This document shows, piece by piece, positions 1 through 59,670 of a stretch of DNA of 59,670 nt. This stretch comes from Desulfobacterales bacterium. Its GTDB lineage: Bacteria; Desulfobacterota; Desulfobacteria; Desulfobacterales; JAAELO01. The translations under genes were made by a program, and so were the position numbers. The stretch covers positions 1 through 59,670 of the forward strand of contig JAAELO010000247.1 of NCBI GenBank assembly GCA_024226555.1. The letters run 5' to 3'. Each line of letters begins with the position of its first letter. Within the stretch, counting starts at the first letter, position 1. The notes under the pieces are model-generated. The model ran no database searches, was not told the DNA's origin, and saw nothing but the letters and a program-made list of their open reading frames with translations.

Positions 1-131
1 AGGGAATCTCTAATAATTAGAATTTTTGATGAAATACAAGGCTGAGAAAAAAACAATGGGTTGATTTTACTACAGTTGTTTTTTTTGAAAAAGCAGTATT
101 TCGCAAAAAGATCAGTTATTAGAGGTTCCCT
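1..131 (+). repeat. MITE-like repeat, full-length copy
   Basis: A 131-bp element starts AGGGAATCTCTAATAA and ends TTATTAGAGGTTCCCT, an inverted pair of ends. The same sequence recurs at about 17 places in this window in both orientations. It has no coding capacity, so it is a non-autonomous miniature element or REP-like family. I call this orientation 'plus'. The left end coincides with the window edge, so its left flank cannot be read. Confidence 0.85.
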
Positions 132-249
132 CAAAACAGAAAATCGAATTATCCAATACACATGGCAGAAATTATTAATATAATATATTTGCTCTTTTTT
201 TAAAAAAAAGTATAAAAAACATTTTTCTTTTTAATAGGGAGTGATAAAT

Positions 250-1260
250 ATGTATAAATTAAAATATTATATAGTTATAATGATTTTCCTGCTATTCGGA
301 TCAAACATTCAGGCTAAAACAGTATCAGGCCAAATAACGATGGAGTTTGATCTATCAGCTCAGAATAAACACAAAGTAGTTCAATTGTGGGTACCATATC
401 CTGTAACAAATAAAAACCAATCCATTAATGATATAAAAGTTGAAGGAAATTATTCCTCTTCAGCGGTCTATACAGACAGTACATATGAAAACCCAATTCT
501 TTATGCCCGTTGGAATTCAAACACAATAAACCGAAACTTAAAGTTTACTTTCAAAACTGAAAGAAAGGAAGTTATTAGAAGAAATTTCCCTAAGAAAGAA
601 GCGGCCTGGAGTCCTGCTGATTATTCACTATATCTTGCTCCAACGAACTCTAATATTGTGGATGTAGAAGTAAAAAAACTGGCAGATAAAATTACAAAAG
701 GAAAAACCGGTATATTTGCAAAAGCCAAGGCAATATATGACTGGACTTGTGATAATACATGGAGAAACCCGGAAACCCGTGGATGCGGAGCAGGTGATCT
801 AAGTAAACTGCTTAAAAACCCGTGTGGTAAATGTGCTGATATTAGCTCTATCTTTGTAGCCCTTGCAAGAGCTGCGGGTGTGCCTTCAAGAGAGATCCTT
901 GGTATTCGACAGGGAAAAAAAAGAATTCAGGATATTACTAAATGGCAGCATTGCTGGGCAGAATTTTTTCTTCCAGGTTATGGGTGGGTTCCTGTTGACC
1001 CGGCAGACGTTCGGAAAATGATGCTTAAGGAAACACTTGAACTGATAGATTCAAAAACAAACGCTTATCGGAAATACTTTTGGGGCGGGATAGATGCTTA
1101 CAGGATAAAACTTGGAGAGGGACGTGATCTTATACTGAATCCAAAGCAACATGGAAAGCCTCTGAACTATCTAATGTACCCATTTGCACAGGTTGGAAAA
1201 AAGACAATTGACTGGCTTGATCCAGAAAAATTCAGATATAAAATTACATATCAACAATAG
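250..1260 (+). CDS. secreted transglutaminase-like protein
   Basis: A 336-aa protein with an N-terminal signal peptide (hydrophobic residues 7-20, then QAK) and a C-terminal transglutaminase-core (papain-like) domain. The expected triad is visible: Cys195 in GKCADISS, His234 in QHCWAEF and Asp250 in VPVDPAD. In this superfamily such domains act as periplasmic or secreted peptidases or cross-linkers; the substrate is unknown. The ATG at 250 is chosen over a GTG at 241 because AGGGAG sits about 8 nt upstream of the ATG. The first ~115 residues look beta-rich and resemble the domain often found N-terminal to such transglutaminases. The gene is monocistronic and followed by a hairpin. Confidence 0.85.
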   Translation: MYKLKYYIVIMIFLLFGSNIQAKTVSGQITMEFDLSAQNKHKVVQLWVPYPVTNKNQSINDIKVEGNYSSSAVYTDSTYENPILYARWNSNTINRNLKFTFKTERKEVIRRNFPKKEAAWSPADYSLYLAPTNSNIVDVEVKKLADKITKGKTGIFAKAKAIYDWTCDNTWRNPETRGCGAGDLSKLLKNPCGKCADISSIFVALARAAGVPSREILGIRQGKKRIQDITKWQHCWAEFFLPGYGWVPVDPADVRKMMLKETLELIDSKTNAYRKYFWGGIDAYRIKLGEGRDLILNPKQHGKPLNYLMYPFAQVGKKTIDWLDPEKFRYKITYQQ

Positions 1261-1298
1261 GGAACCTCAATCTACAATATCTGTAGATTAATTGTTAG

Positions 1299-1322
1299 AG
1301 ACTAATTAATATTAGTCTTTAT
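1299..1322 (+). terminator. hairpin terminator after the transglutaminase gene
   Basis: An 8-bp perfect stem (AGACTAAT / ATTAGTCT) with a TAAT loop is followed by TTTAT. It lies 40 bp after the stop. A second small hairpin (AATCTACA...TGTAGATT) lies just before it. The U tract is short, so efficiency is uncertain. Confidence 0.5.
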
Positions 1323-1436
1323 AAGAATAGGATATAACACACTATTAATATTAATTGAACAATCAAATTTTTTGTGATAGCTTTCTGTAAAATGCAAAAT
1401 GATTTATGGAACATAAAACTTAACACTGAGGTCAAC

Positions 1437-2366
1437 ATGAAAAAAATATTAACCTTCCTGTTAGTAGCTATTATAGTTGTTTTTGGGGCATTTCTGTTAT
1501 GGGTAAATATATTTCCGGAACAAGTTCTTAAAAGAATGGCAAATTCAGAGAGAGATAAAGCAGGATTAGAGCTTTTTGAAACTGTTGTAAATGGTATGAG
1601 AGTGAAATATCTTGCTGGAGGAAAAGGTGAAATTCTTCTTCTGATTCATGGGTTTGGTGCTAATAAAGATAACTGGACAAGGGTTTCTAAATTTTTGACC
1701 CCACATTTTAAGGTTATCGCATTAGATCTTATTGGTTTTGGTGAAAGTGACAGACCAAAAGATGCAGGATATTCCATTATGGATCAAATGGAGAGAGTAC
1801 GTGCATTTGCAGATAAGTTAAACCTTAAAAAAATTCATCTCGGTGGTAGTTCAATGGGAGGCCATATTTCAGCCACATTTGCTGCTATTCACCCTAAATA
1901 CATTAAAAGCCTCTGGTTGTTAGATCCCGGTGGTGTTTATTCATCAGAAAAAAGTGAGATGTATAGGCTTATACAAAAGGGTCAACATCCTTTAATTGTA
2001 AAAGATGCAGAAAGTTTTAATAAGCTTATGGAGTTCGTTTTTTATAAAAAACCATATATACCATCTTCTGTTGTTGAAGTTCTCGCAAAAGAAGCAATAA
2101 GAAATAAACCTCTAAACGAAGTTGTTTTTAAAGCTATTATGGATAAACCAGTTGAATTAGATAAAATTCTTGTTGGAAGCGATATTAAAACTCTCGTTGT
2201 ATGGGGTAAAAATGACAGGGTGATACATTATTCAGGGGCAAATATTCTCAAAAACATAATGAAAAATACAAAAGTTACAATATTTGAAAACACAGGACAT
2301 CTCCCTATGATTGAGAAACCAGAGGAAACAGCAAAAGATTTTTTAAAGTTTCATAAAATAAATTAA
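1437..2366 (+). CDS. membrane-anchored alpha/beta hydrolase
   Basis: A 309-aa alpha/beta-hydrolase-fold protein. The N-terminus (residues 2-24) is one hydrophobic segment, suggesting an inner-membrane anchor or uncleaved signal. Visible motifs are the oxyanion HGFG (71-74), the nucleophile elbow G-S-S-M-G (Ser139), an acid in WGKNDRVIH and the histidine in NTGHLPMIEKPEE. This layout matches lipases, esterases and C-C hydrolases of the MhpC type; the substrate cannot be told. The ATG at 1437 is preceded by TGAGGT, whereas an in-frame start at 1374 has no ribosome site and would place a non-hydrophobic tail before the anchor. Confidence 0.85.
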   Translation: MKKILTFLLVAIIVVFGAFLLWVNIFPEQVLKRMANSERDKAGLELFETVVNGMRVKYLAGGKGEILLLIHGFGANKDNWTRVSKFLTPHFKVIALDLIGFGESDRPKDAGYSIMDQMERVRAFADKLNLKKIHLGGSSMGGHISATFAAIHPKYIKSLWLLDPGGVYSSEKSEMYRLIQKGQHPLIVKDAESFNKLMEFVFYKKPYIPSSVVEVLAKEAIRNKPLNEVVFKAIMDKPVELDKILVGSDIKTLVVWGKNDRVIHYSGANILKNIMKNTKVTIFENTGHLPMIEKPEETAKDFLKFHKIN

Positions 2367-2572
2367 GTTATGCCAGCAATAATCTGCTTTAATTATTATC
2401 TCCTTTATTAACAACCATCAAAACTGTATCAAAAACAAGGCCTTACCCAATTATTTTTTTTTACTGGGCTAATTTTCGAATTTATTAAATAATCATATCG
2501 CCCCTGAAATGGGAGTTAATTTTATTTGGATAATGAGACCTCAAATGTTCCAAGACAATTAATAACACTTAA

Positions 2573-2703
2573 AGGGAACCTCTAATAATTAGAATTTTTG
2601 ATGAAATACAAGGCATGACCAAAAATAACGAACCGATTTTACAACAGTTTTTTTTGGTAATAACGAAGTATTTCGCAAAAAGAGCAGTTATTAGAGATTC
2701 CCT
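2573..2703 (+). repeat. MITE-like repeat, full-length copy
   Basis: A 131-bp copy, the same length and orientation as the copy at the window start, with ends AGGGAACCTCTAATAA and TTATTAGAGATTCCCT. It sits in the 853-bp gap between two converging genes. Apart from this copy and the truncated one that follows, the gap (2367-3219) holds only AT-rich sequence and the hairpin at its right end. Confidence 0.85.
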
Positions 2704-2956
2704 AAACACAATGGATATTCTTATCTACAGAACGGGCAAAAACAAATTTGTTCACAAAAAAACTTTACTAGGTTAATCTGCTCTAATTCTACACAAAAGT
2801 AATAAACTAAATAAGATCACAAGTGTTGAGGATATTTTTCATTTGGATATAGAATGTGCTGAAAAAACCTACCTGACACCTTTATGAATAACAAAAAAAA
2901 TAAATTTGATCTTATTACCCACCCAAATTTTAACGAGGCAAACATAAAAAGGGTTA

Positions 2957-3110
2957 TAAAAAACAGAATAGACGCTGTTTATGTTTATAAAATTAAATCG
3001 TTTTTATAAACTAATCAGCTCTTTATTTTTTCTAATGCAGAGATTTTATAAAACTAAAAGCTTTTATAAACTTTGTATTTCAATCATAATTATAATTATT
3101 AGAGGTTCCC
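2957..3110 (-). repeat. truncated long-variant MITE copy
   Basis: The right part matches the reverse complement of the longer variant at 4879-5070. It includes the internal palindrome ATTTTATAAAACT..AGCTTTTATAA and ends ATTAGAGGTTCCC. The left end has diverged and cannot be placed exactly. The internal palindrome looks like a second element inserted in the first. Confidence 0.6.
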
Positions 3111-3174
3111 ATGGTAAAATTTAAAAAAGGATAGGTGACTGCCCTCATAAAATCAATTTTATAAATCAGTGGTT

Positions 3175-3208
3175 CTTCCTGGATTTTATTAGGGGAAAAT
3201 CCAGGAAG
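3175..3208 (-). terminator. strong hairpin downstream of the DUF1566 gene
   Basis: A perfect 13-bp inverted repeat (CTTCCTGGATTTT / AAAATCCAGGAAG) with an 8-nt loop lies 12 nt after the stop of the minus-strand gene. No U tract follows on that strand, so it may be a 3' stabiliser or an end shared with read-through from the other side. Confidence 0.55.
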
Positions 3209-3219
3209 ATTTATGGGAC

Positions 3220-4692
3220 CTATTTAATATCTCTAACTGGTCTTACATAGTTGAATATTCTTCTAACATCTCCCTGGGGACCAAAACCTTTTGGGTGGTC
3301 AGAAGGGTTTCCGATCTTTGGATCACTTCTCTGTGCGCCAGCTCCATGAACATCCATGAGCTTATAGTCACTTGAATAACGACTTCTCATAAATCCTAAG
3401 GCTTCACCAAATGCAACATAAACAGCATTTCTACCAAGTTCACGTCCATCAAGGTGTGTGGTTGATGACCAGTAAAAAGGATAGTTCCTGCTTTTTCCTT
3501 CATCTTTTATCTCTGTGGCTTTAAAAATCGGATCAATCGCCGGGGACATAGTTGCTGATGGCGAACGATTATAATTAACAAGACTTTGAAGTTCTTTTGC
3601 TGTTGGTAATCTCCAATCTGATTTTCCTGCAAAATTCATATTTTCACAAAAATTAAGAGCTTCTTTCCAGTTCATCGATCCATCTTTTCGTATAAATCGA
3701 GATAAAATAGACTGGAATTTTGTATTTCCACTGTCTGTCTGTAACCACATTAAGCCGGTTGTTTTATCAGATATAGTACCATCTCTGTTATCAACAAATT
3801 TATTCTTTCCGTAATCTTTTGAACCTCTCACATATCGCACATACCACTTTCTACTGTTTCTGTTTCCCTGTTTCGGATAGCACTTAATTCTTCCATCGGC
3901 AAAGTTTACTCCAAAAAAACCTTCCTGATTATTCATGATCTTACCTAAATAGGAGGTGCTTGTAATATACTGAGCATCAATATATCTGTTTCCGGTTCCA
4001 TATTCGAAATCAAAATAGTTTGTAGCTATGTATGGGATTGCATTTGAAGGAGCGCTTCGGCTGTTTGGTCTGCCTGTTCCTGTTGATCCGTTAAAAAGAA
4101 TTAATGAATACGACTCTTTAATAGTAGGAACTCTCCAATCGGTATAACCTCCTGTTGTTGCTCTTTTCGCATCTGTTGCTGCGTTATTCCATTCAATTTT
4201 TTTAAAGGCTTTTTGCCACATTAAACCGGTATTCAGATCTGTAACAGTACCATCACCATTATTCTGGTATGAAGGTGAATTTTGTTTATAACTTGCATCC
4301 TGACCGTAATAATCATCACCTTTATCGGGTCTTGAAGTTGCTGTATGATCGTTGTAAAATTTTTTCTGATTAGAACCAACAATTGGATAAGTTAATGATT
4401 TGTCGATGTTACTTGATGCGCTCTTAACTATATTTGAATGATTTGTATTGGTATCATATTCAGATCTGTTGTTACTTGCATAAGAGTCTGAATTGTTTTG
4501 CCTGCCTCCCATCCGATTATTGCTATTATAACCGGACCTGCGCCCCATTCGTCTGTTCTCACTGTTATTTTCATATCCCTGATTATCACTTCTATACCCT
4601 CTTTCACGGGGTGCACAACCAAATGTGTTTAACATAAAAAAACATAATCCAATAATTATGAATCTACCTGTTAGCCTTTTATTTACCTTCAT
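3220..4692 (-). CDS. DUF1566 (Lcl) domain lipoprotein-like protein
   Basis: A 490-aa exported protein. It has a hydrophobic N-terminus ending ...LNTFGCAP, a plausible but non-ideal lipobox. An N/R/S-rich low-complexity linker follows (about 25-100), then two DUF1566 units. Each unit carries the hallmark D-G-T-x-x-D...TGLMW and DWRxPTxKE (first about 145-195, second about 300-370). DUF1566 domains occur in surface proteins of many Proteobacteria and may bind ligands; no enzymatic role is established. ATG 4692 is used because AAGGAG lies about 10 nt upstream; a TTG two codons earlier is also open. The gene stands alone. Confidence 0.8.
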   Translation of the reverse strand: MKVNKRLTGRFIIIGLCFFMLNTFGCAPRERGYRSDNQGYENNSENRRMGRRSGYNSNNRMGGRQNNSDSYASNNRSEYDTNTNHSNIVKSASSNIDKSLTYPIVGSNQKKFYNDHTATSRPDKGDDYYGQDASYKQNSPSYQNNGDGTVTDLNTGLMWQKAFKKIEWNNAATDAKRATTGGYTDWRVPTIKESYSLILFNGSTGTGRPNSRSAPSNAIPYIATNYFDFEYGTGNRYIDAQYITSTSYLGKIMNNQEGFFGVNFADGRIKCYPKQGNRNSRKWYVRYVRGSKDYGKNKFVDNRDGTISDKTTGLMWLQTDSGNTKFQSILSRFIRKDGSMNWKEALNFCENMNFAGKSDWRLPTAKELQSLVNYNRSPSATMSPAIDPIFKATEIKDEGKSRNYPFYWSSTTHLDGRELGRNAVYVAFGEALGFMRSRYSSDYKLMDVHGAGAQRSDPKIGNPSDHPKGFGPQGDVRRIFNYVRPVRDIK

Positions 4693-4878
4693 CCTCAAAA
4701 CTCCTTTATTTTATTTTCCAGTTTGAGACATTTTAATCATACTATTGTGCAGAAAAAATGGATCAATTTCGCAAAAAATGTGCAAGTTTTGCTTATAACA
4801 GAGCAATGATTTGATATATAAACTAAACCAACTTGCCCAATTTAACCTGAAGAAGAACCACCAAGAGAATAGAATCGT

Positions 4879-5070
4879 GGGAACCTCTATAAACCAGAAT
4901 TTCGATTGAAATTCAGATTATAAAAGCTTTCAGTTTTATAAAATCTCTGCGTAAGAAATAAATAACGAGGCGATTCGTTTATAAAACGCTTTAATTTATA
5001 AACATTACAACAGTTTTTTATTTTGAACAACGATGTAGTTCAGTCAAAGAGCGGTTTTTAGAGATTCCCT
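4879..5070 (+). repeat. long-variant MITE with internal palindromes
   Basis: A 192-bp version of the family: GGGAACCTCTATAAACC...TTTTTAGAGATTCCCT. It carries two extra inserts built on TTATAAAA palindromes (around 4920-4945 and 4977-5005). It occupies most of the 494-bp gap between the DUF1566 and MarR genes. The same inserts occur in the copies at 2957-3110 and 25312-25640. Confidence 0.8.
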
Positions 5071-5186
5071 GATAATTGTGGCCCTATGGTATAATAAGGT
5101 TATGGAGGTAGGACTGCTTAGCAGGATTTTTAAGGAATTCCAGTATATAAAGTCCTTAAGTGGATCAACAAGGAATCAATAGTATA

Positions 5187-5702
5187 TTAACGTTCTAAAA
5201 GTGGGCCTGACACCAATATTGGTGATACATCTATTTTCTTGGCACTCATCATATCTACAATTCTTTGTAGTGAGCTTAAAATCATAAATTGTTCCCAATC
5301 TTTCAGGTCTGTAAAGTGATCAATAAAAGTTTCCTGAAGTGGAGGGGGGGCTTTATCCAGAACTTTTTCACATTCTGTTGTCACATAAAGCTCAGTTTTT
5401 CTTTTATCTGTAGTACTCTTAACCCTTTTCAAAAAGCCTTTCTTTTCAAGACGATAAACTATATCTGTAACTGTTCCCTGACTCAGACTGATCCTTTTAG
5501 CAAGTCCGGTTATAGTAAGTCCACTATTATGGGATATTTCCTGAAGTATTATTAATTGGGGACCTGTTAAACCATATTTCTTGTTTAGATCTTTTGAATG
5601 AAGATCTATGGCCTGATTTATCTTTCTAAGCAGAATTAATACTTCACTACAGAGCTGTTTTTTTTTAATATCCTGATCATTACCTAATTCTGATGTTTTC
5701 AT
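5187..5702 (-). CDS. MarR-family transcriptional regulator
   Basis: 171 aa with the MarR winged-helix layout: an N-terminal dimerisation helix (about 15-45), a helix-turn-helix with LTITGLAKRISLSQGTVTDI (about 77-97), a wing with the D-K-R-K signature (TDKRKTELYVT) and a C-terminal dimerisation helix. MarR proteins usually repress a neighbouring gene and respond to small ligands. The nearest divergent gene is the methyltransferase-like CDS at 6207, some 500 bp away with a repeat between, so the target is uncertain. The ATG is preceded by AAGGAC. Confidence 0.88.
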   Translation of the reverse strand: MKTSELGNDQDIKKKQLCSEVLILLRKINQAIDLHSKDLNKKYGLTGPQLIILQEISHNSGLTITGLAKRISLSQGTVTDIVYRLEKKGFLKRVKSTTDKRKTELYVTTECEKVLDKAPPPLQETFIDHFTDLKDWEQFMILSSLQRIVDMMSAKKIDVSPILVSGPLLER

Positions 5703-5753
5703 TCAATAGTCCTTACATTAATGATCTCAGCCAAAAATAATTTTTATTATTAG

Positions 5754-5885
5754 AGGGAATCTCTAATAACTGATCTTTTTGCGAAACACATCGTTATATC
5801 AAAAATAAAACTGTAGTAAAATCAACCCGTTGTTTTTTGTTATGCCCTTGTTTTTCATCAAAAATTCTAATTATTAGAGGTTACC
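5754..5885 (-). repeat. MITE-like repeat, full-length inverted copy
   Basis: A 132-bp copy in the opposite orientation to that at the window start: AGGGAATCTCTAATAAC...AATTATTAGAGGTTACC. It lies between the divergent MarR and methyltransferase-like genes. The remaining ~320 bp of that gap is plain AT-rich sequence that probably holds both promoters. Confidence 0.85.
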
Positions 5886-6206
5886 ATTAGATAAATAGTT
5901 TGTTAAAAACAATAAAATGATTTTTTTACTGACAGATAACCAAATAGTTAATTAGATAAGGCTTTTAAAATCTAACTTCTTATTTGTAAAATATTATTCT
6001 AACGGAAATATATAATTATTTATGTATTGCACACAATGGAATATATTGCTATAAATATTTATTTGGAATATGTCGCAAAACTAACATGTGCAATATATTC
6101 AATATCATACAAAGCCTTATAAGAATTCACCATGCTTTTAATATGCATGGTACAAGATACATACCAATTAAATAAGTTTAAATTTTTAGATTATCAGGAG
6201 ATCCAG

Positions 6207-7121
6207 ATGAAATATCAGGATGAAAATAAAGCGAAAGCTGATTTTAAAACTGTATATGAAAGTCTAACACCACACAACTACATAAAAGAGATGGATCTTC
6301 ACAACTACAGGATTGGTGATGAAACAAAACCTTTCTTTGCTGCAGCAGCAGAATATATGAATGAACTAAACGGAGAAGCATGGCCTGTTCAAATGCTGGA
6401 TGTTGGTTGCTCATATGGAATTGGTTCTGCAACAGTCCGCTATGGATGTTCTTTCCAGGAGATGGTATCTTTTTTTTCCTCAAGAGCACCGACAAACTAT
6501 CTCTCATGCTGTGAAACTACACGAATGTGGTTAAATGTTGTACAACCAGCACTTAATTTAAGATGTGTCGGGTTTGATTGTTCTGAAAATGCCATAAATT
6601 TTGCACTGGACGCTGGAATTTTAGATGCAGGTATTACAGCTAACCTTGAAAAACAAAAGAGTGATACTCTTTCCAAGGATGATCTGTCCTGGATTAGAAC
6701 AAGCAATCTTCTTTTAAGTTCGGGTGCTATTGGTTATATTACAGATAAAACCCTCTCAGTTATCCTTGAGCATCTGGGTAAAGATCATCCCGGAGAAAAT
6801 GGACCATTTGCTGTTATGAGTATATTAAGAATGTTTGACAAAAAAAATATAAATGAAGTTTTCAATAGTTATGGTTATAAATTTGATATAATTGAGAATA
6901 TCTACCTCCCCCAGAGAGAATTCATTGACCAGGCTGAGAAAACTGAAATTATAAACCTTCTTAATAAATCCGGGATTTGTACAGAAAATTTAGAAGATGA
7001 AGGTATGCTTATAGCAGAACTATGTGTTGCATCACCCCCAGCACTATTTAAGAATTTTTATAACACAATTAAAAAAAGCAGAACAATCTCAAACTTAAAA
7101 AAAAGTGTTGTGATGGTATAA
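6207..7121 (+). CDS. SAM-dependent methyltransferase-like protein
   Basis: 304 aa. The only recognisable feature is a class I methyltransferase-type nucleotide loop, MLDVGCSYGIGSA (about 63-75), near the N-terminus. A later VGFDCSENAINFA segment fits the second Rossmann strand that contacts the SAM ribose. The C-terminal half is unfamiliar. The substrate is unknown, and it could be a non-catalytic relative. ATG 6207 follows CAGGAG with a 6-nt spacer; the upstream in-frame ATG at 6132 lacks a site. No operon partner lies within 300 bp. Confidence 0.6.
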   Translation: MKYQDENKAKADFKTVYESLTPHNYIKEMDLHNYRIGDETKPFFAAAAEYMNELNGEAWPVQMLDVGCSYGIGSATVRYGCSFQEMVSFFSSRAPTNYLSCCETTRMWLNVVQPALNLRCVGFDCSENAINFALDAGILDAGITANLEKQKSDTLSKDDLSWIRTSNLLLSSGAIGYITDKTLSVILEHLGKDHPGENGPFAVMSILRMFDKKNINEVFNSYGYKFDIIENIYLPQREFIDQAEKTEIINLLNKSGICTENLEDEGMLIAELCVASPPALFKNFYNTIKKSRTISNLKKSVVMV

Positions 7122-7462
7122 TTTTCTGAGAAATTCAAGGGTCTTATGTTCCTTTGCTAAGGTAATGGTCAACTGATGATTTGATACCATTTTTTCTCCC
7201 AAAGCTTTATGGTAACTAACAAAAAAGATGCCTAACCGTTGTGCAGGTTGCTATAAATTTAATTTCTTTAAATAAGACAAGCCGGGTCAACCATTAAAGA
7301 TCAAGCCAAGCTAAAAAACAGTTCTCATATTAAAAAATATACTTCATAGAGAGTTTCATCATAAATCTTTTTGTTCAATAGAATCTATTCTTTATTTTAT
7401 TTGTGTTTTGCATATTTACCGTTGTGGTGATAAAGATTGTATCTTAATCAGGAGAACAGAAG
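7122..7462. other. intergenic stretch without gene
   Basis: 341 bp of AT-rich sequence between two plus-strand genes. I see no reading frame with a ribosome site, no member of the repeat families and no clear hairpin terminator. The promoter of the permease gene is presumably at its right end. Confidence 0.5.
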
Positions 7463-8188
7463 ATGTTAACAGAGATAATTCCGATAATTACAATAGCGCT
7501 CTTATCAGGTTTTATCCATGGCCTATCAGGTTTTGGATCTGTTTTGATATCTTTACCTCTTCTTGTTTTCTTTTTTGATATACATACTATTGTGCCACTT
7601 ATCTGCCTTCAGGCTCTTTGTATAAATCTAACCTTTTTTATTAAGCTGCGAAAACACTTAAAGGTCAGAGAGTTTAAGCTCTTCCTGATTTCAGCCATAC
7701 CTGGAATTTTTATTGGTATTTTTATATTTAGAAAAGTACCGGGAGACATTCTTAAAATAATTCTTGGGGTAATCATTGTACTATTTGCAATTTATCTTCT
7801 TTTGAACAGGTCTTTTAAAAAAGAGCTAAGGGGAATATGGACTCTCGTAGCTGGTTTTATTGCCGGGATTTTAGGTGGAAGTATCGGTGCTAATGGTCCT
7901 CCTGTAATTATCTATACATCCATTCAAAATTGGACAAAAGATGAGGTTAAATCTACTATTACAAGTTTCTTATTTTTTGCTGGTCTAATAACAGTATCGT
8001 TACAATTGTTTTATGGGTTCGTAACTGTTAGAGTCTTACTACTTCTTGCTATTAGTATTCCATCATTAATTACGGGTATGTTTTTGGGTAACTCTCTTTA
8101 TAATGGCTTGAATGATAAATTTTACAGTATGGTAATCAGGATTTTATTACTTCTTCTTGGATTTGCTTCTATCTGTTCAAATTTTTAA
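7463..8188 (+). CDS. TauE/SafE-type membrane permease
   Basis: A 241-aa polytopic membrane protein with about eight hydrophobic segments. The family pattern is visible in both halves: SGFIHGLSGFGSVLISLPLL near residue 15 and a matching GFIAGILGGSIGANGPPVI near residue 130. TauE/SafE proteins export or import sulfur-containing anions (sulfite, sulfoacetate) or act as general anion permeases; the substrate here is unknown. AGGAG precedes the ATG. The gene is alone, and the next 322 bp (8189-8510) hold no gene or repeat that I recognise. Confidence 0.85.
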   Translation: MLTEIIPIITIALLSGFIHGLSGFGSVLISLPLLVFFFDIHTIVPLICLQALCINLTFFIKLRKHLKVREFKLFLISAIPGIFIGIFIFRKVPGDILKIILGVIIVLFAIYLLLNRSFKKELRGIWTLVAGFIAGILGGSIGANGPPVIIYTSIQNWTKDEVKSTITSFLFFAGLITVSLQLFYGFVTVRVLLLLAISIPSLITGMFLGNSLYNGLNDKFYSMVIRILLLLLGFASICSNF

Positions 8189-8510
8189 GAATAGGGATCT
8201 AAGACAATTTTCTCTCAATAGAAATCAATGTTAGGGTCATATTGATCAGCTCCATTCTGTTGTTAACAGCAATGTTGATCATAATAGTTATAATTTGTAT
8301 TATACAATTATTAAAAGAGATTTTTTTATCAAAAATCAGATATTTACCTACTAATACCTTGTATGCAAGGCATTAATATTTATTTAATAAACTTAAATAT
8401 ATATTAAAAATATTTAGTTTTTCGTTTCCTTTTGCTTTTTTATAATGTATGAAACCGCATCTCTAAAATATTGAAAGTATAGTTTTATTATACCAAAAAG
8501 GATTATAAAA

Positions 8511-8960
8511 ATGTTGTACAGATTTATAATAATTTTAGTTTTTTTAAACCTTATTTTATTCGAAAATGCTTTATCAGAAAAAGCATATGTTGGTAGTCAA
8601 AAATGCCAATCCTGTCATGAAACTGAGTATTCAAATTATAAAAAATATTCACAGAAAGCGAAGTCCTACAAATCTGTTGAAAAAATGAAGAGTAAATTAA
8701 AACTTTCTGAATATCAGGGATGTTTGAAATGTCATACTACAGGATATGGAAAAGGTGGTTTTATTTCAATTGAAAAAACTCCTCATTTAAAGGACGCAGG
8801 TTGCGAATCCTGTCATGGCCCCGGAAGCACTCATATTGAATCTGAAGATCCTGACGACATAAAAGGCAAACTTGATGTTAAAGATTGTATGGATTGTCAT
8901 AATAAAGAGAGAGTTGAAGGGTTTAAATTTAAGCCAATGATATATGGCGGTGCTCACTAA
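8511..8960 (+). CDS. periplasmic tetrahaem cytochrome c (c554-like)
   Basis: 149 aa with a signal peptide (residues 1-22) and four CXXCH haem-attachment sites: C32-H36 (CQSCH), C71-H75 (CLKCH), C98-H102 (CESCH) and C126-H130 (CMDCH). The [10 protein letters not shown] stretch is typical of the cytochrome c554 / multihaem NrfA-HAO superfamily. It is probably a soluble periplasmic electron carrier or sensor subunit. It ends 11 bp before a chemoreceptor gene that itself carries a haem motif, so the two are likely cotranscribed and may work together. Confidence 0.88.
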
Positions 8961-8971
8961 CAGGGAGTAAT

Positions 8972-10645
8972 ATGAATCTATTTGAAATATACAGATCAAA
9001 ATTATGGATAAGAGTAATGATACCCATATCACTAATACTCATCTTGATCTTTGCAACTATTATATTTTTAAACATAAGATCGGAGTATTCTCTTCTTGAT
9101 AAACAACTTGGTGCTCAAAATATTATGCTTGCCAAAGCTGTTAAAGGTGGAATGGAAGATGCCCTTGCTATTGGTAATAATGATGTTGTAAGAGACCAGT
9201 TTAAAAAACTTAAAAACGAACTACCAAGTGTTAAGGTTCATATTTACGATTTCAATAAAAAGATATCTTTTAGTACAGAGAGTGTAATCGGAAAACTGCA
9301 TAGCAATACAATTAATGATGATAAACTGGACATAGCTCTTGGCCATATGATTAAAACAGGGAATAAAGATAAAAACATTTATGACCTGAAAATAGATAAC
9401 GAAAATTATAACGCTGTAATATATCCAATACTTAATGAAAAAAGATGTTATCATTGCCATGGAAGTTCTCAGAAAGTACTTGGTGGAATGACTGTTATCG
9501 CATCAACTGAAAAAGCACTGAATGATATTAACAATACACGTAATTTAAGTATCCTTATAGGGGTAATAAGTCTTATATTGGTTATAGCTATAATCTACAT
9601 TTTAATAAAGATACTTGTTAGTAATCGTGTTACAAGAATTCTTAAAAGCATGGATAATTTGAGTGAAGGAGATTTTACAGGAAGACTCAGTTTTAAAGGG
9701 AAAGATGAACTATGTACTATTGGACTCAGAATCAATAGTGTTAGTGAGGATCTTTCCAATATTCTGTCTGAAATATTAGAAAACGGTGAAAGCATTAGTG
9801 ATTCATCAAATATTCTGAGTGAAATAGCAGAAGGTCTATCGGATGGTTCCCATAAGGCATCTGACAGTGCAACTTCCGTGGCATCGGCAGCAGAAGAGAT
9901 GAGCTCAAATATGACATCAATAGCTGCAGCATCAGAACAGGCTACGAGTAATCTAAATATAATTTCTGCAGCAGCAGAAGAGATGAACTCTACAGTTCAG
10001 GAAATAGCAGTTAATTCAAATATTGCAAAGAATGTTGTTGATAAGGCAGTAGAAGAGGTTGAAGGTGTTTCAAAAATAATGGATGAACTTTCTTCTGCTG
10101 CATTAGAAATAGATTCTGTTACAAGTGATATTCAAAAAATTGCAGGACAGGTCAGTCTGTTGGCACTTAATGCAAAAATCGAAGCAGCAAGGGCTGGTGA
10201 AGCTGGAAAAGGATTTACAATAGTTGCTCAGGAGATCACAGAGCTTTCTGTGCAAACAAGTGATGCAGTAGTTCAAGCAGAACAAAAACTAAAATGGATT
10301 CAGGATAAAACAGCAGAAACTGCAAAACAGGTATCAGAGATAGCAAAAGTGATCAGTGACTCCAACGAATCAATCACAACAATTGCAACAGCTGCTGAAG
10401 AACAATCTATCTCTTCAAAAGAGATTGCTGAAAACGTTTCCCAGGCATCAATTGGTATCTCAGGGGTTAATGAAAACGTCAATCAAAGTGCTATTGTTGC
10501 CGGTGAAGTGGCTAAACAGATTTCAGGAATTGATTCCATAACTTCAAGCATTGATGATGGTAGTGCAAAAGTTGATATGAGCGCAAAAGATCTATCCGGC
10601 ATGTCGGATAATTTGAAAAAAATGCTGCAGAAGTTCAAATTATAA
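8972..10645 (+). CDS. methyl-accepting chemotaxis protein with periplasmic c-type haem motif
   Basis: 557 aa. TM1 is at about 14-34, followed by a periplasmic sensor of ~155 residues and TM2 at about 193-215. A HAMP linker (about 215-265) and a long cytoplasmic MCP signalling domain follow, with the conserved tip [20 protein letters not shown]. The sensor carries one CXXCH, C159-Y-H-C-H163, followed by G-G-x-x-V, as in Tll0287/DUF3365-like haem sensors. A bound c-type haem would make it a redox, O2, NO or CO chemoreceptor. GGGAG precedes the ATG. The upstream tetrahaem cytochrome gene is 11 bp away. Methylation-site EE/Q pairs (AAEEMSS, AAEEMNS) are present. Confidence 0.9.
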
Positions 10646-10695
10646 TTAAGTCATTTTTTAATAAACATTTATTTTGAGAAATAGTTATTATAAAT

Positions 10696-11655
10696 ATGGA
10701 ACTAATATTTTTAGGAACATCATCCGGTGTACCAACAAAAACAAGAAATGTTTATAGTTTTGCATTTAAATATATAAACTCTAAATCATGGTATATGGTT
10801 GATTGTGGCGAGGGAACACAACATCAACTCTTAAAAACAAACTTATCTTTAAATAATTTGAGCGCTGTTTTTATTACTCATGTTCATGGTGATCATCTTT
10901 ATGGTCTTCCAGGTCTTTTGGCAAGTGCAACTATGTATGGTCGAGAAGAACCCCTTAAAATAATCGGTCCAAATGCTGTTAAGGAGTATATAGAATCAAC
11001 AAAAGAGCTTACTCAAACAAGATTTTCATATGAAATAGAGTTTATAAATATTGATGAAAAAAATAAGTTGGAAGTAAATGATTTTAATGTAGATATAGTA
11101 GAGTTATCCCATAGGGTTTCATCCTTTGGTTTTTGTTTTACAGAAAAAGATATTACTCAAAAACTTGATGTAAAAAAATTAGAAAAAAACGGAATTCCTA
11201 AAGGACCACTTTGGGGAAAAATTCAGAGTGGTGAGGATATTTTTGTTGATGGAAAACAGTTGAAAAGCTGTGATTACCTCCTAAAAAGAAGAGAGCCTCG
11301 GAAAGTTATTGTCGCAGGAGATAATGACAATCCTTTATTACTAAAAAAACATATAAACTCATTAGATGTTCTGGTTCATGAAGCTACTTACACTAATGAT
11401 ATTGCAGAGGATAAGGGAGAGATTCCACAGCACTGTTCTGCAAAAAAGATAGCCTCTTTTTCAAAAGAAAACTCAATCCCAAATCTTATTCTCACCCATT
11501 TTAGTCCACGATATCAGGAGAAAGACAAAGGTAATGGTCTTAAAATAGATGATATCAAAGAAGAAGGTTTGATGAATTACAACGGAAATCTTATTCTTGC
11601 AAATGATTTTGACAGGTTCATTCTTAATGCCAAAGGTGAAGTCGTAAAAACTTAA
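10696..11655 (+). CDS. rnz: ribonuclease Z
   Basis: A 319-aa metallo-beta-lactamase-fold endonuclease that matures the 3' ends of tRNA precursors in the cytoplasm. It begins MELIFLGTSSGVPT as usual for RNase Z. The zinc motif H-V-H-G-D-H is at 62-67, followed by GLPGLL. Further ligand regions are ELSHRV, AGDND and, near the C-terminus, LTHFSPRY. Length fits bacterial RNase Z (about 300-320). The gene lies 50 bp after the chemoreceptor with no visible terminator between. Confidence 0.92.
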   Translation: MELIFLGTSSGVPTKTRNVYSFAFKYINSKSWYMVDCGEGTQHQLLKTNLSLNNLSAVFITHVHGDHLYGLPGLLASATMYGREEPLKIIGPNAVKEYIESTKELTQTRFSYEIEFINIDEKNKLEVNDFNVDIVELSHRVSSFGFCFTEKDITQKLDVKKLEKNGIPKGPLWGKIQSGEDIFVDGKQLKSCDYLLKRREPRKVIVAGDNDNPLLLKKHINSLDVLVHEATYTNDIAEDKGEIPQHCSAKKIASFSKENSIPNLILTHFSPRYQEKDKGNGLKIDDIKEEGLMNYNGNLILANDFDRFILNAKGEVVKT

Positions 11656-12000
11656 TACCTATTTTAGTAAAGATTGGTGAAGCATTTTTCTCAAAAGGGT
11701 TTATGTCCTGCCTGCAACTTAATTCATCATGATATGAAACACTTAGAAGAATATCACTAAAATATTCATGTTTAATAAGTACAGGGCTTTTCAGCAAATT
11801 TAAAATGAAAATCACTTTTTGATACGAATGATTCATTCAAACTTAAATTTATGTTTTTTACTTTTTTTAAGAGTATTTAAAAGATTCTGTTCAGTCCAGT
11901 CAGCTCTTATAAACAGGTCAATTTTCAATCCCTTTCAGGTTAGGATCATTCTTTCCACAAAAAAAGATGGGATTTTTTTCTTGGAAGATAATGATATCAA
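11656..12000 (-). pseudogene. possible decayed minus-strand gene
   Basis: No intact gene. On the minus strand, protein-like fragments appear in shifting frames: NPIFFCGKNDPNLKGIEN, then IDLFIRADWTEQNLLNTLKK and then SDILLSVSYHDELSCRQD. This is what a frameshifted relic would look like. I do not recognise the family, and chance open frames in AT-rich DNA are a real alternative. Confidence 0.25.
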
Positions 12001-12042
12001 AAAAAATGCGTTATACCCTTTAATGGGCATAACGCATTATTT
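12001..12042 (-). terminator. terminator hairpin of the three-repeat secreted protein gene
   Basis: The inverted repeat ATGCGTTATACCC / GGGCATAACGCAT (one bulge) is flanked by A-runs on the plus-strand left side, which read as a U tract on the minus strand. It is placed 30 bp after the minus-strand stop at 12072, a typical intrinsic terminator. Confidence 0.8.
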
Positions 12043-12071
12043 AAAATCGTATCTATATAATCGGGCGGCTA

Positions 12072-12830
12072 TTAATCAGTTAAACCACTGTCAACTGCCA
12101 TACCATTTTGAAGAATGAAGAACTTATAACCAGCTACAGCATCTCTAGGTCCGAAAACCATTTTTGTCATACCGTTTTTTAATACTTTTGTACTGATAGG
12201 CTGACCATATTTTTTAGTTATAGCTTTAAGGCTCATTGGGTGTTTTTTAAACCATTTTTTCATAAATTTGCTAATCTTTGGTGTAGTATCGCTTGATTTC
12301 TTTGCAGAAACCTGAGTCATACCAGCATCAAGAATTCTTCCATTATGAGAAATAAAGAATTTTTTACCTGTTTGAGCATCACCATAATTAAAAATTACTC
12401 TTTTCATACCGTTAGGAAAAGTTGTTGTGCTTAGAGGCTTTCCATATTTTTTTATTCTGGACTTAAGAGTAACGTTATTCTTTTTGTAATAAACAGACAT
12501 CAAACGACTTAAATGTGGCTTAGTTGCTTTCTTTGCCTTTTGATAAAGAGAAGGTGTAACTCCCTGATCAATAACTATACCATCTTTTACTATGAAATAT
12601 GTGTAACCAATCTCAGCATCTTTTTCACCATATATTCTTTTTTCAAGACCTTCAGAAATTACATGAACGCTAACCGCATCTCCCCACTTCATCTCTAATT
12701 GCTTTACAGTAGTAGGATTGCTCTTGAAGTATTTCTGAATACGAGATTCGTATGCAGATGCAGAACTAACTCCAATTAACAATGCTACTGCTGTGACAGC
12801 GATCAAAACTCTTTTTACAGTCAATTTCAT
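12072..12830 (-). CDS. secreted protein with three ~60-residue repeats
   Basis: 252 aa with a clear signal peptide (VLIAVTAVALLIGVSSASA, cleavage about residue 27). The mature part is three tandem units (about 33-92, 109-169 and 187-247). Each follows the pattern KKYGxPxS...NGMxRxxF...DAxxGxxFFIxxNGxxxDxGxT. The pattern resembles SmpA/OmlA-type small lipoprotein domains, but I cannot assign a named family. It is probably periplasmic or extracellular. AGGGGAG precedes the ATG. It is flanked by a terminator downstream and about 480 bp of gene-free sequence upstream. Confidence 0.7.
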   Translation of the reverse strand: MKLTVKRVLIAVTAVALLIGVSSASAYESRIQKYFKSNPTTVKQLEMKWGDAVSVHVISEGLEKRIYGEKDAEIGYTYFIVKDGIVIDQGVTPSLYQKAKKATKPHLSRLMSVYYKKNNVTLKSRIKKYGKPLSTTTFPNGMKRVIFNYGDAQTGKKFFISHNGRILDAGMTQVSAKKSSDTTPKISKFMKKWFKKHPMSLKAITKKYGQPISTKVLKNGMTKMVFGPRDAVAGYKFFILQNGMAVDSGLTD

Positions 12831-13312
12831 TTTTGTTCTCCCCTTTTAAGAATTTAATAATTTTTGCTTTTATAATAATTCAATTACTTTAAAAAATAAA
12901 CAAAGATTATATAAAAAATTAATTTATTAAAATATTCACTTACTAAATCGAGTTCATTGGTTTTGTCAAGGTATATTCTTTAACAAAACATATAATGTAT
13001 AGATAAAGAACAATTTAATATTGCTTCATCCAAATGTTAATGGCAACAATTATTTTCAAGTTTATAAACTCTATACATAAGTATATGTGCGTAGGGTTTT
13101 GATTTATTTAATTAAAATTTACAAAAAAAAAATTCAATTAATTACTGTTTTAAGAATACAATAGACAAAAATATCTACTATTTATGCTTTTAGGGCACTC
13201 TAACAGCGATGTATAAATAACTCTCCTACTTATAAACTATCACCTTGAATAAAAGAGAGATTTTTAAAAAAAATCATGATATAGTTATTCTTTTTATATA
13301 AAAGGTAACAAA
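12831..13312. other. gene-free AT-rich spacer between divergent genes
   Basis: 482 bp between a minus-strand and a plus-strand gene. I see no ORF with a ribosome site and no member of the repeat families. It should contain the two divergent promoters, but base composition is so AT-rich that candidate -10 boxes are not informative. Confidence 0.5.
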
Positions 13313-13912
13313 ATGGATTTAATAACAACCTTAAGCCTTGCACTGGCAATGTTTATTTTAGCAATAACTCCCGGTCCCGGTGTTTTGGCAACTGTTGCAA
13401 AATCACTTGCAACAGGTTTTCAGAACTCTTTAGGTCTTATTCTGGGAATTGTTCTTGGAGATGCTATTTTTCTGTTATTTGCTATTTTTGGGCTTTCATT
13501 TGTAGCGAAGGTAATGGGCGATTTCTTCATTATCGTAAAGTATTGTGGCAGTCTTTATTTGATATGGATCGGGATAAAAATATTTATCACTAAAGAAACA
13601 AATATTAGCGAGACATCCAAAACAGGTAATTTTATTACAGGACTCTTAATAACCCTTTCAAATCCAAAAGTGATACTTTTCTACTGTGGTTTTTTGCCTA
13701 CATTTTTAGATCTGTCAAATCTTAAAAATACGGATATTATGATTGTTTTTTTCGTTATTTTATCAATTCTTGCTTCAGTTCTGATGGCATATGCATACCT
13801 TGGAGAATCAACCCGGTCATTAATTAAAAACAAGAAATCTTTGAGAAGGGTTAATAAGATTGCAGGATGTGTTATGGTTACATCGGGTATTGCCATTGTA
13901 ACAAAATCATAA
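13313..13912 (+). CDS. LysE-family exporter
   Basis: 199 aa, about six transmembrane helices. It has the LysE/RhtB N-terminal signature ITPGPGVLATVAKSLATGF (about residues 18-36) and the mid-protein LSNPKVILFYCGFLPTF. These carriers export amino acids or related metabolites; the substrate is unknown. Two bases separate its stop from the phosphoesterase start, so the genes form an operon. Confidence 0.88.
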   Translation: MDLITTLSLALAMFILAITPGPGVLATVAKSLATGFQNSLGLILGIVLGDAIFLLFAIFGLSFVAKVMGDFFIIVKYCGSLYLIWIGIKIFITKETNISETSKTGNFITGLLITLSNPKVILFYCGFLPTFLDLSNLKNTDIMIVFFVILSILASVLMAYAYLGESTRSLIKNKKSLRRVNKIAGCVMVTSGIAIVTKS

Positions 13913-13914
13913 AA

Positions 13915-14505
13915 ATGAAAATACTATCCATATCAGATATATTGGTTAAAGAGTTAGAAACTGAGTTCGATGGTTCTATATTTGAAGGTATTGACCTTAT
14001 TCTTTCCTGTGGAGATTTGCCACCTGAATATTTGACCAAAGTGATGACTCTGGTTGGAGCTCCACTTTTTTATATTAAAGGAAATCATGATATTCGTTAT
14101 CAATCAAAACCCCCCCAGGGTTGTCTTGATCTCCATAGTAAGATCATTAAGTTTAAAGGTTATAAAATTATAGGTTTTGATGGTTCAAACTGGTATAATG
14201 GAGGACCAAACCAATACACAGATAAGCAGATGAAAAAAATGATTAAAAGTTTAAGAGCTTCTATCTGGTTTAATAAAGGTGTTGATATTGTTTTAACCCA
14301 TGCTCCTCCAAGGTACTTAGGTGATGCAGAAGATAGGTGTCATATGGGTTTTGACAGTTTTAGAAACCTTATATCAAAATATAAACCTGAATATTTTGTA
14401 CACGGACATATACACAAAGCTTTTAAAAAAAATGAAGACAGGGTAACAGTTTTTAATCAAACTAAAATTATTAATTCCTGCGGCTATCATATTTTTGAAA
14501 TATAA
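13915..14505 (+). CDS. metallophosphoesterase
   Basis: 196 aa, calcineurin-like phosphoesterase fold. Metal-ligand motifs are Asp8 in SISDILV (the usual D-x-H histidine is absent), GDL at 33-35, GNHD at 56-59, LTHAPPR, and GHIH near the C-terminus. The SCGDLPPEYL context belongs to a sub-family in which the first histidine is commonly missing, so it is probably still an enzyme acting on a nucleotide or phospho-ester. The start is ATG 13915, immediately after the LysE stop; a longer frame would overlap lysE by about 50 bp without a site. Confidence 0.82.
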   Translation: MKILSISDILVKELETEFDGSIFEGIDLILSCGDLPPEYLTKVMTLVGAPLFYIKGNHDIRYQSKPPQGCLDLHSKIIKFKGYKIIGFDGSNWYNGGPNQYTDKQMKKMIKSLRASIWFNKGVDIVLTHAPPRYLGDAEDRCHMGFDSFRNLISKYKPEYFVHGHIHKAFKKNEDRVTVFNQTKIINSCGYHIFEI

Positions 14506-14527
14506 AATAACAAAATAGGTAAGACTT

Positions 14528-15604
14528 ATGTTTAAGGTAATAAAAAAATTATTTTCAAATAATGAAAACTCAGAGATAAAATCATTTGATGAGAGCCAGC
14601 ACATTGAAGAAGCTTATGACACTAGAGAGAGAGGGATTAAAACTGTCCCATTAAATCAAATTGTTGGAAGTGTTGGACGTTATCATGACTTTGATGGTCA
14701 GTTTAAACCAAAACAACACTTACCTTCAGCAAGATTGCAGAGTATTAAAACGGCAATGAGAAATGGTAAAATCCTTCCACCTGTTAAATTATATCAGATT
14801 AAAAATGAATATTATGTTTTAGATGGGAATCACAGAGTTGCAATGGCCAAAGAACTTAATTGGGACTCAATCCAGGCTAAAATTGTGGAGTTTATCTCAT
14901 CAAAAGAGACCATCTGCGATATTCTTTATAATGAAAAATCCGAATTTTTAGAAAAAACCGGACTTCTTACAACCCTTGAACTCACTGAAATAGGCCAGTA
15001 CAGGCGTATGATGGATCAGATTCTCCAGCATAAAACATTTATGGAGGAGGAAAAATGGTCCACTGTAACATTAAAAGAAGCCAGTTCTGATTGGTATAGA
15101 AGCATCTACAAACCCCTTGTTGTCATAATTGAGAAAGCAAATTTAATAAGAGCTTTTAAGAACAGAACTATAAGTGACTTATATATGTATGTATCTTCAC
15201 ACCAATGGGGTAAGAGGCTTGGAAGAGAGTATGGAAAGGAAATTGACAATTTAATACCTAAAAGCATGGAAGAGTTTCGTTCAAAAATGTCTAACAAGAA
15301 GGTTGACGAATACCCGGAAATGCACAGACAAATCACTGTTTTCATACTTATGAATGTGGAAGCAAAAAGAGAAGCCAGAATAATTGAAAAAATATATGAA
15401 TTTAAAGAAACAAAAGAGATTCACTCAGTACATGGTGCTCACGATTTGCTTATAAAATTTAAGCTTAAACGAGATCTTCTTACATCTGATGCAGAAACAA
15501 TATCAATATATATAAACCGTATCAGACTGGTCACCGGGGTAAAAAGTACGCACACCCTGATACCGGGTTTCTCAAAAATTAAAGATGAACATGACAAAAA
15601 GTAA
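14528..15604 (+). CDS. ParB-like domain protein with C-terminal Lrp/AsnC-type domain
   Basis: 358 aa. Residues about 35-125 form a ParB/sulfiredoxin-like domain, including ILPPVKLYQ and LDGNHRVAMAKEL. The middle part (about 130-265) is helical and unassigned. The last ~80 residues match the Lrp/AsnC ligand-binding (RAM) pattern: QITVFILMNVEA, then VHGAHDLLIKF, then INRIRLVTGVKSTHTLI. It has no helix-turn-helix that I can see, so it is not a classic chromosome-partition ParB. It could be a ligand-responsive enzyme or regulator. It lies 22 bp after the phosphoesterase, probably in the same operon. Confidence 0.75.
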   Translation: MFKVIKKLFSNNENSEIKSFDESQHIEEAYDTRERGIKTVPLNQIVGSVGRYHDFDGQFKPKQHLPSARLQSIKTAMRNGKILPPVKLYQIKNEYYVLDGNHRVAMAKELNWDSIQAKIVEFISSKETICDILYNEKSEFLEKTGLLTTLELTEIGQYRRMMDQILQHKTFMEEEKWSTVTLKEASSDWYRSIYKPLVVIIEKANLIRAFKNRTISDLYMYVSSHQWGKRLGREYGKEIDNLIPKSMEEFRSKMSNKKVDEYPEMHRQITVFILMNVEAKREARIIEKIYEFKETKEIHSVHGAHDLLIKFKLKRDLLTSDAETISIYINRIRLVTGVKSTHTLIPGFSKIKDEHDKK

Positions 15605-15673
15605 TTTGACTTTTGTTATAAGTCATGAAAAATAAAACGAAATATTAACTTCCAATAATTTAGGAATAGGAAA

Positions 15674-16717
15674 ATGAGCAAATCTCTAACTTATGCAGAT
15701 GCTGGTGTAGATATCGACAAAGGAAACGCTTTTGTTGAAAATATAAAAAAGATTGTAAAAGAAACACCTCAAAAAGGTGTTTTAGGCGGTATAGGAGGGT
15801 TTGGAGGACTATTCTCACCAGATCTTTCAGGTATGACTGAGCCTGTATTTGTTAGTGGTACTGATGGTGTTGGGACTAAGCTCAAAATAGCTTTTCTGAC
15901 AGGTAGGCACGACACAATCGGGATAGATCTTGTTGCCATGTGTGTGAATGATATCGCTGTTACTGGTGCAAAGCCTCTTTTTTTCCTTGATTATTTTTCA
16001 ACGGGAAAACTTGATCTAAATACTGCAACAGACGTGGTAAAAGGAATCGCTGAGGGTTGTAAGCAGTCTGGTTGTGCTCTTCTTGGTGGTGAGACAGCAG
16101 AGATGCCTGGAATATATGGAGATAATGAGTATGATCTTGCTGGTTTTTCAGTTGGTATTGTTGATAAAAGTAAGATGATCGATAACTCAAAAATTAAAGA
16201 TGGGCACCAGCTTATCGGTATAGAATCCAGTGGAATTCATAGTAACGGTTATTCTCTGGTGCGTAAAATATGTTTTGAAATTTTAGGACTGAAGGTGGAT
16301 TCCTTTGTTCCTGAATTAGACAAAACAATTGGTGAAGAACTGATCGTTCCAACAAAAATATACACCAAAGTTATTGCTGATATTTTAAAAACTACAGAGG
16401 TACATGGCCTTGCGCATATCACTGGAGGTGGACTTGATGAAAATATTGTTCGGGTTTTACCAAATGAATTGAAAATAAGAATAAAAAAAGATAGCTGGGA
16501 CATACCACCAATTTTCAAATTCCTTCAAGAGGGAGGAAACGTTGAAACTAAAGAGATGATGCGAACCTTCAATAATGGAATAGGAATGGTTGTAATTATT
16601 CCTGAATCCGCAACATCAGAAGTTCTTGATACCATCAGTAATAGTGGTGAGAAGGCATTTTTAATTGGAGATGTTAAGGACAGGGATGATAAAGAAGAAA
16701 GAGTAGAATGGATCTAA
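15674..16717 (+). CDS. purM: phosphoribosylformylglycinamidine cyclo-ligase (AIR synthase)
   Basis: 347 aa, the usual length. It catalyses ATP-dependent closure of FGAM to AIR in purine synthesis. Family marks are SYADAG-like LTYADAGVDIDKGN at the N-terminus, GTDGVGTKLKIA (about 62-73), MCVNDI, GGETAEMPG and HITGGG. It is one base ahead of tsaD, so the two are translationally close. This is a core gene. Confidence 0.95.
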   Translation: MSKSLTYADAGVDIDKGNAFVENIKKIVKETPQKGVLGGIGGFGGLFSPDLSGMTEPVFVSGTDGVGTKLKIAFLTGRHDTIGIDLVAMCVNDIAVTGAKPLFFLDYFSTGKLDLNTATDVVKGIAEGCKQSGCALLGGETAEMPGIYGDNEYDLAGFSVGIVDKSKMIDNSKIKDGHQLIGIESSGIHSNGYSLVRKICFEILGLKVDSFVPELDKTIGEELIVPTKIYTKVIADILKTTEVHGLAHITGGGLDENIVRVLPNELKIRIKKDSWDIPPIFKFLQEGGNVETKEMMRTFNNGIGMVVIIPESATSEVLDTISNSGEKAFLIGDVKDRDDKEERVEWI

Positions 16718-16718
16718 A

Positions 16719-17735
16719 ATGAAGATTTTAGGTATTGAAACCTCATGTGATGAAACAGCAGCTTCAATTGTTGAAAATGGGAGAACAGTCCTTTCTTCTG
16801 TTATTTCTACACAGATAGATATCCATCATCAATATGGTGGAGTGGTTCCGGAACTTGCATCTCGAAATCATATTGAAGCCATTGTTCCTGTTGTTAATGA
16901 AGCCTTTGATAATGCGGGTTTAAATAAAAACCAGATAGATGGTGTTTCAGTTACTCAGGGTCCTGGTTTAGTTGGAGCACTTCTTGTTGGTTTTACATTT
17001 GCAAAATCCTTTGCCTATGCCCAAAAACTCCCATTTATTGGTGTTAACCACCTTGAGGGACACATATCTTCAGTTTTTCTTGAAAATAATTCACCTGAGT
17101 TTCCCTATGTTGCTCTTCTTGTATCAGGAGGGCACACAAGTATCTATTATGTCAAATCCCATACAGAGTATGAATTAATGGGACAGACAAGGGATGATGC
17201 TGTGGGGGAAGCATATGACAAAGTTTCTAAGATGGTAGGCTATGGTTATCCAGGAGGTAAGGTTATTGATGATCTTGCCAAAAAAGGTGATAAGAAGAAG
17301 ATTAAATTTCCCCGGTCATATCTTGAAAAGAATGGTTTTGATTTCAGTTTCAGCGGTTTAAAAACTTCTGTAAACAGATATCTTAAATTAAATGAAAACT
17401 ATATGGAATACATTAGTGATATTGCAGCAGGTTTTCAGGAATCTGTAATAGAGGTGCTTAGTTATAAAATACTAAATGCGGCAAAAATAAAAGGGTGTAA
17501 TGATATTGCAATAGTTGGAGGAGTTGCAGCAAATAGTAGACTTCGTGAAAAAGTTACAAATGATGCAAAAAAATATGGTATCAATGTATATATCCCTTCA
17601 ATCGAATATTGCGGTGACAACGCCGCAATGATTGCCTCTATTGGTTATCTTTATCTGAAGAAAGGTTTAACAACTGAGCTCAATGGTGACGTTTATTCAA
17701 GGCCTAAAGTTGTTTCTGGCAAAAAGCATAAATAA
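16719..17735 (+). CDS. tsaD: tRNA N6-threonylcarbamoyladenosine synthase subunit TsaD
   Basis: A 338-aa ASKHA-fold protein that transfers the threonylcarbamoyl group to A37 of ANN-decoding tRNAs, together with TsaB/TsaE. It begins MKILGIETSCDETAAS. Metal ligands are His111 and His115 in NHLEGH, plus the aspartate in YCGDNAAMIA. GGVAANSRLR is also present. The gene starts 2 nt after the purM stop. Confidence 0.96.
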   Translation: MKILGIETSCDETAASIVENGRTVLSSVISTQIDIHHQYGGVVPELASRNHIEAIVPVVNEAFDNAGLNKNQIDGVSVTQGPGLVGALLVGFTFAKSFAYAQKLPFIGVNHLEGHISSVFLENNSPEFPYVALLVSGGHTSIYYVKSHTEYELMGQTRDDAVGEAYDKVSKMVGYGYPGGKVIDDLAKKGDKKKIKFPRSYLEKNGFDFSFSGLKTSVNRYLKLNENYMEYISDIAAGFQESVIEVLSYKILNAAKIKGCNDIAIVGGVAANSRLREKVTNDAKKYGINVYIPSIEYCGDNAAMIASIGYLYLKKGLTTELNGDVYSRPKVVSGKKHK

Positions 17736-17761
17736 TCCCCAGGTAGAAAAACGGATTTTAA

Positions 17762-18715
17762 ATGAATATAGTAAATGGATTAAAAAAGACATTTTTTGAT
17801 ACTGTAAATACATGCAAAGAGCTCTTTATAATAATCATTCCAATATCTATTATTACAAGATTTTTGGATATCTTTGGATTAATAGAGTATATAGGTGTTT
17901 TTTTAAGCCCAGTTATGGGAATTGTTGGCCTTCCAGGAAGTATGGGAATAGTTTGGGCAACGGCCATGATAACAAATATGTATGCCGGTATTATTGTTTT
18001 TGCAGCTTTAGCTCCACAAGCCGGACTAACAGTTGCCCAGGTTACAGTTCTTGCTACAATGATATTGGTCGCGCACTCACTTCCCATTGAGATTAGAATA
18101 TCGCAGAAAGCAGGACCAAGATTAAGATTTATTGCACCCTTAAGAATTTTTGGAGCGCTCTTAATTGGGTTTTTATTAAACAAAAGTTACGAAATGTTTA
18201 ATTATCTTCAGGAACCCAATCAGGCATTATGGACACCAGCTGCAAAAGATAGTTCATGGATCGGATGGGCAAAAGGAGAGATAAATAATTTTATCTGGAT
18301 ATTTCTGATAATTATTACACTTCTTTTAACTATGAAAATTTTAGATAAAATTGGAGTCATAGACCTCTTAAAAAAACTCCTCACACCTGTTTTGACGATC
18401 CTTGGAATGAGTAGTGCAGCTCTTCCAATCACAATGATTGGTATGACTTTAGGTATTGGATATGGGGGAGGTTTAATAATTCAGGAAGCTAAAAATGGAG
18501 AGATGACAAAATTTGATATCTTTTACTCTTTAGCTCTAATGAGTCTCTGTCACAGCCTGGTTGAGGACACTCTACTAATGGTGGTTATAGGAGGCCATAT
18601 CTCCGGGATAATATGGGGACGAATCCTTTTTACTTTTGTTGCTATCTATATACTTGGAAAAATAATGCGAAAAGTACCAGATTCTATTTTCAACAAACAC
18701 TTCTTTCGTGTATAG
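17762..18715 (+). CDS. nucleoside-recognition (Gate) domain membrane protein
   Basis: A 317-aa integral membrane protein with two Gate-domain halves. The first half has about four helices, including IVWATAMITNMYAG; the second includes MIGMTLGIGYGGGLII and LALMSLCHSLVEDTLL. Related proteins include SpmA/SpmB and YjiH, with roles in transport or envelope maturation; the function here is unknown. It follows tsaD by 26 bp and ends at a hairpin, so it likely closes the purM-tsaD operon. Confidence 0.8.
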   Translation: MNIVNGLKKTFFDTVNTCKELFIIIIPISIITRFLDIFGLIEYIGVFLSPVMGIVGLPGSMGIVWATAMITNMYAGIIVFAALAPQAGLTVAQVTVLATMILVAHSLPIEIRISQKAGPRLRFIAPLRIFGALLIGFLLNKSYEMFNYLQEPNQALWTPAAKDSSWIGWAKGEINNFIWIFLIIITLLLTMKILDKIGVIDLLKKLLTPVLTILGMSSAALPITMIGMTLGIGYGGGLIIQEAKNGEMTKFDIFYSLALMSLCHSLVEDTLLMVVIGGHISGIIWGRILFTFVAIYILGKIMRKVPDSIFNKHFFRV

Positions 18716-18716
18716 A

Positions 18717-18737
18717 ATAAAGAAGCTTGCTTCTTTA
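18717..18737 (+). terminator. hairpin terminator
   Basis: A 10-bp perfect stem (ATAAAGAAGC / GCTTCTTTAT) with a 2-nt centre directly follows the Gate-domain gene. The downstream U tract is weak. Confidence 0.6.
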
Positions 18738-18955
18738 TGTGCCTCTTTAGTTTTGTTAGACTCTTAACATCTTGAATAAAAAACAACGATTTTATGTTTT
18801 TTATGAATGCTTCTAAAATAAATTAAGAGAACTTGTTTTAATTTTATCTCTTAATTTATGTACCTCTTTAGTTCTGTTAGGTCTCTTAACGTCTTGAATA
18901 AAAAACAATGCTTTCTGTTTTTTATGAATGCTTCTAAAATAAAGAAAAACCCTCT
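18734..18955. repeat. tandem pair of ~115-bp hairpin repeats
   Basis: Two similar units in a row. Each contains TGTRCCTCTTTAGTTYTGTTAG, then CTTGAATAAAAAACAA, then TGTTTTTTATGAATGC. The AATAAAAAACA / TGTTTTTTAT parts form a hairpin in each unit. The same hairpin core recurs near 19150 and 42670. Nothing coding is apparent. Confidence 0.7.
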
Positions 18956-19049
18956 GTAAGCGAACAAACCTAAATCATGTTTATTCCTATTGAGTGCCAA
19001 ACTTTTGAAAAGTTTGATAAGCACATTTTGCATAAAAGAAAGACTAATT

Positions 19050-19101
19050 GTCATCCCTGAGAGGATTTGTTTTGTAAACTAAATCCTCTCAGGAATCCAG
19101 G
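19050..19101. repeat. REP-like palindrome of the GTCATTCC...GGAATCC type
   Basis: A long inverted repeat: CCCTGAGAGGATTT..AAATCCTCTCAGG. The same design, with a variable stem sequence, recurs near 37301, 38631, 42841 and 44990-45045. The stems vary but stay paired, as in intergenic REP/BIME-like families. Confidence 0.65.
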
Positions 19102-19254
19102 TTGCTTATAGCAAAAATAATAAATTTAATATTTTTGAGATTCCCCCAAATAAAAAACAACGGTTTTCTGTTATAAAAAGCTTTCGATATACTTTGCTAA
19201 TAACATAATCTTAGATTATGTCTTAATTTTTATAAAGTAGTATTCATCACAATA

Positions 19255-19932
19255 TTAAAAACCATACCATTTAGTAATGTTTTCAACAGGCTCTCTATGA
19301 CTTTCAACTTTGTTTGCAGGGAAATCCCAATCTGGATAACCTATTGCCATTGCAACAACAAGCCTTTTTGATTCAGGTATATTAAGATGTTCTCTTAATA
19401 CATCAGAATATGTTACACCCTGATTTTCTATACAGGTGTGAAGTCCTTCTTTAAGAGCTGCAAGGCATATTGTTTGAGTGAGTAGTCCAACATCAAAAAA
19501 TGTTCCCGCCTCGATCAAATAATTATCAGAACTGATAATTATAGCTGCAGGTGCATCAAAAAAACGAAATCCACGCTCGAGCCAATTAGCTCTTTTTTCC
19601 AAATTATCTCTTTCTATGCCCATAAGTTTAAAAAGCTGAACAGCTATCTCGATTTGTCTTTTCCTGTAAATTGATTCTTTAGGTCTTTCAACCAACATTC
19701 TCTCCATCTCTTTTGGAGGTAGTTCAAAATTTCTAACCTTTTTTATATTCTCTTCTCTTATTTTATCCAGAACATCTCCTGTTACAACCGAAAACTCCCA
19801 GGGTTGGGTATTTTCCGCTGAAGGAGCTCTGACTGCAAGGGTTAGAATTTTTTCTATAGTTTCTTTTTTAACAGTTTTATCGAGAAATTTTCGTATACTT
19901 TTTCGTTTGAGAATAGCCTCTTCTAATTTCAT
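19255..19932 (-). CDS. nitroreductase-family flavoprotein
   Basis: 225 aa. FMN-dependent nitroreductase fold with RKSIRKF at the N-terminus, RAPSAENTQPWEF (about 35-47) and the C-terminal VAMAIGYPDWDFPANKVE. Such enzymes reduce nitro compounds, quinones or flavins with NAD(P)H. ATG 19932 is chosen because AAAGGGGAG lies just upstream of it; an in-frame ATG six codons earlier is less well placed. About 300 bp of gene-free sequence separates it from the divergent gene at 20240. Confidence 0.88.
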   Translation of the reverse strand: MKLEEAILKRKSIRKFLDKTVKKETIEKILTLAVRAPSAENTQPWEFSVVTGDVLDKIREENIKKVRNFELPPKEMERMLVERPKESIYRKRQIEIAVQLFKLMGIERDNLEKRANWLERGFRFFDAPAAIIISSDNYLIEAGTFFDVGLLTQTICLAALKEGLHTCIENQGVTYSDVLREHLNIPESKRLVVAMAIGYPDWDFPANKVESHREPVENITKWYGF

Positions 19933-20239
19933 TTTCTCCCCTTTCACCATCAGATTAGATGTTTAAATACCTCAAAATCAGACAAAATGCTTAAATCTCT
20001 CAGATCATTACATAAATAACTTCCCATTATCAACACCCTCTTTTTGTCTATCTAAAGAATTGAGCTAAATTTAAATAACATTTATTATCATTTTTTTAAT
20101 ATAAAAGGCTTGAAAAACCCTTACAAATTAATGTATAAGCGATTAAACAAATTTAATAGAGCCTGTACTATATAATTAATATATGTTAATTTAAGGAATA
20201 TATTAATAAAATGAATTACCTTTATTGGGGTTTTTTTTA

Positions 20240-20611
20240 ATGCATGAAATACGCTTAAACAAATTAAAAAACAGATTGTACTTCACTCTCGGCAAAATTG
20301 AAGATCGTAAAGAGATGAAGGATATTATACATAAAACAGAAGTTGCTGTAAAAAGTCTATTACAGGGTTTTTCATGCCTGTCAGATCTTAGATTCTATGA
20401 TAATCCCGATGAAAAAGATGAGTTTATAAAGGTAGTTCAGGAGATTCTTTGGGATTCAGGAATCGGTCTGGTTGTCCGCGTTAAAGATAAAAATACCAAA
20501 TCACCTTGTTTCAGCTTTGAAGAAAATACTGTACTCTGGCCAGCTTACAGGGTCAAAGAAGCTGATTCTCTCGTTGTTGCAGAATCGATGCTGGACATGT
20601 ACAACGCTTAA
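20240..20611 (+). CDS. small STAS-like protein paired with DUF5714
   Basis: 123 aa, soluble. The pattern EIRLNKLKNRLYFTLGK...DRKEMKDIIHKTEVAV and later DSGIGLVVRV alternates strands and helices in a way reminiscent of SpoIIAA-like STAS domains, but this is inference. It lies 14 bp before the DUF5714 gene, so the two are a unit. ATG 20240 is preceded at a distance by GGGG; a TTG start at 20225 is also open. The function is unknown. Confidence 0.65.
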   Translation: MHEIRLNKLKNRLYFTLGKIEDRKEMKDIIHKTEVAVKSLLQGFSCLSDLRFYDNPDEKDEFIKVVQEILWDSGIGLVVRVKDKNTKSPCFSFEENTVLWPAYRVKEADSLVVAESMLDMYNA

Positions 20612-20625
20612 ACTTACAGGGAAAA

Positions 20626-21330
20626 ATGATTTATAAAGACGGATGCATGAAATGCGGAGAAGTATTAATTTATCTGGAAGAGATTGTAGATAAAAACTGC
20701 TCACTTTGTGGAAATCTTAAAGCAGCAAATGCTTTATGTAGAAATGATCATTTTGTTTGCGATACCTGCCATACAGGTAATTTTGATGATATAGTAAAAA
20801 ACATATGTCTTGAAACAACTGAAACGGACATGATAAAACTTCTAAACAAAATAAGAATGCATCCATCTATGCCGCTACATGGTCCTGAGCATCACTTTGC
20901 TATTGCTTCAGTGATTGTTGCAACATACAAAAATTTAGGTGGTAAAATAGATTTTGAAAATGCTCTTGACACTGCCATAGAAAGAGGAAAACAGATTCCA
21001 GGTGGAACCTGTGGATTTTGGGGAGGATGTGGAGCTGCACTTGGTTCCGGGATAGGTATGGGAATTCTGATTGAAAGTAACCCTCTAAAACCCAAACAAA
21101 GACAGGAACTTGCAAAAATAACAGGTGAGATAATTCAAAGTATAAGTATGTTCAAATCAGCAAGATGTTGCAGAAGAGAGACTATTACTGCATTAAAAAC
21201 AGTAGCATCTTTATCTGAAACACATCTTAATTTGATATTAAAAGCTGAGGGGAATAGCAATTGTGGGCAATTTAAAAAAAATGAGGAGTGTCCTGAAGAT
21301 GAATGTCCGTATTATGTAATAAACGAATAG
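20626..21330 (+). CDS. DUF5714-type cysteine-rich protein
   Basis: 234 aa. CxxC pairs occur at the N-terminus (CMKCG, CSLCG, CDTCH). The core motifs are MPLHGPEHH, PGGTCGFWGGCGAALGSGIG and ARCCRRET. A final cysteine cluster (CPEDECPYY) suggests metal or Fe-S binding. This pattern is that of DUF5714 proteins of anaerobes, often linked to redox or radical-SAM genes; the activity is not known to me. It is translationally close to the STAS-like gene and abuts the converging LRR gene with no spacer at all. Confidence 0.75.
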   Translation: MIYKDGCMKCGEVLIYLEEIVDKNCSLCGNLKAANALCRNDHFVCDTCHTGNFDDIVKNICLETTETDMIKLLNKIRMHPSMPLHGPEHHFAIASVIVATYKNLGGKIDFENALDTAIERGKQIPGGTCGFWGGCGAALGSGIGMGILIESNPLKPKQRQELAKITGEIIQSISMFKSARCCRRETITALKTVASLSETHLNLILKAEGNSNCGQFKKNEECPEDECPYYVINE

Positions 21331-22038
21331 TTACTCATCCTCATCATATAAATCAAGTAAACCATCAAGATCACCCTGATCCACAAAGGAATTATCTACT
21401 TCAATATTATCATCATCAGAAATTTTTAAATTATCTGTAATTAAATTTGCTAATTTATCAGGAACCTCTGCTATATGATTCCCAAATATTTCAAGGGTTT
21501 TTAGATTTTTTAATTTAGTGATATTTTGAGGAAGTTTTGTGAGTTTATTATTCAAAAGGTTCAAAACTTCGAGGTTTCTTAGAAAACCCATTTCATCTGG
21601 AATGCGTTCTAACTTGTTATAACTTAAGTTAAGCTCTTTTAAATTGCTTAAATTACCAATACCGTTGGATATCTCAGTTAAGTCATTCACATTCAATAAT
21701 AGTAGGTGTAGTTTTTTTAAACTATATAGTTCACAAGGAAGGTTTTCAAGATTGTTATAGCTTAAATTTAGTTCTTTCAGGTTTTCTAATTTCTCTATCT
21801 CTTTTGGTATATTAGTTAATGCATTTCCATTTAATTCAAGTTTTTCAAGCTTATTTAAATTAAATATTTCAATTGGAAGTGACTTTAATTTATTTCCTGC
21901 AATATTAAGATATTGAATATCTGTAAGCCCACCAATTTCAGGTGGAATATCTTTTATTTTCCTAAAGTTAAGAGAAAAAGATTTTAAGTTGCGACTCTTA
22001 GCATCTTCTATTAATTCAATAATTTTCTTTTTTTTCAT
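21331..22038 (-). CDS. leucine-rich repeat protein
   Basis: 235 aa, no signal peptide. About seven LRR units of 23 residues follow the pattern LxxLxxLxLxxNxLxxLPxEI, from residue ~35 to ~195. A very acidic tail follows (SDDDNIEV, LLDLYDEDE). Cytoplasmic LRR proteins of this sort bind protein partners; no enzymatic domain is attached. GGGGAAAAA precedes the ATG. Its stop codon directly touches the stop of the converging DUF5714 gene. Confidence 0.85.
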   Translation of the reverse strand: MKKKKIIELIEDAKSRNLKSFSLNFRKIKDIPPEIGGLTDIQYLNIAGNKLKSLPIEIFNLNKLEKLELNGNALTNIPKEIEKLENLKELNLSYNNLENLPCELYSLKKLHLLLLNVNDLTEISNGIGNLSNLKELNLSYNKLERIPDEMGFLRNLEVLNLLNNKLTKLPQNITKLKNLKTLEIFGNHIAEVPDKLANLITDNLKISDDDNIEVDNSFVDQGDLDGLLDLYDEDE

Positions 22039-22835
22039 TTTTTCCCCTTTGGGAATGGAGTAAAAATTTTTTTGGTCCTAAGTAATAGATTAAATATCGG
22101 ATGGTTTATATAAATGCTTTAAATTAAATATAACTTATTTTTTAATTCTTGGGAATCTCTAATTATAAGAAGTTCCCTAAATACAAACATAAATACAATA
22201 AATTTATGAGGTCGTCTTTATTTTTACAAAGGACAATAATTGAGATTGTCTTATAAATAACTTCATAGTTTTATATTGAAATACACTCAGAGGTAATATA
22301 ATAAAAACAACATTCCCTCTAGAGAAGTCTTTATACAATAATAGAAAATAATATAGTTATTAAATCATTATAGTTATTCTCACATCTGCTTGTCCCTATT
22401 ATCAGGTAATGAATTATAATTGCTAATAGTCAATTAAACAACCACTTGTTAAAAAATAAATTTTAAAAAATAAATGATGATGGATATATTTTGTAAATAT
22501 ATTTTTTTTTTAAATGAAAAAAAATAAAATCATCAAAAATTGTTTTTTTTTGAATTTTCTATTTGGTTTATACAACTAATAACACATTCATCTTAAATTG
22601 AGGTATTCCGCAGCTTTAATATTTTTATAAAATACTATTAGGTTTTTATAAAAAATAATTTTGCAAGTTTTTTTTTAAAAAATATTTGCATCCATAAATT
22701 AATTTTAATAGATTGTAGTCTCATGAGCTTGGCGCTTCATGTGATAAAGGAAGTCTCATTCTCAGGAATATCCATTTCTCGGTGGTGACCCTGATTCTGG
22801 AACTGCAAATTAATTTTTTAAGGGAGGTCACATTG
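22039..22835. other. gene-free region with a 28-bp MITE relic and the cold-shock leader
   Basis: 797 bp, extremely AT-rich. A minimal MITE relic (GGGAATCTCTAATTATAAGA..GTTCCCT, 22151-22178) is both ends joined with the middle lost. From about 22700 composition changes to a more GC-balanced leader (ATGAGCTTGGCGCTTCATGTG, then CTCATTCTCAGG) ahead of the cold-shock gene. A long structured 5' leader is usual for csp genes and acts as a thermosensor. Confidence 0.5.
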
Positions 22836-23036
22836 ATGGCTAATGGAATTGTAAAGTGGTTTAACGAAAAGAAAGGTTTTGGATTTATTGAGCAGGAAGA
22901 AGGTCCAGATGTTTTTGTTCATTTTTCCGGTATATCTGGAGACGGTTTCAAAACTCTAAATGAAGGTGATAGAGTTACTTTTGAAATTGAAAACGGTCAG
23001 AAAGGTCCTGCAGCTGTTAATGTAGAATCCTCTTAA
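22836..23036 (+). CDS. cspA: cold-shock protein
   Basis: 66 aa, CspA family single-stranded nucleic-acid-binding OB fold. RNP1 is KGFGFIEQ and RNP2 is VFVHFS. Length is exactly typical. The start is ATG 22836 after a strong AGGGAGGT; earlier in-frame codons belong to the leader. It probably acts as an RNA chaperone at low temperature or in stress. It is monocistronic with a terminator 36 bp downstream. Confidence 0.93.
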
Positions 23037-23071
23037 GCCAGAATTTCCTGAGATAGGAAAAATAAGATTAT

Positions 23072-23108
23072 AAAGAGCTGCCTTTTTAGGGTTAGCTCTT
23101 TTGTTTTT
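23072..23108 (+). terminator. intrinsic terminator of the cold-shock gene
   Basis: Stem AAAGAGCT / AGCTCTTT with a 14-nt loop followed by TTGTTTTT. Confidence 0.8.
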
Positions 23109-23278
23109 AGAACTTTTGTTCTCCTTTAAAATTTCAAAATTTCATGTTAATATGACAAATGTCTAAAATAAATTCAATTCAACGATATACTGGTGTAAAA
23201 AAAGAAGAGTTCAACCACTTCATAGTATAATCATTTTTGCATTTAGTTAATTTAATCAAACGGGTTCAAACTAATAAA

Positions 23279-25309
23279 ATGGCAAAACTTACTAAACAGG
23301 AAAACCAAAAACTAATTGCAAAAGAGTGGAGTTATGTAAAAAACAAGAAAGAAGTAATTGCTAAACATGGTGAGAAAGGTCAGGCAAGAGTTAATAAAGC
23401 AATAAACAATGTCTTAGTCGCAAAAAAACAAGACCCTTTTATTCTATATGATTTGGGATTCGAGAAGCTAAATACTGACATAATAAAAAGTGTAGCCGAA
23501 GTCCAATCAAACAAAAAGAAGTACAGTAAAGATGTTATTAAAAGATCCGAAGAGATACAAAATATTATCAGACAATCAAATAGTAGCGAAGGTGATGGTG
23601 AAAGTGATAAAAGAGTTCCTACTGTTAGCATATCTGACAACGCGCTTTTAAATACCTATATATGCTATAGATATCCTATTGGAGGAAACAAGAAAGCAGA
23701 ACGTAAGTATAGAATAGCAGCTGCAAGAACTTTATCCCTTGCCGGACTTTTTGTAAGTGGAAAATATCTGGAGAGAGTACTTCGCATAAGACCAAAAGAG
23801 TCTGAAAAGGTTATTGACGCACTTGTTAAGTTAAAGATTATCTATAAGAAAAATCCTCATGAGGTATTATCCAAGCCTATATCGAAAGCTACAATCCATA
23901 ATATTACAAAACATTTAAAACCAATTGTTGCAAATGATAATTCGATCAAAGCACTTATTGCAGATTTTGACAGATTTATGCGTATTAAAAATCAATTCCA
24001 GATAATTGATAGAATTGTCAGGAACCTAAAAGGAGGAAAAACAAAGAGACCGCGCTGTATTTTCTATTTCAGACTCAGAAAGTGGAAAACTCAAAAGAAA
24101 TCAAAATATAACAGTTCCTTAAAATTTGTCGAGGTTCTAAGTGTTTATAAAGGAATTTTTAATAATAGCTCAATGCTCAAAGGCATTGATCTTTCTCTTG
24201 CCAAACCATTTATTGATAATATTGAATTTGAGCATGTTGATCTTTCCGGTGCTAATCTTAGTGGTATTAATTTCGAAAACTGCAGATTTAGTAAATCATT
24301 TTTCATTGGAACAAACTTTCAAGGTGCTCTTGTTGAGAAAGTAGATATTCTAAGATGCAACCTTCTTGGTTCTAATTGGCAGGAATCGTCCTTTACAAAA
24401 TGTAATTTTTCAAACTCTCATTTTAACAAAGCATCTCTAAAAGATAGTCAGTTTTTTCTCAGAAACAGATTTCAATTTGCTGCTTTTAAAAATGCAGATT
24501 TAAGAAATGTTAACTTTGTTGCAAATACACATTTTGAAAAACTGGACTTTGAAGAAGCGAATCTAAGCGGCTCATCTGCTAAAAAATGTACTTTCAGACA
24601 ATGTAATTTCAATAAAGCTGTAGCAAAACAACTGTATGCATCAGGAGCGTTTTTTCAAAACTGTAGCTTTGAAAAAGCAGATCTAAGTGAATCTGAACTT
24701 GATCTTTCATCACTTTCAGGATCAAATCTCAAATATGCAAATCTATCCAATGGAAATTACAAGAATGCAAACTTCAGTCAATCTGACTTATCATATTCTG
24801 TGGTAGATAATGCTGAGGTTAACAGAGCTGATTTTCTGGCCTGTAACCTCTACCTTGCGAGAATGAGAAACACCTCATTTGAAAAAGCTATTAACTTGGT
24901 GGGAACTGAATACCCCCATATTGTTATTGGAGACGTTCTTGATACAAAATCGATCCACAGAGCAACAGTTAGTAAAAGACTTAAGGATATCGAGTCTTCT
25001 AAAGATGAAGTACATTTTGGAACAATCCCATTAAAAACCCTTGAATCAGTGGTTGGAAGTGAAAATGTTTTGAATAAAATTCTCTTCCTGATAAAGAATG
25101 ATAATGGACAGATATCAGATACAGAGGTAAAATATAATTTTCTCAAAACCAGAAATTTAAAAAAAATTCAGGAAATTCTTGAACTTAATAAAGCTTCAAA
25201 CAAAGAAAAAATACTATCTGTTTTATGCGATGAACCTTTTATGAAAAAAGAGGGTATTAAACTTAAAATATGGGATATACCTGAAGGAAAAAATGAAAAA
25301 CCTGAATAA
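23279..25309 (+). CDS. large pentapeptide-repeat protein
   Basis: 676 aa, cytoplasmic. The N-terminal ~270 residues are basic and helical and unassigned. From about residue 300 to 540 there are many A(D/N)LxX units, such as VDLSGANLSGINFENC, ADLSESELDLSSLSGSNL and ADFLACNLYLARM, which build a right-handed quadrilateral beta-helix. A ~130-residue C-terminal part follows. Pentapeptide proteins can be DNA mimics or scaffolds; the role here is unknown. ATG 23279 is used; the earlier in-frame ATG at 23237 has no site. A MITE begins 2 bp after the stop. Confidence 0.8.
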   Translation: MAKLTKQENQKLIAKEWSYVKNKKEVIAKHGEKGQARVNKAINNVLVAKKQDPFILYDLGFEKLNTDIIKSVAEVQSNKKKYSKDVIKRSEEIQNIIRQSNSSEGDGESDKRVPTVSISDNALLNTYICYRYPIGGNKKAERKYRIAAARTLSLAGLFVSGKYLERVLRIRPKESEKVIDALVKLKIIYKKNPHEVLSKPISKATIHNITKHLKPIVANDNSIKALIADFDRFMRIKNQFQIIDRIVRNLKGGKTKRPRCIFYFRLRKWKTQKKSKYNSSLKFVEVLSVYKGIFNNSSMLKGIDLSLAKPFIDNIEFEHVDLSGANLSGINFENCRFSKSFFIGTNFQGALVEKVDILRCNLLGSNWQESSFTKCNFSNSHFNKASLKDSQFFLRNRFQFAAFKNADLRNVNFVANTHFEKLDFEEANLSGSSAKKCTFRQCNFNKAVAKQLYASGAFFQNCSFEKADLSESELDLSSLSGSNLKYANLSNGNYKNANFSQSDLSYSVVDNAEVNRADFLACNLYLARMRNTSFEKAINLVGTEYPHIVIGDVLDTKSIHRATVSKRLKDIESSKDEVHFGTIPLKTLESVVGSENVLNKILFLIKNDNGQISDTEVKYNFLKTRNLKKIQEILELNKASNKEKILSVLCDEPFMKKEGIKLKIWDIPEGKNEKPE

Positions 25310-25311
25310 CA

Positions 25312-25640
25312 AGGGAACCTCTAATAATTAGAATTTTGATTGAAATACAGATTATAAAAGCTTTTAGTTTTATAAAATATCTGCATGAAAAAATAATAAT
25401 GAGTTGATTTTATAACAGTTCTTTTTTTAGAATAATTCTGTTGTTTTGTTTTTATTTCTTTTAAAACAACTTAAGGGAACCTCTAATAATTAATATTTTG
25501 ATGAAATACAAGGCATTTCTGAAAATAACGAACCGATTTTATTACAGTTTTTTTAGAAAAAACACAGTATTTTGCAAAAGAGGAGTTATTAGAGGTTCCC
25601 TTAAGTAGTTCAGTAAAAAGGCAGTTATTAGATGTTTCCT
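25312..25640 (+). repeat. nested MITE pair: long-variant copy interrupted by a second copy
   Basis: The outer long-variant element begins AGGGAACCTCTAATAATTAG at 25312. It is interrupted at 25474-25601 by a complete 128-bp inner element (AGGGAACC...GGTTCCCT, flanked by TTA on the left and TAA on the right). The outer element then resumes (GTAGTTCAGTAAAAAGGCAG) and ends TTATTAGATGTTTCCT at 25640. Insertion of one copy into another shows that the family has been mobile. The pair fills the gap 25310-25734 almost entirely. Confidence 0.85.
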
Positions 25641-25734
25641 CAAGCATTTTGCATTGAACATTTGAAAATGATTAGGATTTCCTTATAAAATTCAGAAAAC
25701 TTGATTTTTAAAACCGGATGTTTATTATTTTTGT

Positions 25735-27471
25735 ATGAGTGATAAAAAAGAAAAAATACCAGATCAAAAAGAGATAGAGAAAGAGATTGGTGATTTCCTC
25801 AGTAAAAAATTTGGAGGATCTGTAAAGGTTGTAGCCCCACCATCTCTAAATTTACAGAATCAAATGGATGGAACAGGAGATAAAGTCAAAAAAAGTGGCG
25901 AAAAACTGAATTTTGATATGAACCCTGAAGAACTTGTTTCTTATCTGGATCAATATATCATAAAACAGGATGATGCCAAAAAAATCCTTTCAACCAAGAT
26001 CTGTACTCATTTTAACCGCATTAAATATTCTGAAAATTCCAAGGAAAATCATGAGATTCTTGGTAACATAAAGAGTAATATCCTGATGATAGGTCCAACA
26101 GGTGTTGGTAAAACCTATATGATTAAGCTCATTGCTAAAAAATTAGGTGTCCCTTTTGCTAAAGGGGATGCTACAAAATTCACCGAAACAGGTTATGTTG
26201 GTGGAGATGTTGAAGATCTTGTCAGGGATTTGGTGAGAGAAGCCAATGACGATATTGAACTTGCCCAAAAGGGTATAATTTATATTGACGAGATCGATAA
26301 AATAGCATCAAGCTCTAATCTAATGGGAGCAGATATCTCAAGAACGGGTGTCCAGAGAACTCTTCTTAAACCCATGGAAGAAACAGATGTGGAACTTAAG
26401 GTTCCCCATGATCCAATCTCCATGCTTCAGGAGATGGAAAGATTTCAAAAAGGTGGGGGAACAGAAAGAAGAGTTGTTAACACTGGAAATATCCTTTTTA
26501 TAATGAGCGGCGCCTTTGGTAACATTACTAATATTGTTAAAAAAAGATTATCTAAACAGACAATTGGTTTTGGCTCTGAACTAAAAAAAGAGGAGAACCT
26601 TGAACTTTTAAAAGAGATTCGCACTGAAGATCTTATAAAATATGGCTTTGAATCTGAATTTGTAGGTCGTCTTCCAATCAGAGCTATATTTGAAAAACTT
26701 AGTGAACAGGATCTTTTTGATATTCTTAAAAGCCCTAATAACCCTGTATTACTTAATAAAAAACTTGATTTTGCAGCATATGGAGTTGATATTAAATTCC
26801 ATGATGAAGCTCTGAAGGTTCTTGCAAAAAGAGCTTTTCATGAAAATACTGGTGCAAGAGGGATAGTGAGTGCTGTTGAACAGGCTCTGCTCTCTTTTGA
26901 GAATAAGCTTCCATCCACAAATGTTACACAATTTGCTGTAACTAAAGATGTTGTGGATAACCCCGATGCTGAACTTGAAAATATTGTAGAAAAACATGAA
27001 ACATCTGTATTTAGAAAGGCCTTTAAAGAGGTTGCTGATGAAGAAAAAGACTCAATAAGAGAGTATATTAGTAACAACTGGAAAAGTCTTTCCATTAAAT
27101 ATAATTTTACCTTAACTCAATATAGAATAAATTTTGTTGTGGACTATTACTGTAAATATGCAACAAACATTGGTCATGCTATAAAAAAAATAAGCTCTTA
27201 CTTTAAAGAGGTTAAAGAGATCGAGACCGTTTTTATCAAAAATCACGGTATCAATATAAATTTTGATGATGATGCAATTGATTTTATTATAGAACAATTT
27301 ATTGAGTCTGAAGCCTCAAGTGATGAAGTTTATAATAAGCTAACAAGTGATTTTGAACATGGTCTTAGGCTTGCTGTTGAAAAAACGGGAAGAAACTCAT
27401 TTAATATTCCTAAATCAGCTCTTATTGAACCAGATACATATCTGGGTGAGATTATAAAAGAAAGCTATTAA
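25735..27471 (+). CDS. ClpX-like AAA+ ATPase without zinc finger, with C-terminal extension
   Basis: 578 aa. Residues ~60-400 match the ClpX AAA+ module: LDQYIIKQDDAKK, Walker A GPTGVGKT (120-127), TETGYVGGDVEDLVRDL, Walker B GIIYIDEIDKIA, and a sensor region ending FHENTGARGI. The N-terminal zinc-binding domain of canonical ClpX is missing and replaced by ~55 unrelated residues. About 160 extra helical residues follow the ATPase. ClpX unfolds substrates for ClpP; whether this paralogue does so or acts alone is unknown. No obvious Shine-Dalgarno precedes the ATG. A terminator follows. Confidence 0.85.
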   Translation: MSDKKEKIPDQKEIEKEIGDFLSKKFGGSVKVVAPPSLNLQNQMDGTGDKVKKSGEKLNFDMNPEELVSYLDQYIIKQDDAKKILSTKICTHFNRIKYSENSKENHEILGNIKSNILMIGPTGVGKTYMIKLIAKKLGVPFAKGDATKFTETGYVGGDVEDLVRDLVREANDDIELAQKGIIYIDEIDKIASSSNLMGADISRTGVQRTLLKPMEETDVELKVPHDPISMLQEMERFQKGGGTERRVVNTGNILFIMSGAFGNITNIVKKRLSKQTIGFGSELKKEENLELLKEIRTEDLIKYGFESEFVGRLPIRAIFEKLSEQDLFDILKSPNNPVLLNKKLDFAAYGVDIKFHDEALKVLAKRAFHENTGARGIVSAVEQALLSFENKLPSTNVTQFAVTKDVVDNPDAELENIVEKHETSVFRKAFKEVADEEKDSIREYISNNWKSLSIKYNFTLTQYRINFVVDYYCKYATNIGHAIKKISSYFKEVKEIETVFIKNHGININFDDDAIDFIIEQFIESEASSDEVYNKLTSDFEHGLRLAVEKTGRNSFNIPKSALIEPDTYLGEIIKESY

Positions 27472-27561
27472 TTATTTACAAAATATAATTTTATTAATTA
27501 CATAATTTTATGGAAATATATTTAAATTAATAGTATCAGTTATCAAACTTTAAAAATGATG

Positions 27562-27590
27562 AAAGAGACCAATAAGGTCTCTTTTCTTTT
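27562..27590 (+). terminator. intrinsic terminator after the ClpX-like gene
   Basis: Stem AAAGAGACC / GGTCTCTTT with an AATAA loop, then TCTTTT. It insulates the ClpX-like gene from ahbC. Confidence 0.85.
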
Positions 27591-27612
27591 AAAAACAACA
27601 GGATGATAAAAA

Positions 27613-28791
27613 ATGATTGGAATTTCAAAACTATATTGCGGAACAGTTGAACCATCCGATGCTCTCAGATATTCAAGGGAGTCAGGACAATTACCTTCAC
27701 ATCTTCTGCAATTTTCAAAAGATAAAAAACCAGTTGTTGTCTGGAACATTACAAGAAGATGTAATCTTAAATGTGTACATTGCTACGCACAGTCCAAAGA
27801 TCAGGAATACAGCAATGAACTTACCACTGAAGAGGGAAAAAAATTAATAGATGACCTCGCTCAGTTTGGTGTACCGGTTATCCTGTTTTCAGGTGGTGAA
27901 CCCTTAATGAGAAAAGATCTTCCAGAACTTGCTGAGTACGCAGTCAGCAAAGGGATGAGAGCTGTAATTTCTACAAACGGAACTCTGATCACTAAAGAAG
28001 TTGCTAAGACTCTTAAAGAGATCGGGTTATCCTACGTTGGAATTAGCCTTGACGGTTTAGAAGAGATCCATGATCATTTCAGAGGTAAAAAAGGTGCTTT
28101 CAAAGCAGCTATGGAAGGTATTAAAAATTGTCAGGAAGCTGGGATAAAAGTAGGGCTTCGTTTTACAATGAACAAGATAAATTCAAAAGATATTCCTGGT
28201 ATCTTTGATCTGCTTGAAGAGAAGGATATTCCAAGGGTTTGTTTCTACCACCTTGTTTATGCAGGTAGAGGTTCAAAACTTATTGAAGAAGATTTGACAC
28301 ACGAAGAAACAAGAGAAGCTGTTGATTTGATCATGAAAGAAACAAAAAGACTCCATGATAACAACAAGCCGAAAGAGGTATTGACTGTAGATAACCATGC
28401 AGATGGCCCATATCTCTATCTGAAAATGCTTGAAGAAAATCCAGAGGAAGCTGCAAAAGTTCTTGAACTTCTGGAGATGAATGAAGGAAATAACTCAGGA
28501 AGAGGTTTTGGATGTATAAGCTGGGATGGTCAAATCCATGCAGATCAATTCTGGAGACATTACAATTTTGGAAATGTTAAGGACAGACCTTTTTCTGAAA
28601 TCTGGACAGATACGACAAATGAATTGATGGGTCAACTTAAAAATAAGAAAGAACATGTAACAGGACGTTGCGCAACCTGCAGATGGTTAAGCGTTTGTGG
28701 TGGAAATTTCAGAGTTCGAGCCGAAGCTACAGGTGATTTATGGTCACCAGATCCAGCATGTTATCTAAGTGATGATGAGATCAAAAAATAA
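27613..28791 (+). CDS. ahbC: AhbC, 12,18-didecarboxysirohaem deacetylase (radical SAM)
   Basis: 392 aa. Radical SAM/SPASM enzyme of the sirohaem-dependent haem pathway, which removes the two acetate side chains to give Fe-coproporphyrin III. The N-terminus MIGISKLYCGTVEPSDALRY is characteristic of AhbC. The SAM cluster cysteines are C50, C54 and C57 (RRCNLKCVHCYA), followed by SGGEPLM. The C-terminal SPASM-type cysteines lie in GFGCISWDG and RCATCRWLSVCGG for auxiliary Fe-S. It stands first in an ahbC-hemB-ahbD array, but terminators on both sides suggest its own transcript. Confidence 0.93.
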   Translation: MIGISKLYCGTVEPSDALRYSRESGQLPSHLLQFSKDKKPVVVWNITRRCNLKCVHCYAQSKDQEYSNELTTEEGKKLIDDLAQFGVPVILFSGGEPLMRKDLPELAEYAVSKGMRAVISTNGTLITKEVAKTLKEIGLSYVGISLDGLEEIHDHFRGKKGAFKAAMEGIKNCQEAGIKVGLRFTMNKINSKDIPGIFDLLEEKDIPRVCFYHLVYAGRGSKLIEEDLTHEETREAVDLIMKETKRLHDNNKPKEVLTVDNHADGPYLYLKMLEENPEEAAKVLELLEMNEGNNSGRGFGCISWDGQIHADQFWRHYNFGNVKDRPFSEIWTDTTNELMGQLKNKKEHVTGRCATCRWLSVCGGNFRVRAEATGDLWSPDPACYLSDDEIKK

Positions 28792-28820
28792 AAATTCTTC
28801 CGATCTTTATTAGAATGATA

Positions 28821-28857
28821 AAAGGCTCCCCAGTTCAATATGGTGAGCCTTTGTTTT
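28821..28857 (+). terminator. intrinsic terminator after ahbC
   Basis: Stem AAAGGCTC / GAGCCTTT (extended by inner C:G pairs) with a loop of about 10 nt, then TGTTTT. Confidence 0.82.
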
Positions 28858-28887
28858 ATGTTAAGTATAAATTAAGGAGTGATAAAG

Positions 28888-29874
28888 ATGCTATTTCCTG
28901 ACTATAGAGCCAGACGCATGAGAGAGAGTGACGCATTTCGAAGAATGATTCGGGAAACAATTCTTACACCAGATGATTTTATTCTTCCACTTTTTGCAAT
29001 ATCAGGCAAAGGTGTTAAAAATCCAATAGAATCAATGCCTGGACATTATCAGCAATCCATCGACAATATTGTTAAAAGTGCTAAAGAAGCTTTTGATTTA
29101 GGTATTCCTGCTATAATGATTTTTGGTATTCCTCCCAAAAAAGACCCTCTTGGAACGCAGGCTTACAATAAAGATGGTATTGTTCAAAAAGCAGTAAAGG
29201 AAGTTAAAAATAAAGTTCCTGGCCTTGCTGTTCTGACAGATGTTTGCTTATGTCAGTACACAGATAGTGGACATTGTGGTATTGTTGAAAAAAACAGAAT
29301 AGATAATGATTCAACACTTGATCTTCTTGCACGTGTAGCCGTTTCACACGCAAAGGCTGGTGCTGATATGGTAGCACCATCAGACATGATGGATGGCAGA
29401 ATTGGTGAAATAAGAGCAGCGCTTGATGAAGAGAGTTTTGATAACATTCCTATTATGTCATATGCTGTTAAATATTGTTCAGCATTCTACGGTCCTTTCA
29501 GACAAGCTGCTGAATCTGCTCCAAAATTTGGAGATAGAAGATCATATCAAATGGATCCGGCAAACTCAAAAGAAGCAATACGTGAAGCAACTCTGGACGT
29601 TCAGGAGGGTGCCGATATCCTGATGGTAAAGCCAGCACTTTCCTATCTCGATATTATTTTTCAGATCAGAGAAGAAACAGATCTTCCTGTTGCAGCTTAT
29701 AATGTAAGTGGTGAATATGCCCTTGTTAAAGCTGGAGCTCAAATGGGTTGGGTAGATGGTACCAAGGTTATGATGGAGATGTTAACATCTATCAAACGTG
29801 CCGGAGCAGAAATGATACTAACTTACTTTGCTGTAGATGCGGCAAAGGAATTAAATAAAGGGAATCTCAGATAA
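28888..29874 (+). CDS. hemB: porphobilinogen synthase
   Basis: 328 aa. Condenses two 5-aminolevulinate molecules to porphobilinogen, feeding both sirohaem and haem. The zinc-type cysteine site is visible (DVCLCQYTDSGHCG) and the active-site lysines lie in SYAVKYCSAFYGPF and LMVKPALSYLD. ATG 28888 follows GGAG at 8 nt. The last residues (KGNLR) and the stop are encoded inside a MITE-like repeat whose left end is at 29859, so the native C-terminus has been replaced or trimmed by the repeat. The C-terminal helix of the family seems otherwise complete. Confidence 0.95.
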   Translation: MLFPDYRARRMRESDAFRRMIRETILTPDDFILPLFAISGKGVKNPIESMPGHYQQSIDNIVKSAKEAFDLGIPAIMIFGIPPKKDPLGTQAYNKDGIVQKAVKEVKNKVPGLAVLTDVCLCQYTDSGHCGIVEKNRIDNDSTLDLLARVAVSHAKAGADMVAPSDMMDGRIGEIRAALDEESFDNIPIMSYAVKYCSAFYGPFRQAAESAPKFGDRRSYQMDPANSKEAIREATLDVQEGADILMVKPALSYLDIIFQIREETDLPVAAYNVSGEYALVKAGAQMGWVDGTKVMMEMLTSIKRAGAEMILTYFAVDAAKELNKGNLR

Positions 29875-29933
29875 TTAATATTTTTGTTATAACGATTTTA
29901 TTTCGCAAAAAGATGAGTTATAAGAGATTCGCT
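29859..29933 (+). repeat. deleted MITE copy overlapping the hemB 3' end
   Basis: A 75-bp internally deleted copy: AGGGAATCTCAGATAATTAA...GAGTTATAAGAGATTCGCT. The hemB stop lies 14-16 bp inside it. Confidence 0.75.
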
Positions 29934-29949
29934 GAATAGAGTGTGAATT

Positions 29950-31053
29950 ATGGAAAAAAAACACCCACATGGGGCACATCCCCATTCAAATATGAAAGAC
30001 AGTAAAGAGTTTACACCAAAACTTGTTGCCTGGGAGATAACCAGAAGTTGTAATCTCTCCTGTGTACACTGCAGAGCAGCAGCTCATAATGGTCCATATG
30101 AAGGAGAATTAAATACTGAGCAGTGTTTTAAACTTCTTGATGACATCTCTGAGGTTGGAAGTCCAATCATTATTCTAACAGGTGGAGAACCTCTTTTAAG
30201 ACCGGATATTTTTGAGGTCGCAAAATATGGTACTGATAAAGGTCTAAGGATGGTTATGGCTCCTAATGGCACCCTTGTTACTCCCGAAAATGCAAAAAAA
30301 ATGGCAGAAGCCGGGATTAAAAGGATCAGTGTGAGTATTGATGGATCTACTAAAGAGAAACATGATAGTTTCAGAGGTGTTGATGGAGCTTTTGAAAGTG
30401 CTTTAAATGGAATTGAAAACGCAAAAGAAGCCGGGATTGAATTTCAGATAAATACTACCATTACAAAACTGAATCACAGCGAGATTCCAAAAATACTTGA
30501 TATGGCTGAAAAGTTAGGTGCAGTTGCCCATCATATATTCCTTTTGGTTCCAACAGGTCGCGGGAAATATATTGTTGATCAGGGGATAGATTCAGATGAG
30601 TATGAAGAGACTTTAAACTGGTTTTACGATCAGAAGGATAAAACAAATCTTCAATTGAAAGCAACATGTGCCCCGCACTACTACAGAATTTTGAGGCAAA
30701 GAGCAAAAGACGAGGGTAAAAAAATAACATTTGAAAGCCATGGTCTTGATGCAGTAACAAGAGGATGTCTTGCCGGAACTGGCTTTTGTTTCATCTCACA
30801 CAAGGGGAAAGTTCAACCCTGTGGTTTTTTACATTCTGATTGTGGCAATATAAATGAGTTATCATTTAAAGAGGTTTGGGATAATTCAGAAGTTTTCAAA
30901 TCCCTTAGAGACTTTAAATCACTTGACGGAAAATGTGGTAAATGTGAATATGTCAGAGTATGTGGTGGATGCAGAGCAAGAGCTTATGAAGCAACCGGAG
31001 ATTTTATGAAGGAAGAGCCACTTTGCTCATACATCCCTCACTCAATGAAGTAG
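29950..31053 (+). CDS. ahbD: AhbD, haem b synthase (radical SAM)
   Basis: 367 aa. Final enzyme of the sirohaem-dependent route: oxidative decarboxylation of two propionates of Fe-coproporphyrin III to vinyl groups, giving haem b. The SAM cluster is C34, C38, C41 (TRSCNLSCVHC), followed by LTGGEPLL. SPASM cysteines are in HKGKVQPCGF and GKCGKCEYVRVCGGC. The His-rich start KKHPHGAHPH is common in AhbD. The gene is 75 bp after hemB across a repeat. With ahbC and hemB it supplies haem for the multihaem proteins seen at 8.5-10.6 kb. Confidence 0.93.
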   Translation: MEKKHPHGAHPHSNMKDSKEFTPKLVAWEITRSCNLSCVHCRAAAHNGPYEGELNTEQCFKLLDDISEVGSPIIILTGGEPLLRPDIFEVAKYGTDKGLRMVMAPNGTLVTPENAKKMAEAGIKRISVSIDGSTKEKHDSFRGVDGAFESALNGIENAKEAGIEFQINTTITKLNHSEIPKILDMAEKLGAVAHHIFLLVPTGRGKYIVDQGIDSDEYEETLNWFYDQKDKTNLQLKATCAPHYYRILRQRAKDEGKKITFESHGLDAVTRGCLAGTGFCFISHKGKVQPCGFLHSDCGNINELSFKEVWDNSEVFKSLRDFKSLDGKCGKCEYVRVCGGCRARAYEATGDFMKEEPLCSYIPHSMK

Positions 31054-31090
31054 TTGTAAAATTGGGCATCTTAAGTTTTAAGTTGCCCAT

Positions 31091-31145
31091 AGGGAAGCTC
31101 TAATAATTAGAGTTTCAATCAAAAGCCAGTTATCAGAGGTTCCCT
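31091..31145 (+). repeat. 55-bp deleted MITE copy
   Basis: AGGGAAGCTCTAATAATTAG joined to GTTATCAGAGGTTCCCT with the centre lost. The flanking bases are AT on both sides, a possible 2-bp target duplication. Confidence 0.75.
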
Positions 31146-31180
31146 ATATAAAACTTCAAATGGGAGGAACATAGAATATA

Positions 31181-31768
31181 ATGTCTGTTGTCATTTTCAA
31201 GTACCTGTCTCTTTTCGCTACCCTTATCATAATTACTGCTATAATTAGTTATACTTTTTACAGGGTAGTTCGCTTAAATCACGAAAAAGAAACCCAGAAT
31301 GAAAAAATTCGTAGAAAAAGAGATATTCTGGAAGAGGTATCAAGCAGAACAAGCAGGTATGCTGAGATAGGAATAAGATATATCTCCTATATTCAGGATA
31401 TTATAAAATCAGATAATCCTGTTATTAAAAATGAAATATATGAAACTATTGAAAAACTTCAAAATGATTTAGTTGATGCTTCTGAAGATTTAAAACAGGT
31501 CGATGCAATGCTTGTATTAGCAGGATGTAATCTTGCAAGGAGGAAGTTAATGTCATTTGTTAAAGGTGTACTTGATATAACTTCAAAGTTTTTCCATGCA
31601 GAAGATTATGAAAATCTTTTTAATCCTGATGATTTGGCTACAGAGATATCTCAAACAATGCTTAAAAGAGACTCTTTCTTCATTGAAATGAGTAAAAACT
31701 ATGAAAGTGTTGATGAAGCTCTGGAAGAAAAACTTAGTAAAAAACAGAAGAGAAGTATTGTAAAATGA
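31181..31768 (+). CDS. membrane-anchored coiled-coil protein, partner of the DUF1232 gene
   Basis: 195 aa. One transmembrane helix (about 6-27) is followed by a charged helical region (about 30-110) likely to be coiled coil, then a further helical domain. No family is recognised. Its stop overlaps the start of the DUF1232 gene by 4 nt (ATGA), so translation is coupled and the two proteins probably act together. GGGAGG precedes the ATG. Confidence 0.7.
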   Translation: MSVVIFKYLSLFATLIIITAIISYTFYRVVRLNHEKETQNEKIRRKRDILEEVSSRTSRYAEIGIRYISYIQDIIKSDNPVIKNEIYETIEKLQNDLVDASEDLKQVDAMLVLAGCNLARRKLMSFVKGVLDITSKFFHAEDYENLFNPDDLATEISQTMLKRDSFFIEMSKNYESVDEALEEKLSKKQKRSIVK

Positions 31769-32643
31769 AGAATTTACTTACAGAAGATCAAATTATTTTA
31801 ATTACTGAAGAACTTGCTTTTCTTAAGGAATATGATTTTATAGATTTTTCTGATATCGATACTGATATTCTTGAGAAAAGTCTTCATGTCAGTCCCCTTT
31901 CAAAATATCTTCCTGAAACAAATGAAAAATACAAAGAAGGACTGCCGGAAAAAGATCACAAAGGTCAATATGTCTACTCAAAAGAGGGAAAAAATATAAC
32001 GGTTCCTCCAAAATTTGTAGATATGGTTGATTATGTATTCAGGAACTTTTCTGGAGCAGGTGCTTTCCTTCCTTCCCAGAATATTTTTGAACTTATATGG
32101 GATTATGTTGAGCAATTTGTTCACTTGCCATTTGAATGGAAAAAGAATCTTCTGGAACAGATCTCTGATATTCTTTCAAACTCTACCAGATACCAGTCTG
32201 AGCTTATTAAAAATTTAGAAGAACTTAAAAAAAAGCATGATAATGACTCTGTATACGAGATGACACTAATTCTTCCTGATTGCTATTCTTTTTTATGCAC
32301 AATTTTAACAGATCCTGATGTTTCAATGAAGTTTAAGGCAGAAATCTCTCTTTCACTTATATATCTCACCTCTCCAATAGATTTTATTCCTGAAGGTTTG
32401 ATAGCTCATCCTGTAGCTTTAATGGATGATTTGGGAATATTAACTTTTGTCATTAAAAAAGGTATGGAAAGAAACCTTTTAACAATGGAACACTTTAAAA
32501 AATATTGGGTTTCAACTGAAACAGATTTCAAAACTATCAGTGACAGATTTAATTCCATAGAAGCTTTTCTTGGTAAAGATTTTTTCGATATGATTTTTGG
32601 ATATTTCAAAGTTAAAATGGGAAAAGAGTCCTTTTTTTCATAA
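31765..32643 (+). CDS. DUF1232 (YkvA-like) domain protein
   Basis: 292 aa. The C-terminal half carries the DUF1232 pattern: EISLSLIYLTSPIDFIPEGL, then ALMDDLGILTFVIKKGM. In this family the segment forms a short membrane-associated hairpin of unknown function. The N-terminal ~170 residues are acidic and unassigned. The gene overlaps the preceding one by ATGA. The following 207 bp hold no gene. Confidence 0.75.
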   Translation: MKNLLTEDQIILITEELAFLKEYDFIDFSDIDTDILEKSLHVSPLSKYLPETNEKYKEGLPEKDHKGQYVYSKEGKNITVPPKFVDMVDYVFRNFSGAGAFLPSQNIFELIWDYVEQFVHLPFEWKKNLLEQISDILSNSTRYQSELIKNLEELKKKHDNDSVYEMTLILPDCYSFLCTILTDPDVSMKFKAEISLSLIYLTSPIDFIPEGLIAHPVALMDDLGILTFVIKKGMERNLLTMEHFKKYWVSTETDFKTISDRFNSIEAFLGKDFFDMIFGYFKVKMGKESFFS

Positions 32644-32850
32644 TTATCCATTTATATATTTTGTTCTAAACATCTTTTGAATATTTAAAATTATTTTTTT
32701 ATAAACCTGGAAACCAGAATAAAGATCATTTGCTTTTTTTCTAATTACATTCTTCAATGTTTTCTCACAAAGATAACTTCTAAAAACTTGTATTTGATTG
32801 AGCTTATAAATTATAAGAAATCCTATTAAAAACTTTTAAAGGAAACCGAT

Positions 32851-34470
32851 ATGATAAGAATTGAAGAAATATTATTAGGCATAGATCATGAAGACAGTGA
32901 CTTGACAGATCATATCAGCTCCATATTGGATATTGATAAAAAGGATATTCCACACTTTTCAGTGTCAAAACGGGCAATTGACTCAAGAAATAAAAGAAAT
33001 ATTAAATTTGCATATTCTGTTGATGTTCAAATTCAAGATGAAAACAGTTTTTTTGAGAACTTTCAAAAAAAATCAAAAAAGACAAAAGCAAAAATAAAAC
33101 AACACAGGATACGTTTGTTCGAACCCTATGTTTATAAAATCCCGGTTGTTAAGGAAGGAATTGTAAAAAAACGACCTATTGTTGTAGGTACCGGGCCTTC
33201 TGGAATTTTTTGCGGACTTGTTTTAGCAAAAGCAGGTCTCAGGCCTTTAATTATTGAGCGGGGAAAAGATGTGGATTCCCGTATTAAGGATGTTGACCAA
33301 TTCTTTTCTTCAGGAGAACTTAATACCGAATCAAATGTACAATTTGGAGAAGGCGGTGCAGGAACCTTTTCAGATGGCAAGCTTAATACTCTTATTAAAA
33401 ATCCAAGGACTAAATATATTTTTGAGCAGTTTATCCTAAACGGTGCTTCAGAAGAGATTGGTTGGAACGCAAAACCTCATATAGGAACCGATAAACTGAT
33501 TCAGGTAGTAAAGAATATGCGAAAGGATATAAATGATTCAGGCGGAGAGATTTTATTTAATACCTGCCTTACCGATATAAAAGTTGAAGATGGAAAGGTC
33601 GTGGCTGCTGTATTGAATGATAATAAGGAGATAGAAACTGATGATCTTATTATTGCAACAGGACATTCAGCAAGGGATACATATGAAATGCTCTATGAAA
33701 GGGGGCTGGATATAAAGGCAAAACCTTTTTCCATAGGTGTTAGAATTGAACATGAGGCTGAATCCATTAATAAAGCAAGGTATCATGATTTTTATAAACA
33801 CCCAAAACTTCCTGTGGCATCTTATAAACTGGTTGCACATAACTCTGAAAAACGGTCAGTTTATACCTTTTGCATGTGTCCCGGTGGTTATGTGGTTGCA
33901 GCAGCTTCAGAAAAAGAGGGGCTTGTGGTTAATGGAATGAGCGAATATTCTCAGGGTGGTGAAAACTCAAACAGTGCTCTACTTGTAAATGTCAATCCAA
34001 ATGATTTTGAATCTGATCACCCACTCGCAGGAATAGAGTTTCAGCGAAAATGGGAAAAACTTGCATTTATTGAAGGTGGTAAAAACTATTGTGCTCCGGC
34101 ACAAAGAGTTGGAGATTTCATTAATACAAAATCAACTTCAAAAAATGAGGTTTCACCAACATATAAGCCAGGCGTACGTTTTACCTCTCTTGATAAATGT
34201 CTCCCGGATTATGTTATAGATAGCATTAAAGAAGCATTACCAGTTCTTGGTAGAAAAATTAAAGGTTTTGATGATCCCGATGCAATTCTTACAGGAGTGG
34301 AAACCAGAAGCTCATCTCCAGTCAAACTTTTTCGTGACGATAACTTACAATCAAATATAAATGGTATTTTTCCGGCAGGAGAAGGTTCAGGATATGCCGG
34401 TGGCATTGTTTCTTCAGCTGTTGATGGTTTAAAGGTGGCAGAGATTGTGATAGAAAAGTACAATAAGTAA
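32851..34470 (+). CDS. FAD-dependent dehydrogenase (COG2509-like)
   Basis: 539 aa. An N-terminal ~85-residue domain (IDKKDIPHFSVSKRAIDSR) is typical of this family. A dinucleotide-binding fold follows, VVGTGPSGIFCGLVLAKAG (about 111-129), then FGEGGAGTFSDGKLNT, IATGHSARDTYEML and a C-terminal FAD motif AGEGSGYAGGIVSSAVDGL. The real substrate is unknown for this widespread group. AGGAAA precedes the ATG. A solo MITE end follows the stop. Confidence 0.88.
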   Translation: MIRIEEILLGIDHEDSDLTDHISSILDIDKKDIPHFSVSKRAIDSRNKRNIKFAYSVDVQIQDENSFFENFQKKSKKTKAKIKQHRIRLFEPYVYKIPVVKEGIVKKRPIVVGTGPSGIFCGLVLAKAGLRPLIIERGKDVDSRIKDVDQFFSSGELNTESNVQFGEGGAGTFSDGKLNTLIKNPRTKYIFEQFILNGASEEIGWNAKPHIGTDKLIQVVKNMRKDINDSGGEILFNTCLTDIKVEDGKVVAAVLNDNKEIETDDLIIATGHSARDTYEMLYERGLDIKAKPFSIGVRIEHEAESINKARYHDFYKHPKLPVASYKLVAHNSEKRSVYTFCMCPGGYVVAAASEKEGLVVNGMSEYSQGGENSNSALLVNVNPNDFESDHPLAGIEFQRKWEKLAFIEGGKNYCAPAQRVGDFINTKSTSKNEVSPTYKPGVRFTSLDKCLPDYVIDSIKEALPVLGRKIKGFDDPDAILTGVETRSSSPVKLFRDDNLQSNINGIFPAGEGSGYAGGIVSSAVDGLKVAEIVIEKYNK

Positions 34471-34490
34471 AATACCAGTTTACTATCAAA

Positions 34491-34510
34491 GGCAATTATT
34501 AGAGGTTCCC
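34491..34510 (-). repeat. solo MITE end
   Basis: Only the right terminus CAATTATTAGAGGTTCCC remains, wedged between two converging genes. Confidence 0.6.
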
Positions 34511-34511
34511 A

Positions 34512-35309
34512 CTATTTTATAACAGGTCTGAAATTCATTTTCCTGTATTTTGCAAGGACTGAATCGCGAACAACTTCAATTTGGTCCCAGATTTTATGCG
34601 CCATTTCCCTGTTATTTTTATAATATTTATGACTGAACATAAAATAATACTCTTTAGTTTTAATGGGTGGGCCAATTTTAATAAGGTTTGCATATCTTTT
34701 ATATGATGCTATTACCGGATCGATAGTTCCATCCTGAGCAGCATATGCCTGGATTCGACCTTTTAAAAGCATTTCAAGATTCTGTTTTGTAGATTTAACT
34801 TCATTAACTGTCAATCCTATTTTTTTTAAATTTCCAACAACAGAATAGCCTGAATTTGCTCCCACATATTTAACTCCGGTTAATATTTCCCCATCCCATG
34901 ATACTTTACTTCCTTTTAGGATATACATGTAATAACCCAGAACAGAAACCCTTTTACTCTTATCAAGTTTCCCGTTTTTAGTTGGGAAAACCCCTTCTTT
35001 TAGACGATCTTTCTTGAATGAGTAGAAGCCTGATCCATCAAGAGAACCCAAACTTAGATACTTGTGTACTCTTTTATTTGGTAACCTGCTCACAAGTAAT
35101 TTTATGTTAAGATTTTTAGCCACTTTAAATATAATATCAACACCAACCCCAGGGGGATTACCAACTTTTGTACCCTGCCCCATAACATTGGGAAATCCAT
35201 CATTATCCTGATATCCAACTTTAAACTCATGTACTTCAGAGAGGCATTCATTTGTAAATAAAATAGACAATATAAAAATAAGGAAAATACCACATTTTTT
35301 TACATTCAT
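34512..35309 (-). CDS. periplasmic solute-binding protein (family 3-like)
   Basis: 265 aa. Signal peptide (FLIFILSILFTNECLS), then an SBP_bac_3-type fold. PPGVGVDIIFKVAKNLNI forms the ligand lobe, LDGSGFYSFKKDR the hinge and VGANSGYSVVGNLKKIGL the second lobe. No permease or ATPase neighbours are present, so it may be an orphan receptor or a sensor rather than a transporter part. The gap to the divergent adenine deaminase gene is 254 bp. Confidence 0.82.
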   Translation of the reverse strand: MNVKKCGIFLIFILSILFTNECLSEVHEFKVGYQDNDGFPNVMGQGTKVGNPPGVGVDIIFKVAKNLNIKLLVSRLPNKRVHKYLSLGSLDGSGFYSFKKDRLKEGVFPTKNGKLDKSKRVSVLGYYMYILKGSKVSWDGEILTGVKYVGANSGYSVVGNLKKIGLTVNEVKSTKQNLEMLLKGRIQAYAAQDGTIDPVIASYKRYANLIKIGPPIKTKEYYFMFSHKYYKNNREMAHKIWDQIEVVRDSVLAKYRKMNFRPVIK

Positions 35310-35563
35310 ATTTATCTTATTCCCAATTAGAGGTTTTATTTATTGGTAGAGCTTTTTAAGTATAACGATCTGTTTTTTTTATATTAGTTTACCTTAAAAT
35401 ATAAAATCATTCAAGTTGTTGATAGTTCTGATTGTGAATAAGTAATAAAAATATGAGAATAAAGTTTGATCTGGCTAAAAATGTTTTAAAGGTGTATAGT
35501 TCTCAAAATTAAATTGATAAATAAGTAAATATAACAGGTTATTACATTCAGGATTGGCGTATT

Positions 35564-37270
35564 ATGGGATTAGAAAAATTTAGTAAAAACAATGAAATTA
35601 TAGCTGATATTCTATTTACAAACGGTAATATCATAGATGTATATTCCGGTGAAATATATCAAGGCTCTGTTGCTGTAACAAACGGTAAAATTACAGGGCT
35701 TGATGAGTGTCCAGCAAAAAAGGTTATTGACCTTAAAGGGAAATTTATCTCTCCTGGATTTATAGACTCCCATGTTCATATAGAAAGTTCCATGTGCTCT
35801 CCCACTGAGTTTTCAAAAGCGGTTGTACCACTTGGAACCACCACAGTTGTTGCAGATCCCCATGAGATAGCAAATGTTCACGGAGCAGAAGGCATAAATT
35901 ATATGCTTGAATCTTCCAAAAATCAGTTACTTGATATTTATTACACTTTACCTTCATGTGTTCCGGCTACAAATATGGAAACCTCTGGTGGAAAATTAGG
36001 TTCTTCAGATCTATATCCGTTTTTAAAGAACAGGAAAGTTCTGGGACTCGGCGAAATGATGGATTTTCCAGGTGTTATTAACGGCAACAAAGATATTCTT
36101 AAAAAGATCAGCGACACTCTCAAATTTAATAAAGTTGTGGATGGTCACGCACCAGGGCTTACAAACAGTGAGTTAAGTAAATATGTATCTCCGGGTATTA
36201 CAAGCGATCATGAGTGTACCAGTGCAGAAGAAGCAATCGAGAAAATCAGGTCTGGTATGTTTATAATGATCAGGGAAGGAACCTGTGCAAAAAATCTTGA
36301 TGCTCTGTTTCCAATAATCAACGATAGAAACTCCTGGCGATTAATGTGGTGTACAGATGACAGGCATCCAGATGCTATACTTGATGACGGTCATGTGAAC
36401 GCTGTAGTTAGAGATGCTGTAAAAAAGGGCTTAGACCCTGTTATATCCATAAGACTTGCAACAGCAGTACCCGCTGAATATTTCAGACTTAAAAATAAAG
36501 GTGCTATTGCTCCAGGTAAAGATGCAGATATTTTGATTTTTTCTGACCTTGAACATTTTGTACCGGATATGGTGTTTGCTAAAGGAGTTCTGGTTTCCGA
36601 AAACAATATTTTAAAAGAAGAACATTCTCCTGTAAAAAATAATGATGTGATCAGACCGGTTATGGAGATTGATCCAGAAAATCTCGATTTTTCAATAGAA
36701 GCTACGTCTGAATCCATCCGAACAATCCAGATTATAAAAGATCAGGTGATTACTAAAGAATTGATATCAAAAGCGACTATAGAAAACGGTTTTGCCATTG
36801 CTGATACTAAAAAAGATCTGGTTAAAATTGCAGTTGTTGAAAGATATACAGGTAAAGCCACAACAGGATTAGGCTTTGTTAATGGATTCGGTTTAAAAAA
36901 AGGTGCAATCGCATCAAGTGTTGCCCATGATTCCCACAACATAGTTGTTATAGGAACAAATGATTTAGATATGAGAGAAGCAGTAATAAATATTGTGGGA
37001 ACAGGCGGCGGTTTTGCAGTAGCTAACGATGGAATAGTCAGATATAATTTACCCCTTCCACTTGGTGGATTAATGTCCCTTGAACCAATGGAAAAAGTAC
37101 GAAAAGATTTTGGTGAACTTATTGATATTACAGCGACCCTGGGTTCAAATCTATATGACCCTTTTATAACATTGGGATTTCTATCACTTCCTGTAATACC
37201 AAAACTTAAGATTACTGACCATGGTCTTGTTGATGTGGAGAAGTTTGAAACTGTTTCCTTGTTTGTATAG
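35564..37270 (+). CDS. ade: adenine deaminase
   Basis: 568 aa, amidohydrolase superfamily, Ade type. Converts adenine to hypoxanthine in purine salvage. Metal site H70-V-H72-I-E74-S with DPHE (98-101). Later marks are VDGHAPGL, SDHECTSAEEA, CTDDRHPD and the C-terminal VAHDSHNIVVIGTND typical of Ade. Length matches (about 570-590). AGGATTGG lies ahead of the ATG. Confidence 0.95.
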   Translation: MGLEKFSKNNEIIADILFTNGNIIDVYSGEIYQGSVAVTNGKITGLDECPAKKVIDLKGKFISPGFIDSHVHIESSMCSPTEFSKAVVPLGTTTVVADPHEIANVHGAEGINYMLESSKNQLLDIYYTLPSCVPATNMETSGGKLGSSDLYPFLKNRKVLGLGEMMDFPGVINGNKDILKKISDTLKFNKVVDGHAPGLTNSELSKYVSPGITSDHECTSAEEAIEKIRSGMFIMIREGTCAKNLDALFPIINDRNSWRLMWCTDDRHPDAILDDGHVNAVVRDAVKKGLDPVISIRLATAVPAEYFRLKNKGAIAPGKDADILIFSDLEHFVPDMVFAKGVLVSENNILKEEHSPVKNNDVIRPVMEIDPENLDFSIEATSESIRTIQIIKDQVITKELISKATIENGFAIADTKKDLVKIAVVERYTGKATTGLGFVNGFGLKKGAIASSVAHDSHNIVVIGTNDLDMREAVINIVGTGGGFAVANDGIVRYNLPLPLGGLMSLEPMEKVRKDFGELIDITATLGSNLYDPFITLGFLSLPVIPKLKITDHGLVDVEKFETVSLFV

Positions 37271-37298
37271 AAGCATCAAAAATAATAAGATTGTTGTC

Positions 37299-37350
37299 TT
37301 CCCGAGAAGATTTGGTTTGTCTTTTTTAACCAAATTTGAATCGGGAATCC
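37299..37350. terminator. bidirectional hairpin between ade and the LOG-like gene
   Basis: Inverted repeat CCCGA..ATTTGGTT / AACCAAAT..TCGGG around a T-rich loop, placed between two converging genes. It also belongs to the TCATTCC-type REP palindrome series. Confidence 0.55.
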
Positions 37351-37380
37351 ATATTCGTTAGAGGTTTTCTATAGATTGTT

Positions 37381-38505
37381 TTAGGAATTTGAAAACTTAA
37401 CCAGTTCATCCACAATCTCTGTAACATCATCAGAAATGCTCAATAGATTTTCATACTCAAAACCTTCTGCAAGTTTTTTAAGTAACGGGTATACAGGTTT
37501 ATCTTTCGTCCAGAATGACTTATTATAAAAAATCATGGGGCTGATTATACCATATGAGTTATAGTGATTCTGGGTTGCATCCTGAAAAATTTCCTGAATA
37601 GTCCCGGCACTTCCCGGGGTGTAGATAATTCCACCAGTAGCCAGAGCTAAAAGACCTTCTTCCCGAACACTGTTGGCAAAGTATTTAGCGATTTTTGAAG
37701 CAAAAGGCGTTGGTGGTTCATGACCATAAAGCCACGTTGGAATACCGATATCGTTCTCTTTATCTGAAATTTTCGGAAATTTGTTAATCACCTCAAAAGC
37801 TTTGGAAAGCCACAGTTCATCATTAAACATTGGAGCCTGGGCTATAAGGTCTATTCCCTTTTGCATATCAGAATCTGAATACCCATCAAACCACACCCCA
37901 AGATGAGTTGCTTCCATAGCACCCGGTCCGCCACCTGACAGCAGAAAGAAATCCTTTTCAGATAAAGCCTTTGCAATCTGAGCTACCTTCAGATAATCAC
38001 TGCTTTTTCTCGACAATCCATGACCACCCATGATAGCCACAATTTTTTTTGCCGGCACATTATCAAGAATATCCATCAAAGCATCTGTTATGGAATGATC
38101 GTGAAGTCTTCTTGCAAGAGTCTCATAAATAGAATCCGGAGAGTGTCTCCCATTCTTTACATAATGATCGTAAGTTTTTTTGTCGTAAGTATTGTTGTAT
38201 GAATCAGGTTGATCAGGATTAAAGTTATTATACATGGTATCTCTCGTATATAAATCAGCCGGATATGTTTCAAATGGCACATCCATAGCCGGGAATACAA
38301 GATTTTTTCCATCAATAATCTCTTTCGTGTAATCGTTGCTGATATTACATCCCATAAAAAGACAGTTCGTAACCTCTTTTTGCTTTAACCTATCCTCATA
38401 ACCGATCAGGTCAAGGTTCTGAAACGCACAATTGGAGATCCGTCCTTCACCTTCCAACAATTTTTCCACTTCTTTTAATGTCTCTATCTCTTTCATGAAC
38501 CCCAT
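37381..38505 (-). CDS. LOG-like Rossmann nucleotide-binding protein
   Basis: 374 aa. The C-terminal ~250 residues match the TIGR00725/LOG (lysine decarboxylase-like) fold: IMGGHGLSRKS, LSGGGPGAMEATH and LATGGIIYTPGSAGTIQEIF. LOG relatives hydrolyse nucleotide monophosphates to free bases, which would sit well next to adenine deaminase, though most large members are uncharacterised. The N-terminal ~120 residues are unassigned. ATG 38505 is used; an ATG three codons later is also possible. Confidence 0.75.
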   Translation of the reverse strand: MGFMKEIETLKEVEKLLEGEGRISNCAFQNLDLIGYEDRLKQKEVTNCLFMGCNISNDYTKEIIDGKNLVFPAMDVPFETYPADLYTRDTMYNNFNPDQPDSYNNTYDKKTYDHYVKNGRHSPDSIYETLARRLHDHSITDALMDILDNVPAKKIVAIMGGHGLSRKSSDYLKVAQIAKALSEKDFFLLSGGGPGAMEATHLGVWFDGYSDSDMQKGIDLIAQAPMFNDELWLSKAFEVINKFPKISDKENDIGIPTWLYGHEPPTPFASKIAKYFANSVREEGLLALATGGIIYTPGSAGTIQEIFQDATQNHYNSYGIISPMIFYNKSFWTKDKPVYPLLKKLAEGFEYENLLSISDDVTEIVDELVKFSNS

Positions 38506-39170
38506 TATATTTCCATTACACTATTTATCAACTATTTTATGATTGTCCTTTTGATTAATTTCTGCGTTTTTCATCAAATTATAAAGAGATTAAATAAAAC
38601 TAAAAACAGTGAATATAACAAAAACAACGTGTCATTCCTGAGAATATTTTAGAACGGTTTTTTGTAAAATAAGAGTCAGGAATCTCCTGAAAAAGCGATA
38701 CCTCAAACAGCAAACCAAAAACATAAAAAAACAAACTTTTGAAAAGTTTGGCAAACAGGATATGTATAAACGATGGAGTTTGGAATTAAAATAGCGCAGG
38801 GAAAATAGTTGAAAACATATGGCAGACAATTCCAGATGGTTTTACAAATATTCATTTAAAGGAATATTAAACAATGCCCAACCAAATCAATGGAATAAAT
38901 GAAATGGTAGGGGCAGATTCCATATCTGCCCATTTCATATTCGCCCATTTTCATTGCAATTTATTGCCGAAATAGATTTCAGGGCAAAAATGGATTTTGC
39001 CCCTACGGGGAAAACGGAAACGGGATTACCACAAATTATTCAATCTTTTAAACGACAAACAACAATTAAATATCAAAAGATATATAAATTAAATCAGGTG
39101 GGATTATCGTTATCCCTTTGTTTTTGGTAATTTCTTTAAATGGTGCGCTGGGAAAATCGTTAATGTACCC
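38506..39170. repeat. repeat-filled spacer
   Basis: 665 bp without a gene. It contains (a) a ~44-bp segment TTTATGATTGTCCTTTTGATTAATTTCTGCG (38536-38579) that recurs near 43073 and 58265; (b) a GTCATTCCTGAG...CAGGAATCTCC palindrome (38631-38682); (c) a GTAGGGGCAG...TTTTGCCCCTAC palindrome (38907-39006) with an internal GGGCAGATTCC/ATCTGCCC hairpin. The remainder is AT-rich. Confidence 0.65.
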
Positions 39171-39449
39171 TTATATAGCAAAAGGGTCATCATCATAGAC
39201 CTCATCAAAACTATCATTGAAAGCAACTAATATTTTCAATGTATAATCTATAAATTTTAGTATTTCTTGAGTTATATCAGGTTCTGTATAATTTAAATCA
39301 TCATCATTATACTCAATTTTAGATTCATAATCACTAATATGTTTTATAAATTCGTTAAAGTTCACTGTTTCATTTAAATCAAATTTAAACTCTCTACTGT
39401 CATCTTTAATATTTATAATTGTTCCACTTCTTTTCATTATTAACTTCAT
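39171..39449 (-). CDS. small acidic protein downstream of the PHP/ATPase gene
   Basis: 92 aa, acidic (DYESKIEYNDDDLNYTEPD, ending DEVYDDDPFAI), no membrane segment. It starts 10 nt after the stop of the PHP/ATPase gene, so it is almost surely in the same operon. No family is recognised. Its base composition matches the ATPase and is more AT-rich than neighbouring genes. An internal ATG four codons later is an alternative start. Confidence 0.6.
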   Translation of the reverse strand: MKLIMKRSGTIINIKDDSREFKFDLNETVNFNEFIKHISDYESKIEYNDDDLNYTEPDITQEILKFIDYTLKILVAFNDSFDEVYDDDPFAI

Positions 39450-39459
39450 AGTTTATCCA

Positions 39460-41940
39460 TCAAAATGTAGATTTTAATTTTTCAATATTATATTTACTCA
39501 TTCTATTTCTGAAAGCAACATCACCTCCATCTAAAATATTGCATGCTTCTTTTCTTATTACTTTATTCTCCAAACCACCTTGTCTATAATTAATTCCAGT
39601 CTTGGTGTTTTCACAGATTATTATATTTTCAGCATCTCCATATATAGCAATACTCGGGTTATGTGTAACTAAAATAATCTGCATCTTTTTTTTTAATTTC
39701 CTTATTAAAGTAACTAATGTTTCACTTATATATTTATTGTCAATGTTATCTTCAATTTGATCTATCATTAATACTTTTTTTTCATTATTTTGAAGATAAC
39801 TATTTAATTTTACATCAAGAAATATTGATGCTTTTCTACCTTGTGAAGTTGAGGTTGTATTAACTAACATATCTCCTTTTTCGACTATTTCGTATTCTTT
39901 TTTACTTTTGTTTTTTAACACAAATTCATCTACTTTTTTATCAAATATATCAGGTGTTTTTCCTTTTAATCCTGTTTTTTGTTTAACTCTGACTTCTGTT
40001 TCTGAATCTGCAATATCTATTATATTTTTGTAAATATTTTTATCTTTATTATAGTTTATAAAATTGTTTTGAAATAATTGCTCAGTTATTTTTTTATTAT
40101 TAATTTCAAAGTTCAATTTTGAACAAAAGTTATAATTTTTAGTTTTTTTGATTTTGTCTTCAACCTTAATTTCAATATTACTTATATCTTTACAAATTTC
40201 TTTTAGTTTTAGTTTAGATAAAAAATATCTTTTATAATTCCTTAAATCTTCTTCAATTTCATTCTTTGAAAAAGCAATAGTTTGAGCTTCATTGCTTAGT
40301 TCATCTTGAATGAATTCTCTATAAATATTTTTTATTTTTTTGAAAAAATCTATAATTAATTCAGTTTTATTTTTTGATTTATCTATTAATTCTTTTTTTT
40401 CTTTGAGTAAACTCAATATATCATCTATCTTATCTTGTTCATCAAAATTGAAGAGTGATTTCCCTTTGAATTCTTTTTTTTTTAATTTTTTAATGCTTGC
40501 TTCGACACCTGAAATACTATCAGATATTTCTATATGGTGATCAATATTGAATTCAACATGTAAATCATTTTCATCTATATGAATTATTTCTTTGATATCT
40601 TTAGCGCTATTAATTATAAGATTTGATCTATTACCTTTATTGATGACATTTTGAGTCTCATAATAAATTTTATAGTACGATTTAAGTCTGTTGAAAAGCA
40701 TTCCAATTTTTGTCTCTTCTATAGAGATTTCTTGATCTGAAAAATCAAGAAAAAATTCATCTAAATTTCTCCTTAAATCTTTTTCATCATTAAAAAGTTC
40801 AATTATTTTTTCTTGATAGTAAGCATCTGAATTTAAGGTATATTTAGTTGAATAATCTCCAATATTAAGTTTTATATTTGTAATATTAAGATCAATTAAA
40901 TTTTTATAATCTCTTTCAAAAACAACCTTTTGCTCTTTGTCTATGTCTTGGTTTAATGCTACTATAGTATTAAAAAAAAGACTTTTACCTGATGAACGCC
41001 CTCCAATTATAACATTTAAATATGGAGACATTTGTATTTCACTTTCTGATCCATCCGTTTGATGAATTTTTATTTTTTCAATGAAATGTGGAACGTGTGT
41101 AGGTATAATTTCAGAGGAACAGATTCTACTTTCAGGATCAGAAAAACCGATTCTTAAACTTTCATAATTTAAATGACCCTTTAACCAAGTACTTTCCTTT
41201 GGACACTTATAATTATTACAGTCATGATTATCAGAAAAAGAAACATAAGATGTTGTTTCATCTTCAAATCCACGTTCTAATAATTTTTTAAATCCTTCAT
41301 TATAAATATTAATAGCATTATTTCTTTTGATATTACTTTTCATCTCAAGAGCTGATATCTCTCCAATAAGTATATTATATTGTGCCTCATAAATTTTACC
41401 ATTCAGCTTATAAGGTGAAACAATACCTTTATGTTTATTACCATGAGCTATTATAAAAAAATCTTCATTTTGAAAGGATTCAAATAAATATTTGAAAGTT
41501 GTTGTACGAAGTTTCTTTTTCCTATTTAAATTTATTTTAGATTCCAGCTCATTTATACTAATAGATTCATACATTTTATCTAAAACCATATTCAATTCAG
41601 AGTAATTTCTTGATCTAAAAATAACTATAATATGAAATGGTTTGTTCGATACAGAATCCCCGCTATCTCTTGAAAATACATATTTTTTAAGTATTTCTTC
41701 TGATATAGATATGTCTAATTCAACACCAACTAAAATTTTAATTTCTGAGTTATCTATATCTTTATAAGCAGCACAATTAATAATATTATGATCAGTAAGG
41801 GAGATCATTGCTACAGAGTTCTTTTTTAATTTGTTTATTAAAATATTAGAATCAAAAGAAGCTTTGTAATCATTATCTTTAGTTATATTCGATTTATCGG
41901 TATGTATATGTAAATCAATCTTATGCCATGTTGAAATCAT
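39460..41940 (-). CDS. PHP-domain / SMC-like ATPase (TrlF-type)
   Basis: 826 aa. The N-terminal PHP phosphoesterase domain has intact metal motifs: H11-x-H13-x-D15 (DLHIHTD), TDHN (49-52), VGVELD (71-76), IIAHGNKH, and SFSDNHDC. An ABC/SMC-type ATPase follows: Walker A GGRSSGKS near residue 310, a long Lys/Glu-rich coiled coil (about 430-640), a signature-like region TSTSQGRKAS, Walker B VLMIDQIEDNID and the H-switch ILVTHNPS. This arrangement is that of TrlF-family ATPases, found in mobile and defence-like loci. It is inferred to be a nucleic-acid-targeting enzyme. It is markedly more AT-rich than surrounding genes, which suggests transfer. Confidence 0.82.
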   Translation of the reverse strand: MISTWHKIDLHIHTDKSNITKDNDYKASFDSNILINKLKKNSVAMISLTDHNIINCAAYKDIDNSEIKILVGVELDISISEEILKKYVFSRDSGDSVSNKPFHIIVIFRSRNYSELNMVLDKMYESISINELESKINLNRKKKLRTTTFKYLFESFQNEDFFIIAHGNKHKGIVSPYKLNGKIYEAQYNILIGEISALEMKSNIKRNNAINIYNEGFKKLLERGFEDETTSYVSFSDNHDCNNYKCPKESTWLKGHLNYESLRIGFSDPESRICSSEIIPTHVPHFIEKIKIHQTDGSESEIQMSPYLNVIIGGRSSGKSLFFNTIVALNQDIDKEQKVVFERDYKNLIDLNITNIKLNIGDYSTKYTLNSDAYYQEKIIELFNDEKDLRRNLDEFFLDFSDQEISIEETKIGMLFNRLKSYYKIYYETQNVINKGNRSNLIINSAKDIKEIIHIDENDLHVEFNIDHHIEISDSISGVEASIKKLKKKEFKGKSLFNFDEQDKIDDILSLLKEKKELIDKSKNKTELIIDFFKKIKNIYREFIQDELSNEAQTIAFSKNEIEEDLRNYKRYFLSKLKLKEICKDISNIEIKVEDKIKKTKNYNFCSKLNFEINNKKITEQLFQNNFINYNKDKNIYKNIIDIADSETEVRVKQKTGLKGKTPDIFDKKVDEFVLKNKSKKEYEIVEKGDMLVNTTSTSQGRKASIFLDVKLNSYLQNNEKKVLMIDQIEDNIDNKYISETLVTLIRKLKKKMQIILVTHNPSIAIYGDAENIIICENTKTGINYRQGGLENKVIRKEACNILDGGDVAFRNRMSKYNIEKLKSTF

Positions 41941-42085
41941 TAATTAACCTTTAAATATTAAAAAATCTTTTGGTAACAGGAATGATAGATGAATTTTTAA
42001 ATCATAAATAATAGATTAACCAAAATAAAACTTCTTTGTAAATCTTAACAACAATTACTAAAAAAAGTGAAATAGTCAACCAATA

Positions 42086-42558
42086 ATAAAAAAGGAATGG
42101 GAGGGGGCAGTTTCATCCCATTCCTTTTTCGCCTCTTTCATATGTAGTTTAGATATGACCTCTTTCCTGCGCAAAACTGGTGTCTCGCTGAAGAAAATCT
42201 TCAGTTACAAAATGTTCTACCCTGAATTAAAACTTTATGAGACTTATGACATAAAAAACTAAAGTATTTTTATGTCGACCCAGTTCATTTCACTCAACAT
42301 TTTTCTGAAAAAAGAATAAAAACAGTGGACGTTTACAAATGAAATAACTATTTGTAACAATCTTTATCCCTTTGTTTTTCATGGATTTTGTTGTGTTTGA
42401 GTGAAAAAACTGCCCCGCAATGGGAAAGAGGCGTTGACGGAATCTGTATCTTTCTGTAAAAAAGGTATTAGCCATGCTCTTTTCATCCTTAAGGTCTAAG
42501 AGTTTGGTCAGAGTCGTAGCCGGAGGTCGCCACCTCTGCTTCGACTCGCTTCTACGAT
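42086..42558 (-). ncRNA. structured RNA gene, copy 1
   Basis: About 470 nt, homologous to 44243-44722 (over 75% identity by eye). Minus-strand reading runs promoter, hairpins, then an intrinsic terminator. Helices seen on the plus strand: GAGTCG/CGACTC (42511-42546 region), ACAAAT/ATTTGT, GACATAAAAA/TTTTTATGTC, CTGAAGA/TCTTCAG, a long-range CTCTTTCC (42160-42167)/GGAAAGAG (42423-42430), and the terminator stem. Several of these change on both sides in copy 2. A 61-codon ORF lies inside (42475-42290), but copy-to-copy changes fall equally on codon positions 1, 2 and 3 (hand count 11/12/12), so coding selection is not evident. I recognise no known RNA class. Confidence 0.7.
42087..42127 (-). 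terminator. terminator of RNA copy 1 with pseudoknot-capable loop
   Basis: A 12-bp stem AAAGGAATGGGA / TCCCATTCCTTT ends in a U-run on the minus strand. Its 13-nt loop contains (plus strand) GGGGCAGTTT at 42104-42113, perfectly complementary to AAACTGCCCC at 42407-42416. Confidence 0.85.
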
Positions 42559-42564
42559 ATAACT

Positions 42565-42593
42565 ACCATATACACTGCATTTGAATTTTACAA
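42565..42593 (-). promoter_or_regulatory. sigma70-like promoter of RNA copy 1
   Basis: On the minus strand TTGTAA (42593-42588), a 17-bp spacer and TATGGT (42570-42565). The same TTGTAA-N17-TATTGT arrangement is present at the equivalent place in copy 2. The predicted RNA start is near 42558. Confidence 0.65.
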
Positions 42594-43140
42594 TAGAAAA
42601 ATAAAAAAAATTATACTAAGATTAAAAACTTCACTCCCTTTTTTGTTTTTTACAAAATCTGTTTATCAAACCTTGAATAAAAAACTAATGTTTTTAGAGT
42701 TTTTTATGTAGGTTGCTCAAAAGCTTGGCTTCCTATAGAACAAAAATGGTTTAATTTTGTTCGGTCAGGAGGTTTTTGTCTTTTAAATTAATTCGGTGCA
42801 GAAGGTTTTGTTATAGTTTAAGGTTTCGCAATATCATGAGATTCCTGACTCAGGTTTGGAGAAAACATTCCAAACCTTCTCAGGAATGACACGATATTTT
42901 TTTTGATTTTGGGATAAAGGCCATTCATTGTATTTGCTAAACCACATGATTCCAATGATTTATATTATGCTTTTGTAATTTGATCACATTTTTAGGATTA
43001 GGAATTTTGTTTTAATTTCAGATTATAAAATCTCTGTTTTCGAAGATTATATCTCGCAGGAATATGGTTTTATTTCGAGATATTTGAAGAAAAACGAAGT
43101 CATTAATCAAAAGAACAATCATAAAAGGTTAAGTTACAAT
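42594..43140. other. gene-free spacer with palindromes
   Basis: It holds a GAATAAAAAACTAATG..GAGTTTTTTATG hairpin (about 42675-42710) related to that at 18.7 kb. It also holds a REP-like palindrome CTCAGGTTTGGA...TCCAAACCTTCTCAGG (42841-42892) and, at 43072-43134, the segment TTTGAAGAAAAACGAAG...AAAGAACAATCATAAA shared with 38.5 and 58.3 kb. No gene is seen. Confidence 0.6.
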
Positions 43141-43332
43141 TTATAGACATAGGGGAATCTCTACAGCAGTAGTATTATCAGCTTTTCTCTGCTCCTCATT
43201 CAATGCAGGATATCCTGCTTTTTTCCGCATCTTAATCAGCCAGGCTTCCTTCTGGGCCGGTGACATTTGCCCCACATTCCCATGACTTATCGGATGAATC
43301 TTTGTTACTGTTTTTTTTGCTTTTGCGTACAT
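43141..43332 (-). CDS. small basic protein of unknown function
   Basis: 63 aa, starts MYAKAKKTVTKIHPISHG and contains MSPAQKEAWLIKMRKKAGYP. It is lysine-rich and has no membrane segment. AGGAG sits 8 nt upstream of the ATG, and the codon use and composition look like a real gene. I do not recognise it. It lies alone between the two structured-RNA copies, transcribed in the same direction, so it could be part of the same accessory unit. Confidence 0.55.
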   Translation of the reverse strand: MYAKAKKTVTKIHPISHGNVGQMSPAQKEAWLIKMRKKAGYPALNEEQRKADNTTAVEIPLCL

Positions 43333-43627
43333 CTTTTTTTCTCCTGGTCAATTGGGATTTTCAGCAAGGTTAATGATAAAAATCAGTAGAAAATTCTCAA
43401 TTCAAAATAAAACTTGAGGAACCTCTAATTACTAATTATTATAGGTTCCCTTAATGTTTGCAAATCCCAATGAAAACTATTGATATGAAATGTAGTGTAG
43501 CTCACCTCTTCAGGATGTAATAAATCTTCCAATTTGCCACTTTTTTACAACCTAAAGAATGGTCCTTCTTCGGAATGCACACTATAAGATCGATCAGGTC
43601 GGTTTTTACTTCATCCTGATCCCCTTA
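43333..43627. repeat. spacer with short MITE relic
   Basis: Contains a ~36-bp relic, GAGGAACCTCTAATTACTAA..ATAGGTTCCCT (43416-43451). The rest shows no feature. Confidence 0.5.
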
Positions 43628-43760
43628 AGGGAACCTCTAAAAATTAGATATTTGATTGAAATACAAGGGTGAGAAATAAATAACGAGGCGATTTTCCAAC
43701 AGTTTTTTATTTCGAACAACGCAGTAGTTCGGTCAAAGAGCAGTTTTTTAGAGGTTCCCT
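43628..43760 (+). repeat. MITE-like repeat, full-length copy
   Basis: A 133-bp copy with ends AGGGAACCTCTAAAAATTAG and TTTTTTAGAGGTTCCCT, flanked by TTA on the left and TAA on the right like the inner copy at 25474. It carries the GACTGAACTAC-type internal sequence of the variant at 4879. Confidence 0.85.
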
Positions 43761-43781
43761 TAATAAAATTGTTATTATTTT

Positions 43782-43977
43782 TATCGCATTATAGAGAAGA
43801 GTTTTTGCCCAAGCACTGGTTATTTGATTTTTATTATTTCAGCGATTAACTTTACCACCGATGAAATATTGTTAAGGCATATCTGTCCACCCATACGATG
43901 TATTAACTTTTAGTTATTCTTTTATCGCAATATAGATAAAAGCTTTTGTCCAGACACTGGTTATTTGTTTTTTATGG
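43782..43977. repeat. paired direct-repeat segment, left copy
   Basis: Two ~56-bp units (43782-43838 and 43922-43977), both reading TTATCGCAATATAGATAAG-like sequence and then CACTGGTTATTTGATTTTTAT, with about 85 bp between. A homologous segment in the same orientation lies at 57440-57637, so the tail-gene cluster is bracketed by direct copies. Confidence 0.7.
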
Positions 43978-44097
43978 TTATAAGAAATACTTCTATGGCG
44001 TAATACATAGGCTTTGAAGCAAAGACGGATACTTGGCAAAGGTGTGAAGAAAAGAAGTACTTATTTAATTTGTGGTTTTGATGTAGATTGGATCTAC

Positions 44098-44227
44098 AGG
44101 AAATCTCTAATAACTGATCTTTTTGCGAAACACAGATATAACAAAAATAAAACTGTAGAAAAATCAACCCGTTGTTTTTTGTTACGCCTTGTTTTTCATC
44201 AAAAATTCTAATTATTAGAGATTGCCT
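44098..44227 (-). repeat. MITE-like repeat, full-length inverted copy
   Basis: A 130-bp copy closest to that at 5754-5885 (AGGAAATCTCTAATAACTGA...AATTATTAGAGATTGCCT). It ends about 16 bp from the terminator of RNA copy 2. Confidence 0.85.
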
Positions 44228-44242
44228 AAAGGAGGCTAATTA

Positions 44243-44287
44243 TAAAAAGTAAGGTATGGGACGGGACAGTTGCTTTCCCATACCTTT
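44243..44287 (-). terminator. terminator of RNA copy 2
   Basis: Stem AAGGTATGGGA / TCCCATACCTT, followed on the minus strand by ACTTTTTAT. The loop sequence is complementary to the segment around 44571-44580. Confidence 0.75.
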
Positions 44288-44722
44288 GACCGCCTCTTTC
44301 ATATGTAGTTTAAGTGTACAATCTTTCGCACGCAAAACTGGTGTTTAACTGAAGAAATTCTTCAGTCACAATAAATTCCACCCCGAATTAAAACATTTGA
44401 ATTTTTTAAACATAAAAAAACTAAAGTCTTTTTATGTTAACCCAGTTCAATTTCACTCAATACTTTTAGATAAAATGAATAAAAAAAGGCCAGATTTACA
44501 AATAAAAGAATTATTTGTAACAGTCTTTATCCATAGTTTTTCAAGGGATTTGGTTGTACTTGAGTGAAAAAACTGCCCCGACGTGCGAAAGATGCGTTGA
44601 CGGAATCTGTATCTTTCTGTAAATAAAGTAATAGCCATGACTCTTCTTTTCCTTTTAGGTTAAGAGTTTGGTCAGAGTCAAAAGTGGAGGGTACCGCCTC
44701 TGCTTTGACTCGCTTCTACGAT
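44243..44722 (-). ncRNA. structured RNA gene, copy 2
   Basis: The second copy of the RNA at 42086-42558, same strand, 2.15 kb away. It keeps every helix with paired changes: terminator stem GGTATGGGA/TCCCATACC (copy 1 GGAATGGGA/TCCCATTCC), long-range helix ATCTTTCGCACG (44321-44332)/CGTGCGAAAGAT (44582-44593), hairpin AACAT/ATGTT (copy 1 GACAT/ATGTC), and GAGTCA/TGACTC (copy 1 GAGTCG/CGACTC). The pseudoknot AACTGTCCCG/CGGGGCAGTT needs one G-U pair, which is allowed only in minus-strand RNA. The embedded ORF is 44638-44453. Own promoter and terminator. Confidence 0.7.
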
Positions 44723-44728
44723 ATAACC

Positions 44729-44757
44729 ACAATATACACAGCTTTTGAAATTTACAA
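44729..44757 (-). promoter_or_regulatory. sigma70-like promoter of RNA copy 2
   Basis: On the minus strand TTGTAA (44757-44752), a 17-bp spacer and TATTGT (44734-44729), matching the arrangement of copy 1. Confidence 0.65.
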
Positions 44758-44785
44758 TAAAAAAATGAAAAAAATATACTAAGAT

Positions 44786-45249
44786 TAAAAAAAGAGTTCC
44801 GTTTTTTATTTTTTTAGGCCTGTTTGTCAAATCTAAAATAAAAATTTTGTTGTTTGGTATTTTTATATAATACTTTTTAAAGCAAAAGTTTTATAAGGAA
44901 ATTCTTAAAAAAATGATTGGACCTCTCTAAAAAAATAACTTTGATTTCAGGCTGTCATGAATAAAAAAACAAAAATCAAGTAAAAACCTCTGGATTCCTG
45001 ATACCTGATTAAGAACAAGCTTTAATCAGGTTCTGGAATGACGACCGTTTAAGTTGATATCTTTAAAGGCTTAATACAAAATGTTTTCACTCTAAAACAG
45101 AAAAAAATGATTTGTGACACTGCCTCACTTTCCAAAAAAGTATGTTTCTTGTAGCGTTCTGGAATGACAACCGTGCTAATATTCTAAAGATCAAATTACT
45201 TATTTTAGAATTTTTGAGATAGCTTCAATAATTTTGATTCCCATGGCAT
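44786..45249. other. gene-free spacer with REP-like palindromes
   Basis: It holds a TGGATTCCTGATACCTGATTA...TTAATCAGGTTCTGGAATGACG palindrome (about 44990-45045), half of another (GTTCTGGAATGACAACCG near 45155) and one end (TTGTGACACTGCCTC, about 45113) of the GAGGCTGTGTC element seen at 57.8 kb. No gene is seen. Confidence 0.55.
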
Positions 45250-45289
45250 GACCGGACATTAAGAATATCTTCTACACATCCGGTCACAA
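45250..45289 (-). terminator. possible terminator of the tail operon
   Basis: Inverted repeat TGACCGGA / TCCGGTCA with a loop of about 22 nt, 30 bp beyond the last tail gene. There is no U tract, so it may be only a 3' barrier. Confidence 0.4.
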
Positions 45290-45317
45290 CACATTATTTA
45301 TTTACCTGATATCAGTT

Positions 45318-45764
45318 CTAATCCAGCCACAACTCAGAAGAAAAAATATTGAAAGTTTTTACCTCTTCGATTGTTTCAAGTTCACGAACCAGACTCTTTA
45401 CCACCCGAGCTTTTCTGTACATTACATCCACCTTCTGAAAGGCTTTTTCCCCAAGCTCAATCATACCATCAGCATCAAGAATAACAGGAGTGCCATCCTT
45501 TTTACTCCATTCTGTTTCATAGGTAGCATTATTCATTTTTGAGTTGATCGCATGGGAATAAGCACGAGAAATACTTGTGAGAGAGCGCTCATCTGTTTTA
45601 AACTCATCCCCACCAACCTCAATACCAGACCCAATTTTTGATTGCATCACATTCTCAACCTCATCACAGCGAATTCTTTTTTCCGTATCAAGGTCGTACG
45701 TAACATCACTTGTAAAGCCCACTTCTTCAAAGTCAAAATCCATATTCATCATATCATTTATCAT
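45318..45764 (-). CDS. phage tail-fibre-associated protein (DUF4376-like)
   Basis: 148 aa, acidic, no membrane segment. The middle and C-terminal part (DERSLTSISRAYSHAI ... YETEWSKKDGTPVILDADGMIELGEKAFQ) resembles the DUF4376 domain found next to or within phage tail-fibre genes. It could be a fibre chaperone or distal component. It starts 1 nt after the stop of the beta-helix fibre gene, with GGAGAA upstream, and is the last gene of the tail operon. The assignment is by pattern and context only. Confidence 0.55.
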   Translation of the reverse strand: MINDMMNMDFDFEEVGFTSDVTYDLDTEKRIRCDEVENVMQSKIGSGIEVGGDEFKTDERSLTSISRAYSHAINSKMNNATYETEWSKKDGTPVILDADGMIELGEKAFQKVDVMYRKARVVKSLVRELETIEEVKTFNIFSSELWLD

Positions 45765-45765
45765 T

Positions 45766-47046
45766 TTATGTTCTCCTGATCATTGCATTATCGTTTCCTA
45801 ATACCCCATGTTCCATAGAATAGTCATTCCCATTTCCTGAAAGGTTTTTCTGCGTTCCATAAGCTTCTATCTCAGCCATGCCATATGCTAAATACCCCCA
45901 TTCACTGCAACCTATTGATGAACTTTCACCAACTTGAAGTAATGAATTTCTGTTTGCATAAAACCCCCTGTTACATTTTTCTGCTTTTGCATAACTGGCA
46001 AACATTGTTCCACCATAATTCGATTCAAATCCAATATCACAATTTTTTGCATATCCGTTTACATAAGGAGCTGTTGAATGTAATGAAACAGGTAATCCGT
46101 ATGTATCTCGAACTCTATCATTTCTCATAACTGAATTGAATGAAGTAAACCCAACTGAGCAGTTATCAGCTATCGTTCCATCGCAAATGACATCTGAATT
46201 ATATGAAGCTGTCACACCTCTGGAAAATCCATTAACTGTTGATAAGCTACAGTGGATTTGGCTATTTGTTTGGCCAAGCACAGCAGTACCTGTTCCTTTT
46301 CCAAGACCATTAATTACGCCTCTACCAATGAAAGCAAAGGATAATACACTGACATATACTCCAATCATGCAGTTATTTATACGAATCTTATGTGCCTCAT
46401 AAAAAGAATGTTTAGTAGTTTCAACCCCATTTCCACAACTATCGATAATAATACTGTTAGAATGACTATATACTGATGAATGGTTTTCGATTCGAATACC
46501 TCGATGTGTAGAGAGTTCACCATGTCCAGTTGTTTCACTTTTCGATCCAACTATTTTGAACCCGGAAAAAACCAGACGCTTAACATTAATTATTCGAATA
46601 CCATGGGAGTATCCATTACTATCCGGAACAAACTTGAGAATACATTTTTCAGGTTCAGATATATTACCAATAATATCTATATGCTCCGCATTAGGATGGT
46701 CACACAACCAAATAGTTGATGTTTCATACACACCATCATCCACCTTGATCTCGACCCTTGCTTCTATCCTCTTATTGGTCAGATAATTCCACGCCTGAGC
46801 AATGGATTTATACTGTCTGTTTGGCCCAACATTCAATGTCATAGACGTTTTTATATAGCCTATATCATTCGTCACCTTGGCAATATTTGGAATTGTTACA
46901 TCCTTAAGGACGCCATCCTCATCATAATGCTTAAGCCCCACGGTTTTAGGGGTTTGATTTAAAAATACATCGTAGTAACTTCTGTTCTGCTCGCTGATGT
47001 TATGCACCAGCCTGTTTACTTTCTGTTCCACTTCTGGAAAATTCAT
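45766..47046 (-). CDS. tail fibre / tailspike with parallel beta-helix
   Basis: 426 aa. The N-terminal ~75 residues (FPEVEQKVNRLVHNISEQN) may attach to the particle. The Pectate-lyase-3-like start GPNRQYKSIAQAWNYL leads into a right-handed beta-helix with many short turns ending in S/N-G patterns (residues ~85-400). Such proteins are receptor-binding or polysaccharide-degrading spikes. ATG 47046 follows GGAGGT; a TTG at 47058 is also open. It probably sets target range for the tail particle, together with the preceding fibre gene. Confidence 0.75.
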   Translation of the reverse strand: MNFPEVEQKVNRLVHNISEQNRSYYDVFLNQTPKTVGLKHYDEDGVLKDVTIPNIAKVTNDIGYIKTSMTLNVGPNRQYKSIAQAWNYLTNKRIEARVEIKVDDGVYETSTIWLCDHPNAEHIDIIGNISEPEKCILKFVPDSNGYSHGIRIINVKRLVFSGFKIVGSKSETTGHGELSTHRGIRIENHSSVYSHSNSIIIDSCGNGVETTKHSFYEAHKIRINNCMIGVYVSVLSFAFIGRGVINGLGKGTGTAVLGQTNSQIHCSLSTVNGFSRGVTASYNSDVICDGTIADNCSVGFTSFNSVMRNDRVRDTYGLPVSLHSTAPYVNGYAKNCDIGFESNYGGTMFASYAKAEKCNRGFYANRNSLLQVGESSSIGCSEWGYLAYGMAEIEAYGTQKNLSGNGNDYSMEHGVLGNDNAMIRRT

Positions 47047-47060
47047 TTTTACCTCCAACT

Positions 47061-47585
47061 TTATTTATTAATAAACTGCTTTATAAGACCGATTTCCATG
47101 CTGTTCTTAAGGATCTGCTCACTTAAAATTGCCTGTGTCTCAAGTCGTGCAAGATCCTGCTCTGTTTCCGTACTGTCCGTGTATTTAAATTCCGTCAGAC
47201 CAGATGCATTTGAATAGCTAGTCTGAATCTTAAACCGCTGATGCATATTCGGCGGAAAAGGATACGGGGGCCATGCCAGCTGCATCAGAGTTCCGTCTTC
47301 CAGAAACAACCCTGCAGTTCTGCAGTATTTTATTGCTTTATCCGGCGGTACGTCACACAGATATTCCACAGTATCATCATCAATAACTGTGTAACTTGTA
47401 ATCGCAGCTGTATGCCATCCGGACATGGATGTATGCGTCGATTTTCTGGATATCTCCAGATCCGTAAACCTGAATTCCACCGGAACAATTTTTTTGCCTG
47501 GTGAAAGACTGGCTTCAATATAAGCCTGGACACCAGCCTGGGTTAAAATACTCTCTCCCAGTATGTTTCCGTTTTCTATAGTCAT
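47061..47585 (-). CDS. tail collar/fibre N-terminal protein (gpH-like)
   Basis: 174 aa. It resembles the N-terminal attachment domain of P2 gpH-like tail fibres (ILTQAGVQAYIEASLSPGKKIVPVEFRFTD; later QLAWPPYPFPPNMHQRFKIQ). The C-terminal part is a helical segment (DLARLETQAILSEQIL) that may trimerise. It lacks a distal receptor-binding domain, which seems to be supplied by the separate beta-helix gene 15 bp downstream. AGGAGG precedes the ATG. A 277-bp gap with a repeat separates it from gene I. Confidence 0.72.
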   Translation of the reverse strand: MTIENGNILGESILTQAGVQAYIEASLSPGKKIVPVEFRFTDLEISRKSTHTSMSGWHTAAITSYTVIDDDTVEYLCDVPPDKAIKYCRTAGLFLEDGTLMQLAWPPYPFPPNMHQRFKIQTSYSNASGLTEFKYTDSTETEQDLARLETQAILSEQILKNSMEIGLIKQFINK

Positions 47586-47750
47586 TCATTCCTCCTATTT
47601 TAACTAAATAGTTCTTTATTTTAACGAGTTACATCTCAACACTTGAAATATGTTTTTTCACTGCGCGAAGCGCCACCCGTTTGTTATACTTTTCAAAAGT
47701 ATAGTCCCCGGCAGGGCCGCCGGAGGCTTCTTCATTGACCATTTTCCTTA
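47586..47750. other. spacer with GC-rich hairpin
   Basis: Within AT-rich DNA, the segment CCCCGGCAGGGCCGCCGGAGGC (47706-47727) can fold. A similar GC-rich palindrome lies at 52442-52463. No gene is seen. Confidence 0.4.
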
Positions 47751-47882
47751 AGGGAATCTCGAATAACTGTCTTTTGATCGAACTACTGCGTTATTTCGAA
47801 AAAAAAACTGTTGAAAAACCGCCTCGTTATTTTTTCTCACGCCTTGTATTTCAATAAAAATCCTAATTATTAGAGGTTCCCT
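47751..47882 (-). repeat. MITE-like repeat inserted at the 3' end of tail gene I
   Basis: A 132-bp full-length copy (AGGGAATCTCGAATAACTG...AATTATTAGAGGTTCCCT). The stop codon of gene I is inside its right end. Confidence 0.88.
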
Positions 47883-48591
47883 TTACCTGTTTTGCAGAAC
47901 TGCTGACACCTCCGGATGTTCCACATCCAATAGTTGCACTTGTACCTGCCATATTGCTGTAACTGTTTATCTGCCTTGTGTCACATTCAACACTTCCTGT
48001 TGTGCCGTATAAAGGCATTGCAGATGCACTGCTTAAGAAATGATATGTGTTTGCCTGTTTTGCACACGCACTTACTTCTGCAGAGCTTTTGGTTGATATG
48101 TTTGTATTTGCGCCCGATAGATAGGAAACCATTAGTTTGTCTATGAGGCTTCGAACGTTTTTACTTCCTTCAACTGATGACTTGATATCTTCTATGACCT
48201 GAGGAGTAATCTCGTCATCTCTGACATCAACCTCAATGTTAAATGTATATGGGGCCCCTCCATACTCAAACCACTCAACAACTTTAGCGTTGTTCCATAC
48301 CGCTTTTAGGTTTGACTCAACGGCCCATTTTGTTCCTTTGTGCCTGTGACTTAATAAACCGTTCTGAATGATTTTTCTTGCAGATTGCTCTTTCAAACCT
48401 GAGATATCCACATCAAACATGGCAGCCAGTACTGGCAACATCTCTTTTACTGCCGGCTTTTCTCCTGTTGGAAGAATGGAAAGCTTCTCTAAAGGAATCT
48501 CGCCAAGCTGTTTTCCGTATTTTAAAGATATACTCTTCAGAGTATTACTTTCATTTGCCGGTAAAAGGGATTTCTCAGTTATATTTTTCAT
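47863..48591 (-). CDS. baseplate protein I (P2 gpI-like), C-terminus altered by a repeat
   Basis: 242 aa. Residues ~1-155 match Tail_P2_I baseplate proteins: SLLPANESNTLKSIS, LPVLAAMFDVDIS, HRHKGTKWAVE, VVEWFEYGG. After residue ~160 there is an unusual Cys/Ser/Gly-rich tail (SACAKQANTYHF, SVECDTRQINSYS, TIGCGTSGG) with a repeating A/C-x-Q pattern. The final five codons (GTSNN) and the stop come from a MITE, so the tail was cut or extended by insertion. ATGA overlap with gene D. In P2 gene I sits after J; here it follows D. Confidence 0.82.
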   Translation of the reverse strand: MKNITEKSLLPANESNTLKSISLKYGKQLGEIPLEKLSILPTGEKPAVKEMLPVLAAMFDVDISGLKEQSARKIIQNGLLSHRHKGTKWAVESNLKAVWNNAKVVEWFEYGGAPYTFNIEVDVRDDEITPQVIEDIKSSVEGSKNVRSLIDKLMVSYLSGANTNISTKSSAEVSACAKQANTYHFLSSASAMPLYGTTGSVECDTRQINSYSNMAGTSATIGCGTSGGVSSSAKQVKGTSNN

Positions 48592-49544
48592 GCTTCACCC
48601 TCCTCTCCTGTATTTTCCACAGAAATATCCATGTTAAAACCGTCTTCTGTTAAGAAATATGTGGATTCTGTGACCAGATATCTTCCATCGTCATCACCTG
48701 CACCGGAAAGTTTTAGAATAGAGCCTGCAAACATTTGTGAAGCTCTTTTTCTGATCCGGCCTGTTACTGTTTTGCCAGTCAATCGTTTCAGCAGAGAATC
48801 TGACCTTTCCCGTGCCATTGAACTATCCTGACAAGGACGCTGGGAAAGATATTCATCGCCCCCATTTCCGGCAGTAACGTTACTGACTTTGTTTGCGGAA
48901 GCCTCCTGCCAGGTGGTTGTAACTGAATCATAAAGTTTTCTGTTTGCATGCTTGATCTTAAGATAAGAGCAATCACTTTTCTTAATCTCAACAGAATGTT
49001 CTTTACTTCCCTGACGGAGAAATATAAGAGTCTCATTCTTTATGGAAAAAACTGCATTAAAGTTGTGGGACAATCTTTTCAGAAAGGAGAGATCACTTTC
49101 ACCAGTCTGAGATATGTGAGTTAGCGAGATATCCACATCACACTTCAGGGACAAACTGTGACGGGAAGCAATTTCACTGCACAACTCTTTAATGGTTATG
49201 TTTTCATAGGAGTAGTGCCGCACCTCTTTCAACTTTCCGCTAAAATCCGCAGAACTTGCCCGAAGTGTAGTTCTGTCACTTAAATGATCTTTTTCCGTGG
49301 TCTGAACGTGAAATTTCCCGCAGTGCCATAACGCTGATTCCTTATATCCCAGCCAGAGTTCCAGAATGTCCGAATAGACCGGCCTTATAAAATCACCGCT
49401 GAACTCGATCATCAGTTCATCAGACACATCTCCTGATCTGTCATTGAATATTAATTTGTAAAAATGGGTTTTGACTTTTTCAGTCACATTGTTGCCATTT
49501 ACAAAGAGCCTGAAGTCTGGGGTCAACTTTTGCACAGCTACCAT
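48588..49544 (-). CDS. tail protein D (P2 gpD-like, baseplate hub)
   Basis: 318 aa. P2 late-control gpD / T4 gp27-like hub protein connecting tube to spike. Seen: TPDFRLFVNGNNVTE at the start, LELWLGYKES, QTGESDLSFLKRLSHNF, and RLTGKTVTGRIRKRASQMFAGS near the end. The gene overlaps X upstream (ATGGTAG) and I downstream (ATGA). Confidence 0.88.
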   Translation of the reverse strand: MVAVQKLTPDFRLFVNGNNVTEKVKTHFYKLIFNDRSGDVSDELMIEFSGDFIRPVYSDILELWLGYKESALWHCGKFHVQTTEKDHLSDRTTLRASSADFSGKLKEVRHYSYENITIKELCSEIASRHSLSLKCDVDISLTHISQTGESDLSFLKRLSHNFNAVFSIKNETLIFLRQGSKEHSVEIKKSDCSYLKIKHANRKLYDSVTTTWQEASANKVSNVTAGNGGDEYLSQRPCQDSSMARERSDSLLKRLTGKTVTGRIRKRASQMFAGSILKLSGAGDDDGRYLVTESTYFLTEDGFNMDISVENTGEEGEA

Positions 49545-49744
49545 AGCGCCTTTGACTCCTCAATTTCGGGTTCATATTTAACTTCAAACTTCGGTAGTAT
49601 TACTTTGTCACCTGTGGATAAGATAGATTTCAGATCCGTGTTCAGAGTCCTCACTGTTTCAAAAACGTCCAGAGTTCCATAGAACTGATATACAATCTTA
49701 TCCAGAGTCTCCCCATCTTTTGCAATGTAGATTGTCTTATCCAT
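49538..49744 (-). CDS. tail protein X (LysM, P2 gpX-like)
   Basis: 68 aa. A LysM-type fold (IYIAKDGETLDKIVYQFYG ... ILSTGDKVILPKF), as in P2 gpX, which helps join hub and tape measure. ATG 49744 follows GGGAGG; a GTG one codon earlier is open but too close to the site. Confidence 0.88.
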   Translation of the reverse strand: MDKTIYIAKDGETLDKIVYQFYGTLDVFETVRTLNTDLKSILSTGDKVILPKFEVKYEPEIEESKALW

Positions 49745-50141
49745 CACACCTCCCTAACTTCAATGAATAGCTTTGCTTTAAAAATTCACCGGTTTGAAAA
49801 AAAGAACTTCTCTCTTCATTGATTGAAAGAATGACAAATTTGCCGTAAATTGTACCTGAGCTCTGGGTTAGAGATACCGGTTTCATCTTTTTTGCAAGGG
49901 TTACGACTTCATCAACAACTTTTAATCCATTTCCGTTGATTGCAGTAAAAACCACCCCTTTCAACTCAATCTTTTCCGACCACTTGCCCGCTGCCTGATA
50001 GGTGGGAGTATTTCCTTTTCTGTTTTCCTCAGACCATTTGAACTCATAATCCCGTGTAAACGCATCCAGTGAGGCTCCGTTTAAGGTGAAATGAAAGCTC
50101 CCCAGCTTAAACAGAGGGCTCTGCTTTTTGTTATCCGACAT
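49737..50141 (-). CDS. tail protein U (P2 gpU-like)
   Basis: 134 aa, P2 gpU family of tail-completion/assembly proteins: LGSFHFTLNGASLDAFTRDY, WSEKIELKGVVF. ATG 50141 lies inside the end of the tape-measure gene with AAAGGAG upstream, giving an 11-nt overlap. A longer frame exists but lacks a site. Confidence 0.85.
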   Translation of the reverse strand: MSDNKKQSPLFKLGSFHFTLNGASLDAFTRDYEFKWSEENRKGNTPTYQAAGKWSEKIELKGVVFTAINGNGLKVVDEVVTLAKKMKPVSLTQSSGTIYGKFVILSINEERSSFFQTGEFLKQSYSLKLGRCDG

Positions 50142-52386
50142 CACTGAAACTCCTTTCACTGTTTCGCCACCTGATCTCATTCATGGCCTCTTCAATCTGG
50201 GAAATGAACGAGGGTTGATCGATTTTGCCATCAGTTGCATTGATGTTGATATCACCTGTAAAACTCACAGCCACATCTCCTGAAGCGGTTTTCTGTATTG
50301 ACTGCTTAGATCGATTTTGCTCTACAAACTTCTTCTCAACCACTTTAGGAGCAGTTTTTTTCTTTCCAATACCCCTCTTTTTTTTCTGCTTATCAAAGTC
50401 AACCACCTTAGCTGAACTTTTTTCCAAAGCCTTTCCGGCCATGAGAGTTTTCTTATTACCGATGGTTTTCTTTTTGTTTTTACCTGCCTTTGAAGCCGCC
50501 TTGCGCCTCTTGTTCAGATCAATGACATTTTTTTTGTTGACGGCATCCACAGACCCCTTGCTACCTATTTTACTTTTCTTCTTAGACTGAGTAGCTCCTG
50601 GCTTTGAACGTTTGCTCGTACCACTTTTTTCTTTACCTCTTTTTTTTGAAGCCTTTTTTACTTCTGCTCCAACTTCAGGAGTATCTTTATCTCCTTTTTT
50701 TACTTTGGCTTTTACTTTATCCTTTTTAACAGCAGACTTTTTTACTTCTGACCCGATTTCAGGTTTTTTGTCCTTTTCTTTCTCATCTTCATCATCGGAC
50801 CCAAAAAAAGAGAGTATGGTTCCAATAAAAGGAATACTCTTTATCCCTTCAACAATGCTGGTTATTACTCCACCGATAATTTCCCAGAGACTGTTGAAAA
50901 CACCTCCGATTATCCCCCACAGACTTGTGAAAATATCTCCGATAAACCCTATAATACCTGTGAAAAAACCAACAATGGGTTTCCACTGTTTGAAAATAAC
51001 AAATGCAAGACCCCCAAGGGCTACAACCCCGGCAATAATCAGACCAATGGGATTGGCAAGCATGGCTGCATTGAGCCCCCACTGAAAAAAGGTCCAGACT
51101 TTTGTAACGACACTAACGGCCCTTTGCGCAGCTCCAACAGCCCATGTTGATGCAGCAAGCATCCTGTTTTTTGCTGCTGATGCAACTGTAATGGCCGAAT
51201 TTTTAAGCATGACAGCATTTGCACTTGTCACATTCTGTTTTAGAAACGAATATCCTTCAGATGCTGTTTTCCAACTTTCTGAAGCTGCTGTTCCCAGAGC
51301 TTTTGCCTGATTCCAGGTTTCTTTCATGGGCTGAAGAACAGATCCTAATTTTTCACCAAGTGGCCCAAGGGATGGAAATAGTGATGCCATAAAGGTTTTT
51401 GCCTGCTCACCAGTTACACCAAACGATTCCCCAATACGTGCTACCGATCCCTTGATAGCTTTGAACTTCTGACTGGCGGAAGTAACCCCTTTTACCGCCG
51501 ACATCATTTTCCCCATCCCTTTTGCAGCAATGGGAGTCCTTGCTGTTAGGGCAAGTAGATCATTTCCAATCTCTTTGAAATGTTCCGGAACCTCGATGTT
51601 CATTTCAGATTTAAAACCTGAAAGGGCTGATTTGTATCCTGATAGTAAAGTTTCGGGATCTTCCGGTTCTGTGGTTTTGCCTTTGGGGCCAGAATCTTTT
51701 TTCCCACCACCCTTAAAAACATTTCCTATGGCACTGAATTCGCTACCGATATTTTTAATCAGTCCACCAAAACCACCGGCTTTTTCAGTTGCAGCATCCA
51801 AAGATGTAAACAGATCACCGGTTGATACCCCACCAAGGGATAATCCTCCCAACTGCTCCTGAATTATTTCTGATTTTTCAGTCAGGAAATCAAATGCTCC
51901 ATCAACACCATCTGACAAGGTTGTTCCCATGGGAATACCTGACAGTATTTCCCCCAATGCTTCCTTCTTACTTTCGAGAGCTGCAAATGTATTACCAACT
52001 GTTTCGGATAAACTGGCTCCAACAGGAATGCCTGAAAGTAATTCGCTTACTGCTTCCTTTTTATCTTCAAGCGCTCCAAAAGTATTATCAACTGTTTCGG
52101 TTAAACTGGTTCCAACGGGAATACCGGTCAATAATTTACTTAGTGCATCTTTCTTTTGTTCAATCATTTCAAATGCACTATCAACATTTTCAGAAATGGA
52201 TACACTTAAAGATACACCTGCTTCCTGTTTAGAAGGATTACTTTTTTTCTGTGTTAATTTTTTACCAACGTTATTCTTAGAAGATGCTGAAATTCCACCT
52301 GCGTTCTTCTTAATTGTATTAATTATATTACCAACACTTGCTGAAAGGGCAGCGCCGATCTTTATATCTGCTGACGAACTGTTCAT
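50131..52386 (-). CDS. tail tape-measure protein (P2 gpT-like)
   Basis: 751 aa; in this class length sets the tail length. N-terminal region: four tandem 31-residue repeats (63-186) with consensus SLxETVxxxFxxLExKKEALxxLLSGIPVG. Middle: helical tape-measure part with alpha-helical membrane-like segments (AMLANPIGLIIAGVVALGG at about 445-470, then GIIGFIGDIFTSLWGIIGG). C-terminal part: a very basic stretch (about 530-685) rich in KKxK, then a short conserved end. The position after the E/E' chaperone and before U fits T. Confidence 0.85.
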   Translation of the reverse strand: MNSSSADIKIGAALSASVGNIINTIKKNAGGISASSKNNVGKKLTQKKSNPSKQEAGVSLSVSISENVDSAFEMIEQKKDALSKLLTGIPVGTSLTETVDNTFGALEDKKEAVSELLSGIPVGASLSETVGNTFAALESKKEALGEILSGIPMGTTLSDGVDGAFDFLTEKSEIIQEQLGGLSLGGVSTGDLFTSLDAATEKAGGFGGLIKNIGSEFSAIGNVFKGGGKKDSGPKGKTTEPEDPETLLSGYKSALSGFKSEMNIEVPEHFKEIGNDLLALTARTPIAAKGMGKMMSAVKGVTSASQKFKAIKGSVARIGESFGVTGEQAKTFMASLFPSLGPLGEKLGSVLQPMKETWNQAKALGTAASESWKTASEGYSFLKQNVTSANAVMLKNSAITVASAAKNRMLAASTWAVGAAQRAVSVVTKVWTFFQWGLNAAMLANPIGLIIAGVVALGGLAFVIFKQWKPIVGFFTGIIGFIGDIFTSLWGIIGGVFNSLWEIIGGVITSIVEGIKSIPFIGTILSFFGSDDEDEKEKDKKPEIGSEVKKSAVKKDKVKAKVKKGDKDTPEVGAEVKKASKKRGKEKSGTSKRSKPGATQSKKKSKIGSKGSVDAVNKKNVIDLNKRRKAASKAGKNKKKTIGNKKTLMAGKALEKSSAKVVDFDKQKKKRGIGKKKTAPKVVEKKFVEQNRSKQSIQKTASGDVAVSFTGDININATDGKIDQPSFISQIEEAMNEIRWRNSERSFSDVG

Positions 52387-52413
52387 GAATCAATTGCCCT
52401 CCTGAGTTTAAAA

Positions 52414-52430
52414 ATTATTAGAGATTCCCT
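52414..52430 (-). repeat. solo MITE end
   Basis: ATTATTAGAGATTCCCT only, between the tape-measure start and a GC-rich palindrome. Confidence 0.55.
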
Positions 52431-52441
52431 CTAAATGATGG

Positions 52442-52463
52442 GCCTCCGGCAGTTGCCGGAGGC
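52442..52463. repeat. GC-rich palindrome between E' and T
   Basis: Perfect 10-bp arms GCCTCCGGCA / TGCCGGAGGC with a 2-bp centre. It lies 21 bp beyond the E' stop on the minus strand. It could attenuate or process the transcript between the chaperone and tape-measure genes. Confidence 0.6.
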
Positions 52464-52483
52464 ATGCTTTATCGAGTACACTC

Positions 52484-52872
52484 CTAATTCGAATCGGATC
52501 GCTTAAACAGACGATCAATCCGATTAAGGGTATCGACGAAGTCATCGGTGTCCATTTCTGATATTTCCCGGCGGCTCCACCCTGTAAAGTGGGCTACAAC
52601 AAGCAGCCCATCTAGCAGGGTCTCCTCCGCTAAGACAAAAAAGCGCTGAAGGCCTCCTGAAGGGCCTGATAATCCTTCATATCAAGTTCTTCAATCATAG
52701 CCGGTTCAATCTCACAAAGACTTGCGAAAAGGCAAAGTTCCTGTTTTGCAGAATCTTTCCCCCCTTTCATTGCAGCAATCTGATCCCTTACTTTCGGGCG
52801 TCTCATGTTAAGCTCTGAGATTTCACTTCCTTTAAAGGTTACCGGATATTCCAGTTTTATGTTTTCAGTCAT
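52484..52872 (-). CDS. tail assembly chaperone E+E' by -1 frameshift
   Basis: Joins the E frame (52872 to the slip site) with a second frame that ends in TAG at 52486-52484. After the slip the protein continues VLAEETLLDG...ALVVAHFTGW-like sequence (read: LLVVAHFTGWSRREISEMD) and ends LFKRSDSN. The predicted product is 129 aa. The E' part has no start codon or ribosome site of its own and has the HFTGWSRREI pattern of P2-like E' products. In P2 and relatives E and E+E' are made by the same trick and chaperone the tape measure. Confidence 0.85.
52630..52872 (-). CDS. tail assembly chaperone E (P2 gpE-like)
   Basis: 80 aa. Phage tail assembly chaperone E/gp41 family: YPVTFKGSEISELNMRRPKV, then a helical core. 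It is the zero-frame product ending two codons after a slippery heptamer. GGAG precedes the ATG. Located between tail tube and tape measure, the expected place. Confidence 0.87.
   Translation of the reverse strand: MTENIKLEYPVTFKGSEISELNMRRPKVRDQIAAMKGGKDSAKQELCLFASLCEIEPAMIEELDMKDYQALQEAFSAFLS
52636..52642 (-). promoter_or_regulatory. -1 frameshift slippery heptamer
   Basis: Minus-strand T TTT TTG in the zero frame (GCT TTT TTG TCT TAG) gives a perfect X-XXY-YYZ site six nt before the zero-frame stop. Slipping back one base lets translation enter the 50-codon E' frame. Confidence 0.85.
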
Positions 52873-52957
52873 TTAACTAATCTCCGTTTATTGGGCACAG
52901 AAGTAGTATATTTCAGGATAGAAACTTCTACTCCTATGACTCCTAAGTTAATAGTAT

Positions 52958-53452
52958 TTACAGGTTTGCTCTGATTTGAGAGTAAATATCGTCACCATCA
53001 ATTCGAAGGATGAAACTCTTAAGATCGGCAAGGATTTTTTCAGAACCGTCAATTTCGAATTTGTAAAACCAGAGATTTAGGTTCAATGTCACATTGACCT
53101 CTTTGGCAAGTTCGGTTTTGGGTGATTCCAGAGATGTAACCGAGCCTCCGAAAGTGGCAACGATGCTTGTATAATCTGGCGCAAGGTTCTGCTTCAGGTA
53201 AATGCTCGCATTATGATTGAAGCGTTTTTTAAGTGCTTCATAATAAACATCGTTATACTCTTCCAGAACGATTTTTGCTGTCATGGGCTTCAAAACCCCG
53301 GAATCAATTTTTCGGACCATAAGTCCGCTTTTTGACTCCCACTCTTCAAATTCAATCTTTGGTAGTTCAACTTCTTTTGTTGTTCCTAGAAACCCAACAC
53401 CCTCAATAAATGCTGATGCCCCGGTCATTGTCTGTGGTGATTTTATTTCCAT
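52958..53452 (-). CDS. tail tube protein (P2 FII-like)
   Basis: 164 aa. Major tail tube family: SPQTMTGASAFIEGVGFLG at the start, KSGLMVRKIDSGVLKPM, then beta strands ending VDGDDIYSQI-like. It polymerises inside the contractile sheath. CAGGAGGAAA precedes the ATG. Directly follows the sheath gene. Confidence 0.9.
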   Translation of the reverse strand: MEIKSPQTMTGASAFIEGVGFLGTTKEVELPKIEFEEWESKSGLMVRKIDSGVLKPMTAKIVLEEYNDVYYEALKKRFNHNASIYLKQNLAPDYTSIVATFGGSVTSLESPKTELAKEVNVTLNLNLWFYKFEIDGSEKILADLKSFILRIDGDDIYSQIRANL

Positions 53453-53494
53453 ATTTCCTCCTGTTATTATTCCCGTTATTTATTCTGTTATTAC

Positions 53495-54607
53495 TTAAGA
53501 AATTTCCTTGATTAGAACATCGCCATACCTGTCAACATAGGAAAAGTTCACTTCAAGACGTTTTACAATCGGCATATCCTGCATTTCGGCTATCATGTAG
53601 AATTTACCCGCAGTGACATTTACAGCAGTATTTTGTTCAGGGTCCCAGAAAACATTAAAACCAAGAAGAACACCGCTTCCCTGAAGTCCAAGAAGCATCT
53701 GGTCAACACTGTCTTTTGCTGCTTTCAGAACATCTGCCCGCTTATCGATAGCCCAGAAAAGACCGTCAAGAGCGGCACCGCAGATTCTGTCAAAAATTCT
53801 TACTCTGGTAAGACTTTTCCAGATAGGATCGCCATCGGTTGTTTCTCCACCCCATGCACGGTAACCTTTATACCGAATCACAGAAGTTATATTTTCATCC
53901 CTAAGTCTGTCAGCTTCGCAATTCTCTCCCGGTACGAACTCAACAACTCGTTTTGTTCCAACAATGCCATTCATGATGCGATTGGAAAAAGAATCAGCAA
54001 AACCATATTCCCACTCAGCATCTGTCTTAGCTATCATACCGGCAATTCGTGCCGACATAGGCCTGAATATATCATCCCCCACCTTTACATAAGGGTCACA
54101 AAGCAGGACTCTTTTTGAGCCAAATGAGGAAACAGCAGCTACCGCATCTGATTCATTATCTTTATTAAGATCGATAATGGCGGTTGCCCTGAGCTTTTCC
54201 GCAACAAGCTGCATTTTCGCAGCAACAGTCTGAATGTCTGAAAATTCAGGTGCAACAATCAGATTCGGAGCATAGGCAAGCTCCCCCTGAGCCATTTTAA
54301 GCTTTTCAATACCAGCAATCACATTTGATTGTGTTGCTGCATCATCTGCACCTTCCAGTACACTTGATACAATCAGAGGACCTGAAACATTCTGATCGTC
54401 AATATCAATGACTGCTGCTTTAAGACTTCCTGACTGATCTGCCATATCATCTATGGTTTTTCTGGCTTCTGTTGTATTTCCATAAAAATAAAGTCCTGGC
54501 TCCGCCTTGGACGTTGCCACAACCCCTATGGGAGTTGATGACTCAATTTTCATTGGTCGTGCCGCATTTACTGTTGTTCTTACATTTACTCCAAAATTTG
54601 CGCTCAT
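53495..54607 (-). CDS. contractile tail sheath protein (P2 FI-like)
   Basis: 370 aa. Sheath family: TTVNAARPMKIESSTPIGVVATS, the middle LIVAPEFSDIQTV, RVLLCDPYVKV, and a C-terminal DRICGAALDGLFWAIDKRAD...LGFNVFWDPEQN part that forms the inter-subunit mesh. Length is close to P2 FI (about 390). AGGAGA precedes the ATG. Its presence shows the particle is contractile. Confidence 0.92.
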   Translation of the reverse strand: MSANFGVNVRTTVNAARPMKIESSTPIGVVATSKAEPGLYFYGNTTEARKTIDDMADQSGSLKAAVIDIDDQNVSGPLIVSSVLEGADDAATQSNVIAGIEKLKMAQGELAYAPNLIVAPEFSDIQTVAAKMQLVAEKLRATAIIDLNKDNESDAVAAVSSFGSKRVLLCDPYVKVGDDIFRPMSARIAGMIAKTDAEWEYGFADSFSNRIMNGIVGTKRVVEFVPGENCEADRLRDENITSVIRYKGYRAWGGETTDGDPIWKSLTRVRIFDRICGAALDGLFWAIDKRADVLKAAKDSVDQMLLGLQGSGVLLGFNVFWDPEQNTAVNVTAGKFYMIAEMQDMPIVKRLEVNFSYVDRYGDVLIKEIS

Positions 54608-54619
54608 AGATTCTCCTTG

Positions 54620-55714
54620 TTATGAGTAGTTAAGTTTAATATTTTCTATTTTTACCGCCTCATTGAATAAGGCAATTTGATTTACTGTGGGGCTTGCAAT
54701 TTCCACATGGGTAACACCTGCTATGTGAAGTATTGAATATAATTTTGACAGAAAAAGATCTTCTCCAAGTTTAAAGGATAGTTCTTTTAATGCATCTTTA
54801 TGAACACGTTCAATAGAAGGGATCATTGAACGATCAGACACCGTTATATCAGCCTCAATATCAACTGTTTTTATGGTTGCTTCGTGGAAAACAACATTAT
54901 CTGTCAGAGGCCTGTTTCTGTCACTTCCTACTGCAAGTCCACAGGACTCCAGCACCTCATCATATGCTTCCGAAAGAACATAAATATCTACAATACCGCC
55001 CGAACTTCCTCTGACAGCCACATCTTCAATTCTTACATCAGCAGTTTGAGTCCAGTAGATGTATGATTCCTCACTACCAGCCGTTGACCATGAATAAAGG
55101 CTGAATAAAATACGTTCCCGAAAATCCTCATCAGTTTCAGGACTGCTGCCACCATAAAAAGTTGAGCAGGGATCAACCATACTTTCTATAAAAGGCATGG
55201 GAGTAACAAAAACCGTTGTTTTAACCTGAGAAGCCTCTATGTAATCATCAAGTTCAACAATCCCTTCCTGTTCAGTACTACCTGCTTCAAAAACAATATC
55301 TTCATATACCGATGAAAAAGACGAGCCATCTGCTGAGACAAGAAGGTTTCCCTTCATAATTGTTTCTGTTTGATCACTTTGCCTGGTCAATTTGAACGTA
55401 TACTTCGCCTTTGGCTTTGTACCTGGAAGCCGTTCTACACCATACATACATGCAAGATTATCCAGATCACTTCCAGTGGAATAGGGAAGCAACATCGCTT
55501 TGATTGCGTTATTAAATCTGACTCTGTGATGGATATCATCATATGCCCAGCTTTCAGCGATCACCGAATAGTCATCGGACTCAATCGGCTCCCATTCCTT
55601 AACAATCGATTTTATGATCCCGATCTTTTCTTTTAAAAGATCTTCAAATGTCACGGATTCGATGATAGCTGGTGCCGGTATATCCGACAGATCTATTTTT
55701 TTCCGTGTATTCAT
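54620..55714 (-). CDS. baseplate wedge protein J (P2 gpJ / Mu gp47-like)
   Basis: 364 aa. Baseplate_J family: RVRFNNAIKAMLLPYSTGSDLDNLACMYGVERLPG, FYGGSSPETDEDFRERI, SWSTAGSEESYIYWTQTA, VDIYVLSEAYDEV. The gene overlaps W by 4 nt, with GGAGGT ahead of the ATG. Confidence 0.92.
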   Translation of the reverse strand: MNTRKKIDLSDIPAPAIIESVTFEDLLKEKIGIIKSIVKEWEPIESDDYSVIAESWAYDDIHHRVRFNNAIKAMLLPYSTGSDLDNLACMYGVERLPGTKPKAKYTFKLTRQSDQTETIMKGNLLVSADGSSFSSVYEDIVFEAGSTEQEGIVELDDYIEASQVKTTVFVTPMPFIESMVDPCSTFYGGSSPETDEDFRERILFSLYSWSTAGSEESYIYWTQTADVRIEDVAVRGSSGGIVDIYVLSEAYDEVLESCGLAVGSDRNRPLTDNVVFHEATIKTVDIEADITVSDRSMIPSIERVHKDALKELSFKLGEDLFLSKLYSILHIAGVTHVEIASPTVNQIALFNEAVKIENIKLNYS

Positions 55715-56004
55715 AATGACACCTCCATACTTATTCCTTCCCCTGTTTCCTTTACAACAGCTTCGATAGCAACTTTTACGGTTTGCCCATCAATCTGCGG
55801 CTTGACAGTCTGAACTGAAATTCTTGGTTCCCACCGGTCAATCGCATCAAATGTGTAGCTCACGCAGTCCACAAGCCATGCATCATCAGCCCTCCTGTCA
55901 ATAAGCTCAAATAAACTGCTGCCAAACTCAGGCCTCATCACCCTTGTTCCCACAGGAGTTGAAAGAATTCTTTCTACACTTTTTTGAATGCTTGACTGAT
56001 ACAT
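55711..56004 (-). CDS. baseplate protein W (gp25-like)
   Basis: 97 aa. GPW/gp25 family: ILSTPVGTRVMRPEFGSSLFELID and a helical C-terminus. ATG 56004 is chosen because AAGGTGG sits 4 nt upstream; an ATG seven codons earlier (56025) overlaps the previous stop as ATGA and remains possible. It joins the wedge between spike and J. Confidence 0.9.
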   Translation of the reverse strand: MYQSSIQKSVERILSTPVGTRVMRPEFGSSLFELIDRRADDAWLVDCVSYTFDAIDRWEPRISVQTVKPQIDGQTVKVAIEAVVKETGEGISMEVSL

Positions 56005-56021
56005 TATGCCACCTTGTATTT

Positions 56022-56201
56022 TCATGAAATTGTGCCATCAGATACGTCTACTAGAGCTGCTGTCGTAATGTGACTGACAACAGCTGTTGCAATAACTTCG
56101 ACAAATTCATCCACTTTGGAGTGAGTTCCCGTTGTTATAAATTTTTTTATTACCAATTCATCTACAATAAGTTTTTTCAATGCTTCGCTGCTTAATGGCA
56201 T
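56022..56201 (-). CDS. small conserved-position protein between V and W
   Basis: 59 aa, starts MPLSSEALKKLIVDELVI and contains FVEVIATAVVSHITTAALV. No family recognised, but it has a ribosome site (AGGAAAGG) and is packed without gap between spike and W genes (ATGA overlap with the longer W frame). Small proteins at this place may be spike-associated or baseplate accessory proteins; this is inference. Confidence 0.6.
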   Translation of the reverse strand: MPLSSEALKKLIVDELVIKKFITTGTHSKVDEFVEVIATAVVSHITTAALVDVSDGTIS

Positions 56202-56206
56202 CTTTT

Positions 56207-56875
56207 TTAATCCTTTCCTGCAAATACAGTTTTTGAAACATCAACGTGTGGACTTCCTGTAAAGTGACAAATACTTTTACCTGTAACCACTCCGGTTCCC
56301 CCATTGAGCTTTATGGTAGTCGCATCACAGGTTACATTCATCGCATCCACATCAACATCCCCGCCCGCTGTTAATGTTGCATTATTATTAACCGACACAG
56401 TTGCATTTTTGTTAACAGTCACAGTTGCATCCTCCTTAACTGTCAATGCTGCATTTCCGTTAATCGTTACCTTTGTGTTTTCAGCAACGGTTAGTTCTAC
56501 ATCACCCTTAACCACACCTTTAAGTTGATTGCTTGAGGAGTCATAAGAAAACCAGGAACCATCCTCATACACAGTCTTCTCAACACTCTGGGAACTGCCC
56601 CCAGGTTCCATACACTCTGTGTTGAAAACCCCTCGCATAACCACTCCACTGTCTGCCTGCCCCCCCGGACAAATCAATAGAACCTGTTCCCCAACCCGAA
56701 CAGGTGCAAATGACTGCTTAAAGGAATTTGCAAACATCATCACAGGCATCCACCATGTGACTCGTCCTAAAACATTTACCCTGACTAACGCTTTCCCGTC
56801 AGCATCAATTTCAGAAATGGTTCCAACGTTCACAAGATTATCTATTCGCCTGACAATTTCGCCTTTATCGATCAT
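56207..56875 (-). CDS. baseplate assembly/spike protein V (P2 gpV-like)
   Basis: 222 aa. An N-terminal OB-like domain (IDADGKALVRVNVLG, WWMPVM) is followed by a repetitive beta-prism (about 115-180) with NATVTVNKNATVSV-type strands. The tip ends CHFTGSPHVDVSKTVFAGK, as in Mu gp45/P2 V spikes. The trimeric needle punctures the target envelope. AGGAAA precedes the ATG. Confidence 0.9.
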   Translation of the reverse strand: MIDKGEIVRRIDNLVNVGTISEIDADGKALVRVNVLGRVTWWMPVMMFANSFKQSFAPVRVGEQVLLICPGGQADSGVVMRGVFNTECMEPGGSSQSVEKTVYEDGSWFSYDSSSNQLKGVVKGDVELTVAENTKVTINGNAALTVKEDATVTVNKNATVSVNNNATLTAGGDVDVDAMNVTCDATTIKLNGGTGVVTGKSICHFTGSPHVDVSKTVFAGKD

Positions 56876-56906
56876 TTTACTTTCCTGTTTTTTATAAAAA
56901 TTTGTC

Positions 56907-57311
56907 TTAGGGAATCACTGTAAATGAAGTAGTAAAATTGAGCTGCCTTTTCACCAGACCGGATTCCAATGACTCATCAATAATAGTTTCAAAACTTTTA
57001 GGGATCACCGGAGTTATTGCCAGCCCGAATGTTTCCATCAAAAGAAGCTCTGTAACCATGGAAATCAAGTAAAGCATTTTTTGCCCTGAAGCTTCATCTA
57101 TAGGATCAGGCTTAAAAATAAGTGTTACAGAGATACCAGGTATGCACTTAACTCCGGATTTTCCATAAACCTCATACTCTGCCGAATCAATTTCTATAAA
57201 TGCAGCCGGGTAGTCACCGGACTGCGCCCCCACTTTTTTGTTAAATGACTTAATTCCTGTGTTTCCAGCTTTAAGTACATCGATAATTTTCTGTTCAACC
57301 TCGGCAAGCAT
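56907..57311 (-). CDS. Gp37-like tail protein (first gene of the tail operon)
   Basis: 134 aa. It resembles Mu gp37/DUF1834-type tail proteins: MLAEVEQKIIDVLKAGNTG, AAFIEIDSAEYEVYG, VTLIFKPDPIDEASGQKMLY. In related phages such proteins terminate or complete the tail. It leads the operon at its minus-strand 5' end. Upstream (57312-57439) is 130 bp of AT-rich sequence, then a direct-repeat segment and no head gene. Confidence 0.7.
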   Translation of the reverse strand: MLAEVEQKIIDVLKAGNTGIKSFNKKVGAQSGDYPAAFIEIDSAEYEVYGKSGVKCIPGISVTLIFKPDPIDEASGQKMLYLISMVTELLLMETFGLAITPVIPKSFETIIDESLESGLVKRQLNFTTSFTVIP

Positions 57312-57439
57312 ATTCAGTTCCTCTCTGGTCCTGCCTGTTGTGCAACAGGACAGAACATATTGTTTTCGTTATTTTTATTAAGCATCTGAATCAGCTACAT
57401 ATTTACAAACATCATGATTTTAATTACCCGTTATTTAAA

Positions 57440-57637
57440 TGTCGCATTATAGAGAAGAGTATTTGGCCCAACACTTGTTATTTGATTTTTATTGTTCCAG
57501 CATTGCAGTTTCATCTTTGATAAATCATAAATCATTTTACAGCCGTCCTATTCAGATGTTATTAACTTTTCGTTATTTATTTATCGCAATATAGATAAGA
57601 GTTTTAGACCCAACACTGGTTATTTGATTTTTATTGC
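57440..57637. repeat. paired direct-repeat segment, right copy
   Basis: Same two-unit arrangement as 43782-43977, same orientation: TGTCGCATTATAGAGAAGAG... (57440-57498) and TTATCGCAATATAGATAAGA... (57581-57637), with a similar TGTTATTAACTTTTCGTTATT stretch before the second unit. It lies 130 bp ahead of the tail operon and could also carry its promoter. Confidence 0.7.
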
Positions 57638-57807
57638 TCTATGGCTTCCCCTCGCCTTAATCCAATTTCAATAGGGTTTTAAGCGAGATCTAATTTCAAA
57701 AACCTCAAATATGCTGTTATTCCTCATGTTCAACATTTCGTTAATAGAAATTAATTTTTTTTCAACATTGGATTTTTATAGTTTAATAAATTTTTTTTTG
57801 AAGAGAG

Positions 57808-58120
57808 GAGGCTGTGTCTTGAATGTAAAATAAATTAGACAATGGATTTCTGACTTATGAAGCTGTGTCACAAATGCTCTTTTGCTCAATTTCTACGTCA
57901 GATAAAAATTTTAATCCTCAAAATATTCTATATTCCTGTGGTTAAAATTTTGATCTTCCTTGAACTAAAACAATATTTCTATTTGTAACACAGCCTCTCA
58001 TATTAAAAAAAATGTTCTAAAATATTCCCAGGAATGACGATCAATTATGGATTAGCTGTAAATGATAAAATACAGATTTAAAATAATCAGGTTTGAATTA
58101 TGATTTACGACACAGCCTCA
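57808..58120. repeat. nested elements with GAGGCTGTGTC inverted ends
   Basis: The outer ends are GAGGCTGTGTCTTGAATG (57808) and TTTACGACACAGCCTC (to about 58120). Inside is a second pair, AAGCTGTGTCACAAATG (about 57859) and ATTTGTAACACAGCCTC (to 57997), with a further inner stem AAAATTTTAATCC/GGTTAAAATTTT. The ends resemble those of IS4-type transposons; no transposase is present, so these are non-autonomous relics. Confidence 0.6.
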
Positions 58121-58179
58121 ATAATCAGGACTGATACGTCGTTTTTGTTTTTAGCAGGTAGAGATTTTGTTTTTATTAT

Positions 58180-58255
58180 AGGAAATCTCTAATAACGCTG
58201 TAGTTCGATCAAAACTAAAGCCTTTTGTTTTATAGGCAGTAATTAGAGGCTCCCT
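58180..58255 (+). repeat. deleted MITE copy
   Basis: A 76-bp derivative: AGGAAATCTCTAATAACG...CAGTAATTAGAGGCTCCCT. Confidence 0.7.
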
Positions 58256-58264
58256 CAATTATTT

Positions 58265-58323
58265 ATGTCGAGATATATAATTTGAAGAAAAACGCAGAAA
58301 TTAATCAAAAGAACAATCATAAA
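58265..58323. repeat. third copy of a ~45-60-bp repeat overlapping a gene end
   Basis: CGAGATATATAATTTGAAG, then AAAAACGCAGAAATTAATC, then AAAAGAACAATCATAAA. Near-identical sequence lies at 43072-43134 and (inverted, shorter) 38536-38579. On the minus strand all three read Y-D-C-(S/P)-F-D-stop. Confidence 0.65.
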
Positions 58324-59110
58324 TATACTGCCATACCCCTTTCCACGCCTTAGTAAAGTAGTGATCACTACCTATGCTATCAATAATTGGGATGTTATTT
58401 TTTTTAGCAAAACCTATTGTTGAGTCAAGAGGATACCAGTTGTCACTGGATGGAAGAAGAATTTCAACTGAACTCTTTTGTGCTTCGAGATCTTTATAGC
58501 CATTTATTCCCTCAATAAAAAGTTTTTCAAGAAAATGCCCTATTTTGGACATACCTGAAACATAGTCGAGTTTTTGTCTTAAATCATTCTTATGCCATGT
58601 TTCTGGATCAAGCCACCAATCTGTTTCAAGGGTTGAAAGAACAAAATTTTGATCTTTGGATTGAGTTGCTATCATCATATTAAATTCAATTATAGAACTG
58701 TTTTTATACATATAAAAAAGAGATTTTCTTGAGTCAAGTACAGGAGCTATGAGAAAATATTTCAAAGTTTTAAGGCGCGTACCAATGTTTAGAAGCCCTC
58801 CACACCCACCACTATGACCAACTGATATCAGTGGAAGATTTTCTGTATTAAATTCGGTAATGAAAGACTCAAGGTCATTAATGCATTCTCTTATATCAAC
58901 CTGCCCTCCAGAGTTACCGTGTCCCCTTGGATTAAACAGGACACTTGAGTAACCTTTACTGGCAAAAAGCTCCTGTGGCATCCGATACATCCTTACATCA
59001 CCCATTGTACAAGGCCATAATACAATAATAGCTTTTGCCGCTTCACATTTCTCAATTATTAATTCGATATCAACATTGTCTTGTGTTCTATATAACAACA
59101 CTTCGCTCAT
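58301..59110 (-). CDS. alpha/beta hydrolase (serine aminopeptidase-like)
   Basis: 269 aa, cytoplasmic. Oxyanion region VLWPCTMGDVRMYRMPQELF, FNPRGHGNSGG, nucleophile elbow GHSGG (VGHSGGCGG), acid likely in SSDNWYPLD and the histidine in GSDHYFTKAWKG. The DWWLDPETWHKNDLRQ segment is typical of an esterase-like subgroup with unknown substrate. The final residues DCSFD and stop are encoded by the repeat at 58265-58323. GAGG precedes the ATG region. Confidence 0.85.
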   Translation of the reverse strand: MSEVLLYRTQDNVDIELIIEKCEAAKAIIVLWPCTMGDVRMYRMPQELFASKGYSSVLFNPRGHGNSGGQVDIRECINDLESFITEFNTENLPLISVGHSGGCGGLLNIGTRLKTLKYFLIAPVLDSRKSLFYMYKNSSIIEFNMMIATQSKDQNFVLSTLETDWWLDPETWHKNDLRQKLDYVSGMSKIGHFLEKLFIEGINGYKDLEAQKSSVEILLPSSDNWYPLDSTIGFAKKNNIPIIDSIGSDHYFTKAWKGVWQYIYDCSFD

Positions 59111-59271
59111 TTATTACCTCTTCATTTAGTGAAAGATATTTTATACAAGAAAATGATAAACTCTGCAAATTTTGAATTGCCATAGGATCTGTGGTTGGAT
59201 TTTTCAGTGATGAAAAATTTGAAACTGTTTCTGTCTTTTTTTATGAAAGGTTATCGTTTCTTTTTTTTATA

Positions 59272-59479
59272 CAGATGGAGTCCTTGGAGCTTATAATCCA
59301 GATGGAAAACAGTTTGAAAAGGCGTAGTCCTAAATACCAAATCTGGTTGCTATACGCTTCGTGTTCGTAGTCTTACAGTTTCAGGATGTGACACATACAT
59401 ACTCTCTCAAAGTAATGCTACCGTTGACACAGCAGCGCGAGTTCTTCCAAGTATACAGGCACTGCAGCTTTTAATGTAG
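59272..59479 (+). pseudogene. fragment of a secreted-protein gene
   Basis: Reads TDGVLGAYNPDGKQFEKA, then stops. After a frame change NTKSGCYTLRVRSLTVSGCD...SQSNATVDTAARVLP continues to a TAG at 59479. The pieces look like the end of one exported beta-sandwich protein broken by a frameshift. No start or upstream part remains. Confidence 0.4.
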
Positions 59480-59532
59480 GAAACCTCCAAATAATCAATT
59501 TAATTATTTTCATTTCTTTCCGATTTAAATAT

Positions 59533-59663
59533 AGGGAATCTCTAATAACTGTTCTTTTGGCAAAATACTTTGTTATTTCCAAAAAAAACTGTAATAAAAT
59601 CGGCTCGTTATTTTTTGAAATGCCTTGTATTTTATCCAAAATTCTAATTATTAGAGGTTCCCT
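59533..59663 (-). repeat. MITE-like repeat, full-length inverted copy
   Basis: A 131-bp copy (AGGGAATCTCTAATAACTG...AATTATTAGAGGTTCCCT) flanked by AT on both sides. The last 7 bp of the window follow it. Confidence 0.88.
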
Positions 59664-59670
59664 ATAATTA

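Follow-up and report, generated by a model that had tools for sequence, protein, structure and literature searches.

We describe a family of about fifty members, so far known from one bacterial genome, in which each copy is, on a reading that we hold with slightly more confidence than doubt, a gene unit of the symE/SymR type that would be controlled by an antisense RNA and would carry an unusually large folded sense RNA. From its sequence, we infer that the family represents an antisense-controlled leader heading a large structured RNA. Two copies, A and B, lie in the window, the whole 59,670-nt stretch of Desulfobacterales DNA analyzed here. When the sequence was read, both were confirmed to be units on the minus strand whose promoters, helices, and intrinsic terminators match, as originally predicted:

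42565 to 42593, minus strand: copy A sense promoter (-35 TTGTAA at 42593-42588, 17-nt spacer, -10 TATGGT at 42570-42565), a candidate by consensus resemblance only
44729 to 44757, minus strand: copy B candidate sense promoter (TTGTAA at 44757-44752, N17, TATTGT at 44734-44729), from the sequence
42086 to 42124, minus strand: copy A intrinsic terminator, from the sequence
44241 to 44284, minus strand: copy B intrinsic terminator, from the sequence

A simple pattern scan does not list these promoters and terminators because its patterns are stricter. Four helices had been listed as changing on both sides between the copies, and all were found. Both copies fold strongly (z-scores of -4.47 and -5.04; 0 of 100 shuffles fold equally well). 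The whole window has no match in Rfam 15 at the gathering thresholds, and the two matches returned for positions 41900-44900 are at chance level and outside the copies. The original prediction of a large, truly structured RNA with compensatory changes and outside the Rfam classes is upheld; its claim of a two-copy non-coding gene of no recognized kind is not.

The 7.7-Mb genome holds about fifty members rather than two. With the family's covariance model, 51 matches are obtained, among them partial copies at the ends of contigs and a single decayed relic (C198); blastn gives 43, some of which are two pieces of a single copy. A motif list of 42 rows, minus five reverse-strand matches to the complementary 3′ strand, leaves 37 copies; a filtered count demanded an ATG at -33, and the unfiltered 37 all have the ATG anyway. 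One locus (L054) was later removed as a duplicate of L047. Outside this genome, covariance-model searches of 389 and 297 genomes, both sets containing the family's own, gave only four marginal matches, and a DNA search of 57 other genomes gave one 29-nt match (G049). No family member appeared in the relatives searched, and tblastn against phage and plasmid sequences found no match. The core-motif pattern had 0 matches in viral contigs and one in genome contigs, which lies in coding DNA of a GC-rich MAG and which we read as chance; both collections may omit the window's own genome. Two further candidates were rejected: L138 (model R1, E = 8e-4), which by eye sits in an apparent coding frame, and L103, which falls within a long ORF encoding a different protein. 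We recognized no description of the family in the literature searched, in which subscription journals are thinly covered. Some fifty dispersed copies, several contigs that end at or close to a copy, and one decayed relic (L142) would suit a non-autonomous mobile element with the RNA as a mere passenger. The paralogs differ by compensatory changes, however, which indicates long selection on the RNA, and we consider a passenger RNA quite unlikely.

We find that the 5′ third of the RNA has the layout of a leader controlled by antisense RNA, as in symE/SymR (RF01809), with a conserved translation start; the family lies outside Rfam, but the view that it is of no recognizable kind is not supported. 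Its 5′ domain follows the order of a SymR-type leader, namely hairpin P1, UGAAC linker, Shine-Dalgarno (SD)–bearing hairpin, and AUG:

42506 to 42549, minus strand: copy A hairpin P1 and UGACC linker, from covariation over 42 copies and outgroup rows
42476 to 42505, minus strand: copy A SD region (AAGGA) with hairpin P2, from the SD-like AAGGA/GGAG before the ATG in listed copies
44639 to 44713, minus strand: copy B leader with P1, linker, and P2/SD, from alignment, P1 covariation, and outgroup rows

Pairing in P1 is shown by covariation across 42 copies: 94.0% of cells are paired, and both-side cells number 56, compared with 19.1 after shuffling. Column-wise, the P1 apical loop carries 0.37 bits of information against 1.21-1.58 in the stems, as would be expected if each paralog recognizes only its own antisense RNA. 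The P2 stem is computed, is variable in form, and has no covariation count behind it. Model R1, built from this family alone, ranks the Escherichia coli symE leader top in a 6.5-kb stretch searched on both strands (16.3 bits; the runner-up has 7.6), AUG on AUG. Taken alone, this is a modest match (E = 0.0023 in 15.8 kb). The two leaders share the order P1, UAAUC/UGAAC linker, SD hairpin, AUG.

The likeness extends into the ORF. According to the part of the source available, the symE coding sequence contains the SymR promoter (PMC1891008). The annotated symR start corresponds to nt 6 of the symE ORF, and its -10 (TAGAAT) lies, by eye, at nt 14-19, the same place as in the family. Here, conserved letters in the first 14 ORF codons fit TTGACG-N17-TAAAAN at the symR position, which is compatible with an ORF-internal antisense promoter and an antisense start at nt 6:

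42434 to 42462, plus strand: copy A predicted antisense promoter (-35 TTGACG at 42434-42439, N17, -10 TAAAAA at 42457-42462), from position-specific conservation and symR geometry
42470 to 42549, plus strand: copy A predicted SymR-like antisense RNA of ~80 nt over AUG, SD, P2, and P1, from geometry; start matching annotated symR, 3′ end approximate
44597 to 44625, plus strand: copy B predicted antisense promoter (-35 TTGACG at 44597-44602, N17, -10 TAAATA at 44620-44625), from family conservation
44633 to 44713, plus strand: copy B predicted antisense RNA

Mean information at these positions (nt 5-6, 14-19, and 37-42), which were noticed in the same sequences before being scored on them, is 1.83 bits, whereas the remaining positions of nt 4-42 average 0.93 (p = 2e-5, 47 copies). 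The predicted -10 is without a final T, and the pattern scan, which demands one, therefore misses it; nt 14 is not conserved (0.5 bits). The predicted -35 lies within a longer conserved block (nt 34-56) that also contains the 5′ strand of the long-range helix LR, and this offers another reason for the conservation of the -35. We saw no clear terminator for an antisense RNA. The geometry suggests that an antisense RNA may control the family's leaders. The earlier view that it is the RNA fold that is kept is borne out by the structured body and its compensatory changes, but part of the nucleotide conservation fits an antisense promoter.

There are also differences from symE/SymR. Whereas symE encodes a 113-aa AbrB-fold protein, the family ORF encodes neither this protein nor any conserved peptide and lies within a folded RNA of ~450 nt; the family's antisense RNA is a prediction only, and the symE hexamer at nt 37-42 is TTCTGC, not TTGACG. 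Both are multiplied within a genome; for SymE, a copy number of at least 14 is reported from Erwinia (PMC1891008, in the part available).

Leaders with the same layout occur elsewhere. Eleven in other genomes (L139 and ten further loci) precede unrelated ORFs, and SD and start codon are present in 11 of 11. A hexamer starting with TA is found at nt 14-19 in seven of these (in L159, the count was made by eye and starts at the second ATG), or 8/12 with symE, and is missing in the other 4/12. At nt 37-42, agreement with TTGACG is 4/6 in L152, 5/6 in L153, 3/6 in L159, and 0-2 in the other eight and symE; the outgroups give no support for a -35 there. Model R2 has three outgroup loci and symE among its rows, and its re-finding of two of these four is no test because they were already rows. 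In Rfam, the strand opposite the L139 leader scored as SymR (40.3 bits, cut-off 61), and RF00043, the R1162-like plasmid antisense RNA, matched L141 (37.9 bits) and L140 (29.6 bits; cut-off 55). Unlike a true RF00043 member, these matches fall below the cut-off, on the leader's own rather than the antisense strand, and the target genes differ. RF00043 and ptaRNA1 are families of small antisense RNAs that target mRNA leaders. The window copies have no Rfam antisense match.

The ORF begins at the end of the leader and is 30-71 codons long across the family:

42290 to 42475, minus strand: copy A 61-codon ORF (frame open, peptide sequence not conserved)
44453 to 44638, minus strand: copy B 61-codon ORF, from the sequence

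SD and ATG stand at a fixed place in all 37 motif-defined copies, and frame 0 avoids stops: stops before codon 40 occur in 2/23 type I and 0/23 type II copies, where column shuffles give 11.8 and 5.0, and none of 500 shuffles had a count as low. This test covered 46 of 47 copies, L055 being too short; an earlier version (15 copies of type I, 18 of type II) had omitted L088 and L092, both with early stops. A stop is in reach in 41 of 42 copies. Comparison of paralogs, in turn, found no selection on the peptide sequence. Differences are spread 46/45/57 over codon positions in 19 disjoint paralog pairs, which confirms and extends the flat spread reported for the window copies, and indels are mostly frameshifting. 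The copy A ORF has only a sub-threshold Pfam match (Cas_Csa4, E = 0.045). As read from the paralogs, the frame is kept open while the peptide drifts, and the ORF is not the incidental feature it had been taken for.

These results bear on two alternatives. If the family were a free-standing class of large structured non-coding RNA, like GOLLD, ROOL, and OLE, its SD, AUG, and ORF would be incidental. We know of no antisense-led leader in those three classes. The strong fold, the covarying helices, the flat substitutions and frameshifting indels, and the count of 0/23 type II copies with the partner gene in the available sequence would all be expected of such a class. It accounts poorly for a start site at a fixed place, for a frame with so few stops, and for a leader that matches the symE leader and stands ahead of true ORFs elsewhere, and we regard it as unlikely. 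The family shares with GOLLD, ROOL, and OLE a size class and an ornate fold (PMC12286853, as far as the source was available), but has no Rfam match.

The second alternative is a type I toxin-antitoxin system, in which the ORF would be a toxic peptide, the antisense RNA its antitoxin, and long-range pairing would keep the mRNA inert, as in hok. Hok mRNA combines a short ORF, antisense control, and 5′-3′ long-range pairing in one stable mRNA, in which the family, with its predicted antisense control, resembles it; Hok is a conserved membrane toxin. The leader, the antisense-promoter-like ORF letters, the many diverged copies, and the long-range pairing of the family are features typical of type I systems, and symE/SymR itself has been presented as a toxin that antisense RNA controls (PMC1891008, in the part available). 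The conserved, usually hydrophobic peptide of such systems is absent, however: the sequence drifts, and the hydrophobicity of the ORF tail does not exceed that of shuffled tails (1.11 versus 1.19; above the null in 18/44), so that we rejected the peptide-toxin idea and find a type I system doubtful.

Beyond the leader, the RNA body is structured, as judged from pairing, via helices P7 and LR, with a proposed pseudoknot (PK), all on the minus strand:

Copy A LR: 5′ strand CTCTTTCC at 42423-42430, 3′ strand GGAAAGAG at 42160-42167 (pairing counts)
Copy B LR: 5′ strand ATCTTTCGCACG at 44582-44593, 3′ strand CGTGCGAAAGAT at 44321-44332 (pairing counts)
Copy A PK: 5′ strand GGGGCAGTT at 42408-42416, 3′ strand AACTGCCCC, in the terminator loop, at 42104-42112 (complementarity)
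Copy B PK: 5′ strand GGGGCAGTT at 44571-44579, 3′ strand AACTGTCCC at 44263-44271 (complementarity)
Copy A P7: 5′ strand GAACTGGG at 42279-42286, 3′ strand ACCAGTTT at 42174-42181 (pairing counts)
Copy B P7: 5′ strand GAACTGGG at 44441-44448, 3′ strand ACCAGTTT at 44335-44342 (pairing counts)

Of the 11 type I rows, 9-11 can form any given PK pair, with one-sided variation only, so that PK is backed by complementarity rather than covariation. A second long-range helix, GTCAACGCC/GGCGTTGAC, is not claimed because by eye it is broken in both window copies. The family structure was set by hand, as RNAalifold on alignment A3 gave an unhelpful consensus; in alignment A4, the terminator and inner-P1 columns were left out of the pair counts because MAFFT misaligned them.

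Many copies form one half of a unit of two genes, the other being a protein gene downstream. A gene for a ~103-aa protein follows 13/17 testable type I and 0/18 type II copies (automatic labels gave 13/19 and 0/16; L041 and L058 were typed II by reading the sequence). The RNA does not need this gene, as type II copies keep the RNA without it. The protein and the RNA vary together (Mantel test: r = 0.47, p = 1e-4, n = 15; without the largest clade, r = 0.71, p = 7e-4, n = 9), and the two appear from their sequences to have evolved together. The protein has no credible match in Pfam, NCBIfam, PHROGs, or PDB, but hhalign ties it to the small GIY-YIG-like protein L101 (probability 96.5%, E = 8e-10), whose own match to Pfam GIY-YIG is weak (E = 0.1). 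Unlike these relatives, it is without the likely catalytic residues, which we assigned in L101 by the GIY-YIG motif: the Arg of L101 and L174 is Ser (Asn in one row) and the Glu is Lys or Arg. Its structure model (pLDDT 82.9) has no confident Foldseek or VIA-align match; the best rows are unrelated folds (Z up to 4.3), with no GIY-YIG chain among the best 50.

This arrangement could also be an attenuation switch, in which antisense pairing and ORF translation decide terminator formation and downstream reading of the GIY-YIG-derived gene. In the type I units read, a terminator sits between RNA and gene; its loop complements an ORF segment; and in another genus, L156 has an antisense-type leader and short ORF before a gene that by eye is integrase-like. 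On the other hand, 0/18 testable type II copies have the downstream gene yet keep the RNA, and the WYVGL motif of the partner gene lies 0.45-1.35 kb from the RNA core, sometimes beyond inserted repeats. We give the switch limited credence.

Under the symE/SymR-type reading that we prefer, the sense promoter would produce an RNA of ~450 nt whose leader starts the short ORF, while the promoter in ORF nt 14-42 would produce an antisense RNA of ~80 nt from nt 6 that pairs with the entire leader and blocks SD and AUG. Where the leader is free, ribosomes would cross the 5′ strands of LR and PK and reach the downstream stop, and this translation may unfold and refold the RNA body, setting the RNA's fate through stability, the terminator, or protein contact. 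In type I units, the ~103-aa protein might bind its cognate RNA or be expressed by read-through under the RNA's control. A drifting peptide leaves the purpose of translation unaccounted for under this explanation, which we count against it. Tentatively, the whole might be a two-part system of an antisense-controlled folded RNA of ~450 nt and a dedicated RNA-binding protein derived from a dead GIY-YIG nuclease, with some fifty RNA units of separate antisense specificities in one cell and an ORF that lets the ribosome remodel the RNA rather than make a particular peptide.

Antisense control of leaders is known for a small number of plasmid and toxin genes. The available part of one source describes such a leader for a toxin gene (PMC1891008). 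With our models, the leader also turns up ahead of unrelated small genes in other genomes from the class and phylum, which suggests an under-recognized control module. Some fifty diverged copies in one genome form a natural library on the specificity of sense-antisense pairs, and an open ORF with a drifting peptide makes translation as a refolding device a directly testable idea.

Two copies of the RNA lie on the minus strand of the window, and they share 80% identity over the query (blastn).

42086-42593, minus strand: RNA copy A, read from the sequence
44241-44757, minus strand: RNA copy B, read from the sequence

The promoter hexamers and intrinsic terminators of both copies are present in the sequence, as are all four of the helix changes that the original prediction described between them. 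Both single-strand folds are better than those of shuffled sequences (z = -4.47 and -5.04; 0 of 100 shuffles as good). An Rfam check of the whole window returned no family at or above cut-off. Both copies are real, but this is not a two-copy gene: the genome contains 51 matches to R1, a 42-row covariance model covering the 5' domain. Some of the 51 are partial copies at the ends of contigs, and one, L142, is a decayed relic that retains the start but has lost the body. By blastn, 43 places in the genome match copy A. From the fetched stretches we recognise two subtypes, type I ('GGGGCAGTTTTTTCAC'), to which both window copies belong, and type II ('GGGCAGATTTTACACC'). Of the copies examined, 47 are distinct and carry both the core motif and ATG. 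One type I copy searched by blastn against 57 other genomes, from other families of the same order, gave a single 29-nt match. Within the class, R1 gave two marginal matches among 388 other genomes; within the phylum it gave two among 296 others, a set that overlaps the first.

Judged by sequence comparison, the body is really a structured RNA. In P1, a leader hairpin, 94.0% of cells are paired and 56 are changed on both sides, versus 19.1 in shuffles; shifting the partner by one column leaves only 49-54% paired. The body helix P7, whose strand starts lie at least 56 nt apart, has 13 distinct 3' strands. Its conserved site is the best partner in 32 of 40 copies (counted by hand), and pairing is better between cognate than between non-cognate strands in 35 of 40 copies (p = 2e-6). 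For LR, a second body helix, mean pairing of cognate strands is 8.6 of 10, compared with 8.2 for non-cognates and 6.7 after shuffling; cognates pair better in 24 of 40 copies (p = 0.008), and changes among the 11 type I rows include C-G to A-U and A-U/G-C/C-G. The terminator loop is also complementary to an internal GGGGCAGTT. Each pair of this proposed pseudoknot (PK) is complementary in 9-11 of the 11 type I rows, but because variation is one-sided only, we treat it as a proposal. Some copies have repeats inserted between helix strands, with the P7 strands still able to pair. By eye, imperfect palindromic repeats (GGGAACCTCTAA...TTAGAGGTTCCC and relatives) occupy window positions 43627-43765 and recur in fetched loci; the same repeats sit in RNA loops of L039, L041, L048, L051, L052, L095, L145, and L146, where paired strands are intact. 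Some type II RNAs have an extra internal module, apparently a duplicate of the P8-P7 3' region.

L046, L047, L056, L058, L143, L145, L147, L148, L149: RNAs with the extra module, around GAGTAAAAAATGGTTTTTATTTTTTATGCAATGCTTTAGCAA and variants

A Shine-Dalgarno (SD) sequence and AUG stand at a fixed 33 nt 5' of the TTCCGTCAACGCC core in all 37 motif-defined copies. The original prediction held that substitutions in the embedded ORF are spread evenly over codon positions, and this is borne out past codon 27 (46/45/57; 19 disjoint pairs, at least 72% identity). ORF indels are mostly frameshifting (52 versus 13), and the peptide sequence is therefore not conserved. Frame 0 is nevertheless depleted in stops: in the 41 copies whose available sequence extends to a stop, it runs for 30-71 codons. 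An early stop, before codon 40, is present in 2 of 23 type I sequences (L088 and L092; 11.8 in column shuffles) and in 0 of 23 type II sequences (5.0), and neither count was matched or undercut in 500 shuffles (0/500). Since column shuffling breaks relatedness, the control frames matter: neither shows a comparable shortage, the lowest being type I frame 1 (18 versus 20.8; 26 of 500 shuffles as low). Hydrophobicity of the ORF tail showed no excess over shuffled sequences.

The start of the ORF contains a predicted antisense promoter. Across the family, CGTCAA (ORF nt 37-42) is invariant and TTTTA (nt 15-19) near-invariant; the opposite strand of these blocks reads TTGACG-N17-TAAAAN, with a predicted -10 that lacks the last T. 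A conserved CT (nt 5-6) falls at the predicted antisense RNA start. Mean information is 1.83 bits at nt 5-6, 14-19, and 37-42, versus 0.93 for the remaining positions of nt 4-42 (p = 2e-5). The P1 apical loop has 0.37 bits, versus 1.21-1.58 in the P1 stems, and such variability fits sense-antisense specificity, as expected. No antisense terminator was seen. The -35 block could instead be conserved for the fold, because it continues into the LR 5' strand (nt 34-56). In outgroup loci and symE, nt 37-42 are mostly unlike TTGACA, sharing 0-5 of its 6 letters and more than 3 in just two cases.

An antisense-type leader is also found elsewhere. In the Escherichia coli symE leader, the parts follow the same order as in the family; the annotated antisense RNA symR begins at ORF nt 6, and its -10 (TAGAAT, by eye) corresponds to symE ORF nt 14-19. 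R1, built without symE, gave the symE leader as its top match in a 6.5-kb symE stretch (16.3 bits; next, 7.6). Of its four marginal matches in other genomes, L138 looks coding and was rejected as a leader. The others (L139, L140, and L141) have a hairpin, a UGA/UAA linker, an SD hairpin, and AUG, followed by unrelated small ORFs. Rfam matches below cut-off were SymR for the strand opposite L139 and R1162 plasmid antisense RNA for the leader strands of L141 and L140. At E <= 0.01, R2, a later model with outgroup rows added, recovers the leader from 9 of the 296 other genomes; ~3 are expected by chance at this threshold, and two of the nine carry loci used in the model. SD and start codon are where the model places them in 11 of 11 outgroup loci, TA opens the nt 14-19 hexamer in 7 of 11 (L159 counted from its second ATG), and P1 covariation persists across family and outgroups (32 both-side cells versus 9.3). 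In another genus, L155, L162, and L156 combine, by eye, an antisense-type leader and a 30-46-codon ORF with phage-like genes beyond, integrase-like in L156; this layout is possibly a leader-peptide arrangement.

Among copies with at least 1.3 kb downstream (type labels of two hand-corrected), a same-strand ORF of ~103 aa follows 13 of 17 type I RNAs and 0 of 18 type II RNAs. RNA and protein distances are correlated (r = 0.47, p = 1e-4, n = 15). The protein has 26 matches in its own genome, fragments among them, and none in the 57 other genomes. Two distant relatives were accepted among the 388 genomes of the class, L101 and L102, the latter with an internal stop; a third match, L103, was rejected. 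Profile comparison of the family with L101 gave a probability of 96.5% (E = 8e-10). A weak Pfam match likens L101 to small GIY-YIG-type proteins, which a viral locus, L174, also resembles by eye; no leader of the antisense type was noticed ahead of either. Their likely catalytic Arg and Glu are replaced in the family by Ser (once Asn) and by Lys or Arg. An AlphaFold model of the protein was fair (pLDDT 82.9), and fold searches gave no decisive match.

The RNA pair stands where a phage-tail-like run ends, with an 826-aa gene, likely an anti-phage defence gene by its database matches, directly downstream of copy A.

39171-39449: 92-aa ORF, following the 826-aa gene
39460-41940, minus strand: 826-aa PHP and AAA-ATPase protein (PADLOC Ppl, E = 9e-24; Pfam AAA_21)
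43141-43332, minus strand: 63-aa ORF (MYAKAKKTVTKIHPISHGNVGQMSPAQKEAWLIKMRKKAGYPALN...) between the RNA copies
45318 to about 57300, minus strand: phage-tail-like ORF run, by eye (45318-45764 matches DUF4376, E = 6e-11)

A close relative of the 63-aa ORF lies upstream of a type II copy on another contig (L046). Convergent neighbours of some type II copies (L044 and L048) look by eye like Rhs/YD-repeat proteins, and these RNAs possibly move together with polymorphic toxin cassettes.

The geometry makes it moderately well supported that a predicted antisense RNA keeps the leader shut. When this RNA is absent, ribosomes would initiate at the AUG, pass the LR and PK 5' strands, and terminate downstream; the body would therefore adopt a different fold when the ORF is translated. 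In type I units, we infer, such refolding would tune read-through to the downstream protein, or binding by it. The control part, an antisense-controlled leader, is of a known kind. Such a leader before a ~450-nt covarying RNA, with this copy number, an open but drifting ORF, and a dead-nuclease-like companion, was not found in the literature searched or in Rfam. The RNA body by itself could be more novel than that if it proves to act as RNA.
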